A DNA stretch of 64,000 nt from Bacteroidia bacterium. Lineage in GTDB: Bacteria; Bacteroidota; Bacteroidia; Chitinophagales; JAUHXS01. The notes under the pieces were generated by a model, which was not told the origin of the DNA, made no database searches, and saw nothing but the letters and a program-made list of their open reading frames with translations. The stretch lies in the NCBI GenBank assembly GCA_030426955.1, contig JAUHXS010000002.1, positions 372,001 to 436,000 of the forward strand, in the 5' to 3' direction. This document shows, in pieces, positions 1 to 64,000 of the stretch (its first letter is position 1; the number at the start of each line of letters is the position of its first letter). The translations under genes and the position numbers were made by a program.

Positions 1-166
1 ATTATAGTAACTCTAGCGCAAATTGACGTTCTGTTTTTGATCATTTATTTAGGCTTTAAACTGAAATTCCTCAAATTTTGTTAAAAAATCTACTTAAAAT
101 ATGGCCATAATCACATTTTGATATTTTATTTTTTATATATTTAATATTTGATAATCAGTATATAAT

Positions 167-1696
167 ATGGTTGCATCCGATTACTTATTTGAATTGATAA
201 AATCCTTGACAAAAAATGAAAAAGGATACTTCAAGAAGTATGTTCAGTTGTATAAGGGAAATAATACAACAAACTACATTCAATTGTTTGATGCCATTGA
301 GCAGCAAAAAGCTTACGATGAAAAAGCCTTAATGCAAAAGTTTCGGGATAAGGTTTTTGCAAAACGTTTTGCAGCTACAAAATCTTACTTATATGAGCTC
401 CTCTTAAAGTCTTTAAGGAGCTATTATAGTGAAATAAATGTAGAAGTTCAGATAGCGGCAATGATCCACAATATCTTCATTCTATACAAAAAATCGATGT
501 ATGGTGCTGCAGAGAAATTAATTAAAAGAACAGAAAAGTTGGCGTTAAAGTATGAATTGCATTACGATCTGTTGAAAATATATGAATGGAAATCTAAAAT
601 ATTAGTAAAAAAACAAAACATAAAGCAACTAAAAGAAGGTGCACCTGATATTATTGACGCTACAAAGAGAATGATTTGCAATATTGAAGAGTTGGCTCAG
701 GCAAAAGCTTTGACTTTAAACAGTGCTCTTACTAATATTAAATCCACTATATCTAAATCTTCCCAAATAGAATATGAGATGAAAGCTATTTGGGAAAACT
801 CTAAACTTAAAAGCACAGCTAGCATAAATACTTTTATGGCAAAGTATGTTTTTTTAACGGTTGCTAGCAATTATCAAATATCTATGGGAAATGTAGAAAA
901 AGCTTATAAGCTCGATAAGGAAAACCTAGAATTGTTTGATGCAAATGTTCATTTTAAAGAAGAACATACCAGGAGTTATATTACAGTGCTCAATAATGTG
1001 CTTACTTCTGTATATTACCTGCACGATGATAAACTACTGACGGTTTATTTGGATAGACTTAAAAAAGTCCCTCAGGAAATAAAAGGAAATCTTTTGGAAG
1101 ATATAGAGTTTGAGGTTTTTCAAAGATACTCCTCAGTTGAACTGAAGCACTTAGTTGATAGTGGACTATTTGACAATAAGTCCCAAAAAATAGTAGCACA
1201 AATAGAAGATAATCTTGAGCGATACGAGTCGATGATTATAACAAGTTTAAAGATGACCTTGCAATACAATATCGCATATTTTTACTTCGGACTTGGTAGT
1301 TTTGAAAGGGCATTAGATTATGTCAATAAAATATTAAATAGTTCTGAAAGTAAGAATCGACAGGATATACATACACTTGCAAGAATACTTAACTTGATGC
1401 TTCATTATGAGTTAGAGCATTATGAATTATTAGAATATGCTATCAAAACAGCAAAGTACTACATAAAGGCAAAATCTAATCTTTTTCAATTTGAAAAGAA
1501 TGCATTAAAACTGTTTAAAGATTTAAATAAGGATAATTCGAAAACGCATATGCTGAGTGTTTTAAATCAATATATTGACAACAATAAAAGTGTTCGTGAT
1601 CAGCTGGAAATATTTAAGTCTTTGGATATAAGATCATGGGCAATAGCTAAAGTCGAAAACAAGACTTTGGGTGAAGCGGTCCAGAAAAATCTTTAA
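167..1696 (+). CDS. Helical-repeat (TPR-like) protein of unknown function
   Basis: A 509-residue protein with no signal peptide and no membrane segment, so probably cytoplasmic. It is rich in Lys, Glu, Leu and Tyr and reads as consecutive amphipathic helices, with TPR-like pairs clearest near residues 370-450 (YFGLGSFERALDYVNKIL). Such proteins usually act as scaffolds, but I recognise no named family or catalytic motif. The ATG follows an A/T-rich leader without a Shine-Dalgarno, as is normal for Bacteroidota. The following gene is in the same direction after about 95 bp, so co-transcription is possible but not shown. The ORF itself is certain; the function is not. Confidence 0.8.
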   Translation: MVASDYLFELIKSLTKNEKGYFKKYVQLYKGNNTTNYIQLFDAIEQQKAYDEKALMQKFRDKVFAKRFAATKSYLYELLLKSLRSYYSEINVEVQIAAMIHNIFILYKKSMYGAAEKLIKRTEKLALKYELHYDLLKIYEWKSKILVKKQNIKQLKEGAPDIIDATKRMICNIEELAQAKALTLNSALTNIKSTISKSSQIEYEMKAIWENSKLKSTASINTFMAKYVFLTVASNYQISMGNVEKAYKLDKENLELFDANVHFKEEHTRSYITVLNNVLTSVYYLHDDKLLTVYLDRLKKVPQEIKGNLLEDIEFEVFQRYSSVELKHLVDSGLFDNKSQKIVAQIEDNLERYESMIITSLKMTLQYNIAYFYFGLGSFERALDYVNKILNSSESKNRQDIHTLARILNLMLHYELEHYELLEYAIKTAKYYIKAKSNLFQFEKNALKLFKDLNKDNSKTHMLSVLNQYIDNNKSVRDQLEIFKSLDIRSWAIAKVENKTLGEAVQKNL

Positions 1697-1790
1697 TTGT
1701 TTTTTACCATAGCCTAATTACCAACAATGTTGATACATTTTTTAAGTATCAGTAAGTACTATCGCTATTTTTGATAATCTGATCTAGATT

Positions 1791-2930
1791 ATGTGGCGTA
1801 TTCGAACATTTTTTATTTTAGCTGTTGCTTTATTTGCTTGTCAATCTGTAAATGAAAAAGAAGTTGAGGTTGACACTGCTCCTAGTGTTGAGCATATAGT
1901 ATACTCTAAAAGACAGATGCGAAAAATCATTGAATTAGATGATTTTTTTCAAAAGAGATATCAAAAAAAGAAGTTCAACGGATGTGTTTTATACGCAGAT
2001 AGTGGTAGAGTGCTTTATAAAGAGGCCTTTGGATATAGAGATTTTAAGAAAAAAGATACGCTTGAAATAGATCATGCTTTCCAGTTGGCATCAGTTTCAA
2101 AGCCCATTACAGCAATTGGTATATTAAAACTTTATCAGAATAATAAGTTAAGCCTAGACGATACCGTACAAAAGTTTATTCCAGATTTTCCTTATGCTGA
2201 TATTACAGTAAGGCTTTTGTTAGCACAAAGGTCAGGACTTCCTAACTACATGTATTTTGGAGACAAGCATTGGCCAGATTGGGACGTGCCTATTTCAAAT
2301 GATGATGTATTAGAGCTAATGGTGAGATACGAACCTAAGCCCTATTATCGTCCCAATCGGAGGTATAATTATAGTAATACCAATTATGCAATTCTCGCTT
2401 CAATTATAGAGAGAGTTAGTGGAACCACTTATTCGAAATATATGAGTGAGAATATTTTTAGACCGTTGAATATGAGTCGGAGTTTTGTATACAATAAATG
2501 CAAAATGTCAAAGAATGATATTCCAAGACGTGCAATTGGATACGATGAAAGAGGTCGGGTGGCAGAGGATACTTATCTTAATGGAGTAGTAGGAGATAAA
2601 GGGATTTACTCTACTGTCGAAGATCTTTATTCTTTGGATAAGGCCATTACATTAGGCGGTTTTTTGCCAGATTCGTTATTGAAAATTGCCTATTTGCCTT
2701 TCCATAGAGATTTAAGAAAAAACGATAACTATGGTCTTGGATGGCGTTTAGATAATAGTGACGAGAAAAATCCTATCATTTATCATACTGGATGGTGGAA
2801 AGGTTTTCGCTCTTATTATATCCGTATGCCACAGTCTAAGAAAGTACTTATTATACTAAGTAATACGGCTAGGAGAGGGACTTTTCTTAAGCTTAAACAT
2901 CTTGTGAAACTCATGCAAGATGAGTCATAA
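1791..2930 (+). CDS. Serine hydrolase / beta-lactamase-family lipoprotein
   Basis: A class C beta-lactamase/DD-peptidase-like serine hydrolase of 379 residues. The N-terminus has a short hydrophobic segment ending in a Cys (LFACQS), a lipoprotein signal, so the enzyme should be membrane-anchored on the periplasmic side or exported. The three family motifs are visible: SVSK (SxxK nucleophile) near residue 102, YSN (YNYSNTNYAI) near residue 192, and HTG (YHTGWWKGFRS) near residue 330. The family includes peptidases, esterases and amidases as well as beta-lactamases, so the substrate cannot be named. Its 3' end overlaps the convergent tonB gene by a few bases, which leaves no room for a separate terminator. 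Confidence 0.9.
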   Translation: MWRIRTFFILAVALFACQSVNEKEVEVDTAPSVEHIVYSKRQMRKIIELDDFFQKRYQKKKFNGCVLYADSGRVLYKEAFGYRDFKKKDTLEIDHAFQLASVSKPITAIGILKLYQNNKLSLDDTVQKFIPDFPYADITVRLLLAQRSGLPNYMYFGDKHWPDWDVPISNDDVLELMVRYEPKPYYRPNRRYNYSNTNYAILASIIERVSGTTYSKYMSENIFRPLNMSRSFVYNKCKMSKNDIPRRAIGYDERGRVAEDTYLNGVVGDKGIYSTVEDLYSLDKAITLGGFLPDSLLKIAYLPFHRDLRKNDNYGLGWRLDNSDEKNPIIYHTGWWKGFRSYYIRMPQSKKVLIILSNTARRGTFLKLKHLVKLMQDES

Positions 2931-3608
2931 TCGTATGGTGATTGGATAAGTAAAAGCCACATTTACATTTTTTGTGAATTGTTTTCCTGGCTTCCATTGT
3001 GGCATCATCTTTAGTACTCGTAGTGCTTCTTTTTCTAGAGACTTAGATAAAGCTTTTACTTGTATGTCCTTTATTTTACCATCTTTCCCAATGATAAACA
3101 TAGTATGAATAGTGCCAGTATTATTGGCAACACGATCTATTTCTGGCACTTTAAAGTTTTTTTGAATAAAACGATCAAGAGCCTTTTTCCCACCTGGAAA
3201 TTCTGGTTTTTCTTGTAGCATTGCAACAGGAATAGGCTTCTCATTATCTGCCGTGTGATCATCGGGGATTTCAAAATCATCGGGTAGTTCAATAGGCTTA
3301 TCAGGAGTGATAGGCTCTGGTAGTGGAATAGGTTCTATGCTAGCAACTGGTTCGAATTTGAATATTTTCTTTTTAGGTTGAACAATTGGTGGAGGAGGCG
3401 GTGATTTATGCTTTGTTGGAACGGCTTCATTGATTGTGATGATATCTATTATAGGCATTTCGGTCACGATTTCTTCTGGCTCGTCATAATAAAATGGAAT
3501 ATTAAAAGACAGCAATGCTAAGCTAATTGCAATGATTAGTCCGATTTGAAAAAACAGAAACCGTCTTGTCTTATGATTATCTAGCGGATTGTTTGGAGTC
3601 ATTTTCAT
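2925..3608 (-). CDS. tonB: Energy transducer TonB
   Basis: A 227-residue TonB-family protein. A single N-terminal membrane segment (residues about 17-40) is followed by a Pro/Glu/Lys-rich periplasmic spacer (residues about 65-130, with a run of five prolines) and a C-terminal TonB domain that starts at EFPGGKKAL and ends YPITIRL. It would pass proton-motive energy from ExbB/ExbD to outer-membrane TonB-dependent receptors; no exbBD genes lie in this window. The start could also be the second Met, two codons in. Bacteroidota normally carry several TonB paralogues, so which receptors it serves is unknown. It converges on and slightly overlaps the serine hydrolase gene. Confidence 0.92.
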   Translation of the reverse strand: MKMTPNNPLDNHKTRRFLFFQIGLIIAISLALLSFNIPFYYDEPEEIVTEMPIIDIITINEAVPTKHKSPPPPPIVQPKKKIFKFEPVASIEPIPLPEPITPDKPIELPDDFEIPDDHTADNEKPIPVAMLQEKPEFPGGKKALDRFIQKNFKVPEIDRVANNTGTIHTMFIIGKDGKIKDIQVKALSKSLEKEALRVLKMMPQWKPGKQFTKNVNVAFTYPITIRL

Positions 3609-3723
3609 TTTAGAGCGTTTTGATACGATTATATAAGTACAACTACCGTGCCAAAACGCCTTGCATATAAAGAATATGGTATTTTGTATAATTAAATGAA
3701 CATCCTATTACAGAAAAATAGAC

Positions 3724-3758
3724 AATAAAAAAGGTCAGTAATATAGATTACTGACCTT
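3724..3758 (-). terminator. Rho-independent terminator of the universal stress protein gene
   Basis: An 11-bp perfect stem (AAGGTCAGTAA / TTACTGACCTT) with a 6-nt loop lies just past the stop of the minus-strand stress protein gene. On the minus strand it is followed by a T-run (the A-run at 3727-3732). Confidence 0.85.
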
Positions 3759-3779
3759 GAAGTAATTTAGGAATAGATT

Positions 3780-4646
3780 TTATTTCCTTGGAGGATTGAT
3801 GCTCATAACTGGAACCAAGGAGCCTGCAACAACTTTTCTGCCTCTTGAGCTCAAGCCAAAGCTTTTATCATTGATCTCCTCACTTTTCATAATAATTGTC
3901 ATATCTGCTTTGGCTACTTTGCCATAGTCAAGTACAGATTCCGGAACACTTTTAAATTTAATTACTTTAGTGGTGCATTTTACTCCGTTTTTTGCTACTT
4001 CATCTGCAACAAGTTTTAAGTTTTTCTTAAGCGTTGTTACATCAGATACAAAGTCATCTAAAAAGCTACTTACGGTGACAATGTGTACTTTGCTTCCAAA
4101 GGCCTTTGCCCATGCTATTGCTGTATTTACCTTTTTGGTAGTTTGTTTGGTTACGTCCAAAGGTAAAAGAATGTTGTCGCACTCTACTTTTTCACTTGAT
4201 CTTACTGTGATAACAGGTAGTGGCGCTCCCTCTAAAACTTTTTGTGTATTTGATCCGATTATAAATCTAGATTTTTCTCCTTGCACAGACATTCCATGTT
4301 TACCCATAATTACTAAATCTGCTTCCTCTGTGTCAATGGCATTTAAAATTTCTCTATAAGTTTTCCCTTTTAATATTAATGAACTTTTTTTAAAGCCCTT
4401 TAACTTCGGGTGATCCTTTAGTATTTCATCCAGTTTAGCTTTAATCTTTCTTTCTAAATCTGAAGCTTCATCTCCTTTTTTCTTCTTATTATCCAATATG
4501 CTATCGTAATCGTTTGTTTTAATCACGTGCAATAGTACAACCGCTGCATTAGTATTTTTTGCAATAAATGCTGCATGATCAAGCGCTGCAAGCGAAGCTT
4601 TTGAGAAGTCTGTAGGAACTAGAATTTTATTAATGTCTAAGCTCAT
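3780..4646 (-). CDS. Universal stress protein with two UspA domains
   Basis: A tandem UspA protein of about 288 residues. Domain 1 begins INKILVPTDFS and carries the nucleotide-binding signature near MGKHGMSVQGEKSRFIIGSNTQ (read as G-2x-G-9x-G-S/N). Domain 2 begins CDNILLPLDVT and has a weaker equivalent near GLSSRGRKVVAGS. UspA domains typically bind ATP or dimerise under starvation or stress. I set the start at the ATG giving MSLDINKI; an in-frame TTG 33 nt upstream adds residues that do not belong to the fold. The gene stands alone with its own terminator. The cytosolic location and stress role are family inference. Confidence 0.92.
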   Translation of the reverse strand: MSLDINKILVPTDFSKASLAALDHAAFIAKNTNAAVVLLHVIKTNDYDSILDNKKKKGDEASDLERKIKAKLDEILKDHPKLKGFKKSSLILKGKTYREILNAIDTEEADLVIMGKHGMSVQGEKSRFIIGSNTQKVLEGAPLPVITVRSSEKVECDNILLPLDVTKQTTKKVNTAIAWAKAFGSKVHIVTVSSFLDDFVSDVTTLKKNLKLVADEVAKNGVKCTTKVIKFKSVPESVLDYGKVAKADMTIIMKSEEINDKSFGLSSRGRKVVAGSLVPVMSINPPRK

Positions 4647-4730
4647 GATGGTTTGTTTGGTGATTTGGTTTTGGCGCAAAGGTAATCATGTGTATATTAA
4701 AACGCAACACTTGTTATAATTAAGTTTTTG

Positions 4731-5483
4731 TTAAGTGATCTTATTTAAAAATAAATCCAATGCTTTTCTTTTAGGCTCATCTAAAGAGTAGTCTATAGAA
4801 CTTGTTAAATACTGTTCTGCGTTAAAGTTGTTTTGATTGTTAATAAGCGGTAATACCTTATTAATATTGTCGATGCCATACTTTAAGGCACTGTTGAATT
4901 TTGATAGGAAACTACTAGAAAGTGTTTTAGTTGAGACCCATACTGCAAAGACAAAAGGTAGTCCAGTCAATTCGGTCCAAAGCTGTGATAAATCATACTC
5001 GTATTTAAATCTACCTTTGAGCTTGAACACCCGATCTCCAATGACTAGCCCAGCTACTTTATCTTTGATGTCAGATATATAGCCCTCTTTAGTGTTAACA
5101 AATTGCGGATTTACTTTCCAAAATTCCCTGCACAATATTTTTAAAAGTTGTTGTGATGTCATAGATTGAAAATCAAGGAGAATGCTAGTTGTTTCATTGA
5201 ACGGAACATCGCTAAATAAGCTTACTGTATCTACTTTACCATTTGCTCCTATGCAATAATTACTTATTATGTGATATTTTTTTAATTTAACCAAAGCTGC
5301 TATTGGAACCAGTGCAATGTCCACATCTTTATTTATCAATTTTGTAGCGCACTGAGATGGAATATCTAATTGAAGGTTGATTTTCTCAGAGATGTCAGTG
5401 TGTTGCAAACCATATATAAACGGTTTGGTATTTAGATAAGAAACTGCAGAAATAGTTATTGGTTTCTTTATATGAGTTTGCAA
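4731..5483 (-). CDS. mqnA: Chorismate dehydratase MqnA (futalosine menaquinone pathway)
   Basis: MqnA/MqnD-type periplasmic-binding-protein fold, 250 residues, cytoplasmic. The N-terminal signature SAVSYLNTKPFIYGL is typical of MqnA, which dehydrates chorismate to 3-enolpyruvylbenzoate, the first step of the futalosine route to menaquinone. Other family-like segments are DIALVPIAAL and the GDRVFKL stretch. The reading frame contains no ATG before the conserved start, and a stop closes the frame at 5535-5537, so initiation is probably at the TTG (LQTHIKK). It lies downstream of the histidine phosphatase and mqnE on the same strand, and mqnE encodes the next enzyme of the pathway, which supports the call. 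Confidence 0.9.
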   Translation of the reverse strand: MQTHIKKPITISAVSYLNTKPFIYGLQHTDISEKINLQLDIPSQCATKLINKDVDIALVPIAALVKLKKYHIISNYCIGANGKVDTVSLFSDVPFNETTSILLDFQSMTSQQLLKILCREFWKVNPQFVNTKEGYISDIKDKVAGLVIGDRVFKLKGRFKYEYDLSQLWTELTGLPFVFAVWVSTKTLSSSFLSKFNSALKYGIDNINKVLPLINNQNNFNAEQYLTSSIDYSLDEPKRKALDLFLNKIT

Positions 5484-5555
5484 TTTGCTAGATTTTAGAA
5501 TCTTTGTCCGATATTCAATCTGAATCTGATTGGTTTACTTGAATATAGTCATCTA

Positions 5556-6164
5556 TTAAACTAGGTGGTCAGTATTATTAAAGTCAACTAACTTGAATAT
5601 GTTATTCTCTAAAGTAAGAGAGTATAAGGTCGTATTCAAATGTGGAAATGTATCCATCTCATGTAAGTCTTTTTTTAAGAGTGTGCAAAGTAAGATGCGC
5701 AAGGCTCTTCCATGGGTGCAAACTAGTGCATTTTTGTAGCTAAGATTATTAAGGAATTCGATAAACTCAATTTGTCTCTTTTGCACTTCCAAAGGAGTCT
5801 CACCATTTTGAACGGTAATATTAACAATACCTTTATTCCATTGAGAAATAATAGAATGAAATTCTCTTCTATGTTCAGTGCTTGGGCTGACGCCTTCATG
5901 AATTCCCCAGTCAATTTCATCAAGTCCTGAATGAATGTGATGCTTGATTCCTTTTTCTATAAAAGGGTTAACGGTTTGCTGTGTTCTTTTTAAGGAAGAA
6001 GTTAAGACGAGATCGAAAGGAATATTTTGGTATTTGTTAAAAAAGGCTTGAGCTTGGCTGTATCCAGTTTCGTTAAGGGAAGAATCTACCCCTTTCCCTT
6101 GAACAATGCCTCTTTTGTTGTAATCTGTCTCTCCATGGCGAATGATATATAGTTTCTTAGTCAT
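5556..6164 (-). CDS. Histidine phosphatase (phosphoglycerate mutase-like) family protein
   Basis: A 202-residue member of the RHG histidine phosphatase clan. The catalytic RHGETDYN motif is at residues 9-16, the second Arg is in TSSLKRTQQTV near residue 59, and the second catalytic His is in CTHGRAL near residue 150. Substrates in this clan range from phosphosugars to alpha-ribazole phosphate, so the reaction is not fixed by sequence. Its ATG lies 1 nt after the mqnE stop, which implies translational coupling, and mqnA follows. Placement between two futalosine-pathway genes suggests a role in or near menaquinone synthesis, but no phosphatase step is established there. Confidence 0.9.
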   Translation of the reverse strand: MTKKLYIIRHGETDYNKRGIVQGKGVDSSLNETGYSQAQAFFNKYQNIPFDLVLTSSLKRTQQTVNPFIEKGIKHHIHSGLDEIDWGIHEGVSPSTEHRREFHSIISQWNKGIVNITVQNGETPLEVQKRQIEFIEFLNNLSYKNALVCTHGRALRILLCTLLKKDLHEMDTFPHLNTTLYSLTLENNIFKLVDFNNTDHLV

Positions 6165-6165
6165 A

Positions 6166-7323
6166 TCAATTTACATTGACCGCTTCTAAAGAGTAATCTT
6201 TTATAGTATTGTAAAGTGTATCTCTCTCAATAGGTGTTCTGTTCACCTGTTTAATCATTTCGACCAACTCTTCGGTACTCATAGCAGGATTTTGATCTTC
6301 TGCACCTGCCATAGAATATATTTTAGTAGAATCATCAATAGTGCCATCAATATCATCTACTCCAAAGTCCAAAGATAGTTGTGCAGTGGTTTTGCCAATC
6401 ATCGGCCAGTAAGCCTTGATATGATTGAAATTATCCATATAAATTCTGGAAATCGCGTAATTTTTAAGGTCTTCAATCATAGACACTTCAGCTATGTGAG
6501 ACATCTCGTTATTTTGATTTCTAAACTTTAGCGGAATAAAGGTGTTGAAACCTCCTGTCCTATCTTGCATAGACCTCAATCGCTCCATGTGATCTATGCG
6601 ATGTTCATAATTTTCAATATGCCCATAAAGCATCGTTGCATTTGAAGGAATGCCTAATTTATGTGCCTCTTCATGAATTTGAAGCCATTGATCAGTAGTG
6701 CATTTGTCTTTACAAATAACATTTCTGATATCTTCATCAAATATCTCAGCACCACCCCCAGGCATTGAGTCCAAACCACTTTCTTTTAAGATTCTTAGCC
6801 CCTCAGAGTAAGATACTTTGGCTTTTCTGAACATATATTCTAGTTCAACAGCTGTATACCCCTTAACATGTAAATCAGGTCTTATTGACTTTATCTTTTT
6901 TAGTAAGCTGATAAAGAACTCAAGGTTTAATTGAGGCAAAACACCACCAACAATGTGTACTTCTGTTACTGGTTGTCCTTCATACGATTTGATGATATCT
7001 ATTATCTCATCTTCGGAATAAACCCAACCTTCGTCTTTTTGTTTGATCAAACGGGAATAAGAACAGAATTTACAAGTAAAGACACATAGATTGGTCGGTT
7101 CCACATGAAAGTTTCTATTAAAGAAAACTTTATTGTAGTTTTTTTGCTCTCTGACAAAATTTGCTAAACCTCCTAAAAGTCCTAAGTCTCCCTTTTGGTA
7201 AAGGGTAACACCCTCATCAAAAGTAATCCTTTCTTTGTTGAGAACCTTTTCTGCAATCAGCTTTAAATCCTTGGAAACCCCTTTGTAATTCACTAAATTG
7301 CTTATATTAGCTTTTCTTTGCAT
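6166..7323 (-). CDS. mqnE: Aminofutalosine synthase MqnE (radical SAM)
   Basis: A radical SAM enzyme of about 385 residues. The [4Fe-4S]/SAM motif is CVFTCKFCSYSR (CX3CX2C), about 70 residues from the chosen start. It is followed by VGGVLPQL and PGGGAEIF segments typical of the MqnE/MqnC/CofH family. MqnE joins 3-enolpyruvylbenzoate and SAM to give 6-amino-6-deoxyfutalosine. I chose the ATG giving MQRKANISN; the frame extends 21 nt further only to a TTG. It is the first gene of a three-gene minus-strand operon with a phosphatase and mqnA. MqnC is the main alternative, but the N-terminus and the mqnA neighbour favour MqnE. Confidence 0.9.
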   Translation of the reverse strand: MQRKANISNLVNYKGVSKDLKLIAEKVLNKERITFDEGVTLYQKGDLGLLGGLANFVREQKNYNKVFFNRNFHVEPTNLCVFTCKFCSYSRLIKQKDEGWVYSEDEIIDIIKSYEGQPVTEVHIVGGVLPQLNLEFFISLLKKIKSIRPDLHVKGYTAVELEYMFRKAKVSYSEGLRILKESGLDSMPGGGAEIFDEDIRNVICKDKCTTDQWLQIHEEAHKLGIPSNATMLYGHIENYEHRIDHMERLRSMQDRTGGFNTFIPLKFRNQNNEMSHIAEVSMIEDLKNYAISRIYMDNFNHIKAYWPMIGKTTAQLSLDFGVDDIDGTIDDSTKIYSMAGAEDQNPAMSTEELVEMIKQVNRTPIERDTLYNTIKDYSLEAVNVN

Positions 7324-7413
7324 ATGCTTTAAAATACAAGGCAAAAGTAATCGGTTTTAGTATCTTAAGCAAAAAATGAGCAAATCTTATTAAGATTTTT
7401 AAGAATATAGGTT

Positions 7414-7641
7414 ATGTCAGAAGAAGTAAAAATTTTTGAGGAAGGGGGGGCTGAGTTTCATATTCCAGTAGAGGGATCGATTGGTTTGTTGGCTTTAGGG
7501 CATCATGGTATTAATGCGTGGCGAGCCAAAAGAAAAGAAGCTGGCTATGATGTAGTAGCAGAGAAAAAAAAGTTGGTAGCAACTTTAGAAAAAGAAAAGA
7601 AGGAAAAAGAGGAAAAAGATGGGAAAGAAGCTGGCAAGTAA
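7414..7641 (+). CDS. Small conserved-looking protein overlapping the next gene
   Basis: A 75-residue protein with an N-terminal globular-looking half containing LLALGHHGINAWR and a C-terminal half that is nearly all Lys/Glu/Ala and likely a charged helix or coiled coil. No signal peptide. It overlaps the start of the phosphodiesterase-sulfotransferase fusion by 23 nt in another frame, so the two are probably translationally coupled, and it may be a partner or regulator of that enzyme. I do not recognise a family. Its independent ATG and tight spacing favour a real gene. Confidence 0.6.
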   Translation: MSEEVKIFEEGGAEFHIPVEGSIGLLALGHHGINAWRAKRKEAGYDVVAEKKKLVATLEKEKKEKEEKDGKEAGK

Positions 7642-10378
7642 AGTTTTACTGATAGGTTGGGATGCTGCTGATTGGAAAGTGATCAACCCATTGATGGATG
7701 CTGGAGAGATGCCTGCATTAGAGAGTATTGTAAATAATGGAGTGATGGGAAACCTAGCAACGTTAGAACCTCCATTTTCTCCAATGCTTTGGTCTTCAAT
7801 CGCCACTGGTAAGCGACCTGACAAACATGGTATTTTAGGTTTTACAGAGCCTGATCCATCAGGTGGTGGTGTTAGGCCAGTCTCAGGAACTTCTCGAAAA
7901 GTAAAGGCAATATGGAATGTATTGACGCAGAAAGGTTATAAAACTAATGTTGTAGGATGGTGGCCAAGTCATCCTGCTGAACCGATTAATGGTGTATGTG
8001 TATCTAACTTTTATCAGAGAGCAAATAAAGGAATAGAAAAAGGCTGGAAGATGTTACCAGGAACAGTTCATCCTCAAAAGTATGCCGAGACATTGGCTGA
8101 TTTAAGGGTTCATCCAGATGAATTAACAGAAGCACATATTTTGCCTTTTATTCCTAAAGCAGCACAAGTTGATCAAGATCAGGATAAACGCATTGGCATG
8201 ATCTCTAAAATTATTGCGGATGCTGCCAGTATTCAATCTGCTGCGACGTGGACAATGGAGAATACGGAATGGGATTTTATGGCGGTGTACTTCGATGCTA
8301 TTGACCATTTTGGACATGGTTTTATGAAATTTCATCCCCCTCAATTACCTGGATTGCCTGATGATCTTTTTGATAAATACAAAGATGTAATAGTGGGTGG
8401 CTATAAGTATCATGATATGATGCTAGAGCGTTTACTGAAAATGGCAGGGGAGGATACAACTGTTATTTTGATTTCAGACCATGGCTTTCATTCTGATCAC
8501 CTAAGGCCATTATCTCTTCCAAAAGAGCCCGCTGCCCCTGCACTAGAACACCGTCATTACGGCATTTTTGCTATGAAAGGCCCTCATGTTAGGAAAGATG
8601 AGCGTATTTATGGAGCTACTCTTTTAGATATCACACCAACATTGCTCACTATGTTTGGGTTGCCATATGGAGAAGATATGGATGGTAAGCCATTGATTCA
8701 GGCTTTTGATAAAGAGGTTGAAGTAAGCCGAATTCCTTCTTGGGAAAAGGTAGAGGGGAATGCGGGGACACATCCAAAAGGTATTAAAGAAGATCCTTAT
8801 GCTGCTAAAGCTGCCATGGATCAATTAATTGAGTTAGGTTATATTGAAGATCCAGGAGAAAATGTACAAAAGGCGGTTGATAAAACGATTCAAGAATCTC
8901 AATACAACTTAGCAAGGGTTTATATCGGGTCTAACAGATACGAGGAGGCAATTCCAATTTTAGAAAAATTAATCGAGAAAGAACCAGAGGAAATTCGATT
9001 CTTGCAACGTTTAGCGGTTTGTTTTCAGAACACAAGTAAAATCGAAAAGTGTAAACAGCTACTAGTAGGCATAAGAGACATTTTAGATAAAAATTACGAA
9101 GAGCGAAAGCAAAAAGCTTTAGAGGAGCTTGAAAAGAACAAAGACCTTAAAAAGGAGGAAAAAGAAAAAATTCGAACTGATATCAACAGTAGGGTAAAGA
9201 AGCAATATCCAAATTTATTTTTAATGGAAGGCTCTATATTACTTAGTGAAAATAAGCCCAAAGATGCCTTAGAGCTATTTAAAAAGGCGGAAGAGGCATC
9301 TCCAGCCCTACCTAATTTGTACTTGCAAATAGGAAGGTGTTATTTGCAGACTAAAAAGTTTGTAGACGCAGAACGAGCTTTTAAAAAAACACTTTCACTC
9401 GATGGGGATAGTGCTCATGCGCATCATGGGTTAGCGGTGGCTTATTTACGGCAAAAGAGATATGAAGAGTCAATTGATAGTGCATTGACAGCAATCGGGT
9501 TGATATATCACTTCCCATTTGCTCATTACCACTTAGGAGAAGCTTTAGTTGCTATTGGTGAATACAAGAGTGCCGCTGAGGCTTTTGAAGTATGTTTAAC
9601 AATGGCACCAAATATCAGTAAAGCAAGAAACTGGTTAATTAAAATCTACGAAGAACATCTTGGTGCATCTGATAAAGCAAAAGAAGTTGCGAACAGACCT
9701 ATTGCCGTTAAGAAAGAAGAGGAACTTGAGACACAAGGCGACGAGGAAGTAGAATTATCAGAAAGAGCATCGGAGCATAGAGAAAAGTTGCAGGAGAAAA
9801 GTCAAGGGGAAATCATTATTGTTTCTGGTCTTCCTAGGTCTGGCACCTCGATGATGATGCAAATGTTGGATAAAGGTGGAGTAGCCATTTTTACTGATAA
9901 GGTAAGAGAAGCTGATGATAGTAACCCTAAAGGTTATTATGAGCATGAAGCAGTAAAGAAATTAGTAAGAGATAAAAAATGGCTAAAAGATGCCAATGGC
10001 AAGGCAGTTAAGGTAATCGCGCAATTGTTGATGCAATTGCCACCGCGATTTAACTATAAAATAATTTTTATGGAAAGGGATATAAACGAAGTGATCATTT
10101 CCCAGCAAAAGATGTTAGAGAGGGAAGGCAAAGCCAAGTCAAAAGATTATCCAATAGGCTTAGAGATGGCATTTAATAATACTTTAGATAAGGTAAAAAT
10201 ATGGATAAATCGTAACTATAATGCAGAAATTTTATACGTTCCTTATGCGAGTGTGATTGCCAATCCTAAAGCTGAAATTAGTAATATAAATAAGTTTTTG
10301 GGTGCGCAACTAGATGAGCAGAAAATGTTAGACGCTGTAGATACGAAACTTTATCGTAACAAATTGCGTAAAGCATAA
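7619..10378 (+). CDS. Alkaline-phosphatase-superfamily phosphodiesterase / TPR / sulfotransferase fusion
   Basis: A 919-residue three-part protein without a signal peptide. Residues about 1-400 form a type I phosphodiesterase/nucleotide pyrophosphatase domain: GWDAADW supplies a metal-binding Asp, PPFSPMLWSSIATG holds the probable nucleophile Ser/Thr region, and FDAIDHFGHG, ISDHGFHSD and EHRHYG carry further Asp/His ligands. Residues about 430-700 contain TPR repeats (LYLQIGRCYLQTKKFVDAERAF). Residues about 730-919 look like a sulfotransferase, with the PAPS-binding P-loop GLPRSGTSMMM and a later FMERD. The protein may cleave a phospho- or sulfo-diester and transfer sulfate, but the substrate is unknown. 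It is coupled to the small upstream ORF. Confidence 0.85.
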   Translation: MGKKLASKVLLIGWDAADWKVINPLMDAGEMPALESIVNNGVMGNLATLEPPFSPMLWSSIATGKRPDKHGILGFTEPDPSGGGVRPVSGTSRKVKAIWNVLTQKGYKTNVVGWWPSHPAEPINGVCVSNFYQRANKGIEKGWKMLPGTVHPQKYAETLADLRVHPDELTEAHILPFIPKAAQVDQDQDKRIGMISKIIADAASIQSAATWTMENTEWDFMAVYFDAIDHFGHGFMKFHPPQLPGLPDDLFDKYKDVIVGGYKYHDMMLERLLKMAGEDTTVILISDHGFHSDHLRPLSLPKEPAAPALEHRHYGIFAMKGPHVRKDERIYGATLLDITPTLLTMFGLPYGEDMDGKPLIQAFDKEVEVSRIPSWEKVEGNAGTHPKGIKEDPYAAKAAMDQLIELGYIEDPGENVQKAVDKTIQESQYNLARVYIGSNRYEEAIPILEKLIEKEPEEIRFLQRLAVCFQNTSKIEKCKQLLVGIRDILDKNYEERKQKALEELEKNKDLKKEEKEKIRTDINSRVKKQYPNLFLMEGSILLSENKPKDALELFKKAEEASPALPNLYLQIGRCYLQTKKFVDAERAFKKTLSLDGDSAHAHHGLAVAYLRQKRYEESIDSALTAIGLIYHFPFAHYHLGEALVAIGEYKSAAEAFEVCLTMAPNISKARNWLIKIYEEHLGASDKAKEVANRPIAVKKEEELETQGDEEVELSERASEHREKLQEKSQGEIIIVSGLPRSGTSMMMQMLDKGGVAIFTDKVREADDSNPKGYYEHEAVKKLVRDKKWLKDANGKAVKVIAQLLMQLPPRFNYKIIFMERDINEVIISQQKMLEREGKAKSKDYPIGLEMAFNNTLDKVKIWINRNYNAEILYVPYASVIANPKAEISNINKFLGAQLDEQKMLDAVDTKLYRNKLRKA

Positions 10379-10412
10379 TTAAGAAAGATTAGTTATCCCT
10401 CTTAAAAATCAA

Positions 10413-10420
10413 TATATTTG
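10413..10420 (+). promoter_or_regulatory. Predicted -7 promoter box (TAnnTTTG type)
   Basis: TATATTTG matches the Bacteroidota -7 consensus and lies 21 nt before the ATG of the seven-repeat T9SS protein. I see no convincing -33 TTTG at the usual spacing. Confidence 0.5.
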
Positions 10421-10441
10421 TACTTATAATATTTTTGAAAT

Positions 10442-13400
10442 ATGAAGACTAAAGACTTACGTTCAAAGCTTAAAGCCTATTCAGCAGTTGCCGCATCACT
10501 TATCGGTATAGACCAAACAGCACATGCAGATATCGTTTTTCACGATGTTGACCCTGATTCTACTTATCCTATTGGAGGGATGATGAATGCTTCTATTGAT
10601 CTTGATGGTGATGGGACGAATGACTTTTTTATTAGATTAAATACTTTTTTTAATACTACAAGTAGTACATCTACTATTACCAATACGCTAAGTGCGGTTC
10701 CTTATAATAATAATCAAATAATGGGGATGGCGAATCTGGCATCTGCTTTGGATAAGGGCACATATATCGATGCTGTACAAGCGTTTCGACCTGCAGGCAC
10801 TTCAGCTAGAATGTTATATATTCAAAGTATTACTACGAGTAGCAGTTCTGGCCCATTTACAAATCAAGAGGGTAATTGGCAAAATGCCACAGATAAGTAT
10901 TTAGGTTTAAGAATAGACATAGGAGGGGGCAATTATCATTATGGCTGGGTTCGCCTTGATGTTAATAATAATGCATCTGCATATACTGTTAAAAGCTGGG
11001 CATATGAAAGTGATATAAATCAGCCAATTATTGCAGGATTCATTCAAACAGATAGTGTGTCTAATGTGCAAGTTGCTGAAGTAGGGAATAATTCAGATGC
11101 AAGTGATATTCAGGTTGCCTTTACCGAGCCTGCTGATATATCAATTATTGATGAATATCGCGTTATGGTTGTTAAATCTTCAAAAATAGGAACTTTTAAT
11201 TTAGATTCAGCAGATGCGATAGGTCCTTCTGGTTATACGGTGGTTTCTAAGGTTGCTCCATCGAATGTATATTCTGGTACGCTGCCTGCTAGTGCTAATG
11301 ATGTAGATGGAAACCCTATTCAATTAGGAGTTGATTATAATGTTTTTGTGTTAAGTATTGCAGATGGTGTCCAAACCAACGTAAATAGATTATCTTCAGT
11401 ATCAGACACGATACAGCTTTCTACCCCTTCTGATCCTGTTACTGCACTTTCTGCAGCAGATGTTGATGAGAATGGCAATGGTAGTGATGTGCAAATTACC
11501 TTTACAGAGCCATTAGATACTGCGGGCATTGCCGAATATCGCGTTATTGCAGTCAAATCACCAGATGCTACCTCATTTAATATAGATTCTGCGAATCAGC
11601 TAACAACAGAGTTTACATCAATTGTGCCAGTTGCTCCATCTTCTATGGTGCAGCAAACTTTGGATTTTAACATGAAAGATGTAGATGGAGATAGTATTAT
11701 TATTGGCCAGCCGTATAAGTTTTTTGTATTAACGGTAGCTAATGGAATGAAAGCAAACATAAATGCACTTTCTGCTGAATCAAATGAGTTGACTTTGACA
11801 ACAGCAACTGATAGTGTAGCTAATATTCAAGTGCTTGATGTAGCTGATAGTGCTAATGGTCGAGATTTAGAAGTTAGGTTTACAGAGCCTGCGGATACAT
11901 CTGTAATAGATGAATATCGTATAATGGTTGTTAAATCCACTTCCGCAAGCACATTTGATTTAGCTCAAGCGAATGCAGTTATACCTACAAACTATACGTC
12001 AGAAGCAAAAGTGGCTCCTTCACAGATTCACGTAGATACTTTAGCCTCAAATGCAACAGATGTTGATGGCGATTTGCTGACTATTGGAGTACCTTATAAT
12101 GTATTTGTATTGAGCGTTGCAGATGGCATGTTTGCAAATGTTAATAATTTGTCAGCCATGTCTGATACGATCACATTAAATACTGAAGTCGATACAGTTT
12201 CTGCATTAGCTGCTAATGACATTGCTAATAATAAAGATGCAAGTGATATAGAGGTATCCTTTGTAGAGCCAACAGATACTTCTGGTATTGCAGAATATAG
12301 AGTATTGGTTGTTAAAAATAGCTTTGCATCTAGTTTTGATTTAGCTTCTGCCAATGCTGTTGGTGCGGGAAATTATGATGTAATAGTGCCAGTAATGCCA
12401 TCAAATAATGTAACACAATCACTTAGTGCTGTGACCAAAGATGTAGATGGTGATGATATAGAATTAGGACAGGCTTATAACTTATTTGTTTTAAGTGTTG
12501 CGAATGGAGTGACAGCAAATGTTAATTCGCTTTCTGATTCATCAAGTCAAATTATTTTAATAAACCCTACAGATTCAGTCACAGCTATTGGAGTGGCTGA
12601 CATTGCTAATAATGGCAATGGAAGTGACTTAGAAGTTGCTTTTACGGAGGTAAGCGATACCGCTCTAATAGATGAATACCGCATAATAGTTGTCAAGTCA
12701 TCTAAGGCTACTGCTTTTGATTTAGATTCGGCCAATAATGTTGTACTTGCAAATTATACTTCAGTGACTCCTCAATCTAATGGGGGTAACTTGAATATTT
12801 CACTCTCTGCTGGAGCTACTGATTCTGATGGAGATAATATTGTGAATGGTGTGTCTTACAAGGCATTTGTTTTAAGCGTTGGGAAGGCATTTGTCACAAA
12901 TGGAAATAATCTTTCTGCAGAATCTTCAGAAATTACACTAAAAACAGTCGTAGAAGCTGTTACAGGTATCAGTGCTACAGATGTATCTAACAATGGAAAC
13001 GGAACAGATATGGAAGTAGCTTTCACAGAAGTGAGTGATACTTCGTTACTAGATGAATACCGCGTAATGGTTGTTAAGTCTGCAAACGCGAGTAGTTTTA
13101 ACTTAGATTCTGCTAACAATGTTTCGGTAGGCAATTATACCTCAATTGCTCCTCAAGCAAATAGTAGCCTGATAACTCAAGCCTTAGATGCTAATGCAAA
13201 AGATACAGATGGGGATGCTATCGCTAACAGCATTTCTTATAGGGTATTTGTGCTGAGTGTTGGAGATGCAATGGTAACAGATTCTAATAACTTGTCAAAT
13301 GCTTCTAGTCAGATTACATTAAAAACTGCTGTTGAAGCAACAACTGGAGTTAGCATTAGCGATGTGAGCGATAATGGTAATGGTTCAGATTTAGAAGTGA

Positions 13401-13966
13401 CTTTTACAGAAGTTAATGATACTCTATTATTGGAAGAGTATAGAGTTATTATAGTTAAGTCATCTCAGTCAGGTACATTTAATTTAGCAATTGCTGAGGC
13501 ATTGCCAATGGGTAACTATACTGTTGTGGAAAAAGAAAATGAAGCAACTCAGAAGATCCTTACCCTAGATGCTAATGCAAAAGATTCTGATGGAGATGAT
13601 ATTGCAGAAAATGTGCCTTATAAAGCATTCATCTTAAGTGTTGGTGATACTGCTCTTTCAGATGAAAATGCTTTATCCGCTCCTTCTAGTGAGCTAACCC
13701 TGATGGGCGATGTTTCTATTGCAGAAGGATGGGAAAATAAGGTTGAACTATTCAGTGCAGGAGATAGAATCGTAGTTAATCTCCTTGATGAAAATACATT
13801 AGGAACGAGTATATCCGTTTATAATTTAGTAGGTCAAAAGATTTATAATTCACGAATTACTGAAGATAGGTCGGAGGTTGAATTAAGGGATGTTAAAGGA
13901 ATTGTCATTGTCGCTATTGAGGACAAAGGAAAACAAATTTATACCCAAAAGGTATTGTTGAAATAG
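10442..13966 (+). CDS. T9SS-sorted surface protein with seven tandem repeats
   Basis: A 1174-residue exported protein. The N-terminus is a signal-like segment ending near TAHAD, followed by a domain of about 170 residues with an Asp-rich DLDGDGTNDFFIRL motif (calcium-binding-like) and a HYGWVRLDV stretch. Residues 203-1089 are seven tandem repeats of 126-127 residues. Each contains FTE, EYRV/I..VVKS, a D(V/T)DGD-like acidic motif and (V/A)FVLS, with a fibronectin-type-III-like pattern. The last 80 residues (ISVYNLVGQKIY ... KVLLK) are a T9SS type A sorting domain, so the protein should cross the outer membrane and be attached at the surface or released. Adhesion is the likely role, by inference. 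Confidence 0.88.
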   Translation: MKTKDLRSKLKAYSAVAASLIGIDQTAHADIVFHDVDPDSTYPIGGMMNASIDLDGDGTNDFFIRLNTFFNTTSSTSTITNTLSAVPYNNNQIMGMANLASALDKGTYIDAVQAFRPAGTSARMLYIQSITTSSSSGPFTNQEGNWQNATDKYLGLRIDIGGGNYHYGWVRLDVNNNASAYTVKSWAYESDINQPIIAGFIQTDSVSNVQVAEVGNNSDASDIQVAFTEPADISIIDEYRVMVVKSSKIGTFNLDSADAIGPSGYTVVSKVAPSNVYSGTLPASANDVDGNPIQLGVDYNVFVLSIADGVQTNVNRLSSVSDTIQLSTPSDPVTALSAADVDENGNGSDVQITFTEPLDTAGIAEYRVIAVKSPDATSFNIDSANQLTTEFTSIVPVAPSSMVQQTLDFNMKDVDGDSIIIGQPYKFFVLTVANGMKANINALSAESNELTLTTATDSVANIQVLDVADSANGRDLEVRFTEPADTSVIDEYRIMVVKSTSASTFDLAQANAVIPTNYTSEAKVAPSQIHVDTLASNATDVDGDLLTIGVPYNVFVLSVADGMFANVNNLSAMSDTITLNTEVDTVSALAANDIANNKDASDIEVSFVEPTDTSGIAEYRVLVVKNSFASSFDLASANAVGAGNYDVIVPVMPSNNVTQSLSAVTKDVDGDDIELGQAYNLFVLSVANGVTANVNSLSDSSSQIILINPTDSVTAIGVADIANNGNGSDLEVAFTEVSDTALIDEYRIIVVKSSKATAFDLDSANNVVLANYTSVTPQSNGGNLNISLSAGATDSDGDNIVNGVSYKAFVLSVGKAFVTNGNNLSAESSEITLKTVVEAVTGISATDVSNNGNGTDMEVAFTEVSDTSLLDEYRVMVVKSANASSFNLDSANNVSVGNYTSIAPQANSSLITQALDANAKDTDGDAIANSISYRVFVLSVGDAMVTDSNNLSNASSQITLKTAVEATTGVSISDVSDNGNGSDLEVTFTEVNDTLLLEEYRVIIVKSSQSGTFNLAIAEALPMGNYTVVEKENEATQKILTLDANAKDSDGDDIAENVPYKAFILSVGDTALSDENALSAPSSELTLMGDVSIAEGWENKVELFSAGDRIVVNLLDENTLGTSISVYNLVGQKIYNSRITEDRSEVELRDVKGIVIVAIEDKGKQIYTQKVLLK
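11048..13711 (+). repeat. Seven tandem ~381-bp coding repeats
   Basis: In-frame repeats start at 11048, 11429, 11807, 12188, 12569, 12950 and 13331. The period is 381 bp except the second, which is 378 bp. The DNA copies are diverged while the protein motifs (EYR, VVKS, VDGD, FVLSV) are kept, so this is old duplication under selection and not a recent slippage array. Confidence 0.9.
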
Positions 13967-14016
13967 GGACTCCCAAAAGAATTTTTCATAGTTAGTAAGG
14001 AACCTATACTGAGCTT

Positions 14017-14988
14017 CTAATCAAACGATTGATTGCTCATTGCTGAGAGTTCTATCATTTTATCATATTCCTCAGGAGAGAGGTCATTGTAATAAAAATT
14101 AATCGGATTAACTTTGCGTCCATCCTTGTGTACTTCATAATGCAGATGAGGAGCTGTAGATAATCCTGTATTTCCTACGAAACCTAGTAGGTCACCTCTT
14201 TTTACTTTCTGACCTCTTTTAGTCTCAATTTTACTCATGTGAGCATAAACCGTTTGATATCCGTATCCATGATCCACTATGACGTGGTTGCCATAACCCC
14301 TTCTCGCTTTTTTTGCTACGATTACTTTACCATCTCCTGTAGCATAGATTTCTGTACCTGTTGGAGCGGTAAAGTCCATTCCCCAATGCATTCTTCTTGT
14401 TTTATAAATTGGGTGAATTCGGTATCCATACCCTGAGGCCATTCTCTTTAAGTTTTTATTTGATACGGGTTGAATAGCAGGAATTGAAGACAACATCTCT
14501 TCCTTATTTTTCACCATTTTATATACCTCATCATAAGATTTAGACTGAATATATAGTTGTCTTCTAATTCTTTCCAACTTATTACTAGCCGATATCATAA
14601 TTTCCGAGTTTTCATAGTTGTTGAGCTGTTTGTATAAATCTGCTCCTCCATATCCCGCATTTCTAATGCTATTGGGAATAGGTTCCGCTTCAAAAATCAC
14701 TCTATAAATGTTATCATCTCTATCTTGCAAATCGGCTAAGACCTGTGTCATTTGATCTAGTTGCTGATCTAGCAAGTCGTATTGGAGTGTCAACTGATTG
14801 ATCTCTCTCTTAAGCTGTTTTTCTTTGGGTGAGTCTAATAAAGTGTATGCAATGGCGATAATGATAACTGCAAACATAATTGCGGAACTAATAAAGCCAA
14901 CTACTCGCCACGTTTTTTGCCAGAAACTGACTCTCACACGCTCATATCGTAACGACTGTGTATTATATTGATACTTTACTTTAGCCAT
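14017..14988 (-). CDS. M23-family metallopeptidase (LytM-type), membrane-anchored
   Basis: A 323-residue protein: one N-terminal membrane segment (about residues 30-50), a periplasmic coiled coil rich in Leu/Gln/Asp (about 60-170), and a C-terminal peptidase M23 domain. Zinc ligands are visible in MHWGMDFTAP (HxxxD), and catalytic/ligand His residues in HVIVDHG and PHLHYEV (HxH). These enzymes cut peptidoglycan cross-links or act as scaffolds for such cutting during growth and division. All canonical ligands are present, so it is probably active. It is divergent from alaS. Confidence 0.93.
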   Translation of the reverse strand: MAKVKYQYNTQSLRYERVRVSFWQKTWRVVGFISSAIMFAVIIIAIAYTLLDSPKEKQLKREINQLTLQYDLLDQQLDQMTQVLADLQDRDDNIYRVIFEAEPIPNSIRNAGYGGADLYKQLNNYENSEIMISASNKLERIRRQLYIQSKSYDEVYKMVKNKEEMLSSIPAIQPVSNKNLKRMASGYGYRIHPIYKTRRMHWGMDFTAPTGTEIYATGDGKVIVAKKARRGYGNHVIVDHGYGYQTVYAHMSKIETKRGQKVKRGDLLGFVGNTGLSTAPHLHYEVHKDGRKVNPINFYYNDLSPEEYDKMIELSAMSNQSFD

Positions 14989-15002
14989 TTGTTTTAATTA
15001 GT

Positions 15003-15010
15003 TACCTTTG
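15003..15010 (+). promoter_or_regulatory. Predicted -7 promoter box for alaS
   Basis: TACCTTTG matches TAnnTTTG and sits 102 nt before the alaS ATG, giving a leader of about 95 nt. The leader contains a small inverted repeat (AATGAT ATCA ATCATT, 15061-15076) that could have a regulatory role. Confidence 0.5.
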
Positions 15011-15111
15011 CCACTAGGCTTTAAACTTATTTAAAACGTAATTCAAAGCTAACAAAAAATAATGATATCAATCATTGTAAATCAGCTTGAAGCTTTAATT
15101 ATTCACATACG

Positions 15112-17757
15112 ATGACATCGAAGGAAATTAGAAAGGTCTTCTTAGATTTCTTCTACGAAAAAGGACACAAAATTGTTTCATCGGCGCCTATTGTGCTTAA
15201 AGATGATCCGACTTTGATGTTCACGAACGCTGGTATGAATCAGTTTAAGGATTATCTATTGGGTGATAAAGTCGCCTCGGATAAAAAGGTTGCTGACACA
15301 CAGAAATGCCTAAGGGTTTCTGGAAAACACAATGACTTGGAGGATGTTGGTTTTGACACCTATCATCATACCATGTTTGAAATGCTTGGCAATTGGTCTT
15401 TCGGGAATATAGGTCAAGAAAGGGGAGGGTATTTTAAAAAAGAAGCCATTGAATGGGCCTGGGAACTACTAACAAAGAAGTATAAAATCCCAACAGATCG
15501 ATTGTATGTGTCTATTTTTGAGGGCGATATATCAGAAGGCTTATCAAAAGACACAGAGTCCTATGATATTTGGAAAAATTGGATTGATGAAAACAGGATT
15601 CTTGAATTTAGCAAGAAAGATAATTTCTGGGAAATGGGTGAAGTTGGTCCTTGTGGTCCCAGTTCTGAAATACATATAGATATTCGCTCAGAAGAAGAGC
15701 GCAAGCAAGAAGATGGCAAATTGCTTGTAAATAAAGACCATCCTAAGGTTGTTGAGATTTGGAATTTGGTTTTTATACAATATAACCGCATTAAAGATGG
15801 CACATTAAAACCGTTACAAGACAAGTATGTTGATACTGGAATGGGGCTAGAGCGTCTTTGCATGGCATTGCAAGGCAAAGAATCTAACTACGATACTGAT
15901 TTATTTCAACCTTTAATCAAAGAACTGGAGCAAATAGCTCATTATAAGTATGGTACGGACGAGAAAAAGGATATTGCAATTCGTGTAGTAGTTGATCACC
16001 TGAGAGCTGTCGCCTTTGCAATTGCTGATGGTCAATTACCTTCCAATACAGGAGCTGGATATGTGATTCGAAGAATTCTGAGAAGGGCTGTGAGATATGG
16101 ATATCAGTTTTTAGGATTAGAGAAACCATTTGTTTGTACGTTGGTTAAGCCTTTAACAGACTTAATGGGAGATGCTTTTCCTGAACTAAAAGGTCAAGCA
16201 GGCTTAATAGAAAAAGTTATTAAAGAGGAGGAGAGCTCATTTCTAAAGACTTTGGGGAATGGTATTAAGCGATTTGAAGATGCTTTAAAAAGTAATAATT
16301 CTGGAACCTTTGATGGAGGTGTTGCCTTTGAATTATATGATACCTATGGGTTTCCTATTGATTTGACACAATTGCTTGCTAAGGAAAAAAGCATTCAGGT
16401 TGATATGGAAGCGTTTGAAAAAGCAATGCAACAGCAGAAAGAGCGTGCTAGAAAAGCATCTGAAACTGATACCTCAGATTGGGTAGAGGTAAATCAAGGA
16501 GAGGGTGTTGAGTTTACCGGATACGATAGCTTAGAAGAAAAAGCAAAAATACTCAAGTACAGAAAAGTGGTTGCGAAGGAAAAAACGCTTTATCAAGTCG
16601 TATTAAATAGAACACCATTTTATGCAGAAAGTGGAGGACAAGTTGGTGACAGAGGTTACTTTGAAATAGGTGAGGAGAAAGTGGAGGTGCTCAACACAAA
16701 AAAAGAGAATGACCTCATTATTCACTTTTTAAAGAAGCTACCAACTAACTTAGATAGTAATCTCACTGCTCATGTGAGTGCAGCTAAAAGAAAGAAAACA
16801 GAAGCAAATCATTCTGCTACTCATTTACTGCATGCTTCATTGAAATCGGTTTTAGGAGATCACGTTGAACAAAGAGGTTCACTAGTAGATGAAAATCACT
16901 TGAGATTTGATTTTTCCCATTTTGCTAAAGTAACAGATGAAGAATTGAGCGAAATTGAACAAATGGTCAATTTAAAGATTAGATCAAATATCAGTTTAGA
17001 CGAAAAGAGAGATATTGCCATAGACGAAGCAAAAAAAATGGGCGCGACAGCATTATTTGGAGAAAAATATGGAGATACGGTAAGGGTGATTACTTTTGAC
17101 CCTAGTTTTTCCATGGAACTTTGTGGAGGGACTCATGTCAAGTCAACTGGAGAAATTGGGTACTTTAAAATTATTTCTGAATCGTCTATTGCAGCTGGAA
17201 TAAGAAGAATAGAGGCTATAACTGCTGAAGAAGCTGAAAAGTATGTAAATTCAAAACTTAACCTCTTAAACAAAGTCGAAACTGAACTAAAGCAACCCAA
17301 GGATGTAATAAAAGCTATTATCGATCTTCAGGAGGAAGGTGTGAAATATAGAAAGAAAATAGAAAGGTTCGAGGCAGGTAAGGTGAATCACCTTGCAAAT
17401 GAATTAAAAAGTAAAGTTCAGGCGTTAGATGGAATCAATTTTATTGGTGAGATGATCGATTTGGATTCTGGAGATGCAGTTAAGAATTTGGCTTTTCGGC
17501 TTAGAAAGGAGTTGGATAATTTATACCTTGTTTTAGGTGCTAAAGTCAATGGCAAAGCGTTAATAACAATAGCCCTCTCAGATGATTTGTCAAAGGAAGG
17601 AGATCTAAATGCGGGAACAATTATTAGAGATGTATCTAAGCTTATTCAAGGAGGAGGAGGAGGACAACCATTCTACGCAACAGCAGGAGGAAAAAATCCC
17701 GATGGGTTGCAGGAGGCAATAGAGCGTGCAAAAGATTATGCAATTAAGATCAAGTAA
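15112..17757 (+). CDS. alaS: Alanyl-tRNA synthetase
   Basis: Full-length AlaRS, 881 residues, close to the usual 870-880. It attaches alanine to tRNA-Ala in the cytoplasm. The class II aminoacylation core begins at residue 1 (IRKVFLDFFYEKGH, then FTNAGMNQFKDYLLG). The editing/SAD domain has the zinc-type HxxxH (HSATHLLH) and CGGTH motifs, and the C-terminal DHHA1-like part ends with GGGGGQPFYATAGG. Its stop overlaps the gatB start (TAATG), so the two are translationally coupled. Confidence 0.98.
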   Translation: MTSKEIRKVFLDFFYEKGHKIVSSAPIVLKDDPTLMFTNAGMNQFKDYLLGDKVASDKKVADTQKCLRVSGKHNDLEDVGFDTYHHTMFEMLGNWSFGNIGQERGGYFKKEAIEWAWELLTKKYKIPTDRLYVSIFEGDISEGLSKDTESYDIWKNWIDENRILEFSKKDNFWEMGEVGPCGPSSEIHIDIRSEEERKQEDGKLLVNKDHPKVVEIWNLVFIQYNRIKDGTLKPLQDKYVDTGMGLERLCMALQGKESNYDTDLFQPLIKELEQIAHYKYGTDEKKDIAIRVVVDHLRAVAFAIADGQLPSNTGAGYVIRRILRRAVRYGYQFLGLEKPFVCTLVKPLTDLMGDAFPELKGQAGLIEKVIKEEESSFLKTLGNGIKRFEDALKSNNSGTFDGGVAFELYDTYGFPIDLTQLLAKEKSIQVDMEAFEKAMQQQKERARKASETDTSDWVEVNQGEGVEFTGYDSLEEKAKILKYRKVVAKEKTLYQVVLNRTPFYAESGGQVGDRGYFEIGEEKVEVLNTKKENDLIIHFLKKLPTNLDSNLTAHVSAAKRKKTEANHSATHLLHASLKSVLGDHVEQRGSLVDENHLRFDFSHFAKVTDEELSEIEQMVNLKIRSNISLDEKRDIAIDEAKKMGATALFGEKYGDTVRVITFDPSFSMELCGGTHVKSTGEIGYFKIISESSIAAGIRRIEAITAEEAEKYVNSKLNLLNKVETELKQPKDVIKAIIDLQEEGVKYRKKIERFEAGKVNHLANELKSKVQALDGINFIGEMIDLDSGDAVKNLAFRLRKELDNLYLVLGAKVNGKALITIALSDDLSKEGDLNAGTIIRDVSKLIQGGGGGQPFYATAGGKNPDGLQEAIERAKDYAIKIK

Positions 17758-19223
17758 TGAGTGTCACTGATAAATACGAAGCAATTATTGGTTTAGAGGT
17801 TCATGCTCAACTATCTACCAATTCAAAGGCTTATTCATCAGACTCTGCTGAGTTTGGCGCAGGTGCTAATGTTAATATTAGTCCAATTTCATTAGGACAC
17901 CCCGGAACTTTACCCAGGGTGAATAAAGAAGTCATAAAGTATGCTGTCAAAGCAGGCTACGCACTTAACTGTGAGATTAATAAGTATAATGCGTATGCCA
18001 GAAAAAATTACTTTTATGCCGATTTACCTAAAGGTTATCAAGTTACTCAAGACACAACACCAATTTGTACCAACGGTCATGTAACAATAAACTCAGAAGG
18101 ACAGGAAAAGAAAATAGGCATTATTCGAATACATATGGAGGAGGATTCTGGCAAAAGTATGCACGATCAGGATCCATATTATTCATTGATTGACCTCAAT
18201 AGAGCTGGTGTTCCTTTGATTGAAATAGTTTCTGAGCCTGACTTAAGAAGTGGTGAAGATGCGTATCAGTACCTTACGGAGATTCGAAAATTGGTTAGAT
18301 ATTTAGATATCTGTGATGGCAATATGGAAGAAGGAAGTTTGAGGTGCGATGCCAATATATCCATAAGATTAAAGGGCAGCGATAAGTTCGGTACTAGAGT
18401 TGAGGTGAAGAATATGAACTCTATGCGAAATGTGAAAAGAGCCATTGATTATGAGGTAAGTAGGCAGGCAAAACTTGTTGAAGAGGGTGGAGCTGTAAAG
18501 CAACAAACAATGGGCTTTGATCCATTATCGGGCAAAACATTTGTCATGCGTTCAAAAGAAATGGCACATGATTACAGGTACTTTCCTGAGCCAGATTTAC
18601 CTCCAGTAAATCTTTCGGAGGAATATCTTAAAAGCATAAAAGAAGATATGCCTGAGTTGCCTAATGAGCTGAAAAGTAAGTTTCAAGGCGAATACGGTTT
18701 GTCGGATTACGATGCGAGTGTGTTGACTTCAGAAAAAGACTTAGCATTATATTATAATGACTTAATTGGATTGTTGCCAAACGATAAGAAAGCTTATAAA
18801 GTAGCGGCTAACTGGCTAATCGGACCAATAAAATCATATCTCAATGAAAACGCGATTGAGATCAATGATTTTCCTGTTTCAATTCATACCATCGCTGGTA
18901 TTATTGCCCTTGTTTTTGAAAACAAAATCAGTAATTCAATAGCAATACAGCAATTGTTTCCAAAAGTTATAAGCAGTGAAAAGGAAACAAATGTCGAGTT
19001 GCTTGCAGAGAGCTTAGGGTTACTTCACCAAACTGGAAATGATGATGAATTAAAAGAATTGATCAATGCTGCATTAGATAGATTTCCTGACAAGGTAGAA
19101 GCATATAAAGCAGGAAATAAAAACTTGCTAGGACTTTTTATGGGAGAGATTATGAAAGCTTCACGAGGAAAATTTGATCCCAAGCAGGTTAGTCAAAACC
19201 TTTCCCAAATGCTTGATAACTGA
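17757..19223 (+). CDS. gatB: Asp-tRNA(Asn)/Glu-tRNA(Gln) amidotransferase subunit B
   Basis: A 488-residue GatB. The signature YEAIIGLEVHAQLST opens the protein, followed by LGHPGTLPRVN and NYFYADLPKGYQ. It also has EIVSEPDLRS, RCDANIS and the C-terminal tail domain (GLFMGEIMKASRGKFDP). With GatA and GatC it amidates mischarged Glu-tRNA(Gln) or Asp-tRNA(Asn); gatA and gatC are not in this window. It directly follows alaS, and both genes serve translation. Confidence 0.98.
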   Translation: MSVTDKYEAIIGLEVHAQLSTNSKAYSSDSAEFGAGANVNISPISLGHPGTLPRVNKEVIKYAVKAGYALNCEINKYNAYARKNYFYADLPKGYQVTQDTTPICTNGHVTINSEGQEKKIGIIRIHMEEDSGKSMHDQDPYYSLIDLNRAGVPLIEIVSEPDLRSGEDAYQYLTEIRKLVRYLDICDGNMEEGSLRCDANISIRLKGSDKFGTRVEVKNMNSMRNVKRAIDYEVSRQAKLVEEGGAVKQQTMGFDPLSGKTFVMRSKEMAHDYRYFPEPDLPPVNLSEEYLKSIKEDMPELPNELKSKFQGEYGLSDYDASVLTSEKDLALYYNDLIGLLPNDKKAYKVAANWLIGPIKSYLNENAIEINDFPVSIHTIAGIIALVFENKISNSIAIQQLFPKVISSEKETNVELLAESLGLLHQTGNDDELKELINAALDRFPDKVEAYKAGNKNLLGLFMGEIMKASRGKFDPKQVSQNLSQMLDN

Positions 19224-19237
19224 GCTAATCCTGGTCT

Positions 19238-21142
19238 TTGAAAAAAGATAATCCCTTTATTACGTTCTTAAGTTTAGCCCACAAACTAGGGGTGATATTA
19301 TTGATATATACTTTTTTAAGAGTTTGTTTTTATTGGATAAACGTTGAGCTATTTAACGGATTAGGAACGCTAGATTTTTTGAAAATTTTGGGTTATGGAA
19401 TTCGTTTTGATACATCTGCTATATTATACGTCAATTCTGTGTTTATCGTTTTATATGTTTTGCCTTTGCCAATTAGTGCCAAAGTTTGGTATCGTACCAT
19501 GCTATTATTTATTTATGTGATTTCTAATTGTTTTGCTTTAATTTTTGCCTTAGCCGATTTAGTTTACTTTAAACATACATTAAAGCGAACGACTGGAGAT
19601 ATTTTTGAATTGGGGGATGATCTTTGGGTACTGCTTAGTAGCTATATTAAGGATTTCTGGTACCTTTTTTTGTTGCTGTTTGCGATTGCAAATGCCTTAA
19701 TATGGCTTTATAAAAGAATGAATTATTCCTATATGGCAGTCTCTTGGGATTACTTTAAAAGAGCCCTACTTTTTCTTAGTATTATGATATTGTCGGTCAT
19801 AGGCATGAGAGGTGGGCTGCAATATGTTCCAATTGGTCCCATTAATGCTTTGGAATATGTAGATATGCAATATGCTCCAATGGTTACTAATACGCCCTTA
19901 TCCATTTTATATACTTTGGATCATAAGAAGCTAGTTAATAAAAATTATTTTACGGATGATGAATTACAAAACATATTTGATCCTTACAAAGACTACTCAA
20001 AAGAAAATACTCCATTAAATCGAAAAAATGTTTTTCTAATTGTTTTAGAAAGCTTTTCTTATGAGTATTTAAATGCTAAAGATAGTCTAGGATATTCGTA
20101 TACGCCATTTCTAGACTCTTTATCTAGGCTATCGTTGAAGTTTTCAAATTGCTATGCAAATGGCACACAATCAAATCAAGGAATTGTATCAATCTGCGGA
20201 GGCATTCCTGCTTTAATGTCGTCACCATTTATGAACTCCATCTATCAAAATAATCGCTTTGAAGGTTTGGGGGAAATATTAAGGGCTAAAGACTACCAAA
20301 CTATGTTTTTTCACGGAGGCACTAATGGTACTATGAAGTTTGATGCTTTTACAAAGGCTGCAGGATTTTCAAAATATTACGGTAGAAATGAATTTAATGA
20401 TGAGCGCTTTTATGATGGTGCATGGGGTATTTATGACGAACCTTTTTTTCAATTTACTGCCAAAACAATAAATGAGGCAGATACTCCTTTTTTAGGAGTC
20501 TTATTTTCGTTGTCATCACATCACCCGTATCATTTACCTGATGAGTATAAAGATGCTTTTCCTAACATAAGAGATAAATTCTTAAGAACAGTCAAGTATA
20601 CAGATAATGCATTGAAGATATTTTTTGATATAGCTTCAAAATCAAATTGGTATTCCAACACATTATTTATAATTACAGCCGATCATGTTGGTGTAAAGAA
20701 ATATAACACTTCAAAATCTGTACTTAATAATTATCATATTCCATTGATGATATTTGCTCCAGGGGACACTATAGTTGGGATGAGTGATAAAATATGCCAG
20801 CAAATTGATATAATGCCCTCAGTGTTAGACTATGTGAATTATGATACTACGTTTTTTGCATTCGGACAAAGTATATTTAAGAATAATTTAGGATATGCTT
20901 ATCAATATAGAAATGGTATATATCAAATAGCGGATAAAGACTATTTTCTTCGTTATGTACAAGATAGTGAAGTAGAGTTCGGTCATCTATCAAATGGTAT
21001 GCTAGTAAGAAATATTGAGGATACTATATTGCTTCGTAATAAAAAAGGCCTTAAAAAAAGGCTTCAGGCGATTATTCAGTCTTACAATAATAGACTAAAT
21101 AGTAACACATACTCTCTTATCAATACTCCAAATTATAATTAG
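19238..21142 (+). CDS. LTA synthase-family sulfatase (membrane phosphoglycerol-transferase-like)
   Basis: A 634-residue protein with about five N-terminal membrane helices (residues 10-190) and a large extracytoplasmic sulfatase-like domain. The domain begins NVFLIVLESFSYEYLN, has the expected nucleophile region near NGTQSNQGIVSICGG (Thr/Ser), and metal-ligand segments HGGTNGTMKFD, SSHHPYHLP and TADHVG. Family members transfer phosphoglycerol or phosphoethanolamine to envelope glycans or lipids. A Gram-negative member probably decorates lipid or polysaccharide, but the substrate is inference. The frame has no ATG before the first membrane helix, so the start is probably the TTG 15 nt after gatB. 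Confidence 0.88.
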   Translation: MKKDNPFITFLSLAHKLGVILLIYTFLRVCFYWINVELFNGLGTLDFLKILGYGIRFDTSAILYVNSVFIVLYVLPLPISAKVWYRTMLLFIYVISNCFALIFALADLVYFKHTLKRTTGDIFELGDDLWVLLSSYIKDFWYLFLLLFAIANALIWLYKRMNYSYMAVSWDYFKRALLFLSIMILSVIGMRGGLQYVPIGPINALEYVDMQYAPMVTNTPLSILYTLDHKKLVNKNYFTDDELQNIFDPYKDYSKENTPLNRKNVFLIVLESFSYEYLNAKDSLGYSYTPFLDSLSRLSLKFSNCYANGTQSNQGIVSICGGIPALMSSPFMNSIYQNNRFEGLGEILRAKDYQTMFFHGGTNGTMKFDAFTKAAGFSKYYGRNEFNDERFYDGAWGIYDEPFFQFTAKTINEADTPFLGVLFSLSSHHPYHLPDEYKDAFPNIRDKFLRTVKYTDNALKIFFDIASKSNWYSNTLFIITADHVGVKKYNTSKSVLNNYHIPLMIFAPGDTIVGMSDKICQQIDIMPSVLDYVNYDTTFFAFGQSIFKNNLGYAYQYRNGIYQIADKDYFLRYVQDSEVEFGHLSNGMLVRNIEDTILLRNKKGLKKRLQAIIQSYNNRLNSNTYSLINTPNYN

Positions 21143-21193
21143 TTATATATATCAACCTATATGATATCCAGAAGCTTTAGATAATGAAGGTCT

Positions 21194-22414
21194 TTAAAGA
21201 TTAAAATGCTTTTCAGCCATATCTTTAACTTGTTCGCCGATGGCAAGACAAGCTGTTGCAGCAGGAGAGGGGGCATTCAAGACGTGAATAGAGTCGTCTT
21301 GGTATTCTATTTTAAAATCTTCAATCATTTCACCGTCATGTCCTAATGCCATAGCTCTAACACCAGCTCTTCCCGGTTGTATGTCATCCATGGTGAGTGA
21401 AGGGATTAATTTTTGTAATCGATTTAAAAACAATTTCTTAGAGAATGCCCTTTTGTATTCATCCAAGCCAAAACGCCAATGTTTTAAAAATAGCTTCCAA
21501 GTACCTTTATATGTCAACGCCTGAATGCTATCTTGCAATTTGAAATCTGTTTTGCCGTAGCCTTCTCTTTTAAAAGTAAAAACCGCATTTGGCCCACACT
21601 CTACACCGCCATGAATCATTCGGGTAAAATGAACACCTAAAAATGGAAATGCAGGATTGGGAACAGGATAAATTAGGTTTTTAACTTTGTGCATTCCTTG
21701 TTCTGTAAGGTCATAGTAGTCTCCTCTAAAACCTACTATTTGCATATCTAACTTTACGTTGTCTTTTTTTGCAAGTCTATCAGAGAATAGACCTCCACAG
21801 AAAATCATTTTTTTAGTTTTAAACTTTCCATGTGTATTTGTAACGATTACATTATGATTATCAGACTTATGAAAGTCCGTCACTTTACAATCTTTGATGA
21901 TCTTACTTTCAGGTTGAATCCCTATTGTCAACTCTGCTAGCTTATTGGTTGTGCCAACATAGTCAATGATTCCAGTACAGGGCACCCAAATACCCGCAAT
22001 CCCTTCGCAAAATGGCTCAATTTCTTTAACCTTATTTCCATCAATTTTTTCAATTCCTTCTGTATCATTTGCAATACCATTATTGAAAATTTTTTCTAAG
22101 AATGGGAGTTCACTTTCGTCGGTTGCGACTACAACCTTTCCGCATACATCATGCGCCACTTTATGGTCTTTTGCAAATTGAACAAGTTCTCTTCTTCCAG
22201 CAACACAGTTTTTTGCCTTATATGACCCTGGCTTGTAGTAAAGTCCAGAATGTATTACTCCTGAATTTCTACCTGTTTGATGATTGGCAAGTTGAGTTTC
22301 CTTTTCTAATAATAAGATGTTAAGTTTGGGAAACTGTTTTTGCACCTTGTAAGCAGTCGCGACACCTACGATTCCTCCTCCAACAATTGTTATATCATAT
22401 ACTTTATCAGACAT
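21194..22414 (-). CDS. lhgO: L-2-hydroxyglutarate oxidase
   Basis: A 406-residue FAD-dependent oxidoreductase of the DAO fold. The dinucleotide motif VGGGIVGVATAY is near residue 11. The signature GRNSGVIHSGLYYKPGSYKA and the later FLGVHFTRMIHGGVECGPN match LhgO. It oxidises L-2-hydroxyglutarate to 2-oxoglutarate, a metabolite-repair step, and is probably membrane-associated through quinone reduction. The C-terminal PSPAATACLAIGE segment also fits. It stands behind a terminator and is separate from the two upstream envelope genes. Confidence 0.93.
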   Translation of the reverse strand: MSDKVYDITIVGGGIVGVATAYKVQKQFPKLNILLLEKETQLANHQTGRNSGVIHSGLYYKPGSYKAKNCVAGRRELVQFAKDHKVAHDVCGKVVVATDESELPFLEKIFNNGIANDTEGIEKIDGNKVKEIEPFCEGIAGIWVPCTGIIDYVGTTNKLAELTIGIQPESKIIKDCKVTDFHKSDNHNVIVTNTHGKFKTKKMIFCGGLFSDRLAKKDNVKLDMQIVGFRGDYYDLTEQGMHKVKNLIYPVPNPAFPFLGVHFTRMIHGGVECGPNAVFTFKREGYGKTDFKLQDSIQALTYKGTWKLFLKHWRFGLDEYKRAFSKKLFLNRLQKLIPSLTMDDIQPGRAGVRAMALGHDGEMIEDFKIEYQDDSIHVLNAPSPAATACLAIGEQVKDMAEKHFNL

Positions 22415-22435
22415 AAGATATTTTTAGGCATAAAA

Positions 22436-22468
22436 AAAGCCACTCTTTTTATTAAGAAGAGTGGCTTT
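22436..22468 (-). terminator. Rho-independent terminator
   Basis: A perfect 12-bp stem (AAAGCCACTCTT / AAGAGTGGCTTT) with a 9-nt loop follows the stop of the 144-residue exported protein. A-runs on the left side become a T-run on the minus strand. It separates that gene from lhgO. Confidence 0.9.
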
Positions 22469-22487
22469 CTCAATTTTAATCAATTGA

Positions 22488-22922
22488 TTACTCAGTAAAG
22501 TCTTCTTTGAATCCGATTAGTACTACCGCACAACCAGATCCTGCACCCTCTGTAAGGTTTGCTTGGATGATATATTTATCAGTAGCATTAAATTTAAATT
22601 TCCACTCTTGAGGCATATCATAGTCAAGATTGGAAAATAAAAGGTTATATCTAGAATCATAAACACTAAACTCTAAAGTGTCTGAGTGAGGTCCTGTACA
22701 GGCTACAATCTTATACTCGTTTCCAGCATAAAAAGTAGTCTCGAATTCAGCCGTCTCACCTTCTAGTAGTAAAGCTCTGTGGAACTGACCATCAGATTTG
22801 AAAGGTTTTAAACTTGGTGCACACTTATTAGCTAACTCTCCACATTGCGCATTAGAAAGAGTGGGTAATAAAAATAAACCGAATGCTAGAAATAAACCTA
22901 ATATTAAACTTTGCTTTTTCAT
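22488..22922 (-). CDS. Small exported protein of unknown function
   Basis: A 144-residue protein with a clear signal peptide (KKQSLILGLFLAFGLFLLPTLSNAQ). The mature part has Cys residues near CGELANKC, ACTGP and SGCAVV, likely forming disulfides, and a beta-rich pattern. I recognise no specific domain; its layout resembles small periplasmic beta-sandwich proteins. It follows an exported lipoprotein by 30 nt on the same strand, so the two are probably one operon, closed by a strong hairpin terminator. Confidence 0.8.
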   Translation of the reverse strand: MKKQSLILGLFLAFGLFLLPTLSNAQCGELANKCAPSLKPFKSDGQFHRALLLEGETAEFETTFYAGNEYKIVACTGPHSDTLEFSVYDSRYNLLFSNLDYDMPQEWKFKFNATDKYIIQANLTEGAGSGCAVVLIGFKEDFTE

Positions 22923-22952
22923 ATCTCTTTTTTGTTCTATAGTGGATTCAAA

Positions 22953-23873
22953 TTAGTTGATAACGGTTGCTCTAATAGTACCAACTTTTTCAGTAATTGT
23001 AGCTAGCTGATCATCTGTGACTGTTACAATGCTCTTCGTTAAAATAGTGGTAGAAGCATCTTTTGCATCTGTTTCAGAGTTGCCTCCTGGGTTGTATTCA
23101 TAAGTGATATCAACTTGATCAAACACAGTTTTTAGATCGTTTAAAGAAGCGGTTAAACTACTTACCTCTGCATCATCTTCAAACTGTCCTAGGAGAGTCA
23201 TTAAGATGCCAAGAGTGATTTTTTGCTCACCAATTCTTGTGATTATATTTTCATCCTTTTGATTTTTTATCATGTTGCATGCTATGTATAGTCCTTCTAC
23301 CCAACCTCCTGCAAGTATTAAAGCAGATGCTTTATTTCTTTTGTGCTGTTGAAGATATCTATCCGATTCAAAAAAGGCGTTAGTAACAATTTCTAGAAGT
23401 TTGTCTTGATTTCCTAGATTTTCTTGTACCTGATCCAACGTATTTCTCTCAAAAGCTCCAATAATTCCAAGCTCATCTGCTAAAGACTTAACTGTATTAA
23501 GGTAGTTGATTGCATCCTGAGTTTGGTCATAAAGTGCTGCATAGCCTAAGTCCGCACCATAAACACCAACATTTAAACTTTTTTTGTAATTGTTAGAATA
23601 GTTAGAAGCGTTGTCAGTTGGATTTAAAACGGTTGCATCATAATTGATTCCTGATCTTTTGATTGTCGCAGCAATCTGAATTGGAGAAGGCAAGCCATGA
23701 ACTCCTTTAAGCTTTTCATCATCCGCTTCTTCCGCTACTTTCTCTTGCTCCATCATTTCTTCTTCATGGTCACCATCTTCGCCTTGTGGAGCTTCATTAC
23801 AACCTTGAAAAGAAGCTGAAAGCATACTTACTACAAATAAAAAAGAAAAAATCTTGACATTAAATTTTAACAT
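22953..23873 (-). CDS. Lipoprotein of unknown function
   Basis: A 306-residue protein with a lipobox-like signal (SASFQGC) followed by an acidic linker rich in Glu and Asp (residues 30-55). The remainder is mostly helical and includes an LNVGVYGADLGYAALY segment and a GWVEGLYIA segment. I remember this pattern in Bacteroidota lipoproteins without assigned function and cannot name a domain. It is the promoter-proximal gene of a pair with the small exported protein downstream. Envelope anchoring is well supported; the role is unknown. Confidence 0.8.
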   Translation of the reverse strand: MLKFNVKIFSFLFVVSMLSASFQGCNEAPQGEDGDHEEEMMEQEKVAEEADDEKLKGVHGLPSPIQIAATIKRSGINYDATVLNPTDNASNYSNNYKKSLNVGVYGADLGYAALYDQTQDAINYLNTVKSLADELGIIGAFERNTLDQVQENLGNQDKLLEIVTNAFFESDRYLQQHKRNKASALILAGGWVEGLYIACNMIKNQKDENIITRIGEQKITLGILMTLLGQFEDDAEVSSLTASLNDLKTVFDQVDITYEYNPGGNSETDAKDASTTILTKSIVTVTDDQLATITEKVGTIRATVIN

Positions 23874-23973
23874 GATAGTTCTTTTACGCTATTTTTTAAA
23901 AACACTAAGCGAAAATAATTAAAAGTTGCATTAAATCCCAAATAATTAATTTTTTTTTAATGTTTAAGCATTA

Positions 23974-25233
23974 TTAATCACTATGTAGCTCAAATACACT
24001 TATCTCAGGTAAAATGCCAACCCTTCCAGGATATCCAAGAAAACCTAGCCCCCGATTGACATACAGATATTGTCCGTTTTGTTTATATAACCCTGCCCAC
24101 TGTTTATAAATGTATTGAGAAGGACTCCATTTAAATCCAGGTATCTCAATGCCAAATTGCATACCATGAGTGTGTCCTGAAAAGGTTATGTCGATATCTT
24201 TGTATTTTGTGTTTACTTCTCCATCCCAGTGGGTTGGGTCATGTGACAATAAAAGTTTTAAGCTAGTCTTTTCGGCTCCTTGATATGCTTTTTGGAGATT
24301 TCCATAACTTTTGAAATTTCTTTTAGCACTCCAGTTTTCTACACCAATAACGGCAATTTCCTCATCTTTTATTTTAACTTTTCTATGTTCATTCAACAGT
24401 AAATCCCAACCCAAATCACGATGTATTTGATGTATTTCTTGTAGGTTCTTTTCTTTTTCAGATATGGAATTCCACTTTACATAGTCCCCATAGTCGTGAT
24501 TGCCTAATGTAGAATAAATGCCTTGCTTGGATTTAATTTGTTTCAGTATTGGCATCATTGAATAAGCTTCTGAAGAAATATAATTAACTAAATCTCCAGT
24601 AAAAAAGACAAAGTCAGCTTGTTGTTCGTTGATTAATTCAATTGCCTTTTCAACTGGACTATGAAATACAAAGCTTCCAGAGTGGATGTCTGAAATCTGA
24701 ACTATTTTTAGCCCATCAAGATTTTTAGGAAGGTTTTTAATAGCAAGCTTTTCCTTTCTTACCTGATAGTTGTATGCATTTTTTACCATGCCCATCATTA
24801 ATGTGGCAAAAGGGATGCCTCCAGAAATTAAAGCTAGTTTTGAGATAAATGCAGACCGGGTCATCATATTCTGATTATTTGAAGTTGTCTGTTTTATCTT
24901 TTGAATTGACTTAATTGTTGTAAAGTGAAGCACTCTAAATATATCGTTTAGGAATAAGAAGATGCTTGCAATTAATTTTGAGAGTTGAAGTAAGAATATC
25001 ATAGAAAGGGGATAGGTTCTCATAAATTTATGCCAGTCTGGAAAATCGACGATAAAGCTGAATGAGATAAATGATATCCCTATGATTGTCTGACTCCAGA
25101 AAATGATTTTAATAAGGCGTTTCGTGTTGTTGCTAGCATTTTTTGAAATGGCTTTGATTGCCTGATATAAATACCAGTCTAATAGATAGGTCGAAAATAG
25201 AATCAGCTTAAAAAACATATATTTGCTATGCAT
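23974..25233 (-). CDS. Membrane-anchored metallophosphoesterase
   Basis: A calcineurin-like phosphoesterase of about 419 residues. The N-terminal 150 residues hold several hydrophobic helices, and the catalytic domain follows. Metal-ligand motifs are QISDIHSG (DxH), FFTGDLVN (GD), LGNHDYGDY (GNHD), LLSHDPTHW (H) and FSGHTHGMQF (GHTH). This is the YkuE-like group, which is often associated with lipid or envelope phosphate hydrolysis. I took the ATG giving MHSKYMFFK; upstream codons only reach a weak start. It is divergent from the aminopeptidase gene with just 19 bp between starts. Confidence 0.9.
   Translation of the reverse strand: MHSKYMFFKLILFSTYLLDWYLYQAIKAISKNASNNTKRLIKIIFWSQTIIGISFISFSFIVDFPDWHKFMRTYPLSMIFLLQLSKLIASIFLFLNDIFRVLHFTTIKSIQKIKQTTSNNQNMMTRSAFISKLALISGGIPFATLMMGMVKNAYNYQVRKEKLAIKNLPKNLDGLKIVQISDIHSGSFVFHSPVEKAIELINEQQADFVFFTGDLVNYISSEAYSMMPILKQIKSKQGIYSTLGNHDYGDYVKWNSISEKEKNLQEIHQIHRDLGWDLLLNEHRKVKIKDEEIAVIGVENWSAKRNFKSYGNLQKAYQGAEKTSLKLLLSHDPTHWDGEVNTKYKDIDITFSGHTHGMQFGIEIPGFKWSPSQYIYKQWAGLYKQNGQYLYVNRGLGFLGYPGRVGILPEISVFELHSD
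25218..25225 (+). promoter_or_regulatory. Predicted -7 box for the M1 aminopeptidase
   Basis: TATATTTG on the plus strand, 27 nt before the aminopeptidase ATG. It lies inside the first codons of the opposing metallophosphoesterase gene. Confidence 0.5.
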
Positions 25234-25240
25234 CTTCTTG

Positions 25241-25248
25241 CAAAGATA
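25241..25248 (-). promoter_or_regulatory. Predicted -7 box for the metallophosphoesterase
   Basis: TATCTTTG read on the minus strand, only 7 nt before the chosen ATG. This implies a very short leader, or a start at the next Met five codons in. Confidence 0.45.
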
Positions 25249-25252
25249 TTGA

Positions 25253-26923
25253 ATGCTTATGAGATCACTATTAAAATTGAAATATATCAAACATCATTTA
25301 CTTGTAGTATGCCTCATCGGTTATTTCGTTGGTGGTAATACCAAATTAAAGGCAGATGCGTTATCGACAACACTCAACTCCTTAAGAATATGCTATGATG
25401 TGAAGTTTTATAATCTTGAGCTTAAAGTTGATTTTGATGATCGATCTATCAAAGGCAAAAATGATATTTACTTTGAAGTAGTAGAGCCTTGTAATAAAAT
25501 TCAAATAGATTTAGATAAGGGATTAGTCATTGATAGAATTTCTTACAGCGATAGGACGCTAAGCTATGGTAGGGATAAGAGCGCGATTTACATTGATTTT
25601 GAAGATGACCTAAAGGTTGGCAGTAAACACAAGATTACGGTTCATTACTCTGGCAAACCTAAGGAGGCTGTTGATCCGCCTTGGAATGGCGGATTTGTTT
25701 GGTCAGAGGATGAAACTGGAACCCCCCTGTTAGGCGTGACTTGTGAAGGTATTGGTGCAAGTACTTGGTGGCCATGTAAAGATCATCCGAGTGATGAACC
25801 TGATAGTGTGCGAATAAAAGCAACTGTTCCCGAAGCGTTTTTTTGTATATCTAATGGTCAATTGCGAGCAATTACAAAAAATAATGGCCTAGCTACCTTT
25901 GAATGGTTTGTGAGCTATCCTATTAACTTATATAATGTAACTTTGAATGTTGGGGATTATGAGAATTTTAAAGATTACTACTATTCTCCATATGCTCAAG
26001 ATACCCTAGAGTTAGATTATTATGTACTGTCTTATAATTTAGATACAGCAAAAAAGCATTTTCAGCAAGTGCCTAATATTTTGGGATGCTTAGAAAAGCG
26101 ACTGGGCAAATATCCTTTTTATAGGGATGGGTATGCATTAGTGGAGACATCATACTTAGGGATGGAACACCAGGGAGCAATAGCTTATGGCAATAATTAT
26201 CAAAATGGTTACATGGGAGAATTGACGGCAGGATTGCCCTTTGATCGAATTATTATGCATGAAACAGCGCATGAATGGTGGGGGAATAGCATTACTGCGG
26301 CTGATTTGTCTGAACTATGGATTCAAGAATCATTTTGCACCTATTCAGAGGCATTGTTTGTTGAATGTGAATATGGTTATGATAAAATGATTAAATACCT
26401 GTTAGAGCAAAAGAAACTGATTCAAAACAAAGCTCCTATGTTAGGCGTAAGAGGTTCTAATAAACAACCGAAAGGGACGGATGTTTATTATAAGGGTGCC
26501 TGGATGTTGCATACGTTGAGAAATGTTATCAATAATGATTCTCTGTGGAATGATGTTGTGTTAAGTCTAAGTAAAGAAAAATATCTGTCTATTGTTTCAA
26601 CAGAAGAGATCGTCTCATTTATCAGCAAAGAGGCAGGTCAAGATTTTACTGCCTTTTTTAACGAATACTTGAAATACACAACGATACCTACGTTGCAGTA
26701 TAAGGTTGAAAAGAAGAAAAAATATGTTGAGTTATATTATCGTTGGAAAGTTAATGAGTTGGATTTTAGTATTCCAATAAAGGCAATAATGGGACAGGAG
26801 CTACCTTTGCAGCTATTTCCTACAACGGAATGGAAAAGCTTAAAATTGGAGGGGGTACAGTTTATTAATTTAGATATCCCTAAAGAACTGTACTATATAA
26901 ATTGTGAGCTAGTAACAGATTAG
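25253..26923 (+). CDS. M1-family aminopeptidase (gluzincin), exported
   Basis: A 556-residue M1 metallopeptidase. The N-terminal hydrophobic segment (residues about 12-30) is a signal or anchor. The substrate-binding loop LGMEHQGAIAYG corresponds to the family GxMEN motif, and the zinc site is HETAHEWWG (HExxH) with the third ligand Glu in ELWIQESF. The length covers the N-terminal saddle and the catalytic domain, but lacks the long C-terminal helical domain of the larger PepN-type enzymes. It probably trims peptides in the periplasm. An alternative ATG lies two codons in. Confidence 0.93.
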   Translation: MLMRSLLKLKYIKHHLLVVCLIGYFVGGNTKLKADALSTTLNSLRICYDVKFYNLELKVDFDDRSIKGKNDIYFEVVEPCNKIQIDLDKGLVIDRISYSDRTLSYGRDKSAIYIDFEDDLKVGSKHKITVHYSGKPKEAVDPPWNGGFVWSEDETGTPLLGVTCEGIGASTWWPCKDHPSDEPDSVRIKATVPEAFFCISNGQLRAITKNNGLATFEWFVSYPINLYNVTLNVGDYENFKDYYYSPYAQDTLELDYYVLSYNLDTAKKHFQQVPNILGCLEKRLGKYPFYRDGYALVETSYLGMEHQGAIAYGNNYQNGYMGELTAGLPFDRIIMHETAHEWWGNSITAADLSELWIQESFCTYSEALFVECEYGYDKMIKYLLEQKKLIQNKAPMLGVRGSNKQPKGTDVYYKGAWMLHTLRNVINNDSLWNDVVLSLSKEKYLSIVSTEEIVSFISKEAGQDFTAFFNEYLKYTTIPTLQYKVEKKKKYVELYYRWKVNELDFSIPIKAIMGQELPLQLFPTTEWKSLKLEGVQFINLDIPKELYYINCELVTD

Positions 26924-26938
26924 TTACTAGCTCACAAT
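26901..26938. terminator. Bidirectional hairpin between convergent genes
   Basis: A perfect 16-bp stem (ATTGTGAGCTAGTAAC and its complement) with a 6-nt loop. The left arm is inside the last codons of the aminopeptidase gene, and the stop codon sits at the loop edge. Neither side has a long T-run, so it may act as an RNA end-stabiliser as much as a terminator. Confidence 0.7.
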
Positions 26939-26952
26939 AATTCAAGGAAGTC

Positions 26953-29900
26953 TTATTCCTTTACAAAGGATTTATTAATCAATTCTTCACCTTGTCTTAC
27001 TTGGATAAAGTAAGTACCAGATTCTAGGTCTTTCACATTCAGAGATACTTTTGCATGTGATTTAGACTTGCTATAAGTATCGCTAATTAACTTCTGACCA
27101 GATAATGATACGACAGATACTTCGATATCTTCCTCATTTGCATTGTCTAGTTCTAGTATTAGTTTTCTAGATGCTGGGTTAGGGTATATATCCATTCTGT
27201 AAAGTAAGTGCGATTCACTTACTGCACTCACGTATCCATTTCGCAGTTCAAAAGAGTTTTCGTAAAAACCATTTTTGTTGTCAGATACACGAACTCTTAT
27301 GTAGAACACAGAATCTGTCATGTTTTCAATGGATTGAGCAAGTTTAACACTTTCTCCGACGATGCTAAACAAGTCGTTATTGCCGTCACCAACACCATTT
27401 ACAAAATCATAAATATGTGTGTCTGAAACATCTGCATCTGTGGTGCTTAGTAAGCCAATAAGATCATCAACTTCCGTTCCTTCCGCAATGAATGTATTAT
27501 TAAGAGATAGGGCAGTTGGGAAATTATTCGGCGTTTCAGATGTCTCATAGAGTACGTATTTCTCAATATCTGTCATTGGATCCATATCGTTGTATAAAAC
27601 AAATACAGAATCAAATTCACCAACACCAATTTGTTGTTGGCTTGCATTAGAGGTCGCTCCAAAAGTGAACGTACCTTTAAATGTACCTTGGTTTGGAGCT
27701 TGCTCTGTAAGCTTCAACTGAATACCGGTAGGATCTTCTAATGAGTAAACAGTTACGAATACTTCATCTTTTACAGAAGTATTGGCATTGAGTCCTTCAT
27801 CTTTAAGGGTTACAATTACCTCTTGACCACTACCGTTGAAGCTAAACCCATTGGTTGAAAGTATTCCAGTTGCGCTCTCATTATCAAATACGGTAATTGT
27901 ATAAGAAGCGGTATCAATGCTACTGGAGTCATCACCAACAACAACAATTACCTGATGTTGTCCCACTTGGTCAGAAGAAGGCGTCCACGTGATGGCACCA
28001 AATTCATCCATAGACATGCCTTCAGGTGAAGTTACCAACCATGGGTATGGACTATCTCCTGCATCAAGGTCTACATAAGTAATAGTCATAGCATACTGCT
28101 CATCCACTTTTGCAGTTTTTACAAAAGAGCTATTCGTAATCTCAGGTGCATTATTAGATGAACCGCTTACGAAATCTAGTGCTACGATATTAGATAAGTT
28201 AGACTCAACATTATTATCGGTTACTGCACTGATGGCAAACTGATAATCTCTACCTTTCGTAAAGTCAACAATACTATACGTTAAAGCTGAATCTACTCTT
28301 AGGTTACCACTATTGAAGGTAACTGTATCTTCATCGAAATAGATATAGTACTTAGCTGCTTCAACAACAGGTGTCCAAGACAACTTGATTGTGTCTACGT
28401 CTTGTGTTCCTGATAGGGTAGGAACCGTAATAGGACTTGGTCTATTGATTGAAAAAGCAGTACCATAGTAATTTACTATAGGTGTATTGGATGAATCATC
28501 AATTACTGCGTATACATAATATCCTCCATTTTTCAATGAATCAGTATTCCATACATAGCTATCTGTTTCGTCATCTTCTGATATACCTTGAACAATTGGA
28601 ATGCCATTAGCACCTTCCTGATCGATATCATAGAATAAAGATACTTTCGCATCTGAATCTGGATCGTCATCGCTCCATGAAATGGTTAAATCACCAGAAG
28701 TAGTATTTAATGATACATCCTCAATCTCAATCTCAGGGCTATATCCAGAAGCAAGTACTTCAACCTCAAACAACTCAGCATTGTTTACTTTTATCTGGTA
28801 TTCACCCGCTTTTGCATTTTCAAGGATAAACATTGATCCATTGATTTCAGGGTTTTCTACATGGTAAATGCCCATACTTGCTGCGTTCTCTGGTGTGATT
28901 TCAACTCCTGTTGTCAACACAAGGTTGGCATCAGGAATTAGGTCATCATTCGTCACTTTTACAAACAAGTTTTTTGATGCTTGGTCTACTGTGAAGGAGT
29001 AAACACCTTCCTCACTCGTTTTGCCGCTTCTTGCAAGTGGTTCTATATTGGGACCAACTTCAACCTTGGTTGAGTTGTTCTCAAAAGTTAACAATACTCC
29101 AAGGCTAACATCAACTACTAAGTGAAGCGTTACATTTGCTCCAAGTTTATTGTCTTGGAAATAAGCATCGGCAGTAGCGATTTTTCTTGGTAAAATGCCT
29201 GGCAACCAGTCACACACAGGGCATGGATCTGGTTTTGGAATAGTTACTTCCAGTTTTGCCGCTGCATTAACGCCAATCTTATCGTCTTTGAAAGTCATTG
29301 CTAAACCAGCTTCTCCTTTAAAGATTTCTAGAAGGTTTAGAAAAACTTCTATTCCTACTTTCTCTACAGAAATTTCAATCGCCCCGCCTGCTAAGTCTTC
29401 TCCAAACAATTGAACTGTTCCAGATCCATTTAATGAAGTAGCAAACTTGTAGCTAATTGTTAAGTTATCTAGTTTGATTACTTCTACTGGTACAGTAGGT
29501 CTTAAGTCAACTCCAAGTCCCATAGAAATAGGAGGTTCCTGTAGACCTTTTAAGAAGCCGTTGCCACCGGATAGTTCCCAACCTGTTGTGGCCAATGGAA
29601 TACCTGGATCTACCTCTATCTCCATCTCAACAGATTCTAGCCCTCCTTTTTGAATGACTACCTCTGCTGCGATGCTAATCCCTTTTTCCATAACTTCAAA
29701 ACCAATCTGTCCGCCACCTGCGAAAGTATTTTCAAAAGTATTAAAGTAGATATAGACATCATTTAATTCTACCAAGTTTTGAACTTTCAATTCTGTAAGT
29801 CTTACAGAGCCAGTAATACGAACACCATTGGTTGTTGTGATTTCTAGACTATCTATATTGACTCCTGTGCCTTCTCCAAATAGTTCGGCAGGTAAGTTTA

Positions 29901-32900
29901 GTTTTCCACCTATAATTACTCCATCTGGAATTAAATTAAACTTATTTACTTCAAGAGGAAGTCCGATTAAGCTAAAAACTGTATTAGTTGTTGCAAATCC
30001 AGCTGTTACAGCCATTTCTGCCAAGGTTGGATGTGCGGTATAGTCAAAGCCTCCTTCTTGTAGTGCTACTTCGGGACCACCATATTCACCTACTTCAGGG
30101 ATATTTCTCATGAAAACATCGCCTGTTCCTTCAAATGTATTGTTGCTTAAGTCAACCAATACATCTCCAGTAAATCGTAGGTCTTCTGTAAATACGTTTC
30201 CACGTAATGTTCTGGTGTTAGGACCTGTCGTGATAATTTTATCTGCTTTTAGCGTGATACCACCCACAACTAATTCTAGTGGTGCTTTGCCAATACCACT
30301 TACGGTAATTGGTAATTCTGCAAAAGCATTAAAACTACCTCTATAGCTTATATCTGTTGTTGTGTCAATCGCTCCCAATGACTTAGGCTCAAAGACAACG
30401 TGTGTTTTAATAGAATCTCCTGGAGCTAAAAGTAATTGATACGATGTTCCTTGGGTAGGAGGGGCATATCCCTCATATAGGATGTAAAAAGAAGCATCTA
30501 AGTTTATCTTATGGTATTCTAATTTCAGGTCTCCTGATCCTCTATTGTGAACCCAAATGTCAATCGTATCTGTTGCTCCACCAACGGTTACAGAATCTGG
30601 AAAGTTGATCGTGTCCTCAGATACTTCTATGCTAGGTCCATAAAAGGAGCTTATGAGCCTGATATTTGTATATGGTGTGAAAGGATCATTCGAGCCGATT
30701 TGCAAGACCTGATTGAGGTCTCCACCCTCTAACGCTCCTTGTTGTATCCTGATGCTATCTTCTGTCATTGGTGGGATAGTCATATTTATAGACGCCAAAG
30801 GCAAGGAAAAGCCTATTGTGCTCCCATTTATAACTTTGTTGTACAACTCTAATGGTTGAGTTCCGATATTTCTCACCTTTATGTATCGATCAACAAATTC
30901 TCCAATATTGAGGTCAGGAAAAACCACTTCATCATAGTCTACTTCAATGATCGGTGGGTCATAACCTTCTCCTATTACAGTAGCGGTGAGGTTACTAGAC
31001 GGGTGGTTGCTAATGAGCTGCATGGTAGCTGAGTAGCTTTTAGCCTCTGTTGGTCTGAATGATAGGGTTAAAAACTTTAATTGAGAAGGTTGTAGGGTAA
31101 AAGGAAACGAAATGCCCTCTGTGCTGAAAGCATCAGCGTCTGGACCTGTAAACTCTATTCCACTAATAGTAAGCGGAAGTGCAGATCCGCCTCCTTGGTT
31201 AAGGATGTATCCACTAATTTTACTATCGGATGTATCAACTGCAACAGATCCTAAATTAATCGTATCATCGAGACTAGAGGTGAGGTAAGACCATCCAACA
31301 AGAGCATGCATAGGCAGCTTTTTTAAGCCTTCTACAGTATTGTTCCAGATATACAACTCTGGGTAGTGGTCTCCTAAATAAACTGGACTAAGCTTTACTT
31401 CAACAGTTGTTTGTGCACTTGGTGGGATGGTAATAGGCAGGGTAGCATTTACTACACTAAACTGACTGCTTCCAATCACTACTAAATCATCTATCGTAAG
31501 GTCTGCTGCCCCAGTATTCGTAATAGTAAATGATTTAGTAGAATCTTGGAAATTATAAACTGTACCATAATCTAAAAGAGCTGTTGAAAGGCTTATTTCT
31601 GGTACTAAAATATTGGCTTGTACAGGAATATTCGCAATACCTCCATTATTAGTATATATCTGAAGAATACCATTAGTGGGGCCTTCTCCATTAGAAAGAG
31701 CACGAACAGTAATATTGTAATCCGCGCCTGGTTGAATATTGATAAATCCAGAAGTAATATCGCCATCGGTTACCGTAAAAGGTGTACTGTGTGGATTTTG
31801 TATATAAACATACGTCAATCTCATTATCGCATCTCCCGTATTGGTGATCGTAATTATGCTATCTTTATTGTTTCCTTTAAAGATATCACCGAAGTCTATA
31901 GAATCAACATTTACACTTAATTCTGCTGCAGTTTGTTGCACCTGAAAAATAACGGTATCAGGGCTACTTATCGCATCGCTGTAAACTATGATCTCAGCTT
32001 CTTTTAGCCCAGGAAGTGGTTCTGCTGAAAACCCTACAAACAAATCGTTAGAAACGGTTCCTCCTTCTATCACTGCAGGGAATGATAGACCGCTTGCAAT
32101 TGTGAATTCAGGTTGTTCAAATCCGGAAGAAGCATTTCCCAAGATTGCATTTGTAATAGTAATGTCAGTACCTCCAATCGTTGAAATAGTAATAAATTTT
32201 GCGCCACTTACCTCAATACTGTCTCTTAACGTATCAGAAATTGACATAACGTTTTGGGTTACATCTCCATCTAAGCTTATGTTTTGAGTGTCATTTGCGA
32301 AAATGCTTAATGTGCTAGATATTGGACCATAAGTAGTAGGGGTAAAAGAGATGTCTATTGATGTACTATCTCCAGGAGTTACGGTAATTGGGAAAATGGT
32401 ACTGCTAGAAAAGTCAGAAGCAAAATCTCCACTAAAGTCAAGACCTAAGATAGTGATGTCTCCATCTGCAGCTGCATTATTTTTTACTTTTAAGGTCGTA
32501 TCTTTTGTGATATTTGCTGTTAACGTATCATAATCAATACTCGGATTTACTTCAATGATAGGAGCAGTTCCCATTCCTAAGTTAACCACGTCGTAGTCTC
32601 CTTGAGGGTCATTGCTAAGTATTTTCATGATGCTATTGGTTGGCATATCTGCACCAACTTCATCGGTTGCAAAGGCAATTCTGTAAACCAATGAATCTCC
32701 ATATGCAATTGAGGCTGGGAATGTATAGTTTGAATCTAAATTGACATAAGGGTTGTTAAACGAAATATTGTATCTAAAGTCAAAACCATTGATGATAAGA
32801 TCACTTGCTCCATCATTATAGATGGTGATTTCTTTTATTGATGGAAATCCAAAATTTGCAGTCCCAAAGTCAATAGTATCTGCTGATGTGATGATGTTTT

Positions 32901-33285
32901 GTTCTGGGTTAACACCTGCAAGACCACTAAGTGGAACGAAGTAAGAGCTGTCCTCATCTCCTCCAGTAACAATGACCAATGTTGCTGACTTCACTCCTGT
33001 AGTAGTAGGAGTGAATGTAATATAAAAAGGTACTGGGTTTGAAGGAAATAAAGGGGCGCCTGGATTAATCGATGGTGCAACAAACTCTAGAGAGTCAGGA
33101 CCTATGGTGGACATACTTTGCAAATTTACATTTCCTGCACCTGTATATTCGATTGTAAAGTCGAGATCTTGAGATTGACCAACACCAGTATCTCCTTCTA
33201 GTGTAGCAGGGGTAATGGTTATTTGTGCATTAACTTGGTTAATAAAAAATGTAATTCCGAAAATCAGGTAAATAAAACGTTTCAT
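26953..33285 (-). CDS. Giant T9SS-sorted protein with choice-of-anchor-D repeats
   Basis: A 2110-residue exported protein. A signal peptide (LIFGITFFINQVNAQ) is followed by about ten beta-sandwich repeats of the choice-of-anchor-D/ASH kind (residues about 20-1030), recognised by recurring D(F/Y)G...V....D.. I.I.N.G...L and PP/PG..S....F.P patterns. Residues about 1040-1440 are a beta-rich, repetitive region I cannot assign. After this come Ig/fibronectin-like modules and a cadherin/putative-Ig domain (NNAPEITNSSF ... ITVFD). A T9SS type A sorting domain (MDIYPNPASRKLIL ... NKSFVKE) ends the protein. It is probably a large surface adhesin. No catalytic motif seen. Confidence 0.9.
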   Translation of the reverse strand: MKRFIYLIFGITFFINQVNAQITITPATLEGDTGVGQSQDLDFTIEYTGAGNVNLQSMSTIGPDSLEFVAPSINPGAPLFPSNPVPFYITFTPTTTGVKSATLVIVTGGDEDSSYFVPLSGLAGVNPEQNIITSADTIDFGTANFGFPSIKEITIYNDGASDLIINGFDFRYNISFNNPYVNLDSNYTFPASIAYGDSLVYRIAFATDEVGADMPTNSIMKILSNDPQGDYDVVNLGMGTAPIIEVNPSIDYDTLTANITKDTTLKVKNNAAADGDITILGLDFSGDFASDFSSSTIFPITVTPGDSTSIDISFTPTTYGPISSTLSIFANDTQNISLDGDVTQNVMSISDTLRDSIEVSGAKFITISTIGGTDITITNAILGNASSGFEQPEFTIASGLSFPAVIEGGTVSNDLFVGFSAEPLPGLKEAEIIVYSDAISSPDTVIFQVQQTAAELSVNVDSIDFGDIFKGNNKDSIITITNTGDAIMRLTYVYIQNPHSTPFTVTDGDITSGFINIQPGADYNITVRALSNGEGPTNGILQIYTNNGGIANIPVQANILVPEISLSTALLDYGTVYNFQDSTKSFTITNTGAADLTIDDLVVIGSSQFSVVNATLPITIPPSAQTTVEVKLSPVYLGDHYPELYIWNNTVEGLKKLPMHALVGWSYLTSSLDDTINLGSVAVDTSDSKISGYILNQGGGSALPLTISGIEFTGPDADAFSTEGISFPFTLQPSQLKFLTLSFRPTEAKSYSATMQLISNHPSSNLTATVIGEGYDPPIIEVDYDEVVFPDLNIGEFVDRYIKVRNIGTQPLELYNKVINGSTIGFSLPLASINMTIPPMTEDSIRIQQGALEGGDLNQVLQIGSNDPFTPYTNIRLISSFYGPSIEVSEDTINFPDSVTVGGATDTIDIWVHNRGSGDLKLEYHKINLDASFYILYEGYAPPTQGTSYQLLLAPGDSIKTHVVFEPKSLGAIDTTTDISYRGSFNAFAELPITVSGIGKAPLELVVGGITLKADKIITTGPNTRTLRGNVFTEDLRFTGDVLVDLSNNTFEGTGDVFMRNIPEVGEYGGPEVALQEGGFDYTAHPTLAEMAVTAGFATTNTVFSLIGLPLEVNKFNLIPDGVIIGGKLNLPAELFGEGTGVNIDSLEITTTNGVRITGSVRLTELKVQNLVELNDVYIYFNTFENTFAGGGQIGFEVMEKGISIAAEVVIQKGGLESVEMEIEVDPGIPLATTGWELSGGNGFLKGLQEPPISMGLGVDLRPTVPVEVIKLDNLTISYKFATSLNGSGTVQLFGEDLAGGAIEISVEKVGIEVFLNLLEIFKGEAGLAMTFKDDKIGVNAAAKLEVTIPKPDPCPVCDWLPGILPRKIATADAYFQDNKLGANVTLHLVVDVSLGVLLTFENNSTKVEVGPNIEPLARSGKTSEEGVYSFTVDQASKNLFVKVTNDDLIPDANLVLTTGVEITPENAASMGIYHVENPEINGSMFILENAKAGEYQIKVNNAELFEVEVLASGYSPEIEIEDVSLNTTSGDLTISWSDDDPDSDAKVSLFYDIDQEGANGIPIVQGISEDDETDSYVWNTDSLKNGGYYVYAVIDDSSNTPIVNYYGTAFSINRPSPITVPTLSGTQDVDTIKLSWTPVVEAAKYYIYFDEDTVTFNSGNLRVDSALTYSIVDFTKGRDYQFAISAVTDNNVESNLSNIVALDFVSGSSNNAPEITNSSFVKTAKVDEQYAMTITYVDLDAGDSPYPWLVTSPEGMSMDEFGAITWTPSSDQVGQHQVIVVVGDDSSSIDTASYTITVFDNESATGILSTNGFSFNGSGQEVIVTLKDEGLNANTSVKDEVFVTVYSLEDPTGIQLKLTEQAPNQGTFKGTFTFGATSNASQQQIGVGEFDSVFVLYNDMDPMTDIEKYVLYETSETPNNFPTALSLNNTFIAEGTEVDDLIGLLSTTDADVSDTHIYDFVNGVGDGNNDLFSIVGESVKLAQSIENMTDSVFYIRVRVSDNKNGFYENSFELRNGYVSAVSESHLLYRMDIYPNPASRKLILELDNANEEDIEVSVVSLSGQKLISDTYSKSKSHAKVSLNVKDLESGTYFIQVRQGEELINKSFVKE

Positions 33286-33336
33286 AATGTATGGTTAATA
33301 TTTTTTACAAAGATCAGGCATTATTTAGCCGATAAC

Positions 33337-33356
33337 AATGAGGCGCGCGCCTCATT
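33337..33356. repeat. Perfect 20-bp GC-rich palindrome
   Basis: AATGAGGCGC followed by its exact complement, in otherwise AT-rich DNA. It overlaps the last codons of the response-regulator gene and lies between two minus-strand genes. It may be a terminator hairpin or a protein-binding site; no T-run follows. Confidence 0.6.
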
Positions 33357-33960
33357 TATGTCCTATGTTTTTCATAGCCCAGTTGAGCAAGCTATTATTT
33401 TCTCCAGATAATGCCAGCTTTTTACTAATGTTATATCGATGATTTCTAATTGTTTTTTCTGAAACAAAAAGCTCTTCGGATATTTCTTTACTTGTTTTTT
33501 GTTGAGCAATAAGTTTTAAAATGAAGACCTCCTTTTCACTTAAAGTTGCTAAAAGATTAGGGTTTGCCTCTGTTTTTTGCTGTATGAGATCTATGGCAAA
33601 AGTAAGTGCTATCCTTATTTGATTTTCGTTAAATGGTTTAAGCAAAAAGTTAATAGGGTTTAATGCTTTCGCTTTTTCTATCGTTTCGTTGTCCCGATAG
33701 GCTGTAATAAATATAATATCAATGCTACTTGTTTCTCGAATCTTTGTAGCAAAATCTAAGCCTGTATAACTTTTATCATTTAAATTGACATCACATAGCA
33801 ATAGATCAGGAGAAAAATCTTTAAAAATTTCGATTCCATCATTATATGAATGAACAATAGATGTTTTTAAATTGAGAGACTGTGCGATTTCACTAATATC
33901 CTGAGCAATGATGGGTTCATCTTCAAGAATAAGAACTTTGATATTATTCAGGCTAGTCAT
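33352..33960 (-). CDS. LuxR-type DNA-binding response regulator
   Basis: About 202 residues. The receiver domain starts KVLILEDEPII (acidic pair), has the phospho-acceptor Asp in DLLLCDVNL, the Thr/Ser switch in IFITAYRD and the Lys in LLKPFNE. The C-terminal LuxR/FixJ helix-turn-helix has ISEELFVSEKTIRNHRYNI. It therefore acts as a phosphorylation-controlled transcription factor. The ATG giving MTSLNN is preferred to a TTG 12 nt upstream. It overlaps the end of the histidine kinase gene by 8 nt, so the two are cognate partners. The target genes are not evident. Confidence 0.93.
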   Translation of the reverse strand: MTSLNNIKVLILEDEPIIAQDISEIAQSLNLKTSIVHSYNDGIEIFKDFSPDLLLCDVNLNDKSYTGLDFATKIRETSSIDIIFITAYRDNETIEKAKALNPINFLLKPFNENQIRIALTFAIDLIQQKTEANPNLLATLSEKEVFILKLIAQQKTSKEISEELFVSEKTIRNHRYNISKKLALSGENNSLLNWAMKNIGHK

Positions 33961-35155
33961 TTTGAAAAACAAATTGATGCTTTAAACCACTCTCATATGA
34001 TATTTTGTGTTTGCAATTGATTTGCTTTACCAAGCTGCTAATTAAGTTAATACCTAATCCTTTTTCAGGAGGTGTGTTATTATCTGGATTCATACCAATC
34101 CCGTCATCAGCTATGGTAAGCTCTATAAAGCTGTGTTTTGTTTGTAGCTTAATCAATATAAGTCCTTTCATATCAGGAAAGGCATGTTTAAGAGAGTTGG
34201 TGAGGACTTCATTAATAATTAATCCGAGTGATAAGGCTTTGTCTATTTTTAGATAAGTTTCTGTCAGTTTTGTCTCTATCACAATATTCTTAATGGATGC
34301 CTCATACAAATGTTTTATATTATTGACCAATGAAATGATATAGGATGATAGTTCTATTTGACTTACATTCTTTGTTGAGTACAACTCTTCATGTATAAAT
34401 ATCATTGATTGTATTCTATTTTGGGCAGATGCTATCGCTTGGTTTGCTTCAGAAGCCTCTTTACTAAGCCTTCTTTTTTGTATATTAAACAAGCTAGATA
34501 CAACTTGTAGGTTGTTTTTTACCCTATGGTGTACTTCTTGTAATAGCACATTTTTATCTGCTAAAGCTTTTTCTAAAAACTTTTGATGATGCTCAAGATT
34601 AGACTTAAGAAAAGATGTGATTAATAGAATTAAGAAAACGGCAGTTACAAAAAACGCAATGATGATAGGAATTTTTTGACTATTATCAAACTTAATGAAT
34701 GGCTCATAATTTGGTGAAAGTTGTAAGCAAATGCTACCTAAAATAATACCTATTGTCAGTAAGCTAAGACCGAATACAAGCTTTTTGTCTTGAAATAGTG
34801 CGACATAAAAAGCAAAAGTTCCTAATAACATAGTATGAGCTCCTGTTGAAAAGTGCATCAAAAAGTGAATAAGCAAAGCAGTAAGGTTAATGTAGGTTAC
34901 AAATACAATCCTACTGAATGAAAATAGTCCCTTATGATTAAGTAATAAGATGCTGATAAAAGTAAGAATCGAAAATAATGCTAACGTAAAGCCACTAGGA
35001 AAAAATTCGACAAATATTAAAATATAAAGTTCACAGAAAAGCGTGATGCAAATTGAAATAAGGGCAATGCCGTTAAGCAGCCTTGTCGTCTTTTTATCAG
35101 AAAAACTACCTTCGTCTGTACCTAAATTGACTATTTGTTGCAGTATATGTAGCAA
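33953..35155 (-). CDS. Membrane sensor histidine kinase (HisKA_2 type)
   Basis: A 400-residue kinase. Six hydrophobic helices fill residues about 25-185. They are followed by a HisKA_2 phospho-acceptor segment with the motif EVHHRVKNNLQVVSSLF, and a HATPase domain with the N box (IINEVLTNSLKHAF) and G boxes (ADDGIGMNP, KGLGINLI). The short membrane loops suggest sensing within or near the membrane. The frame has no ATG near the N-terminus; a stop precedes a TTG, so TTG is the probable start. It sits 11 nt after the ABC ATPase gene, suggesting a shared transcript with the importer. Confidence 0.9.
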   Translation of the reverse strand: MLHILQQIVNLGTDEGSFSDKKTTRLLNGIALISICITLFCELYILIFVEFFPSGFTLALFSILTFISILLLNHKGLFSFSRIVFVTYINLTALLIHFLMHFSTGAHTMLLGTFAFYVALFQDKKLVFGLSLLTIGIILGSICLQLSPNYEPFIKFDNSQKIPIIIAFFVTAVFLILLITSFLKSNLEHHQKFLEKALADKNVLLQEVHHRVKNNLQVVSSLFNIQKRRLSKEASEANQAIASAQNRIQSMIFIHEELYSTKNVSQIELSSYIISLVNNIKHLYEASIKNIVIETKLTETYLKIDKALSLGLIINEVLTNSLKHAFPDMKGLILIKLQTKHSFIELTIADDGIGMNPDNNTPPEKGLGINLISSLVKQINCKHKISYESGLKHQFVFQND

Positions 35156-35166
35156 GCGTTATTTCT

Positions 35167-35949
35167 TTAGTTAGTTTCTTTTGGTCTAAATGAAGTAGAG
35201 TTTTGATCAAAAGTAATCGTTTTACTGTCAAAAGCCTTATTAATTAAGCCTGATTGAACCATTTGTTCTGGACTGCCAGACTGAAGATTTTTATCGTGAA
35301 TTAGCCAAACTGCATCTGCAAGTTTTAGTGCTAACTCTAGGTCGTGAGTAGTTAAGATGATGGATTTTTGTTCTTCTTTTGCTAACGTTTTTAATAAAGA
35401 CAATAAATCAAACTTACTGGTAATATCAAGAAATGAAGTCGGTTCGTCGAGAATGATAATAGGCGTCTTTTGTGCTAATGATCTTGCAATGGTTGCTTTC
35501 TGCTTTTCTCCATCACTAATTTGATTAATACTCTTATTCTTTAACTCATCAATGCCTACAGATTGAATAGACTGATCAATAATTTCTAAATCTTCCTTAT
35601 TTAATTTTCCTAACAGGTTAGTGTGCGCGTGACGACCCAATGTAACAAATTCTTTTACGGTAATATCGGAGTTGAAATTATTTCCGGTCAAGGCAATACT
35701 AATCGTTTTGGCCTTTTGCTTAGAAGGTAGTAAGCTAAGCTCCTGATCTTGAAAAAGTATTTTACCAGATAAAGGTGGTTCGAAGCCAATAAGAGTCTTT
35801 AGAAGCGTTGACTTTCCTGAACCATTAGCTCCAACTAAGCAAACTAGCTCTCCTTTCGGTAAGCTAACATTGATGTCTTCTACAATAGCATTATCATATC
35901 CAATAAAAAGCTCTTTTGCTTGTAATAGTATGTTGTCGCCTTTGGTCAA
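35167..35949 (-). CDS. ABC transporter ATP-binding protein (metal-chelate/cobalamin importer type)
   Basis: An ATPase of about 260 residues in the FecE/BtuD/FhuC group. It has Walker A (GANGSGKSTLL), the Q-loop region, a signature motif ISDGEKQKATIARSL in place of LSGGQ, Walker B (PIIILDEPTSFLD) and the switch His (ILTTHDLE). The frame is open for another 120 nt upstream, but that stretch overlaps the permease and encodes an unrelated hydrophobic peptide. I therefore take the TTG (LTKGDN) just past the permease stop, which gives the usual family length. It works with the permease and the binding lipoprotein upstream. Confidence 0.9.
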   Translation of the reverse strand: MTKGDNILLQAKELFIGYDNAIVEDINVSLPKGELVCLVGANGSGKSTLLKTLIGFEPPLSGKILFQDQELSLLPSKQKAKTISIALTGNNFNSDITVKEFVTLGRHAHTNLLGKLNKEDLEIIDQSIQSVGIDELKNKSINQISDGEKQKATIARSLAQKTPIIILDEPTSFLDITSKFDLLSLLKTLAKEEQKSIILTTHDLELALKLADAVWLIHDKNLQSGSPEQMVQSGLINKAFDSKTITFDQNSTSFRPKETN

Positions 35950-35950
35950 T

Positions 35951-36973
35951 TTAGCTGTTTTGATATTTTGCTTTATGTCTAATAATAATCCAAATAACGA
36001 TAGGAGCTCCCAGAATGGATGTAATAACATTAATAGGTAAAACTGTTGCATAACTAGGTAACTGAGCAATCAGGTCACAAAAAACTGCAACTAATGCTCC
36101 CATTAGAGCAACATGTGGAATTAATAACTTATGATTGGAGCTGTTTTTTAATAACAGTTTGACGAGATGAGGGACAGCAATTCCGATAAAAGCAATAGGT
36201 CCACAAAAGGCAGTGGTACAACCACCAAGAAAACCAGAAACAAGAATTATCATTAGTCTCGAAACTTTAATATTTAGGCCTAATGATTTGGCATAGTCTT
36301 CTCCAAAAAGCAAAATATCTAAAGGTTTGGACAGAAAAAAACTAATGAGCAAGGTTATTATGGTAATTATTGCAAAAACTTTAACCTCAGACAGTGTTAC
36401 CTTGCCAAAGCTTCCCATGCCCCATATTACAAAACTCTGAAGATCATTAGCATTGCTATAAAATTGAATACCCGCCACTAAAGCTCCAGCGATATAGCTA
36501 AACATTAGGCCGATAATAAGAAGCATCGTATTGTTTTTAACAATATTGGCCGAATAGCTGATCAAAAGCAATATCAATACCGCGCCCAAAACAGCAGAAA
36601 CTGTAGTCCCCAATAATCCTCCAATGAAGATATTAAAGCTTACTAGTACACTTGAAAGCATAATGGAGATAGCCACACCCAAGCTAGCACCAGAGGTGAT
36701 TCCCAATACAAATGGTCCAGCCAAAGGGTTTCTGAAAATCGATTGCATCATTAATCCGCTCACGGCTAAGGAGCTTCCAGCTAAACAGGCCGTCATAGCT
36801 TTGGGAAGTCTTATCTCCGAAAGAATTTTATGATTTATATCTGACGATGGGCTTGAAAAGAGCCATTGATAAACTTCTCCTATCGCTATGTTGGTTGACC
36901 CAACTGTGATATCTAAAATAAACAGTAGTAGTAGGGCTAAAATGAGTAATACGGTATATGGAGTTCTTTTCAA
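35951..36973 (-). CDS. FecCD-family ABC transporter permease
   Basis: A 340-residue inner-membrane permease with about ten hydrophobic helices. Family-typical segments are RLPKAMTACLAGSSLAVSGLMMQSIFRNPLAGPFVLGI (read in parts: GLMMQ and NPLAGP) and the C-terminal GPIAFIGIAVPHLVK. This family imports iron-siderophores, heme or cobalamin. It overlaps the ATPase gene. Unlike the rest of the train it is separated from the binding-protein gene by about 226 bp, which hold a decayed GIY-YIG fragment. Confidence 0.93.
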   Translation of the reverse strand: MKRTPYTVLLILALLLLFILDITVGSTNIAIGEVYQWLFSSPSSDINHKILSEIRLPKAMTACLAGSSLAVSGLMMQSIFRNPLAGPFVLGITSGASLGVAISIMLSSVLVSFNIFIGGLLGTTVSAVLGAVLILLLISYSANIVKNNTMLLIIGLMFSYIAGALVAGIQFYSNANDLQSFVIWGMGSFGKVTLSEVKVFAIITIITLLISFFLSKPLDILLFGEDYAKSLGLNIKVSRLMIILVSGFLGGCTTAFCGPIAFIGIAVPHLVKLLLKNSSNHKLLIPHVALMGALVAVFCDLIAQLPSYATVLPINVITSILGAPIVIWIIIRHKAKYQNS

Positions 36974-36988
36974 AAGCTTGAAATAATT

Positions 36989-37081
36989 TTACTTAGGCTC
37001 TAATGTCATTACATAGTGTCTATCGTCTAAAGCAGTATTGTGAGTATTGGTAAGAATATATACAGATGCTCCTCGCTTCAT
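36989..37081 (-). pseudogene. Remnant of a GIY-YIG endonuclease gene (5' end only)
   Basis: A 30-codon ORF whose first 18 residues, MKRGASVYILTNTHNTAL, match the N-terminus I know from Bacteroidota GIY-YIG single-domain nucleases (MKRGG.VYI.TN..). The expected GVT..L..R..EH core is missing; the frame goes into unrelated residues (DDRHYVMTLEPK) and a stop. It therefore looks like the leftover start of a GIY-YIG gene after deletion. It sits in the middle of an ABC importer operon and next to a palindrome. The family match is from memory; a database search would settle it. Confidence 0.6.
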
Positions 37082-37111
37082 CAAATAAAATTAGGCTTCT
37101 TTTTTTTAATT

Positions 37112-37178
37112 GGGAGATTTCGGATAATTTTCTTGTAGAAAATTTCCGCCCGCATTGCCGTCGAGGTAGGAAATGACG
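37112..37178. repeat. Palindromic repeat beside the GIY-YIG remnant
   Basis: The core at 37121-37148 is an imperfect palindrome: CGGA(T)AATTTTC, loop TTGTA, GAAAATTTCCG, an 11-bp stem with one bulged T. It is flanked by GGGAGATTT on one side and AAATGACG on the other. The minus-strand outer word CGTCATT is shared with the inverted-repeat element at 46170, suggesting related interspersed repeats. Confidence 0.55.
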
Positions 37179-37199
37179 TAAGGTTCAAAATAAATTGAC

Positions 37200-38351
37200 T
37201 TAATCCAGTTTTTGATAATAATAGAGTTCATGGTCTGGTAGCAACTCAGGATGGAAAACCCTAATCAAGTCTTTCAGAACGATATCACAGTATAATGTTC
37301 CAGATTCAAAATAGTCATTGCCTCCGAACTGATTCATCCTAAGATTGTTATTGTACAGATTGCCTATTTGAGTAGCAGTAAATGATTTGTACCTTGTATC
37401 GCTCTCAACTAATTCCCCAATTGTTTCAAAGCTTCCTATATTTATCCAGTAGTCTGCATTGTTAGCCTTAGAAAAAACGACTTCATAAGCAAGTGGTAAG
37501 TTTCCAGTTTGTGGGTCATCTTTAAGTATGTAACTTCCTCCTGCATCTTTAATCAAATTGGCAATAAAACTATTGCCACCAGGTAGATACCATGCATCTC
37601 CATACATAATATTAGTTAAAACAGTGGGTTTGTTGTCTAATGATTGGGTAAGCTGTTTAGCAGAATTATATGAATGTGCTATTTGGTTAAAGATACTGTC
37701 CGCCTTTTCTTCTTGATTTAGAAATACTCCTAAAAACTTAATCCATTCTGCTCTTCCAAGTGGCGTAGTTTCTAGGTGTTCTATGGTTTCAACAATTTGA
37801 ACATCAGGAAGTAGTTGCGCTAATGATTTGTCCTCACCTTGGGCATAGGTTAGTAAGATGTCAGGATTAGCTTTATATACTTTTTCTCTATTGATACTAT
37901 AGTTGTCGCCTACCTCTGATATTGAGGCTTTTTTAATACGTTCTAAGATTTTTACATTATTAATGTGTTGCCTTTTAGATACTCCGCTTAAAGTGTTTAA
38001 TATATCTAGTTCATCCAACATAGTCAAATAGTTTGATGATAAGCAAACCATTGATTTTACGGGCGTTTTAATAATGTCATACTGTGCTATTTGCCTTGGA
38101 ATAGAATCTTCTTGATCTATTAGATAATAGCTTTTACTCTCTTTGTTTTTATGGTTGGGAAAGAATACATTCAGTTTTTTGTAATCAGGGTAAATTTCGA
38201 TGTTAAAGCATTGAGCATATTGGGGTGATATTTGGCTAGTAGCGTGGTGTTTCCTCCTGCTGAAATCTTTACTATCAGTCTGACAAGCAAAGAAAGTAAG
38301 TAGTAAAAGTAATTTTAGAAATACTCTAGGATTGAAAGGGAAGCTATACAT
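37200..38351 (-). CDS. ABC transporter substrate-binding lipoprotein (metal-chelate/cobalamin type)
   Basis: A 383-residue lipoprotein with a hydrophobic signal ending in FFACQT (lipid-anchor Cys). The mature part has the BtuF/FepB fold pattern: MVCLSSNYLTMLDELDIL, GDNYSINREKVYKANPDILLTY, and a C-terminal DYWINIG ... FESG segment. It would deliver a siderophore, heme or corrinoid to the permease/ATPase downstream. The family does not tell the ligand. Its start overlaps the end of the VUT transporter gene by 8 nt, so they are one operon. Confidence 0.88.
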   Translation of the reverse strand: MYSFPFNPRVFLKLLLLLTFFACQTDSKDFSRRKHHATSQISPQYAQCFNIEIYPDYKKLNVFFPNHKNKESKSYYLIDQEDSIPRQIAQYDIIKTPVKSMVCLSSNYLTMLDELDILNTLSGVSKRQHINNVKILERIKKASISEVGDNYSINREKVYKANPDILLTYAQGEDKSLAQLLPDVQIVETIEHLETTPLGRAEWIKFLGVFLNQEEKADSIFNQIAHSYNSAKQLTQSLDNKPTVLTNIMYGDAWYLPGGNSFIANLIKDAGGSYILKDDPQTGNLPLAYEVVFSKANNADYWINIGSFETIGELVESDTRYKSFTATQIGNLYNNNLRMNQFGGNDYFESGTLYCDIVLKDLIRVFHPELLPDHELYYYQKLD

Positions 38352-39126
38352 TATCTGTCATTGCTTGCTGTTTGAGCTCTTCAGCTGCTTCATGACCTAG
38401 GTAAGTATCAATAATAAAGTGTGCCATGTAGATGAATGGAGTCAATATAATCGCGGCAAAAAACTTATAAATGTAGTTGACAATTCCTAATGCGATGACC
38501 AATGTCAAACTCCAACCTGCTCCAAGATAAAAGGCGATAAAAAGCACTACAAAACTGTCTATAAATTGGGAAACGAGTGTTGAACCTGTAGCTCTTAGCC
38601 AAATAAACTTATCTCCTGTTATTTTCTTTATAAAATGAAAAACATGTACGTCAATCAACTGACCAATTAAAAAAGCTACTAAAGAGCCAATGATGATCCA
38701 GTTGCCTTGACCAAATATGGTTCTAAAAGCCAACTCCATATCCAATTCTCCATGAGGAGTTTGTCTGAAAACCCAAAAGTCAGCAGGGTAGGTATTAATT
38801 GCAAAGTAGAACATGACAAAAGCATAACCGATAAGACCTGCAGCGATATAAGAGAATAACCTAACCCCTTTTCTGCCAAAATATTCGTTGATGACATCTG
38901 TCATAATGAAAACAACCGGCCAAAGTAGTACACCCGCTGTAAGGTTAATACCACTGACTTCCTCACCCAGTAGCCTAAAGTTTACAGGGTCAAATCCAAA
39001 AGCCTTTTCAAGTGAAAATATCTTGACACCAATAAATTCAGCAATTAACGCATTGGCAAGAAAGAATGCACCGAGAAATACAAATAGCTTTGTACTCTTA
39101 TCTTCTAAAATTGCCGGCTTTTTCAT
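38344..39126 (-). CDS. Queuosine-precursor transporter (VUT/YhhQ family)
   Basis: A 260-residue membrane protein with about six or seven helices. The family pattern includes ANALIAEFIGVKIF near the N-terminus, a central VVFIMTDVINEYFGRKGVR motif and a later TLVSQFIDSFVVLFIAFY. These are typical of the VUT family, which imports preQ0/preQ1 or queuine precursors for tRNA queuosine modification. It heads the minus-strand train of VUT, binding lipoprotein, permease, ATPase, kinase and regulator. The link with the importer may mean a shared substrate or only operon packing. Confidence 0.9.
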   Translation of the reverse strand: MKKPAILEDKSTKLFVFLGAFFLANALIAEFIGVKIFSLEKAFGFDPVNFRLLGEEVSGINLTAGVLLWPVVFIMTDVINEYFGRKGVRLFSYIAAGLIGYAFVMFYFAINTYPADFWVFRQTPHGELDMELAFRTIFGQGNWIIIGSLVAFLIGQLIDVHVFHFIKKITGDKFIWLRATGSTLVSQFIDSFVVLFIAFYLGAGWSLTLVIALGIVNYIYKFFAAIILTPFIYMAHFIIDTYLGHEAAEELKQQAMTDNV

Positions 39127-39197
39127 AAGTGATTAATTACCAATAACGCATAAATATACGTAAAGATTATAATTAAATGATAATTAAGTAGATGAAA

Positions 39198-40706
39198 TTA
39201 GGCCATCACTGTTTTAAGATGTTCCATAGGGGTACAAACACCATTATGACATCGGTAGCATTTTAATAAGTCCTCAAACACTTCAGATTTAAAAATAGAA
39301 TTGCCCCTTAACATTCTGACACACTCCTGTATCCCTTCGATAATGGAAGGGTGGGGGTGGATAAGATCTGCCAGCTCATCTATTCCTTTATTCATTGATA
39401 TTAGTAGTGCAACAGCCTGAATTGCACTGGAAGCATGTTCCCCAACAGCACGCATTCCAAGTAACTTCATTTCATCATCATCACTCACAATGATTTTGAA
39501 AAACCCATTTGTCTTACGCATAGCAATCGCCCTAGCAATGCAAGAATAATCAATCTTAACTACTCGTATGGGAATCTTTTGTTCCATAGCCTGTTGCTCA
39601 TTGATTCCAACAGCAGCAACCTCAGGGTTTAAGAACATGATAGTTGACACGTTGGTATAATTCATCTTTTTTGCCGAACCACCAAACATCTTTTCTACGG
39701 CATGTCTAGCCTCAAGTTCGCCAACATTTACCAAAGCAATATGTCCAGTTACATCACCAGCTGCGTATATATTCTCCACGTTGGTACAAGTGTCAATGTC
39801 GGCAATCATTCCCCGCTGATTAATCGCGACGTTCAGTTCTTCTAGGCCTAGTTTTGCGGTATTAGGCACACGGCCAACAGAAACTAATGCCTTCTCAACA
39901 TGAAATACTTCATTGTGTCCGTCTTTATAGGATAGTTCATATTCGACCTTTCCATCTATGATTTCCATCCGCTCAAGACTTGAGTTTTTATGAATCTTGA
40001 CCCCATTCTTTTCTAAGTTTTGGGCAACGGTTTCCGAAATATCTGGATCTTCAAAAGGTAATATTCTATCTGCTTTATCAATTAGAGACACTTTGGTTTT
40101 TCCCATATTGGAAAAGATTGTCGCAAATTCACAACCGATGACACCTGCTCCTAATATAACAAGGCTTTCGGGAAAGTCTGTGAAACGGTGGATGCCATCA
40201 CTAGTAACAATCGTTTGTTCATCTATTGGAATGTTAGGCAATCTCCTTGGGCTACTTCCTGTGGCGAGTAAAATATTATCAGCATAAATGATTTCATCAT
40301 CTTTTTTATTGCCTCTTTTAATTAATACCTCATGCTTGTTGGCTAAAGATCCTTCCCCCCGAGCATACGTAAACTTACCTTTGTATGATTCTGATTCCAA
40401 AAGCTTTATATGGCACGAAAGTTGAAATTTTCTATCAAATAGAGCTGTGTCATGAGAATTCATTAAGTCCTCGTAGCTGATATCAAGATTTGCAATAGCT
40501 TTTTCGCTAATTACAGACTTTACATTTGCAATTTGATTAGAAAACTCCCACATTGTTTTTGACGAGAGAGCACCGTCATATAGACCAGCTCCGCCAACTT
40601 TATCTTTTTCGATAAGAATAACTTTTTTTCCAAAGTCAATTGCTCTCATGGCACCTGCGTATCCAGCAGGACCGCCACCGATAATACATAAATCGTACTT
40701 TTCCAT
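39198..40706 (-). CDS. Pyridine-nucleotide-disulfide-oxidoreductase homologue lacking the active-site cysteines
   Basis: A 502-residue FAD/NAD(P) flavoprotein. FAD binding: CIIGGGPAGYAGA at residues 7-19. The NAD(P) Rossmann motif is GAGVIGCEFATIF. The second FAD motif is IYAAGDVTG. The C-terminal His-Glu dyad region is HPHPSIIEG. At residues 38-50, where dihydrolipoamide dehydrogenase or mercuric reductase has GGTCLNVGC.PSK, this protein has GGAGLYDGALSSK, so both redox cysteines are missing. A short C-terminal tail has CYRC and a third Cys (483, 486, 491). It is related to transhydrogenase/MerA-like enzymes; the reaction is unknown. Confidence 0.88.
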   Translation of the reverse strand: MEKYDLCIIGGGPAGYAGAMRAIDFGKKVILIEKDKVGGAGLYDGALSSKTMWEFSNQIANVKSVISEKAIANLDISYEDLMNSHDTALFDRKFQLSCHIKLLESESYKGKFTYARGEGSLANKHEVLIKRGNKKDDEIIYADNILLATGSSPRRLPNIPIDEQTIVTSDGIHRFTDFPESLVILGAGVIGCEFATIFSNMGKTKVSLIDKADRILPFEDPDISETVAQNLEKNGVKIHKNSSLERMEIIDGKVEYELSYKDGHNEVFHVEKALVSVGRVPNTAKLGLEELNVAINQRGMIADIDTCTNVENIYAAGDVTGHIALVNVGELEARHAVEKMFGGSAKKMNYTNVSTIMFLNPEVAAVGINEQQAMEQKIPIRVVKIDYSCIARAIAMRKTNGFFKIIVSDDDEMKLLGMRAVGEHASSAIQAVALLISMNKGIDELADLIHPHPSIIEGIQECVRMLRGNSIFKSEVFEDLLKCYRCHNGVCTPMEHLKTVMA

Positions 40707-40840
40707 ATCTTTCTGAAAGATAATATTTTTTTTGCTTTGATATCAAGAATACATAAGCTTTAGCCTGAAAGAGTAGGATTGATTTTGCAAAACAAAATTT
40801 TATTTCCATAAATTCGTTAATTACATACCAATCATTTTCT

Positions 40841-41512
40841 GTGAATAGAATTTACTTCTTATGTATTACCTTTTTTTTGCTATTTAGCATAGCTAATGCC
40901 CAGTATATTGGTGTATTAGAGAATAGGCAGTTTAAAAATAAAATGCACTCTTTTTTTACTAATAAGCCCAAGGAAATAAAGTTAAAAGTAGGTAAGTCCG
41001 TCGTTTACCAATTGAAAACAGATAAAAAGAAAGAACTAAAAAAAGGTAAAATAACAGAGTTTAAAAAGGGTGTTATTAAAATTGATGGCAAGACATACAA
41101 AACATCACAATTATCTATGATTGGAGTAGTGCTGCCAGGTTCAATAGTAAAAGCTATTATTGGCCCAGTTATAGTAGGCTCTGGATTAGCTATTATGGGT
41201 TCTGGAGCATACTTAGGAGGTTACGCTATTGCGAATTATTTTAATCAACCTATTATTTTGTTTGAAGGTCTGAAAGTAGCAAAGTCATACTTCGTTTTTA
41301 GAACAATTCCAGGTATGTTGGCAGGTGTTGTAGTTGGAATTGGTGCGAATGTTTTAGGCTTTAACGTAGCTAAGTACGGTGCAAAAACAACGATGAAGCC
41401 TTTCTTGAAAACGCAATTAAACTTAGGAAAAGAGTGGCAATTGAAGATATTAGAAGTAGAGGAAAAAAAGGGGGAAGATGAAGGTGTACAAGAAAAAAAT
41501 AAGCAACAATAA
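40841..41512 (+). CDS. Exported or membrane protein of unknown function
   Basis: A 223-residue protein. A GTG start leads a signal peptide (RIYFLCITFFLLFSIANAQ). The next about 90 residues are Lys-rich and contain a GKSVVYQLKTD...GKI..FKKGVIKIDG pattern resembling a small beta-barrel or PilZ-like fold that I have seen in Bacteroidota hypotheticals. Two hydrophobic segments (about residues 105-130 and 160-175) suggest membrane association. The tail is charged. No function assigned. It lies alone between divergent and convergent neighbours. Confidence 0.7.
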   Translation: MNRIYFLCITFFLLFSIANAQYIGVLENRQFKNKMHSFFTNKPKEIKLKVGKSVVYQLKTDKKKELKKGKITEFKKGVIKIDGKTYKTSQLSMIGVVLPGSIVKAIIGPVIVGSGLAIMGSGAYLGGYAIANYFNQPIILFEGLKVAKSYFVFRTIPGMLAGVVVGIGANVLGFNVAKYGAKTTMKPFLKTQLNLGKEWQLKILEVEEKKGEDEGVQEKNKQQ

Positions 41513-41515
41513 CTT

Positions 41516-41539
41516 AAACTTCATTTGCAATAGAAGTTT
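41516..41539 (+). terminator. Possible terminator hairpin
   Basis: A 7-bp stem AAACTTC / GAAGTTT with a 10-nt loop just past the stop at 41512, followed by an AT-rich stretch. It lies in the gap before the convergent T9SS gene. Confidence 0.5.
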
Positions 41540-42411
41540 TATTTCAATATTATTTTGTCTATTATGATGCCTTTATCTGTTGTTAGCTGAATGATATAAA
41601 TGCCTGATTGTTGATTTGATAGATCAATTGAATTCTCTTTGCCGTTATAAATACATCTACCGTTAGTAAGATCTGTTATTTTAACCTCAATTATATTTTT
41701 TATTTGGATTTTAATGGTTCCTTTTGTTGGATTTGGAAATATTTGAACAGATTCAGGATGAACAGTTTCTGTAATATTAGTAGAAATGTAATCACAATCT
41801 ATATTTGAAAACTTAATGAGTCCGATAGTATCATTTTGGTAACATCGTAATGCTCCTCCATAAGGTGGATCTGCAAATGAGTGTAATGGAAACATAAAAT
41901 CTTTCCAACCAATATTTTCTATAATTTCTCCCCCCATATAGTACTCCGTATTGGTAAGACTATATTGATGTGTGTATTGAACTTTGAGTTGCACACTATC
42001 TATTTCAACAAAAGATAGTGAATCGATAACAACTCTGATAGTCGAATCTTCATGTGCATCACGGCAGTATACATCAATTGTATCGCCTACAGCAGCGCTA
42101 AAGTCATAAATTAACTTATATGAGTTTATTGAAGGGACATAAAGATATACCTTACTTGTATCTGACTTCATATATATGTTTTTAGAAGAAGCTATACCGT
42201 TGACTGAGAAGCTTTCTTCCTTGATTATTTTTGCAACATCACCTAAGATTACAGTATCACCAATGGTTGAAAATTTAATGTAATCTTCGTAATAAGGAGG
42301 GGTAATATTAATTTGTTCGTAATGCCATATAGAATGATTATCTGCCCAGTTCTGAGAAGAGCAATAAATAGGGAATGCTAATACTAGCAATAGAGCAGTT
42401 GATCTAATCAT
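41539..42411 (-). CDS. Exported protein with T9SS sorting domain
   Basis: About 290 residues. I chose the ATG giving MIRSTALLLVLAFPIYCSSQ, a clear signal peptide; the frame runs 39 nt further upstream into the preceding gene without adding sense. The middle part has no recognised domain and reads as beta-strands (SFSVNGIASSKNIYMK). The last 75 residues (VQIFPNPTKGTIKIQ ... DKIILK) are a T9SS type A sorting domain. The start lies 2 nt beyond the stop of the upstream gene, so the genes are transcribed together. Confidence 0.85.
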   Translation of the reverse strand: MIRSTALLLVLAFPIYCSSQNWADNHSIWHYEQINITPPYYEDYIKFSTIGDTVILGDVAKIIKEESFSVNGIASSKNIYMKSDTSKVYLYVPSINSYKLIYDFSAAVGDTIDVYCRDAHEDSTIRVVIDSLSFVEIDSVQLKVQYTHQYSLTNTEYYMGGEIIENIGWKDFMFPLHSFADPPYGGALRCYQNDTIGLIKFSNIDCDYISTNITETVHPESVQIFPNPTKGTIKIQIKNIIEVKITDLTNGRCIYNGKENSIDLSNQQSGIYIIQLTTDKGIIIDKIILK

Positions 42412-42412
42412 G

Positions 42413-43114
42413 CTACTTTCCATCATTATCCGCCTGAAACCTAAAGCCAAGTCGTTTCCCAGTTTTTATTGCCATGCTACCGATCTGCTCAATTTTTTCA
42501 GCTAGCGTCAACTGTTTTACCTCGTCATAAGGAGGAACAAGTAGGTCAAACTCGATAGAGTACAAAATAGCAGACTCAACAATTGCTTTCAGTTTGCTTT
42601 TATCTAAAAGGCTTTCTTCAAAATCGTTATATAAAAAGCCTAATTGCCGCTTTCCCTCAACAAAATAGTGCTTGTCTTTATTGATAAAGATTCTACCTAC
42701 TAAATATCCAACATCTTGAATTCTATTGTATTTAAATGAATCTGCCAAAAAGTTAAATATTTGAATCATACCGCAATACGATCGTGACTGATCCTCCTGA
42801 ACATAAGAAGTTTTAAAAATATAGTGATCATCTTGAAAATTGAAGATATTCGTATGCATGTTAAAGACTAATACATCTCCAGAAAACTTCAATCTGGCTT
42901 CAAAAGTACCCGTGCTTTCGTATTTTATCTCAACATTGGTGTCTATTTTAGACATTTCCTCCGATAACTCTGTCGCGATTTCTCTCAATACTTTTTTTAA
43001 GGTCTCAAAAGCACTAAATGTAAGCTTATAAACCTTTTGTTTATTACAAGCTTTATCTTTTAAAGCACCAATAATAAGTTCTTGAGCGTTCTTGATATTA
43101 GGTTTTTCTTCCAT
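42413..43114 (-). CDS. Conserved-looking cytoplasmic protein next to proS
   Basis: A 233-residue protein without a signal peptide, mixed alpha/beta. Recognisable stretches are FEARLKFSGDVLVFNMHTNIF and YGYLVGRI-like VGYLVGRIFINKD. I recall it as an unnamed neighbour of proS in Bacteroidota genomes but cannot assign a function. It lies 3 nt after the proS stop and just before a T9SS protein gene, so it belongs to the proS operon. Confidence 0.7.
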   Translation of the reverse strand: MEEKPNIKNAQELIIGALKDKACNKQKVYKLTFSAFETLKKVLREIATELSEEMSKIDTNVEIKYESTGTFEARLKFSGDVLVFNMHTNIFNFQDDHYIFKTSYVQEDQSRSYCGMIQIFNFLADSFKYNRIQDVGYLVGRIFINKDKHYFVEGKRQLGFLYNDFEESLLDKSKLKAIVESAILYSIEFDLLVPPYDEVKQLTLAEKIEQIGSMAIKTGKRLGFRFQADNDGK

Positions 43115-43117
43115 CTC

Positions 43118-44593
43118 TTAATAGGCTTTTGCAAATACTACTCTTTGTTTAGAAGATTTCCCTGAATAAACACATTTTCCTTCTTCACTTTCATTATTAA
43201 GTAATACGCATCTAATAGTAGCTTTGGTTTCCTGTTTGATCTTTTCTTCTGTTTCGGCAGTCCCATCCCAATGCGCCATTACAAAGCCACCTTTGCTCTC
43301 TAAAATTTTTTTGAAGTCATCATACGTGTCAACTTCAGTAGTATGTTCTTTTCTGAAAGCTTTTGCCTTTTCAAGTAAATCCTTCTGAATCGTGTCTAAT
43401 AATTGAGGCACGAAACTAGACACTTCATCAATTCCTATAATTTGTTTCTCTTTAGTGTCCCTTCTAGCTATTTCTACTGTATTGTTTTCCAAGTCTCGAG
43501 GTCCAATGGCAACCCTTATAGGCACGCCTTGCAATTCATATTCAGCAAACTTCCATCCTGGTTTTTTATGTTCGCTACCATCAAACTTGACACTAATATT
43601 TTTGTCTTGAAGAAATTTAATAATTGGATCTAACTTTTCTTTAATTTGTTTTAACTGATCTTCACCCTTAAAAATAGGCACAATTACAACCTGAGTAGGG
43701 GCTATTTTAGGTGGTAATACTAGGCCACTATCATCTGAATGTGCCATGATTAAAGCGCCAACTAATCTAGTCGAAACACCCCAAGAAGATGCCCAGACAT
43801 GATCTGAATCGCCTTTTTCCGTTGCAAAAGTCACATCAAATGCTTTAGCAAAGTTTTGACCCAGAAAGTGGGAGGTGCCTCCCTGTAAGGCTTTGCCATC
43901 CTGCATGAGCATCTCAATCGTGTAAGTGTCTAATGCCCCAGCAAAGCGTTCACTTTCCGTTTTGTAGCCTTTTAAGACAGGAATAGCTAAAAAATTTTCT
44001 GCAAAATCAGCATAAACATCATGCATTTTTAAAGCTTCTTCTCTTGCTTCTTTTTCTGTTGCATGGGCTGTATGCCCCTCTTGCCACAAAAACTCAGCCG
44101 TTCTTAGGAAAAGTCTTGTTCTCATTTCCCAACGAACGACATTGGCCCATTGGTTGACTAAAATCGGTAGATCTCTATATGATTGTATCCAATTCTTATA
44201 CGTATTCCAAATGATAGTCTCAGAAGTAGGTCGCACTATTAGTTCTTCTTCTAGCTTTGCTTCAGGATCAACCACTACACCTTTGCCATCTGCACTGTTT
44301 TTAAGACGGTAATGGGTTACTACAGCACATTCCTTAGCAAAGCCTTCTACGTGGGCAGCTTCCTTACTTAAATAGCTTTTCGGTATAAAAAGTGGAAAAT
44401 ACGCATTCACATGACCCGTATCTTTGAACATTTTGTCTAGTGTTTGCTGTATTTTCTCCCATATAGCAAACCCATTTGGCTTAATTACCATACATCCCCG
44501 TACAGAAGAATGGTCAGCTAAACCAGCTTTAACTACAATATCGTTATACCACTGAGAATAATCTACCTCTTTACTCGTAATACCTTTGCTCAT
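43118..44593 (-). CDS. proS: Prolyl-tRNA synthetase (short, archaeal/eukaryal-type)
   Basis: A 491-residue class II synthetase, the compact form without the INS editing insertion. It starts [19 protein letters not shown]. The class II motif 2 is [25 protein letters not shown]. The anticodon-binding domain starts at [17 protein letters not shown] and has [20 protein letters not shown]. It charges tRNA-Pro in the cytoplasm. Bacteroidota typically carry this version. It heads a short minus-strand operon. Confidence 0.97.
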
Positions 44594-44705
44594 TTTCTAT
44601 TTTTTTTGCTCAATTTTCATTTTTGGCACGGTATTTGTATATTATTATACCAGACAAAGATAGGAAATAAACCTTTCTGAATATGAATTGTATAACAATA
44701 AACGA

Positions 44706-44711
44706 AGGAGG
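44706..44711 (+). promoter_or_regulatory. Strong Shine-Dalgarno (AGGAGG)
   Basis: AGGAGG lies 9 nt before the ATG at 44721. Such a consensus site is uncommon in Bacteroidota and decides the start; the upstream TTG is rejected. Confidence 0.7.
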
Positions 44712-44720
44712 AACCAAGCT

Positions 44721-46097
44721 ATGAAAACAATACTATATATATTAATGCTCATTTTGTCTACAAGTGTAGGCATCCAGGCGCAAGACGACTTTTATTATTC
44801 CCCTACTGATGATAGAGATTATCAATATGATAACAACAATAATAACGCTTACGATGATGAACGTTATCTAAAAGAGCAGTATGAGGATGATTACAATGAA
44901 TACTCATCAGATAACGGTGGCAATACCTACGTTACTAATAATTATTATGATAATGGTTATGATGATTATTACTATGCCAGAAGAATAAGGAGATTCTACA
45001 GACCTTATTACGGATTTGGGTATTATAGTAACTGTTATGTTGATAATTACTGGTATGCACCAGGGTGGAACGTTGGTGTTTCTGTTGGATATCCATGGTA
45101 TGGAGGTTATTGGGGGTGGAACTCAGGTTGGGGATGGAATTATGGTGCTGGAACTTGTTGGGGATGGAATGCTTGGAACCCTGGCTACTATCGTGCTGTA
45201 CCATATTATGGTGGATACTACGGTGTAAGTTATTGGAATGGATGGAACAGATGGGGTGGATACGGTTACTGGAACCGTGGTTACTATGGTAACTATGCTT
45301 ATAGGAACAATCGTTGGAATAACGGATGGTATGGAAATTCCTACGGACACGGAAGAAGCAATAATTCTGGTACTTATTATGGACACAGATCGTCTAGAAG
45401 TAGTGGATATGCTACAGGGAATAATAATAGATCCAGTAATTATTCTAGTGGTAAGACATATAGTGATCCTGTATATTCTAAGACCTCTGGAAGTAGAAGT
45501 ACAGAGTACTCTAAATCTAATAACTATAGCAGTGGCACTATTTATAATAGTAATAGGAGCTCTAATACTATGAAGAGTGCCCCTAATACTAGAAGTGGCA
45601 ATGTTTATAGTGCCCCTAATAATACAGGTATCAGCAATAGAAGCTATGGTGCGTCTCAGAGCAGAAGTGGGACATCTTTGCAGAAAAGTCCGAGTAATAC
45701 CAATACTGGTGGTACAATGAGGAGTACTCCAAATAGTAACTCAGGAGTAAATATGCAAAAATCGCAGCCCAATAGGAATTATGGCACTCAATCGACGCCT
45801 AATACACAGAGTCGACCAAGCTATTCAAGCCCTAGTAGAAGTACTACTCCCTCTAGAAGGGTATCTCCTAGTAGAAGCAATACTGCTCCTAAAACATATG
45901 CTCCTGCTAGAAGCAGCTCTCCATCTCGTAGTATTACTCCTAGCAGAAGCTCATCACCTTCAAGAAGCTATGGAACATCTAGAAGTTCGAGCCCTAGAAG
46001 TAGTGGTGTCTCTCGGTCTTCTTCTAGTAGATCGAGTACTGGAGTAAGATCTGCTTCACCTAGTAGGAGTAGCGGAAGATCTATGTCTCCTAGGTAG
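44721..46097 (+). CDS. Exported low-complexity protein with Tyr/Trp/Gly-rich and Ser-Arg-rich regions
   Basis: About 458 residues. A signal peptide (KTILYILMLILSTSVGIQAQ) starts at an ATG behind a strong Shine-Dalgarno. Next is an acidic Asn/Asp/Tyr region, then about 130 residues dominated by Tyr, Gly, Trp and Asn (YWGWNSGWGWNYG), then Ser/Asn/Thr-rich sequence, and finally about 150 residues with repeated SPSRS/RSSSPSRS units. The Ser-Arg tail resembles eukaryotic RS domains in composition only. The protein is probably disordered and surface or matrix associated; no enzyme motif exists. Several overlapping ORFs in other frames are shadows of this repetitive DNA. Confidence 0.8.
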   Translation: MKTILYILMLILSTSVGIQAQDDFYYSPTDDRDYQYDNNNNNAYDDERYLKEQYEDDYNEYSSDNGGNTYVTNNYYDNGYDDYYYARRIRRFYRPYYGFGYYSNCYVDNYWYAPGWNVGVSVGYPWYGGYWGWNSGWGWNYGAGTCWGWNAWNPGYYRAVPYYGGYYGVSYWNGWNRWGGYGYWNRGYYGNYAYRNNRWNNGWYGNSYGHGRSNNSGTYYGHRSSRSSGYATGNNNRSSNYSSGKTYSDPVYSKTSGSRSTEYSKSNNYSSGTIYNSNRSSNTMKSAPNTRSGNVYSAPNNTGISNRSYGASQSRSGTSLQKSPSNTNTGGTMRSTPNSNSGVNMQKSQPNRNYGTQSTPNTQSRPSYSSPSRSTTPSRRVSPSRSNTAPKTYAPARSSSPSRSITPSRSSSPSRSYGTSRSSSPRSSGVSRSSSSRSSTGVRSASPSRSSGRSMSPR

Positions 46098-46135
46098 AAA
46101 ATTACTTTTAAGAGTTAAGCTAAAAGAATGAGACT

Positions 46136-46259
46136 AAATCTTCTAAAACTATCAAAAAATGAACAATTTCGTCATTGCGAAATGTTGAAGCAATCTATCT
46201 TTTGCAATTATGAGACTGCTTCGATACCTCGCAGTGACGGAGCAGGTTTTAGAAGATTT
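46136..46259. repeat. Nested inverted-repeat element (REP/MITE-like)
   Basis: The outer arms AAATCTTCTAAAAC (46136-46149) and GTTTTAGAAGATTT (46246-46259) are perfect 14-bp inverted repeats. Inside them, 46170-46196 (CGTCATTGCGAAATGTTGAA and on to CAATCT) pairs imperfectly with 46213-46239 (ending CTCGCAGTGACG). The words CGTCATTGCGA and GAAGCAATCT are ones I know from interspersed repeats in many bacteria. No ORF lies within. Confidence 0.75.
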
Positions 46260-46300
46260 ATAGATCAAATTCGATAGGGTTGTAAGAAAATATCAATATT

Positions 46301-47812
46301 ATGAAAAAGGCAAAGTTATTATCAGTATTCATCATTTTAACATTTGTAGTCGCGTTTGCGCAAAATGAAAGTGATGCCCTAAGATACAGTAGACATTTTT
46401 ACGGAGGAACGGCTAGAAGTACATCCATAGGAGGAGCTACAAGTGCATTAGGTGCTGATTTCAGCGCTTTATCTATCAACCCTGCTGGGATTGGGGTAAA
46501 TAGGGAGTCTGTCTTTCTTATTACTCCTTCTGTTATGAGTAGTAATACCAATTCAGTCTATATCGATAATAGTGAACGAGATATGAAGACTAATTTTAAT
46601 TTTGGCAATATGGGTATAATATATGCTAGTACTAGTGAAGGACGTCCGTGGAGAGCTGTAAACTTTGGCTTTGGATATAATCGCTTGAATAACTTTCACC
46701 AAAGTACTTATTACTCAGGATATAATCTTGATAATTCGTTGCTAGATGCCTATCTAGAGGATGTTAATGCTGGGGCAGGGGTAGCCCCTGTAGATATGTC
46801 TTCGTATGACCTATTTGGAGTAAGTTTGGCTTGGGAAAATTTTATGATCAATCCAGTAGATACTTCCTTAGGAGCCGAGACGGCACAAAAATACAATAGT
46901 GTGATTCCCAATGGGAATGTTAGACAATCAAGATCAAAAATCACTAGAGGCGCTATTGATGATTATTTCTTTGCAGTAGGTGGGAATTACTATGATAAGC
47001 TATATGTAGGTGCAAGTTTAGGCTTCCCTTATCTTAAGTACAGAGAAGAGTCATATTACCTTGAGCATGATGAGACTGATCAAATCAATGGTTTCCGTGA
47101 TTTTAGTCTTGATGAAGAAATTATAACTACTGGAAGAGGTATTAATTTTAAAATGGGTGCTATTTACAAGCTCAATGAACAAATTAGAGTCAGCGGAGCA
47201 ATTCATTCACCTACTTATTATGCAATGAGGGATGAATACACTAGCATAATGAATACAAACCTTGAGGATACATCAGGAAGCGTTTCTAACTATTACTATG
47301 AGTCACCTAATGGAGAGTATAACTATAGAATGACAACGCCATGGCGAGCAAATACAGGTTTGGCATTTGTTTTAAACCGATTTGGCTTTTTCTCATTCGA
47401 TTATGAGTATGTGGATTACAGAGCTGCCTCCTATAATTTTTCGACTGGAGATAGTGAAGAGCAAGTTGTTGAGCAAGCCATTAACAACAATATGAATAGC
47501 ATTTACACAAGTGCTCATAATGTTAGAGCAGGAATAGAAGTTAAAGTTGAGGATATAAGGATAAGAGGTGGCTATGCACTATACGGTAACTCATTCGAGA
47601 AATCCTTAGCAGTGAATAATAGTACACGGATCATTTCAGGAGGACTCGGGTATTCCAAAGATGACTTTTTTATAGACGTAGCCTATAGCAGGGGGCTAAG
47701 TGAGAACTATTTCCAACTCTATGCTTTAAATAATACTGGGACAGTAAATAATGGTGTTAATGAGAAAGTTGTGAATAGTAACTTTTTAGCAACATTTGGA
47801 TTTAAATTTTAA
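46301..47812 (+). CDS. OmpP1/FadL-family outer-membrane protein
   Basis: A 503-residue beta-barrel protein with a signal peptide (KAKLLSVFIILTFVVAFAQ). The N-terminal hatch region GGTARSTSIGGATSALGADFSALSINPAGIG (read as GGA..ALG.D.SA...NPAG) is typical of OmpP1/FadL transporters, which let hydrophobic compounds cross the outer membrane. The C-terminus ends with aromatic-rich strands (SNFLATFGFKF, final Phe). It is followed after 25 nt by a lipoprotein gene, probably on the same transcript. The cargo is unknown. Confidence 0.9.
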   Translation: MKKAKLLSVFIILTFVVAFAQNESDALRYSRHFYGGTARSTSIGGATSALGADFSALSINPAGIGVNRESVFLITPSVMSSNTNSVYIDNSERDMKTNFNFGNMGIIYASTSEGRPWRAVNFGFGYNRLNNFHQSTYYSGYNLDNSLLDAYLEDVNAGAGVAPVDMSSYDLFGVSLAWENFMINPVDTSLGAETAQKYNSVIPNGNVRQSRSKITRGAIDDYFFAVGGNYYDKLYVGASLGFPYLKYREESYYLEHDETDQINGFRDFSLDEEIITTGRGINFKMGAIYKLNEQIRVSGAIHSPTYYAMRDEYTSIMNTNLEDTSGSVSNYYYESPNGEYNYRMTTPWRANTGLAFVLNRFGFFSFDYEYVDYRAASYNFSTGDSEEQVVEQAINNNMNSIYTSAHNVRAGIEVKVEDIRIRGGYALYGNSFEKSLAVNNSTRIISGGLGYSKDDFFIDVAYSRGLSENYFQLYALNNTGTVNNGVNEKVVNSNFLATFGFKF

Positions 47813-47837
47813 CTTTGATAATTATAAAAAATAGAGT

Positions 47838-48380
47838 ATGTCATTAATCAAAAAGGTAAGCTTGTTCGCTGTTGGAATAGTTGTATTATCATCTTGTGCA
47901 AGGAAGATACCATTTTCAACTACTGTCAGAGATCGACTGGAAAGAGTTGGTGTAAATGTGAATCAATTGCAATATTATAATTCAAATGAAATCATTTTAA
48001 GGCGGCAAATTGATTCCTCTAAAGTAAAAGTAGCATCTGGTGTTGTGAAGTACGAAAATGGTAAGTATATAGAAGAGATCGTTATTAGAAAAAATACTCC
48101 TGGAATTTGTGAAGTAGCTAAAGATGACAAGCGAATCAGTGTCAGTTTTGAGGAAGGTGATGATAAGAACTTAACTTTTGGAGATATGAACCCCAGTCCT
48201 GGAAAGTATTATCTGCTAGGGGCAGAAGAGTGGAGAAGCTATAAGAGTAAGACAATGTATAATGGTCTCGAATATACCGTTTCTACGCCTTATGGTGTCG
48301 CATATCTAATGATCAAGAATCAAAAAGTGCTCAAGCAGGATAAGGATAGCCGTGTTGCAAAGGGGAGGAAAATAAACTAG
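47838..48380 (+). CDS. Lipoprotein of unknown function
   Basis: A 180-residue protein with a lipobox (IVVLSSCARK). The mature part is beta-rich and contains YYNSNEIILRRQID and a GICEVAKDDKRISVSFEEG segment. I do not recognise the family. It is downstream of the FadL-like porin by 25 nt and may be an accessory protein for it, which is context inference only. Confidence 0.8.
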   Translation: MSLIKKVSLFAVGIVVLSSCARKIPFSTTVRDRLERVGVNVNQLQYYNSNEIILRRQIDSSKVKVASGVVKYENGKYIEEIVIRKNTPGICEVAKDDKRISVSFEEGDDKNLTFGDMNPSPGKYYLLGAEEWRSYKSKTMYNGLEYTVSTPYGVAYLMIKNQKVLKQDKDSRVAKGRKIN

Positions 48381-48781
48381 TGAATTATATACTTGGCATC
48401 CATAAGTCATTTTCCAAGTAAGATATATCTTAGCTGAGTCTATAAAAGTTGTCATAAGCATTAAGTTTGCTTATCTCAAGCTGATTTGTAAGGTAGCAAG
48501 CATTAAAAATATGCTTGTGATAGGTTTCCTCTCAAATAGTCAGATATAGGCGACGAGCTATTTATTAAACCCAACTAACGCAATTTTAAAATTTGTTAGA
48601 AAATACGATGAGAGTTGACTTACAAACTTTTAATCGATTAAGCGTGTATGATGCTTAATTGGGGTTAAATCGAACTTACGTTAATAAAACTTGTAAATAA
48701 AGAAAGTAGTTAATATAGACAGCATCACGTTAGTCATATTATTTTAAAGTATTGCCTAATCCCTATGAATGATAGTAATAA
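48381..48781. other. Intergenic region with no gene seen
   Basis: About 400 bp of AT-rich DNA between the lipoprotein gene and the terminator of the convergent T9SS gene. I see only short ORFs under 20 codons, and small inverted repeats such as ATTAAGC/GCTTAAT near 48640. No tRNA, no repeat copy matching elsewhere in the window and no promoter I could defend. Confidence 0.6.
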
Positions 48782-48814
48782 AAAAGGCAGACATCAAATT
48801 GATGTCTGCCTTTT
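48782..48814 (-). terminator. Rho-independent terminator of the PKD/T9SS gene
   Basis: A stem of about 14 bp (AAAAGGCAGACATC / GATGTCTGCCTTTT) with a 5-nt loop, followed by T residues on the minus strand. It ends transcription of the gene beginning at 50785. Confidence 0.9.
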
Positions 48815-48838
48815 CTCGGACTAGAGTTTTATAAACCC

Positions 48839-50785
48839 TTATTGTATGTTTATTGATTCAGTATGAGTACCGTTAGCATTTTCAAACTTAACCATGTAAG
48901 TTCCAGATGCTAAGTTTGAAACATCAATAGTATTATCAAAGCTAGTTGTATTTCGTACAAACTGATTATATACTGCTCTACCTTGTAAGTCAAGAACTGT
49001 AATTGTTAAGTCTTGAGAAGCGCCAGCAGTGTAAGAAATCTTAACAACATCCGTAGCTGGGTTTGGATACATACTGATTTGAGCTTTTAGGTCATTTTCT
49101 TCAGTGTTTACACACCATCCCACTTCTACTTCCATAGAGTAAGTTAAGCCCGTAATTCCTGATGCTACAGCTTGTAATGTTACAGTATACTCACCTGCTT
49201 CCTCGTATGTATGAACAGGGTTTTGCTCTGTTGATTGTGAACTTCCATCTCCAAAATTCCACTGCCATTGAGTAGGGTCAAAGTTGGAGTGATCTGTAAA
49301 TGTAACGGTTCTACAATCTGCTCCTGTGCCAGTACTTTCGGTAAACAAGACTCCAATAGGACATGCACGCCATGCAACATTTATATGGTGTAATGCGCCA
49401 CCTGGGTTAAATGCTATGCCAGGAACCCAGTTTGCATCTAAGCCATCTAGATTGATTTTGTTAATAAAAACGCCACTATTTCCTGTTCCATAGTCATCAT
49501 GATCTTGTAAAACAACTGCGTTTGATGTCTCATCAAAGTTTGCTAAGGCAAAAGGATTAAGTTTTCCTGTATAATCATCCATATTAAACATCGTATCTCC
49601 TTCGCTATATGGTACCCCAGGTTTATACTTTATAGCTATTCCTGCTAGTTGCCCTTGTCTAATATCTACAGGAGTTGGAAATGCTCCAGTATAAAATGAA
49701 GCATCGCTAAGATTAGTTACTTGATTAAAAGCTACACTAGTGTCGTCATTAGTTAGAGGAACCTCAATGGTTGTTATAGTGCCAGCTGATGTCACATCGT
49801 GTGTTGCTGGGTTATAGAGCATAAAAGATTGTCCTGTTGTAGCGCTTACGCTAATTCCAGCACTGTTTATTAGTTTTATTACCATTGTGTCAACTATAGC
49901 TCTTTTATCTTCTCCATCTATAAGAGTTGCTCCTGAAAATGTTACGGAAGGAGGATCAAACATACTAGTATCTCCATAGCTTAATGTTATAGTATCTCCA
50001 TCTACACCAATGTTAAGGGCAGTAATAGTAATAACAGAGTCAGCAACACTTGCGCTAATTATGCTATTTAAGCTACCATTGTTAATAACATTGGCAATAG
50101 AGTCAGCTGTTTCAGAGTTGGTGTTCCCAGCATTAAAATCTACTCCTTCAACAAGAGCTATTCCATTGATATATATCGTGTCTGCTCCCATTAAAGGGGT
50201 TATCTCAACAGTTATCGTGCCAGAAGATTTAGCACCATTTGTAGAGTCTACATACTTGTGATAAAAAAATGGGAATGTAAAGGAGTCTACCCTAACAAGC
50301 CTGTCTTCACCAAACTTTACAGTGGTGCTCAAGCTAGGCAATCCATCGTTGAAAATATCAGAAGTTGGATCAAGTACTTGTCCCATTCCATGAACTCCAG
50401 TCCAGCCACTTATAGAACCTTCTCCAGTCCCTGAATTGTAAGTACCATATCCAGCACCCCTTATAAGTGTATCCACAGGATTAGTGAAAGGTCTTCTATA
50501 CTTAACTAAAGTGTCAGGCCAAACATCTCTTAATGTAAAAGGACCGCCTCCCCCATAAGTATTGAACAGGGCATTTTGTAGGGAAATCCAATAGGTGTCA
50601 GCTATGTCAGCAGATGTTTTGCTGCTGCCAATCTCATTACTTGGATTAATGACCGCATCTTTAGGAGCTTTTAATAGAGCACCATTAGCTTCTGTTGAAG
50701 AAAGAGAGTTGTTGTCTTTTGAGATATCTTGTGCAAAAGATAGACTTGTAACACAAGCTAAAAAAAGTATGTAAATTTTTTTCAT
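48839..50785 (-). CDS. Exported PKD-domain protein with T9SS sorting domain
   Basis: A 648-residue protein with a signal peptide (KKIYILFLACVTSLSFAQ). The centre is beta-rich, with a segment near residues 190-290 (TITVEITPLMGADTIYINGI ... VITITALNIG) resembling a phage/adhesin repeat. A PKD domain follows at residues about 505-560 (TFTDHSNFDPTQWQWNFGDG), with NPVHTYEEAGEYTVTL. The end (ISMYPNPATDVVKISY ... ESINIQ) is a T9SS type A sorting domain. It probably acts as a surface or secreted binding protein; no catalytic residues seen. Confidence 0.9.
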   Translation of the reverse strand: MKKIYILFLACVTSLSFAQDISKDNNSLSSTEANGALLKAPKDAVINPSNEIGSSKTSADIADTYWISLQNALFNTYGGGGPFTLRDVWPDTLVKYRRPFTNPVDTLIRGAGYGTYNSGTGEGSISGWTGVHGMGQVLDPTSDIFNDGLPSLSTTVKFGEDRLVRVDSFTFPFFYHKYVDSTNGAKSSGTITVEITPLMGADTIYINGIALVEGVDFNAGNTNSETADSIANVINNGSLNSIISASVADSVITITALNIGVDGDTITLSYGDTSMFDPPSVTFSGATLIDGEDKRAIVDTMVIKLINSAGISVSATTGQSFMLYNPATHDVTSAGTITTIEVPLTNDDTSVAFNQVTNLSDASFYTGAFPTPVDIRQGQLAGIAIKYKPGVPYSEGDTMFNMDDYTGKLNPFALANFDETSNAVVLQDHDDYGTGNSGVFINKINLDGLDANWVPGIAFNPGGALHHINVAWRACPIGVLFTESTGTGADCRTVTFTDHSNFDPTQWQWNFGDGSSQSTEQNPVHTYEEAGEYTVTLQAVASGITGLTYSMEVEVGWCVNTEENDLKAQISMYPNPATDVVKISYTAGASQDLTITVLDLQGRAVYNQFVRNTTSFDNTIDVSNLASGTYMVKFENANGTHTESINIQ

Positions 50786-50978
50786 TGGTTTTCGTGTTTA
50801 TTTTAGTCCAAACATAAATCTACAAATAGTGGCTTTATGTTTTTTAAGGATTGTAAAGGTAAATTTATTTTCTTTAATAAAGAAGCAAAATTATACTTCC
50901 TCAAATGTAAATATATGACAAATCAAGTTCATAGAATCTTACATTTTTTTTACTTTGTGGAATAATTAAATATAAGGT

Positions 50979-51479
50979 ATGCTAGATGAGATTTATGCCA
51001 AACTTGATGAGCTTGAAGAACTATCTCTAAATAATTCAGTTGACACAGATGCTATAGATAGGGATAATTTATTGGAAAAGCTTAGGGGTATTTATAATGC
51101 AATATATCGTTGGGAGATAAAAGGTGATGCCAGAATTTCTCATGATAAAAAGATGGCACAAGAAGTTGATATTAATGTGGCTGAAGAAGAAAAGTTTCAA
51201 ATAGAACATCAAGAGGAGGAAAGTATTGAGTCTGTGCCAGCACCACTACAAGAAAACACTTTGAATTTAGGCATAAATGATCGTTTTAGAATTATTGAAG
51301 AGCTTTTTGAGAATGATGCGAATGCTTTTAATGCTTTATTGACTGAAGTTAAGGAAATAGAACATTTTGAGTCTGCTTGGAATCACGTATTAAGAACTAT
51401 AGGAGAGATTGATTTAGAAGAAAAAGAGGAAATATTGAATATTTTTATGCTAGTGCTTCAGAAAAGCAAGGAGGGGTAG
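50979..51479 (+). CDS. Acidic cytoplasmic protein of unknown function
   Basis: A 166-residue acidic protein without a signal peptide. The N-terminal 60 residues and an acidic linker (about 70-95) precede a conserved-looking helical segment LNLGINDRFRIIEELFENDA NAFNALL (split here: the motif I know is L.L.INDRF.FI.ELF.). This C-terminal module is common in Bacteroidota hypotheticals without assigned role. It is divergent from the T9SS gene and converges on ltaE. Confidence 0.75.
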   Translation: MLDEIYAKLDELEELSLNNSVDTDAIDRDNLLEKLRGIYNAIYRWEIKGDARISHDKKMAQEVDINVAEEEKFQIEHQEEESIESVPAPLQENTLNLGINDRFRIIEELFENDANAFNALLTEVKEIEHFESAWNHVLRTIGEIDLEEKEEILNIFMLVLQKSKEG

Positions 51480-51482
51480 CTC

Positions 51483-51512
51483 AATTTCTAGTTTCTAGTT
51501 TCTAGTTTCTTT
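51483..51512. repeat. Heptamer tandem repeat TTCTAGT
   Basis: Three complete TTCTAGT units, with partial units on both sides, lie at the 3' end of ltaE, and the ltaE stop codon lies inside them. It may be slippage-prone. Confidence 0.6.
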
Positions 51513-52523
51513 CAGTATCTTAATGGTTTGCTCTAGCATCTCATCCGTAAAATCTAAGTGGGTTACGAAGCGAATGGTTTGCGGACCAAACTGAACTGCT
51601 TTTATCCTTGCTTTTTCTAACTTATTCAGGAAGTCAATATCTTTCATTAAACCATTTAACTTGAAAATGACAATATTGCTCCTTACTGGAATGACGCTTT
51701 CGATATAGGGTAGTTGCTCTAGTACCGCTCCAATTTTTCTAGCTTTTTGATGATCTGCCCTTAGCAACTCAATATGATTTTCCAAGGCATAAACTCCAGC
51801 TGCAGCTAAAATACCTGCTTGACGCATTCCTCCTCCCAGTACTTTCCTTATTTTCCTCGCTTTTTTGATAAAATCTTTTTTTCCTATTAGTAACGAACCA
51901 ACAGGTGCTCCCAAACCTTTTGATAAGCATATTGAGATGGAATCAAATTGTTTACCTAAATCTTTAGTAGTATATCCTGCTTCAATGATGGCATTAAAAA
52001 TACGTGCTCCATCTAAATGGAATTTTAATTTGTGCTCTTTGCACTTTTGAGAGATAGATACTATCTGATCTAATGAATAATATCCACCACCACCTTTATT
52101 GCAAGTATTTTCAATGACGACTAGGCTTGTATTGGGAAGCCAGTCATAGTCTGGCTGGATAGCGGCTTCAACTTGTGCCGCATTTATAATACCATTGTCT
52201 CCATCTAAAAGTTTGATGGATACTTGTGAATTAAAAGCAAATCCACCCGTTTCGTATTGATAGATATGTGATAACTTGTCGCAAATTACTTCATCTAGAG
52301 GCTGTGTATGTGCTTTAATAGCTATCTGATTAGTCATGGTGCCTGATGGACAAAATAAAGCGGCTTCCATTTCAAACATTTCTGATACCTTTTTTTCTAA
52401 TGCAATGACAGTAGGATCCTCGTTAAAAACATCATCGCCAACTTTTGCTTGAAGCATAGCTTCTAACATCCCTTTAGTTGGCTTAGTAACGGTATCACTT
52501 CTTAGATCAATGATGTTATCCAT
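51495..52523 (-). CDS. ltaE: Low-specificity L-threonine aldolase
   Basis: A 342-residue PLP enzyme of fold type I. It begins IIDLRSDTVTKPTKGM, the family signature. It has GDDVFNEDPTV, the HLDGARIFNA segment (PLP Asp and substrate Arg region) and the Schiff-base lysine in SICLSKGLGAPVGS. It cleaves L-threonine or L-allo-threonine to glycine and acetaldehyde. Its start overlaps the rhomboid gene by 22 nt, so it belongs to the same minus-strand run. The last codons lie in a heptamer repeat. Confidence 0.95.
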   Translation of the reverse strand: MDNIIDLRSDTVTKPTKGMLEAMLQAKVGDDVFNEDPTVIALEKKVSEMFEMEAALFCPSGTMTNQIAIKAHTQPLDEVICDKLSHIYQYETGGFAFNSQVSIKLLDGDNGIINAAQVEAAIQPDYDWLPNTSLVVIENTCNKGGGGYYSLDQIVSISQKCKEHKLKFHLDGARIFNAIIEAGYTTKDLGKQFDSISICLSKGLGAPVGSLLIGKKDFIKKARKIRKVLGGGMRQAGILAAAGVYALENHIELLRADHQKARKIGAVLEQLPYIESVIPVRSNIVIFKLNGLMKDIDFLNKLEKARIKAVQFGPQTIRFVTHLDFTDEMLEQTIKILKETRN

Positions 52524-53128
52524 TGTTGTATTTGATCGATAAATTGTAAAATCAAAACAGGCTTTAATACAATAGGGTAAACAAACCCAAAGGCAGCTCC
52601 GTAAAAATGTGCATCGTGATTAATATTGTCTACAGTCTTTTTAGACATTTGAGCAGAGTAATATAAATAACCGATTGCCATAATAAAGCCGGGTAGACAC
52701 AATATTCCCCAAAGGCATATTTTATTTATAGGGTATATTAAGACACTTGCAAATAACACTGCAGATGTGGCACCTGATGCTCCTAAGCTTCTATAGCCAG
52801 GGTGATCTTGGTACTTTTTAAAAGTTGATATTTCTGAGATGACAATTGCTCCAAGATAGAGCAATATAAAATAGTATATACCCAAGCTGCCCCAATAAGC
52901 TTTAAAAATACCTTCTACATTAGGGCCAAAGAAAAATAGTACGAGCATATTGATGATAAGGTGCATCCAATCAGCATGAAGAAAACCAGAAGTCAAAAAT
53001 CTATGGTATTCATTATTTTCTTTGACTTGGTAAGGAGAAAAAATCCACTTGTTCATGAGTGAGTAATTGCGGAATGCCATGATGGATATGATGGCAGTAG
53101 TAATGATAATAATGACCGTTATGCTCAT
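52502..53128 (-). CDS. Rhomboid-family intramembrane serine protease
   Basis: A 208-residue protein with about six membrane helices. Helix 2 has HADWMHLIINMLVLFFFGP (the N-x-x-x-x-x-F-G oxyanion region). The catalytic Ser is in GASGATSAVLFA (GxSG), and the His is in DAHFYGAAFGF near the last helix. It should cut membrane proteins within the bilayer. Its ATG overlaps the end of the caspase-like gene (ATGA), so the two are translationally coupled. The substrate is unknown. Confidence 0.92.
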   Translation of the reverse strand: MSITVIIIITTAIISIMAFRNYSLMNKWIFSPYQVKENNEYHRFLTSGFLHADWMHLIINMLVLFFFGPNVEGIFKAYWGSLGIYYFILLYLGAIVISEISTFKKYQDHPGYRSLGASGATSAVLFASVLIYPINKICLWGILCLPGFIMAIGYLYYSAQMSKKTVDNINHDAHFYGAAFGFVYPIVLKPVLILQFIDQIQQWITSLI

Positions 53129-54810
53129 TTCTTAATGAAGATGTAATCTCCGCCTTCGTCGCCTGTTTCCTGTACTTCTCCAAATTGAGGTACCTGCCCA
53201 TTAGGACTATTATTGATGACCGCTATTTTAAAGCTGGCAAATAGTTGTTCTGAGGATAAGTACTTTTCTTGATTTTCGGAAAGTCTTTTAACGAGATATT
53301 TTATGAACACACTTTTGTCTGGAACTTCACTCAACGCACCACTTGTCATAGCTTTTCTGCTAGGTAGTTTATACATTTGGTTAATAGCGGCAGAGGAGTT
53401 GCTAAAAGCACTTCGACTTTTAAAAATGCCACCACCAAAACAAGCATCTGTAACTAATAGACTATGTCTTGCAGGAATGGCTCGCATGTAATCTCTTAAA
53501 GTACCGTTGGATAGCCACGTTCCTCTATTGTTTTTGTCTGCATCTGCTGCTAGCCAATAACCTTGTTGAAATTGTTCATCCCAGTAGCCATGGCCAGCAT
53601 AAAATATCAATAGGTTATCATTATCGTTCGTATTTTCATAGAAATAATCTAATGACTGAGTAATTTCATTTCTTGTTGGATTTTTTAGAAAACGTATGTT
53701 TGCCTTTGAGAAAGTATAGTTTTGAGTGAGTATGTCATATAGTTTTTGAGCATCTGCGATGGGTTGATCAAGATCAATAATATTGTTATCTATATAGTCA
53801 TCAACTCCTATAATCAGGGCATAGCTTGTTCCAAACTCAAGCTGGTCGGTATTGCCTGCAATATAATCAGATCCAGATCTTTGTTTTTGTGTTGTGCCTT
53901 GTACAGGTGATTCTTTTTTTGAGTTATTATTAATAGCGACCTTATTAGACTTGTTTTGCACAACTTTCTCTGGTATATCATATGTTATGTTTGATGTGTT
54001 ACTACTAGGGATTTTAGCAATTTTATCATTTCTATCTTTTTCGCTTTCAGTTCTAAGAAAGCTTTCTGTGATGACTGCTCCTAAATCAATAAGTAAATAG
54101 GTTTCTTCTTTACACTCTAGACTTAAGATTGTTTCTGTTCGCTTCCTATATTGTTCTGATTTTGAGCCCCATTTTGCCGTTATTTTATATAGGCCAGCAC
54201 TGTTGAAGTTGATTTCCAAAGTAGCGTTGTTTTTTAGTTGTCCAACCTCTTTATCATTGATAAAAATGCTAACATCAAAGGAACTCCCTGTAAACCTTTT
54301 TGGTCTATAGGCAATTAGTTTAGTACAACCATTACTACTTGATGTATTTTGTTGTCTTGATTGGTTTGGTATTGCATTAGATGGCTTGGCTCCAAAGTGT
54401 GTGAGGTGAGATTTTTCTTCGGGGATAGAAGCGATATGTTTTTCCCTATCTTTTTCATCTTCAAATCGGATGAAACTTTCTGCAACAATGGCATTGACAT
54501 CAATGAGCGCAAATTTTGCTTCACCACATTGGAGATTAATTTCTTGTTCTGATCTTTCTCGATAGTTTTCTCCACGTGTTCCCCAACGTGCACTTAATAG
54601 ATATGTACCACTGGCGTTTACATCGATCTTTATTTTTGAGTCGTTTTTAAGTGTAGCAACTTCTTCGTTATTGATATATAGCTTTACGCCAACGGTTGCA
54701 CCAACTATTTTAGATGGTCTATATACTGTAATAGATGCGCAATCATCAGCAAAGAGATTGAACGCTGTAAATATTCCAAAGAAAACGATTAAGAGCCTAA
54801 AGTATCTCAT
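53125..54810 (-). CDS. Caspase-family (C14) protease with duplicated N-terminal domain
   Basis: About 561 residues. A signal peptide (LLIVFFGIFTAFNLFADD) is followed by two copies of an about 90-residue domain (each: YRP....G..V...I.INN/NDKEV..LKN ... G.Y...A.WG....Y R.R.E ... L.C ... ID..A...ESF.R.E.EKDR). After a linker, a peptidase C14 domain holds the catalytic His (LLIFYAGHGYW) and Cys (LLVTDACFGGGIF). The ATG giving MRYFRLL is preferred over an upstream TTG. The protein is probably exported, so it would act in the envelope. It heads caspase-rhomboid-ltaE. Confidence 0.92.
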   Translation of the reverse strand: MRYFRLLIVFFGIFTAFNLFADDCASITVYRPSKIVGATVGVKLYINNEEVATLKNDSKIKIDVNASGTYLLSARWGTRGENYRERSEQEINLQCGEAKFALIDVNAIVAESFIRFEDEKDREKHIASIPEEKSHLTHFGAKPSNAIPNQSRQQNTSSSNGCTKLIAYRPKRFTGSSFDVSIFINDKEVGQLKNNATLEINFNSAGLYKITAKWGSKSEQYRKRTETILSLECKEETYLLIDLGAVITESFLRTESEKDRNDKIAKIPSSNTSNITYDIPEKVVQNKSNKVAINNNSKKESPVQGTTQKQRSGSDYIAGNTDQLEFGTSYALIIGVDDYIDNNIIDLDQPIADAQKLYDILTQNYTFSKANIRFLKNPTRNEITQSLDYFYENTNDNDNLLIFYAGHGYWDEQFQQGYWLAADADKNNRGTWLSNGTLRDYMRAIPARHSLLVTDACFGGGIFKSRSAFSNSSAAINQMYKLPSRKAMTSGALSEVPDKSVFIKYLVKRLSENQEKYLSSEQLFASFKIAVINNSPNGQVPQFGEVQETGDEGGDYIFIKK

Positions 54811-54844
54811 AGTTTGCAAATAAAGATAATACTAATAATGCAAT

Positions 54845-55312
54845 TTAGTGATGGTACTGTTCGTTTCTAATAATTGTAAAAGCCCTGTACAACTGCTCTG
54901 TGAAAATAACTCTGATGAGTTGATGGGGGAACGTCATTTTTGATAATGCAATTTTGTAATTTGCTCTATCATAAATAGATTGATCGAAGCCATAAGCTCC
55001 TCCAATGATAAAAATTAGGTTTTGAGTGCTTTGATTCATTTGTTGACTAAGAAATGAGGCGAATTTTATGGAAGTATATTCTGTTCCTAGCTCATCTAAA
55101 ACCACTACAATATCGTTAGGCTTTATTTGCTTCAAAATGAGCTCTGCTTCTTTAGATTTTTGAGTATGCTGTTCTTTAAAATTTAACTTATTGATGGAGA
55201 TATCTACCTGTGAGAAATTACAATAATGTTTAAGGCGGCTGTCATAAGTATTTATACCTTCTTGTATGTATCCTTTATCGGTTTGCCCAATAGTTAGTAA
55301 TGTGATTTTCAT
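54845..55312 (-). CDS. rlmH: 23S rRNA (pseudouridine1915-N3)-methyltransferase RlmH
   Basis: A 155-residue SPOUT-class methyltransferase, the normal RlmH length. It starts KITLLTIGQTDKGYI, and has VVVLDELGTEYTSIKFA and FIIGGAYGFDQ (the SAM-binding knot) followed by LSKMTFPHQLIRVIFTEQLYRA and the terminal ending HH. It modifies position 1915 of 23S rRNA in the ribosome. It is 17 nt downstream of a thioredoxin-fold gene on the same strand. Confidence 0.97.
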   Translation of the reverse strand: MKITLLTIGQTDKGYIQEGINTYDSRLKHYCNFSQVDISINKLNFKEQHTQKSKEAELILKQIKPNDIVVVLDELGTEYTSIKFASFLSQQMNQSTQNLIFIIGGAYGFDQSIYDRANYKIALSKMTFPHQLIRVIFTEQLYRAFTIIRNEQYHH

Positions 55313-55329
55313 TGATGGTTACTAGAAGC

Positions 55330-55902
55330 TTAAAGAAACGATTTTAGGAGTGCATTCAACTCATTTTGAATAGACATTCCCTTATCTTTATTATACCAAC
55401 TTTGTAATTCAATTTTCTTCTTTTCAAAACTCATGCTTTTTTCTTCTTTTTGTCTTAATGCAATCTCCTGAGCTTCTTTTGGCCGTGGACCCCATATAAA
55501 TAAGTCTTTATGGTTTTTGTCTCTTACAATGAGTTTAGGAATACTCTTTCCTCCATTAGTTAGGTATTTATCAATTTCACTATTTTTAGTATCTCGATTT
55601 TGAATCTGCAAAAAAATATTTGAATTAGTTAAAGCTGCTTTTTTAATAAATGCATGGGTGTGGGCTGCATCACCGCACCAAGGCTCAGTAATTAAAAGCC
55701 AATGTTGAATATGAACTATCTTGTTAAGCGTTTTTTCAAATTCAGGAATGAGCTTACCACTTTTATCCCAACGCCTGATACGTTGTTGATTTAGTTTTAC
55801 ATAGTTTATGTAATCCACATTGTCATAAGGAGGATTTGTGTTATCACCATTTAATATGTCTTCAAACTGCTTTTCGTAGGCAATGATTGTATTTAGGTTC
55901 AT
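55330..55902 (-). CDS. Thioredoxin-fold protein
   Basis: A 190-residue cytoplasmic protein of the thioredoxin family group that has the motif WLLITEPWCGDAAHT, with a single Cys where classic thioredoxins have CxxC. The cis-Pro region is SIPKLIV. It lacks the resolving Cys, so it is unlikely to be a normal dithiol oxidoreductase. The group is common in Bacteroidota but unnamed. It precedes rlmH with a short gap. Confidence 0.85.
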   Translation of the reverse strand: MNLNTIIAYEKQFEDILNGDNTNPPYDNVDYINYVKLNQQRIRRWDKSGKLIPEFEKTLNKIVHIQHWLLITEPWCGDAAHTHAFIKKAALTNSNIFLQIQNRDTKNSEIDKYLTNGGKSIPKLIVRDKNHKDLFIWGPRPKEAQEIALRQKEEKSMSFEKKKIELQSWYNKDKGMSIQNELNALLKSFL

Positions 55903-56034
55903 TTTCTAAAGTTAATTAGAAACAATAACAAGTAAAGTCGAAAAAGCGTTTATAATATATTGGTTAATATTTAAAATTCGCTTAAAGAAGTATAAAACTA
56001 TACTAAGTGACTAAATATTTATTTACTTTGTACA

Positions 56035-56505
56035 ATGGGCTTATACTTCATAATTGGTCTTTTTTGTTTGGGTGTTTTATTCTTGTTTCTGGAAGTGTTT
56101 TTTCTTCCAGGAACTACTATTACAGGTGTAATAGGTTTATTGTTATTATTGGCGGGTGTTTATTTTGTTTTTAAAGATTATGATAGTGCAGTTGGCTATT
56201 ATTCATTAACTGGCGTTACTTTAGTTACAGTTGTATTGATCTCTGCTGGCTTTAAATCAGGAGTATGGAAAAAGACTTCGGTCAAAGAAGTAATATCGGG
56301 AAAAGTAAAATTGGTAGAAGACGAAAAATTTAATATTGGAGATTTAGGAGTTGCTGTATCTGATATTAGACCTTCAGGCAAGGCTTTGATAAATAATGAT
56401 AAAATAGAAGTACACTCAATGGGAGGAAAATTTATCGAGAAAAATAGTAATATTGAAGTCATTCAAGTTCAGAGAAATAAAATTTTAGTACAACTTAAAG
56501 CTTAA
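56035..56505 (+). CDS. NfeD-family membrane protein
   Basis: A 156-residue NfeD-like protein (short form without the serine-protease domain). Three membrane helices (residues about 3-80: LYFIIGLFCLGVLFLFLEVFFLPG, TTITGVIGLLLLLAGVYFVF, YSLTGVTLVTVVLISAGF) are followed by a C-terminal OB-fold with GDLGVAVSDIRPSGKALIN. NfeD proteins work with SPFH/flotillin proteins in membrane microdomains. The floA gene follows 3 nt downstream, which fits this. Confidence 0.93.
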   Translation: MGLYFIIGLFCLGVLFLFLEVFFLPGTTITGVIGLLLLLAGVYFVFKDYDSAVGYYSLTGVTLVTVVLISAGFKSGVWKKTSVKEVISGKVKLVEDEKFNIGDLGVAVSDIRPSGKALINNDKIEVHSMGGKFIEKNSNIEVIQVQRNKILVQLKA

Positions 56506-56508
56506 ATT

Positions 56509-57480
56509 ATGGGACAAGCGGTCATTTTTATAGTAGGATTAATTTTCTTGCTCATCTTATTCATATATTTCGTTCCTATTCCTTTATGGATATCAGCTAT
56601 CGCATCCAATGTTTATGTAAATCTTTTTCAGTTGATATTTATGCGATTGAGAAAAGTTCCGCCTAGTATTATCGTAAATGCGTTGATTAATGCTACAAAG
56701 GCAGGGCTTAAACTATCGCGTAATGAGTTGGAGGCACATTATCTTGCAGGAGGAAATGTTCCAAGAGTGGTTAATGCACTTATTTCTGCTGACAAAGCAA
56801 ATATTGAATTAGACTTTCAAAAGGCAGCTGCAATTGACTTGGCAGGTAGAGATGTTTTCGAAGCGGTACAATTATCTGTTAATCCAAGAGTTATTGAGTC
56901 TCCACCAGTAGTAGCAGTAGCTAAGGACGGTATCCAGCTAATTGCTAAGGCAAGGGTTACAGTAAGAGCAAATATTCAGCGATTAGTGGGAGGAGCAGGA
57001 GAGGAGACAATTTTGGCTAGAATAGGAGAGGGGATTGTTACCTCCATAGGTTCAGCTGCTTCTCATAAGCAGGTTTTGGAAAATCCTGATACTATATCTA
57101 AGTTAGTATTAGAAAAAGGGTTAGATGCAGGAACAGCTTTTGAAATATTATCTATCGATATTGCAGATATTGATATAGGCAAAAATATTGGTGCTGAGCT
57201 ACAAACGGATCAAGCAGAGGCAGATAAAAATATTGCACAAGCAAAAGCAGAGGAAAGGAGAGCATTTGCAGTTGCGCAAGAGCAAGAGATGAAAGCAAAA
57301 GCAGAAGAGGCACGTGCAAAAGTTATTGAAGCAGAAGCACAAATACCTATGGCAATTGCTGATGCCTTCAAAAATGGGAACCTAGGCGTAATGGATTATT
57401 ACAAGATTCAAAATATCCAAGCAGATACAGATATGAGAGATTCTATTGCTAAGCCTAAGGGAGGAAGCAATAAGAAGTGA
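56509..57480 (+). CDS. floA: Flotillin-like protein FloA
   Basis: A 323-residue FloA (UPF0365 family). It has an N-terminal membrane hairpin (residues about 5-25), then the SPFH-like region with [17 protein letters not shown] and an [20 protein letters not shown] segment, and a C-terminal coiled coil rich in Ala/Glu ([20 protein letters not shown]). It should organise membrane lipid domains. It is immediately downstream of the NfeD gene in the usual pair. Confidence 0.96.
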
Positions 57481-57545
57481 CGATTTACGATTGATGAATG
57501 ACGAAATAACTATAAATTCGTCACTCTAAACTCGTAACTGATATT

Positions 57546-57619
57546 GGGGAATTAGCTCAGTTGGCTAGAGCATCACGCTGGCAGCGTGAGGGTCACCGGT
57601 TCGAATCCGGTATTCTCCA
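57546..57619 (+). tRNA. tRNA-Ala (anticodon GGC)
   Basis: A 74-nt cloverleaf: acceptor GGGGAAT / ATTCTCC (one G-U), D arm GCTC...GAGC, anticodon stem TCACG / CGTGA with loop CTGGCAG (anticodon GGC), and T arm ACCGG TTCGAAT CCGGT. Discriminator A. The CCA end is not encoded. It lies between floA and a large membrane protein gene. Confidence 0.95.
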
Positions 57620-57674
57620 CGAGAGAGTCAAATTAAGTTGATTATATAAAATGAGCAGGCGTAAAGCTTATTTT

Positions 57675-57682
57675 TAATTTTG
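57675..57682 (+). promoter_or_regulatory. Predicted -7 promoter box overlapping the annotated start
   Basis: TAATTTTG matches TAnnTTTG, and its last base is the G of the GTG at 57682. If it is used, that GTG is not in the transcript, and the likely start is the TTG at 57718. Confidence 0.4.
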
Positions 57683-59490
57683 TGATTACTTCAGTTTTAT
57701 CACACATTGTTCTTAGCTTGACAAAAAGACTTTCACTTTTTGCTTGGTTGTTGATATCAGCTATTCTAGTTTTTTCAGCTATAAAATATCATAAAGTCTT
57801 TGAGAAAGAGACAAATATCATTACCTATGATATTTATGGATATTATTTATACTTACCTGCTCTAATAACTTATCACGACACAAAAGAGTTTGAGTTTGTT
57901 GATGAGCACTTTGAAAAGTATAAAATTTCAGCAACAAAATATCAGCTAAATAAGATTGATGACGGTATTTTTGTTCCAATCTACACATCAGGCTTAGCAA
58001 TACTTTATAGTCCATTTTATTTATTGACTGATACGTTTGTAAGGTATACAAGATGGACTAGAGATGGGATGTCATTTCCTTATCAATTGTCTACTCTTAT
58101 TGCCACCTTATTTTACGCTATAATTGGTCTTTGGTGGCTGAAGAGATACCTCCTTCTTTTTTATTCAGAGTGCGTTACATCTATAGTTTTGTTTGTCTTG
58201 GGAATAGGAACAAACTACTATCATTACGTATGCGTGGGTGCTGGAATGCCACATGCCATAATATTTGCCATATATTCAGGATTACTGTTACTAATTCATA
58301 AATGGTATAAAAGACCTTCTATACTAACATCTATTTTAGTCAGTCTATCAATTTCTTTAGTATGTCTATCGAGGCCCTCTGAAGTGGTAATAGTTTTGTT
58401 TTTTATGTTCTATGAAATCAGAAACTTTAAAGATGTCAAGAACCGTCTAGTGTTTTTTAAAAGAGAGAAGTTAAAGCTATTTATTATTGTTATCACTGGA
58501 GTGCTTTGCGTGTTACCTCAAATGATATATTGGAAAGAAAACGCTGACGTTTGGATTTATAATGGGTATGTCGGGCATCATTTTGACTTTCTTGCTCCTC
58601 ACATTTTTGATGGTCTCTTTAGTTTTCGTAAAGGTTGGTTGATATATACACCTAGTATGATTTTTGCTCTAATTGGATTTATCTTGGTGTATAAAAATAA
58701 GCGAGCTTACTTTTTTGCATATGTGCTGTTTGTCACGGTAAATATTTATGTTGTTTACAGTTGGCATATTTGGTGGTACTCATCTTCTTTTGGAGCAAGG
58801 GCAATGGTTCAGTCATATGCAATGTTGGCCTTCCCACTTGGGGCTTTCTTTTCATTTACATTAAATAAATCTAAAAAAGCACAAGTATTCATTTTTTCAA
58901 TTCTACTCTTTTTTATTCTGTTAAATCAGTTTCAAGCATGGCAATACAGAGAAAAAATATTACCTGAGGATGAGGTTACAAAAACATATTATTTAAAGGT
59001 TTTTGGTGCTACTTCGGTAGTCAAAGACAATTTAAAATATTTAGACATCGATGAGGTATTGCCCCAGCATTATAAAAACACGAAAGCTATTCAAGAATAT
59101 AAGTCAAATAACATTATCGATGAAGTTTCTAGTTGGGATACTGTATTACCTAGTGCCTTTAGTAAAAGTATCGCCTTAGAGGTAGATCTAGAGTTTCTTC
59201 AAGGGAATACGCAGTGGGTAAGAGCTGAAAGTATGCTGAAAGTTAAAGGTAGTTTGTTTGGAGTTTTTAATATTGCTAGATTATGCTTTCAAGTAAGTAG
59301 AGATGAAGAATCAATAAAGTGGACTGGTGTCAGATTTCAAAGGTTTGTTCCTGAAGACAGATGGTATAACGTAAATTATGATGTTTCGCTTCCTAGCACA
59401 CAAATAGGAGATCGTATTAGTGTCTGTATTTGGAATAATGGACCCGATACCGTTTTGGTCAAGAAGATTAAATTGTACGCTTATTACTAA
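57682..59490 (+). CDS. Multi-pass membrane protein of unknown function (possible glycosyltransferase-like)
   Basis: A protein of about 590-602 residues with roughly ten membrane helices (residues 15-430) and a C-terminal about 130-residue extracytoplasmic beta-rich domain (ALEVDLEFLQGN ... CIWNNGPDT). The first loop has TYDIYGYYLYLPALI and a NYYHYVCVGAGMPHA segment, a layout like GT-C glycosyltransferases (lumenal first loop with acidic residues). No motif allows a firm call. The GTG is the first codon of the frame; because a promoter box overlaps it, a TTG at 57718 (LTKRLSLF) is an alternative start. It is convergent with the thioesterase gene. Confidence 0.75.
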   Translation: MITSVLSHIVLSLTKRLSLFAWLLISAILVFSAIKYHKVFEKETNIITYDIYGYYLYLPALITYHDTKEFEFVDEHFEKYKISATKYQLNKIDDGIFVPIYTSGLAILYSPFYLLTDTFVRYTRWTRDGMSFPYQLSTLIATLFYAIIGLWWLKRYLLLFYSECVTSIVLFVLGIGTNYYHYVCVGAGMPHAIIFAIYSGLLLLIHKWYKRPSILTSILVSLSISLVCLSRPSEVVIVLFFMFYEIRNFKDVKNRLVFFKREKLKLFIIVITGVLCVLPQMIYWKENADVWIYNGYVGHHFDFLAPHIFDGLFSFRKGWLIYTPSMIFALIGFILVYKNKRAYFFAYVLFVTVNIYVVYSWHIWWYSSSFGARAMVQSYAMLAFPLGAFFSFTLNKSKKAQVFIFSILLFFILLNQFQAWQYREKILPEDEVTKTYYLKVFGATSVVKDNLKYLDIDEVLPQHYKNTKAIQEYKSNNIIDEVSSWDTVLPSAFSKSIALEVDLEFLQGNTQWVRAESMLKVKGSLFGVFNIARLCFQVSRDEESIKWTGVRFQRFVPEDRWYNVNYDVSLPSTQIGDRISVCIWNNGPDTVLVKKIKLYAYY

Positions 59491-59497
59491 GAAATCT

Positions 59498-60013
59498 TTA
59501 TTCGCTTGTAAAAAGGGATTTTAACTCTTTGGCTTCGTTTGGCTTCATCCTACCTGCCAAAACTAATCTTAATTCTCTTCTGCGTTTAGCTCCATCAAAT
59601 CTTGTTTTTTCGTCTTCTGTCTCGGGTTTAATCTCTGGAACTTGAGCGGGCCTGCCATTATAATCTAGGGCTACAAAGGTGTAGAATGCTTCATTGCTCT
59701 TTACTTTTCTTTTTTGAGGAATATTTTCTGCCCACACTTCAATAAACGTCTCCATAGAAGTGTTAAAAGCCCTAGTCACTTGAGCCTTAATAGTAACGAC
59801 ATCTCCCTCTCGTATTGGGTTTTCGAAAGAAACATTATCAACCGCCGCAGTTACAACTACTTGTTCCGCATGTTTTTGAGCTGAAATAGCAGCGGCTATA
59901 TCCATCCAGTGTAAAACTTTTCCTCCTCGGAGGTTGTGGAGTGGGTTAGTGTCATTAGGCAACACTAGTTCTGTCATTATCGTTACAGATTCTTGAGGTT
60001 TTTTTGCTTTCAT
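59498..60013 (-). CDS. Acyl-CoA thioesterase (YciA-type hotdog fold)
   Basis: A 171-residue hotdog-fold thioesterase. The segment NPLHNLRGGKVLHWMDIAAAIS (read as N....GG..L.WMD) is the active-site helix with the catalytic Asp. It has VDNVSFENPIREGDVVTI and KSNEAFYTFVALD also as expected. It hydrolyses acyl-CoA to free acid and CoA. It follows a MgtC-family gene by 9 nt on the same strand, an operon-like spacing. Confidence 0.9.
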   Translation of the reverse strand: MKAKKPQESVTIMTELVLPNDTNPLHNLRGGKVLHWMDIAAAISAQKHAEQVVVTAAVDNVSFENPIREGDVVTIKAQVTRAFNTSMETFIEVWAENIPQKRKVKSNEAFYTFVALDYNGRPAQVPEIKPETEDEKTRFDGAKRRRELRLVLAGRMKPNEAKELKSLFTSE

Positions 60014-60022
60014 AATCTGATA

Positions 60023-60511
60023 TTAATCAAGTTCAGGATCATTTTTATGTACACCTTTTCTAAGATACTTTGTTCTTCGCTCAATCCAAGAAATGCTGAT
60101 CAGTAAAAATGTCGAAATTAGTGTAATCCAAATAGCTTGTTTAACGTGTCCAACGCCAATAAGTGTTCCCACGGCAGCTAAAAGCCATATTGCAGCTGCA
60201 GAGGTCACGCCTAAAACTATTCCGTTTTTTGTTAGAATAACTCCAGCACCTAAAAATCCTATACCAGTTACAACTTGTCCTATTACTCTTGTATGATCTC
60301 CATTTACATTAATGACGGAGGATGAAACGGCAATAAAGACGTATACCCCTAAGCAAATCAATATACTTGTTCTAATTCCTGCAGGTTTTCCAGACCATTG
60401 GCGCTCAAATCCAATAACCCCAGAGCAACATACAACAGTAGTAATTCCTATCCACGAGAGTGGAGAAATGCTCAATGCTTCTGAAAAAAATGCCTTTATA
60501 CTTTCTAGCAT
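60023..60511 (-). CDS. MgtC/SapB-family membrane protein
   Basis: A 162-residue protein with about four or five membrane helices. The MgtC signature is present: VIGFERQWSGKPAGIRTSILI (read as GxERxxxxxPAGxRT), followed by GIGFLGAGVILT and GVTSAAAIWLLAAVGTLIG. MgtC proteins affect Mg2+ homeostasis or ATP-synthase activity. No Mg2+ sensor or Mg2+ transporter gene lies near it. It is the first gene of the pair with the thioesterase. Confidence 0.9.
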   Translation of the reverse strand: MLESIKAFFSEALSISPLSWIGITTVVCCSGVIGFERQWSGKPAGIRTSILICLGVYVFIAVSSSVINVNGDHTRVIGQVVTGIGFLGAGVILTKNGIVLGVTSAAAIWLLAAVGTLIGVGHVKQAIWITLISTFLLISISWIERRTKYLRKGVHKNDPELD

Positions 60512-60802
60512 GTTTGATTTTAAGATAAATATACCAACTTAATGAATAAGCATTTTAAATATTTTCAAATCTATTTTAAACAAAATTTTTGCAGGTAATA
60601 CATTACTAGCTTGAATAAGTTCCATTGAAATTAAAACTATAAACTAAAGTTTTGCCGTGTCGTTCAATCCTCCTTCACTTTGTTTAGGCGCATAAACTGG
60701 ATGAAATACTTAACATTCTTTACCTCAAAAGAATCATAATATTCAAGTTTTAAATCTTAAAACTTGTAACTTTGCAACTATAAACTTTTAAACTAAAGTT
60801 TT
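60512..60802. other. Intergenic leader before the tRNA-Arg locus
   Basis: About 290 bp, AT-rich and without an ORF worth calling. It contains a 15-nt word, TAAACTAAAGTTTTG, at 60640-60654, repeated exactly at 60789-60803 directly at the start of the truncated tRNA-Arg, and the -7 box at 60767. The first copy is followed by GCCGTG, so it may be a decayed leader of an earlier tRNA copy. Confidence 0.6.
60767..60774 (+). promoter_or_regulatory. Predicted -7 promoter box of the tRNA-Arg locus
   Basis: TAACTTTG fits TAnnTTTG, 29 nt before the truncated tRNA copy. It was probably the original tRNA promoter and now would transcribe the truncated tRNA, the GIY-YIG ORF and the intact tRNA together. 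Confidence 0.5.
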
Positions 60803-60867
60803 GGCTCCGTGGCGCAACTGAATAGCGCATCAGACCTGCCTCGCCGGTAGGCGGGTTTCGGCTCTGA
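60803..60867 (+). pseudogene. Truncated tRNA-Arg 5' half with 21-nt insertion
   Basis: Positions 1-31 and 32-43 of tRNA-Arg(TCG): the 5' acceptor strand, D arm and whole anticodon arm are present and match the intact copy with one difference (T for C at position 4). A 21-nt palindromic insertion splits it between the 5' anticodon stem and the loop. Variable loop, T arm and 3' acceptor are absent, so it cannot be a working tRNA. The break is exactly after the anticodon arm. Confidence 0.85.
60835..60855 (+). repeat. 21-nt palindromic insertion in the truncated tRNA
   Basis: CCTGCCTCGCCGGTAGGCGGG. With flanking A and T it folds ACCTGCC / GGCGGGT (7 bp, one T-G) around a 9-nt loop, so it lengthens the anticodon stem into a long hairpin. 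It is absent from the intact copy. Confidence 0.75.
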
Positions 60868-60882
60868 CGATAAAAATTAAAG

Positions 60883-61134
60883 ATGTACTATGTTTATTGC
60901 ATCAAGAGTTTAACCAAGCAGAGAACTTATATAGGAATGACAAATAATCTTGATAGAAGATTAAAGGAGCATAATAGTGGTCAAAATAAATCAACCAAAG
61001 CATTTTTGCCTTGGAAATTAGTATATAAAGAGGATTTTGAAGATATTAGCGAAGCTAGAAAAAGAGAGAAGTATTTTAAATCTGGATCAGGAAGAGAATA
61101 TTTGAAATCAATTTTGGCCCCGTGGCGCAACTGA
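60883..61134 (+). CDS. GIY-YIG single-domain endonuclease ending inside tRNA-Arg
   Basis: An 83-residue GIY-YIG protein. The motif pair is YYVYCIKS (GIY position) and TYIGMTNNLDRRLKEHN (YIG, with catalytic Arg and the His/Asn), and the Glu region is REKYFKSGSGREYL. It should be a small metal-dependent nuclease. The ATG is 15 nt after the truncated tRNA. The last codons (TTG GCC CCG TGG CGC AAC TGA, L-A-P-W-R-N-stop) come from the 5' end of the intact tRNA-Arg, which starts at the third base of the Leu codon. The stop is within the D arm. The domain itself is complete before the tRNA. Confidence 0.88.
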   Translation: MYYVYCIKSLTKQRTYIGMTNNLDRRLKEHNSGQNKSTKAFLPWKLVYKEDFEDISEARKREKYFKSGSGREYLKSILAPWRN

Positions 61135-61189
61135 ATAGCGCATCAGATTTCGGCTCTGAGGGTTGCAGGTTTGAATCCTGCCGGGGTCA
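61116..61189 (+). tRNA. tRNA-Arg (anticodon TCG)
   Basis: A 74-nt cloverleaf: acceptor GGCCCCG / CGGGGTC (one G-T), D arm GCGC...GCGC, anticodon stem TCAGA / TCTGA with loop TTTCGGC (anticodon TCG), and T arm GCAGG TTTGAAT CCTGC. Discriminator A. CCA not encoded. It has no promoter of its own that I can see, so it probably depends on the promoter before the truncated copy and on processing of the GIY-YIG transcript. Confidence 0.93.
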
Positions 61190-61329
61190 CTAGGGAATCA
61201 AGGCGCCATGGTTTTCTGAAACGAGCAAAGTAAAAGTTTACTTTTGCTTTGTGAGTGCAAGAAAATTCAACTGCGTAAGCAGTTGGCGAATTGATTTTGA
61301 CCTCGAACAAGGTAAGGATCATCATAGAT
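61190..61329 (+). other. Structured spacer with two hairpins
   Basis: Imperfect hairpin at 61225-61247 (GCAAAGTAAA / TTACTTTTGC with a one-base bulge). Perfect 7-bp hairpin at 61268-61285 (CAACTGC, tetraloop GTAA, GCAGTTG); GUAA is a GNRA tetraloop. A short ACCT/AGGT pair lies at 61300-61313. The end pairs GGAT (61316) with ATCC of the tRNA 3' duplicate. This is compatible with a structured RNA; no sense ORF is present. Confidence 0.55.
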
Positions 61330-61348
61330 AATCCTGCCGGGGTCACTA
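61330..61348 (+). repeat. Duplicate of the tRNA-Arg 3' end
   Basis: AATCCTGCCGGGGTCACTA is identical to 61174-61192, that is, the end of the T loop, T-stem 3' strand, acceptor 3' strand, discriminator and three following bases. It resembles an attachment-site duplication, but no integrase gene exists between the copies. Confidence 0.85.
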
Positions 61349-61362
61349 AAAAGTTCAAAATT

Positions 61363-61731
61363 ATGTCCAAAAGGAATAAAATAATTTATTGGATATCAAC
61401 TGTATGGCTTGCACTTGGTATGCTGTCAAGTGGCATAGTGCAATTGATACAAATGGAAGAAGAAGCCGAAATGATGGTACGATTAGGTTACCCTTCTTAT
61501 TTTATGACGATACTTGGTGTATGGAAAATATTAGGAGTTATTGCTATTCTTTTGCCTAAATCAGTTTTGATAAAGGAATGGGCATATGCAGGTTTTTTCT
61601 TTGCTATGTCAGGAGCTATGGTATCACATATTTTAGTGGGTGATCCAATTACGGAAGTGCTTCCTTCCACATTACTATTAGTGCTAACAATATTATCTTG
61701 GTCGTTTAGACCAGCAAGTAAGAAGCTATAG
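61363..61731 (+). CDS. DoxX-like family membrane protein
   Basis: A 122-residue protein with four membrane helices. It starts MSKRNKIIYWISTVWLALGM; the frame can be read 72 nt further upstream through the duplicated tRNA 3' end, but this is not credible. It has GYPSYFMTILGVWKILGVIAILLP and a later LLVLTILSWSF, as expected for DoxX-like proteins. Their function is unclear (redox or membrane stress in some bacteria). It begins 15 nt after the tRNA duplicate and is closed by a good terminator. Confidence 0.9.
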   Translation: MSKRNKIIYWISTVWLALGMLSSGIVQLIQMEEEAEMMVRLGYPSYFMTILGVWKILGVIAILLPKSVLIKEWAYAGFFFAMSGAMVSHILVGDPITEVLPSTLLLVLTILSWSFRPASKKL

Positions 61732-61741
61732 ATCGATATTA

Positions 61742-61765
61742 AAAGCAGGGCAAGTGCCCTGCTTT
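61742..61765. terminator. Bidirectional rho-independent terminator
   Basis: A perfect 10-bp stem AAAGCAGGGC / GCCCTGCTTT with loop AAGT, A's on the left and T's on the right. It ends the DoxX gene on the plus strand, and the cysteine-rich peptide/sigma factor transcript on the minus strand. Confidence 0.9.
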
Positions 61766-61770
61766 CGTCT

Positions 61771-61830
61771 TTAACAATTGCAGTTACAAGAGCAATTGCA
61801 GTTTTCGCAACATCCTTTTGACTTTCTCAT
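61771..61830 (-). CDS. 19-residue cysteine-rich peptide (metallothionein-like)
   Basis: A short ORF with ATG and TAA that encodes MRKSKGCCENCNCSCNCNC, seven Cys in 19 residues, with a basic start. The Cys pattern (CC, then CxxC, CxC, CxC, CxC, CxC) is typical of metal-thiolate binding peptides, but no known family of this length is recognised. It lies 69 nt after the SigZ-like sigma factor on the same strand and directly before a terminator, so they are probably one transcript. The leader before the ATG is A-rich. Translation is not shown; the strongly Cys-only composition makes chance unlikely. Confidence 0.65.
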   Translation of the reverse strand: MRKSKGCCENCNCSCNCNC

Positions 61831-61899
61831 GATTTGTTTTTTAGGGTTAAATAATAAACATTCAATATATAGACGTTGATGAGACAAAAAAGATGCAAA

Positions 61900-62433
61900 T
61901 TAGCATTCACAATCCGAGCCGTCATTTGACAAAGCAACGGTGCCATCTTTATTAATAGTAGTACAACAACAATCTATAAATAATTCTTTAAGCTGATCTT
62001 TGGCTCTTTGAACTCGAGATTTTGCACCAGAGTGAGAAATGCCAATTTTTTCTGCATATTGCTTTTGAGATAGATTGCCTAATTCCGTTTGTAATAAGGC
62101 CTCTTTATACTTTAATGGTAATTTATCTACAAAAGGACGTACGCACTTTTCACAAAGCTGTATGTCATCATTTTCATTTGTCCAGTCTAGCATAGTATCA
62201 TCTAGCTGAACGATTCCTTTATTTTTTCTAAAATGATCAGTTATTGTATTTCTAGTTATCTGATATACCCAATTGGCAATTTTTTTTTCATCCCTTAAAG
62301 AATTGATCTTTTGGTGAATCTTTATAAAAACGTCTTGTCTGATATCTTTGGCAATGCTGGGGTCTTTTACTTTCAGTAATATGAAATTGTATAGCTTTTG
62401 GTGAAAATCTAGCCAAATTTGTTCCGTACTCAT
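61900..62433 (-). CDS. sigZ: RNA polymerase sigma factor, SigZ-like ECF type
   Basis: A 177-residue ECF sigma factor. Region 2 covers residues about 5-70 (DFHQKLYNFILLKVKD ... WVYQITRNTITDHFRK), and region 4 about 100-150 (LPLKYKEALLQTELGNLSQK, then IGISHSGAKSRVQRAKDQL). It has an extra Cys pair at 94 and 97 (CEKC) in the linker and a C-terminal tail with Cys at 155-157, 175 and 177. This resembles SigZ, a group with Cys-rich tails and no cognate membrane anti-sigma factor here. Metal or redox sensing is likely but unproven. Confidence 0.88.
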   Translation of the reverse strand: MSTEQIWLDFHQKLYNFILLKVKDPSIAKDIRQDVFIKIHQKINSLRDEKKIANWVYQITRNTITDHFRKNKGIVQLDDTMLDWTNENDDIQLCEKCVRPFVDKLPLKYKEALLQTELGNLSQKQYAEKIGISHSGAKSRVQRAKDQLKELFIDCCCTTINKDGTVALSNDGSDCEC

Positions 62434-62470
62434 ATTAGTTAGACGAGAATTTTTTAAAAAGACGCAAAAA

Positions 62471-63403
62471 TCATAATAGTGTGTAGATGTACACTACGTA
62501 AACAGATAAAAGTAATGTGCCTCCCAATCGGCCAATTCTTTTTTTGATGAGCATTAAAGGCAATACTAAAAAGGCAATGCCGAGCATCCAATAAATATCT
62601 GATTGAATGATGGCTTCACTTACAGCTATTTCTTTGATGATGGATGTAATACCCAAAATGCTGAGAATATTAAAAATATTAGAACCAATTAAATTGCCAA
62701 TAGATATATCTGTTTGCCTTCTGACAGCAGCAATTACAGAAGTAGCCAATTCGGGAACACTTGTTCCAAAAGCAATTAAGCTTAGTCCAATAACACGTTC
62801 AGAAATTTTAAATGATCTAGCAATTTCGATAGCTCCTTCAATTAGCCAATCTGCACCGTAAACGAGCCCGACACATCCAACAATGATAAAGGCGATTGTT
62901 TTCCAAAGTGGTGTTTTTTTCGAGGTAATATCTATCTCATCTGATGATTCTTCAATAGTTCCACCCTTAGTTAATTTAAATAATAGTAGACCAAATGCAA
63001 TTAAAAAAGTAATAAAAACAACCCCTTCATATTGTACCAATTCCCCATCCAAAATAAAAAAGAATAATAACAAGCTTGCTGCCATCATCACTGGCCAATC
63101 TATTCTAATAGAGTTTTTTTGAACATCAATAGGGAATACGATGGTTGTTAAGCCCAACACCAAAGCGATATTGCAGATGTTAGAGCCAATTACATTACCC
63201 ATGGATATATCTGGATGACCTTCTAAAGCAGCTTGAATGCTTACTAAAAGTTCTGGCATGGATGTGCCGAAAGAGACTACCGTAAGCCCGACAATCAAAG
63301 TAGAGATGTTTAGTTTTAAGGCGATTCCTACGGCGCCTCTTACTAATAATTCTCCACCAATGATAAGAGCAGCTAGTCCTAATATCAAAAATAAATACGC
63401 CAT
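62471..63403 (-). CDS. Calcium/sodium antiporter (CaCA family, YrbG-like)
   Basis: A 310-residue inner-membrane antiporter with about ten helices. The two alpha repeats are GTSMPELLVSIQAALEGHPD with GNVIGSNICNIALVLG, and GTSVPELATSVIAAVRRQTD with GNLIGSNIFNILSILG, each with the GTS.PE and G(N)xxGSN motifs that form the ion path. It exports Ca2+ against Na+ or H+. It starts 1 nt beyond the stop of the upstream acyltransferase-like gene. Confidence 0.95.
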   Translation of the reverse strand: MAYLFLILGLAALIIGGELLVRGAVGIALKLNISTLIVGLTVVSFGTSMPELLVSIQAALEGHPDISMGNVIGSNICNIALVLGLTTIVFPIDVQKNSIRIDWPVMMAASLLLFFFILDGELVQYEGVVFITFLIAFGLLLFKLTKGGTIEESSDEIDITSKKTPLWKTIAFIIVGCVGLVYGADWLIEGAIEIARSFKISERVIGLSLIAFGTSVPELATSVIAAVRRQTDISIGNLIGSNIFNILSILGITSIIKEIAVSEAIIQSDIYWMLGIAFLVLPLMLIKKRIGRLGGTLLLSVYVVYIYTLL

Positions 63404-63404
63404 G

Positions 63405-64000
63405 CTACTTCTTGAAAATTTTTAAATACCAAGGTAGGTTATTTTGCTTGATGTTTAGATATTTTATAGGAATTGCTCCAAAATTAGCATAAAACCTTGC
63501 GATAGATGCAATTATAGACCCCTCGAAGTCAAGCGTAAGCGCCTTGCCACTGTATTGCTTTATGATTTTATCAAATATCAAAGAAACCGCTCCAGTTTGT
63601 TTTGCCTCTTCGTTAGAGGCAATTAAAAAGCTGATTAGCTTTTGATGACTTTTAATCAAAAATATTCCTGCTATAAGTTCATTCTGGACATTGTAAGCTG
63701 CCCAAACTTGCCCCATCCCTCTGTGTTGTGCCTCATATATTAATGGGCAGAGCTTGTAATAATCTTTGTTTTTAAGCTCAGATATGTTAGGCCCTTGTTC
63801 TGCTTTGAATAAGTCAACTATAGCTTCTGGCTTTGAGTTGAGCGCTACCTGTATATTATTTTTTTGAGCTTTCTTAATGTTTCTTTTTAAGTTTTGGGAA
63901 AACCCTTTTTGAAGAACATCGTATTCACTAATAAGGTCAAGGTGATAAGTTACTTTTTCGTTAAGAATAAAGTTGGTCTTAGGTAGACTATTTTTTGTAT
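63405..64000 (-). CDS. FemAB/GNAT-like acyltransferase, truncated by the window end
   Basis: The reading frame remains open to the window end; the start lies beyond it. About 198 residues are visible. Reading 5' to 3', the segment FSQNLKRNIKKAQKNNI is typical of the FemAB/GNAT-like group that modifies peptides or cell-wall precursors, followed by QVWAAYN...AGIFLI and the C-terminal LTLDFEGSIIASIARFYANFGA. The family assignment is from these segments only. It is tightly coupled to the antiporter gene. The first ATG inside (63716) is not the real start, because homologous-looking sequence continues upstream of it. Confidence 0.75.
   Translation of the reverse strand, partial: TKNSLPKTNFILNEKVTYHLDLISEYDVLQKGFSQNLKRNIKKAQKNNIQVALNSKPEAIVDLFKAEQGPNISELKNKDYYKLCPLIYEAQHRGMGQVWAAYNVQNELIAGIFLIKSHQKLISFLIASNEEAKQTGAVSLIFDKIIKQYSGKALTLDFEGSIIASIARFYANFGAIPIKYLNIKQNNLPWYLKIFKK

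Follow-up and report, generated by a model that had tools for sequence, protein, structure and literature searches.

A tRNA-Arg gene in the genome of a Bacteroidia bacterium lies between partial copies of itself and overlaps a small GIY-YIG nuclease gene, which raises the question as to whether an element has inserted itself into a tRNA gene and nevertheless left that gene working. We consider, with a probability of roughly two in three, that the locus belongs to a family of compact insertion elements that target tRNA genes and regenerate their target. All coordinates given below are positions in the complete 64,000-nt stretch of DNA that was analysed (the window), in which the locus is situated on the + strand.

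The locus contains a single intact tRNA-Arg gene with anticodon TCG, detected by ARAGORN at 61116-61190 and scoring 60.4 bits against the Rfam tRNA model. Upstream of it, a 5' relic (60803-60867) covers tRNA positions 1-44 (t1-44) according to the repeat alignment: t1-32 are identical to the intact tRNA at 31 of 32 positions, and are followed by a 21-nt palindromic insertion, CCTGCCTCGCCGGTAGGCGGG (60835-60855), located exactly at the start of the anticodon loop, and then by TTTCGGCTCTGA. The repeat check of the window recovers this duplication as a 36-nt direct repeat of 97% identity (60799-60834 and 61112-61147) and as a 12-nt repeat of TTTCGGCTCTGA itself (60856-60867 and 61148-61159). On the downstream side, a 3' relic (61330-61348), composed of tRNA positions 59-75 plus TA, is identical to the end of the intact gene, which gives a 19-nt direct repeat of 100% identity (61174-61192 and 61330-61348). 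The nuclease ORF (60883-61134, 83 aa) has no stop codon of its own, its last codons and its TGA stop (61132-61134) being located inside the intact tRNA. A putative tRNA promoter element, TAACTTTG (60767-60774), which matches the Bacteroidota -7 consensus TAnnTTTG, is now found upstream of the 5' relic. Folded on its own, this relic performs no better than shuffled sequences (z = -0.58).

The preliminary description of this DNA, made from the letters alone, had recognised the tRNA-Arg 5' half and 3' end in two copies each, the intact gene between the outer fragments and a GIY-YIG ORF between the 5' copies, and all of these observations are confirmed. Its report that neither an integrase nor a group I intron core is present also agrees with our data: the ORFs of at least 50 aa in the unit are the nuclease and chance ORFs overlapping the repeats, and the Rfam scan of 60500-61800 gave no match to a group I intron, the tRNA being uninterrupted. 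The palindrome in the 5' relic and the position of the ORF stop inside the intact tRNA are additions to that description.

Pfam analysis assigns the window protein to the GIY-YIG family PF01541 with 65.8 bits (cut-off 22.6), and the catalytic residues of the superfamily are in place, with Y5, Y16, G18, R26, H30 and E62 each conserved in at least 96% of 160 homologues. The dN/dS ratios of most close nuclease pairs, at approximately 0.03-0.4, indicate that the gene is under purifying selection; one pair with very few changes gave 0.71. The nuclease is a bare catalytic core, of about 80-90 aa across the family, with no additional DNA-binding domain. Its nearest solved structures are those of UPF0213 (1ywl and 1zg2), followed by SLX1 and then by the catalytic domain of I-TevI. 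It thus resembles UPF0213/COG2827 in nearest structures, in size and in single-domain layout, and differs in its fixed linkage to a tRNA gene and a relic. The Ssn family of ssDNA-specific GIY-YIG enzymes from Neisseria may be linked to it, which we mention as a lead only. Carriage by phages or plasmids was considered and set aside, as a search with the window protein returned one distant phage record and no match among plasmid records.

A generic Pfam search of the window's genome, in which matches were not chosen by context, returned 12 GIY-YIG matches. Ten of these adjoin tRNA genes on the same strand, the other two being UvrC (L011) and a gene that stands alone (L003). The neighbouring tRNAs are of many isotypes: Met (three times), Arg (TCG, TCT and ACG), Ser (GCT and TGA), Val (TAC) and Phe (GAA). 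At most of the ten loci, a degenerate piece of the neighbouring tRNA is present on the far side of the ORF, this piece being short at one Met locus and at one Ser locus.

The search was extended in two ways: a profile (A1), built from the window protein and seven paralogues, was run over 150 genomes from the same order, and GTDB contigs were searched with the window protein itself. Together, these searches produced 195 distinct matches of at least 60 bits, 154 of which have 400 nt of sequence on both sides; given how the profile was made, the following proportions describe that subfamily only. A tRNA gene is found within 300 nt of the nuclease in 133 of the 154, as against a rough estimate of 1% for a random site to fall that close to a tRNA. 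Nuclease and tRNA share the same strand in every tRNA-linked case (145 of 145), and a partial copy of the same tRNA occurs within 500 nt in 128 of these, compared to 1 of 145 in a reversed-tRNA control. Among tRNAs more than 1 kb from any family nuclease, 5 of 51 had such a partial copy, and the true background is if anything lower, since several of the 51 had been fetched because of a palindrome. The hosts belong to the Flavobacteriia, Cytophagia, Chitinophagia, Saprospiria and Bacteroidales, together with one Ignavibacterium, one Firestonebacterium and many Patescibacteria. Cultured strains are among them (Maribacter huludaoensis, Algoriphagus kandeliae, Gelidibacter algens, Ekhidna lutea and Flavivirga), and hence the arrangement is not an artefact of metagenome binning. 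The expectation that a unit centred on a GIY-YIG nuclease would recur at a variety of tRNA genes is therefore borne out at other loci and in other genomes: these insertions occur at tRNA genes and leave behind one intact tRNA.

The unit occurs in two mirror-image architectures. In type D, to which the window locus belongs, the order is promoter, 5' relic, nuclease and intact tRNA; the intact tRNA frequently starts only a few bases from the ORF, whose stop codon lies inside the tRNA in 39 of 66 loci. In type U, the intact tRNA and its terminator come first, followed by the nuclease, a 3' relic and a repeat of that terminator; the terminators are duplicated in 28 of 52 loci (match above the 1% threshold). 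Since terminators differ between species, the duplicated piece must have been made locally. The breakpoints vary, the 5' relics ending at approximately t30 to t65 and the 3' relics starting at approximately t10 to t60. This range, together with the existence of the 3'-relic architecture, disagrees with the fixed break after the anticodon arm that had been proposed at the outset. The idea that the relics are functional tRNA-like molecules was also examined and rejected: acceptor pairing is possible by eye in the type-U loci L071 and L200, and not in L190 or L174.

Presence/absence polymorphism at a fixed site was established for two occupied loci with empty sites in congeners. The type-D case concerns an occupied tRNA-Leu(CAA) gene in G141 (L057), for which G109 (L321) and G121 (L320) carry the plain gene, the leader of L057 being 94.6% and 90.2% identical to those of L321 and L320, respectively. 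Behind this shared leader, with its promoter box TAGATTTG, L057 has a t1-43 relic into which two palindromes have been inserted, then the nuclease and finally a complete tRNA; the insertion measures 336 bp, and the regenerated tRNA is identical to that of G109 at 84 of 84 positions. A TAnnTTTG box is present both upstream of the relic in L057 and upstream of the empty-site tRNA in L321, and the comparison thus identifies the 5' relic as the gene's original 5' end, which has kept its original promoter. In the type-U case, G145 (L260) possesses a tRNA-Met gene and terminator with no nuclease, while G064 (L259) possesses the full unit, the upstream genes being 73% identical over 1.08 kb. The intact tRNA of occupied sites is undiverged from that of element-free congeners (L057, and also L259 and L285). 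Downstream of the tRNA-Met unit of L259 (G064:C2, query positions ~1600-1900), we also observed a dispersed repeat, of which the genome has many more copies, the longer ones being 82-94% identical.

These comparisons bear on several suggestions of the preliminary description. It had called for a search of relatives for empty sites, which do exist at two loci, with an intact tRNA left at the occupied ones; the circumstance it had held against a mobile element, namely an arrangement confined to this one locus with no empty site, is not what was found. It had also proposed that the nuclease carries a replacement tRNA 5' half. An origin of such a half from elsewhere, as with the foreign gene ends described below for fungal mitochondria, is abandoned: as the regenerated tRNA equals that of congeners in the cleanest case and the terminators are duplicated locally, the extra tRNA piece looks copied from the target.

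A tree of the nucleases was built after removal of the C-terminal overlap and thinning to 75% identity; the alignments are short and many forks of the tree are poorly resolved. The nuclease lineages follow tRNA identity. The amino acid of the linked tRNA changes 33 times on this tree, compared to a mean of 63 and a minimum of 57 over 500 shuffles, and the nearest neighbour is linked to a tRNA for the same amino acid in 66 of 103 cases, where 17% is expected, and in 58 of 103 when neighbours are limited to the other architecture. All four tRNA-Leu nucleases from Patescibacteria have Bacteroidota tRNA-Leu nucleases as their closest relatives; the other nine Patescibacteria cases show no such amino-acid-matched pairing with Bacteroidota. 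This pattern is consistent with a target specificity carried by the protein, and could in part stem from a single old insertion that was passed on vertically within a lineage.

The palindrome seen in the window is also a recurrent feature. Insertions of at least 12 nt occur in the relics of 92 of 140 loci, and are clearly palindromic (p <= 0.02) in 69; typically, a palindrome of about 20 nt is placed at a tRNA loop, with the D, anticodon, variable and T loops used alike. The base preceding a palindromic insertion is A in 55 of 78 cases. One exact 20-mer, CCTGCCTGCCGGCAGGCAGG, of which the window's CCTGCCTCGCCGGTAGGCGGG is a variant, is found in the relics of 22 loci other than that of the window, in both Bacteroidota and Patescibacteria, with the end of the D loop (t20-22) as its commonest position. 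The palindromes include several unrelated sequences, and one type-U subfamily has exchanged the whole anticodon arm for a hairpin, e.g., TCCCGA...TCGGGA. The median length of the longest uninterrupted match that the flanks share with the intact tRNA is 22 nt, and relics broken up in this manner may survive because they recombine poorly with the intact copy. In the window's genome, CCTGCCTGCCGGCAGGCAGG occurs only three times when up to 3 mismatches are permitted, once in a nuclease-side relic and once upstream of a tRNA cluster. Other genomes contain many copies away from nuclease genes, and the palindromes are therefore not exclusive to the nuclease/tRNA system.

Some further occurrences are worth recording. 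About ten copies of CCTGCCTGCCGGCAGGCAGG lie within 32 kb of G020 (L247-L254; G020:C2:1200428-1232722), most of them splitting GTCATTCCGAGC-type intergenic repeats at the same point. In L217 (G035) and L219 (G071), the same palindrome interrupts tandem GACACAAGACACAA repeats. In L214 (G055:C50, ~1500), tRNA-Leu(TAA) is followed by a tRNA 3' relic that has a palindrome inserted in its T arm, and no family nuclease was detected within 1 kb of this tRNA-Leu.

The region between the intact tRNA-Arg and the 3' relic (61191-61329) requires a separate explanation. It had been noted as a 137-nt structured spacer and, by implication, as part of the nuclease element; the structure is upheld, the attribution is not. 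The sequence from 61191 to 61335 folds far better than its shuffles (z = -5.4), and covariation supports a closing stem, in which 7 of 11 pairs are changed on both sides over five loci, a value reached by 0 of 500 shuffles; a conserved motif, TTTTGACCTYG...GGATC, is also present. A covariance model locates the spacer at 15 places in 7 of the 150 genomes. The window's genome accounts for five; the usual position is immediately behind tRNA-Arg (once behind tRNA-Ser), with a short 3' relic following the spacer. Three of these loci are nuclease-linked; at the eleven others checked, which include tRNA-Arg loci of other genomes, no family nuclease was found within 1.5 kb. As the spacer occurs without the nuclease, it is a non-coding unit in its own right, one that likewise duplicates the end of a tRNA. 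The 3' relic is part of this second unit, and the earlier picture of a single element that split one tRNA gene with a loss of 14 nt is thereby rejected.

Individual copies of the spacer show additional features. One copy in the window's genome follows tRNA-Ser(GGA) and has a 14-nt 3' relic (L362, G000:C18:112729-112875), and another is a stray copy with no tRNA (L363, G000:C9:64041-64201). In L351, L352, L357 and L358 (G134, G031 and G093), the spacer follows tRNA-Arg or a 3' tRNA relic, the tRNA trailer is repeated after the 3' relic (in L352 with a terminator hairpin), and the closing stem is formed by the tRNA trailer pairing with a nearly complementary copy. An Rfam match to lactis-plasmid RNA (61206-61286) overlaps the spacer; at 41.5 bits, below the gathering score of 70, it was taken as a chance match and this identity was rejected.

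We propose that insertion breaks the resident tRNA gene and duplicates part of it, so that one complete tRNA would remain. The nuclease, which in type D would be read from the tRNA's own promoter, may nick or cut its cognate tRNA gene, probably recognising either the sequence of the gene or a cloverleaf or cruciform shape; repair by homologous recombination or template switching could then copy the nuclease in and duplicate the target. Homing by DNA cleavage is a plausible mechanism, and the unit is presumably mobile. The palindromes may hinder precise excision by leaving only short stretches of repeated tRNA sequence, or may mark a cut site. In the window, a second, non-coding unit (spacer and 3' relic) would have been added on the 3' side. 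Some points weigh against this scheme: the variable breakpoints are untidy for a site-specific enzyme; the nuclease has no DNA-binding domain beyond its catalytic core; and the intact tRNA at occupied sites is undiverged, which offers no obvious way for the nuclease to spare its own locus.

No earlier description of the tRNA/nuclease/relic arrangement was found in the literature searched, which comprised few subscription papers and no preprints, and the family is apparently undescribed. The nearest analogies appear to be the mobile endonuclease ORFs (mORFs) of fungal mitochondria (PMC3630166) and the SegB protein of phages (PMC2988022, PMC13096335). The mORFs, known from atp6 of Allomyces and from atp6, atp9, cox2 and nad3 of Glomus, are endonuclease ORFs within a gene that has its end in duplicate and therefore keeps working, the native end persisting as a relic; one case, atp9, is a GIY-YIG enzyme, and the inserted gene end is foreign and diverged (PMC3630166). 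Both systems thus combine an inserted endonuclease gene, a duplicated target end, a functional target and a relic. Unlike the foreign gene end of the mORFs, the regenerated tRNA of the case tested matches that of congeners exactly, and the terminators are duplicated locally; moreover, the targets are bacterial chromosomal tRNA genes, 5' as well as 3' parts are duplicated, and the relics contain palindromes. SegB of phages T4 and T6 is a free-standing GIY-YIG homing endonuclease of tRNA regions (PMC2988022, PMC13096335), and in T6 it drives tandem repeats of tRNA-Tyr plus segB, for which the 5' end of the tRNA and the 3' end of segB provide the microhomology (PMC13096335). A free-standing GIY-YIG gene beside tRNA genes and tRNA/nuclease tandem repeats are common to both. 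SegB, to which breaks within tRNA sequences have been linked, is encoded by phages and acts in their genomes, whereas the present family has a bare catalytic domain, bacterial chromosomes as hosts, lineages that follow tRNA identity, and relics with palindromes.

The T6 precedent suggests a different reading, in which the nuclease amplifies its locus: breaks beside the tRNA, followed by recombination of tRNA pieces, would create tandem copies that supply dosage or spare tRNAs, the relics being by-products of duplication and contraction. Tandem copies do occur, with two nuclease matches less than 600 nt apart in 33 of 183 locus-strand sets (some loci overlap) and three near-identical 92-bp relics in tandem at L264, and leaders and terminators are duplicated locally. 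This reading leaves unexplained the arrival at many unrelated tRNA genes in one genome, the empty sites in congeners and the close tRNA-Leu relatives in Bacteroidota and Patescibacteria; dosage, furthermore, is not raised, as most loci hold one intact tRNA and broken pieces. We judge it unlikely. Slightly less likely again is a hairpin system, in which the GIY-YIG domain would recognise DNA hairpins, move short palindromes and use tRNA genes for their cloverleaf hairpins. In REP/RAYT systems (REPtrons), a gene is flanked by short palindromes that are also present elsewhere in the genome, and the present family shares this feature, so that nuclease and palindrome might be partners like transposase and REP; the gene here is GIY-YIG, with no Y1 transposase (RAYT), the palindromes are different, and tRNA relics are present. 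The sharing of CCTGCCTGCCGGCAGGCAGG by both phyla at loops, mostly after A, its occurrence at only three places in the window's genome, two of them being a nuclease-side relic and a site upstream of a tRNA cluster, and the structure-specific SLX1 enzymes as next structures after UPF0213 speak for such a system. The copies far from nuclease genes and the use of unrelated palindromes speak against it, and palindrome counts do not clearly follow nuclease counts (40 versus 3 in G075; 0 versus 9 in G024).

Two more familiar explanations fare considerably worse. Integrases use tRNA genes as attachment sites and regenerate tRNA 3' ends, and the pieces could in principle be footprints of genomic islands that used a tRNA attB. 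The unit of ~0.3-0.5 kb contains no integrase, however; both 5' and 3' halves are duplicated, a nuclease is present in every case and on the tRNA strand, and the type-D empty site (L057 versus L321/L320) contradicts this explanation, which we regard as highly improbable. A degenerate group I intron that encodes a GIY-YIG homing endonuclease would suit the enzyme family and the interruption of the window's 5' relic at the anticodon loop, a known intron site; given that the tRNA is complete and uninterrupted, that no intron core was matched and that insertions fall in all four loops alike, its probability is close to negligible.

The preferred reading, an insertion element that regenerates its tRNA target, can be extended to a widespread and so far unrecognised class of bacterial mobile elements, in which a lone, structure-recognising GIY-YIG domain invades tRNA genes, with one identity per lineage, rebuilds the tRNA from the target, disables the leftover tRNA with loop palindromes and spreads between Bacteroidota and Patescibacteria. 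We put this extended version forward tentatively, as possible yet on balance doubtful. If true, it would describe a minimal selfish element of one gene of ~80 codons, found in two large groups of bacteria, which exploits essential and highly conserved tRNA genes yet does not destroy them. Many of the small proteins annotated as 'GIY-YIG nuclease family' in these genomes, the fragments of broken tRNAs and one class of short palindromic repeats would also be accounted for. Finally, nature would provide a collection of nucleases with lineages that follow different tRNA genes, which would make the code that links a bare GIY-YIG domain to its target testable.
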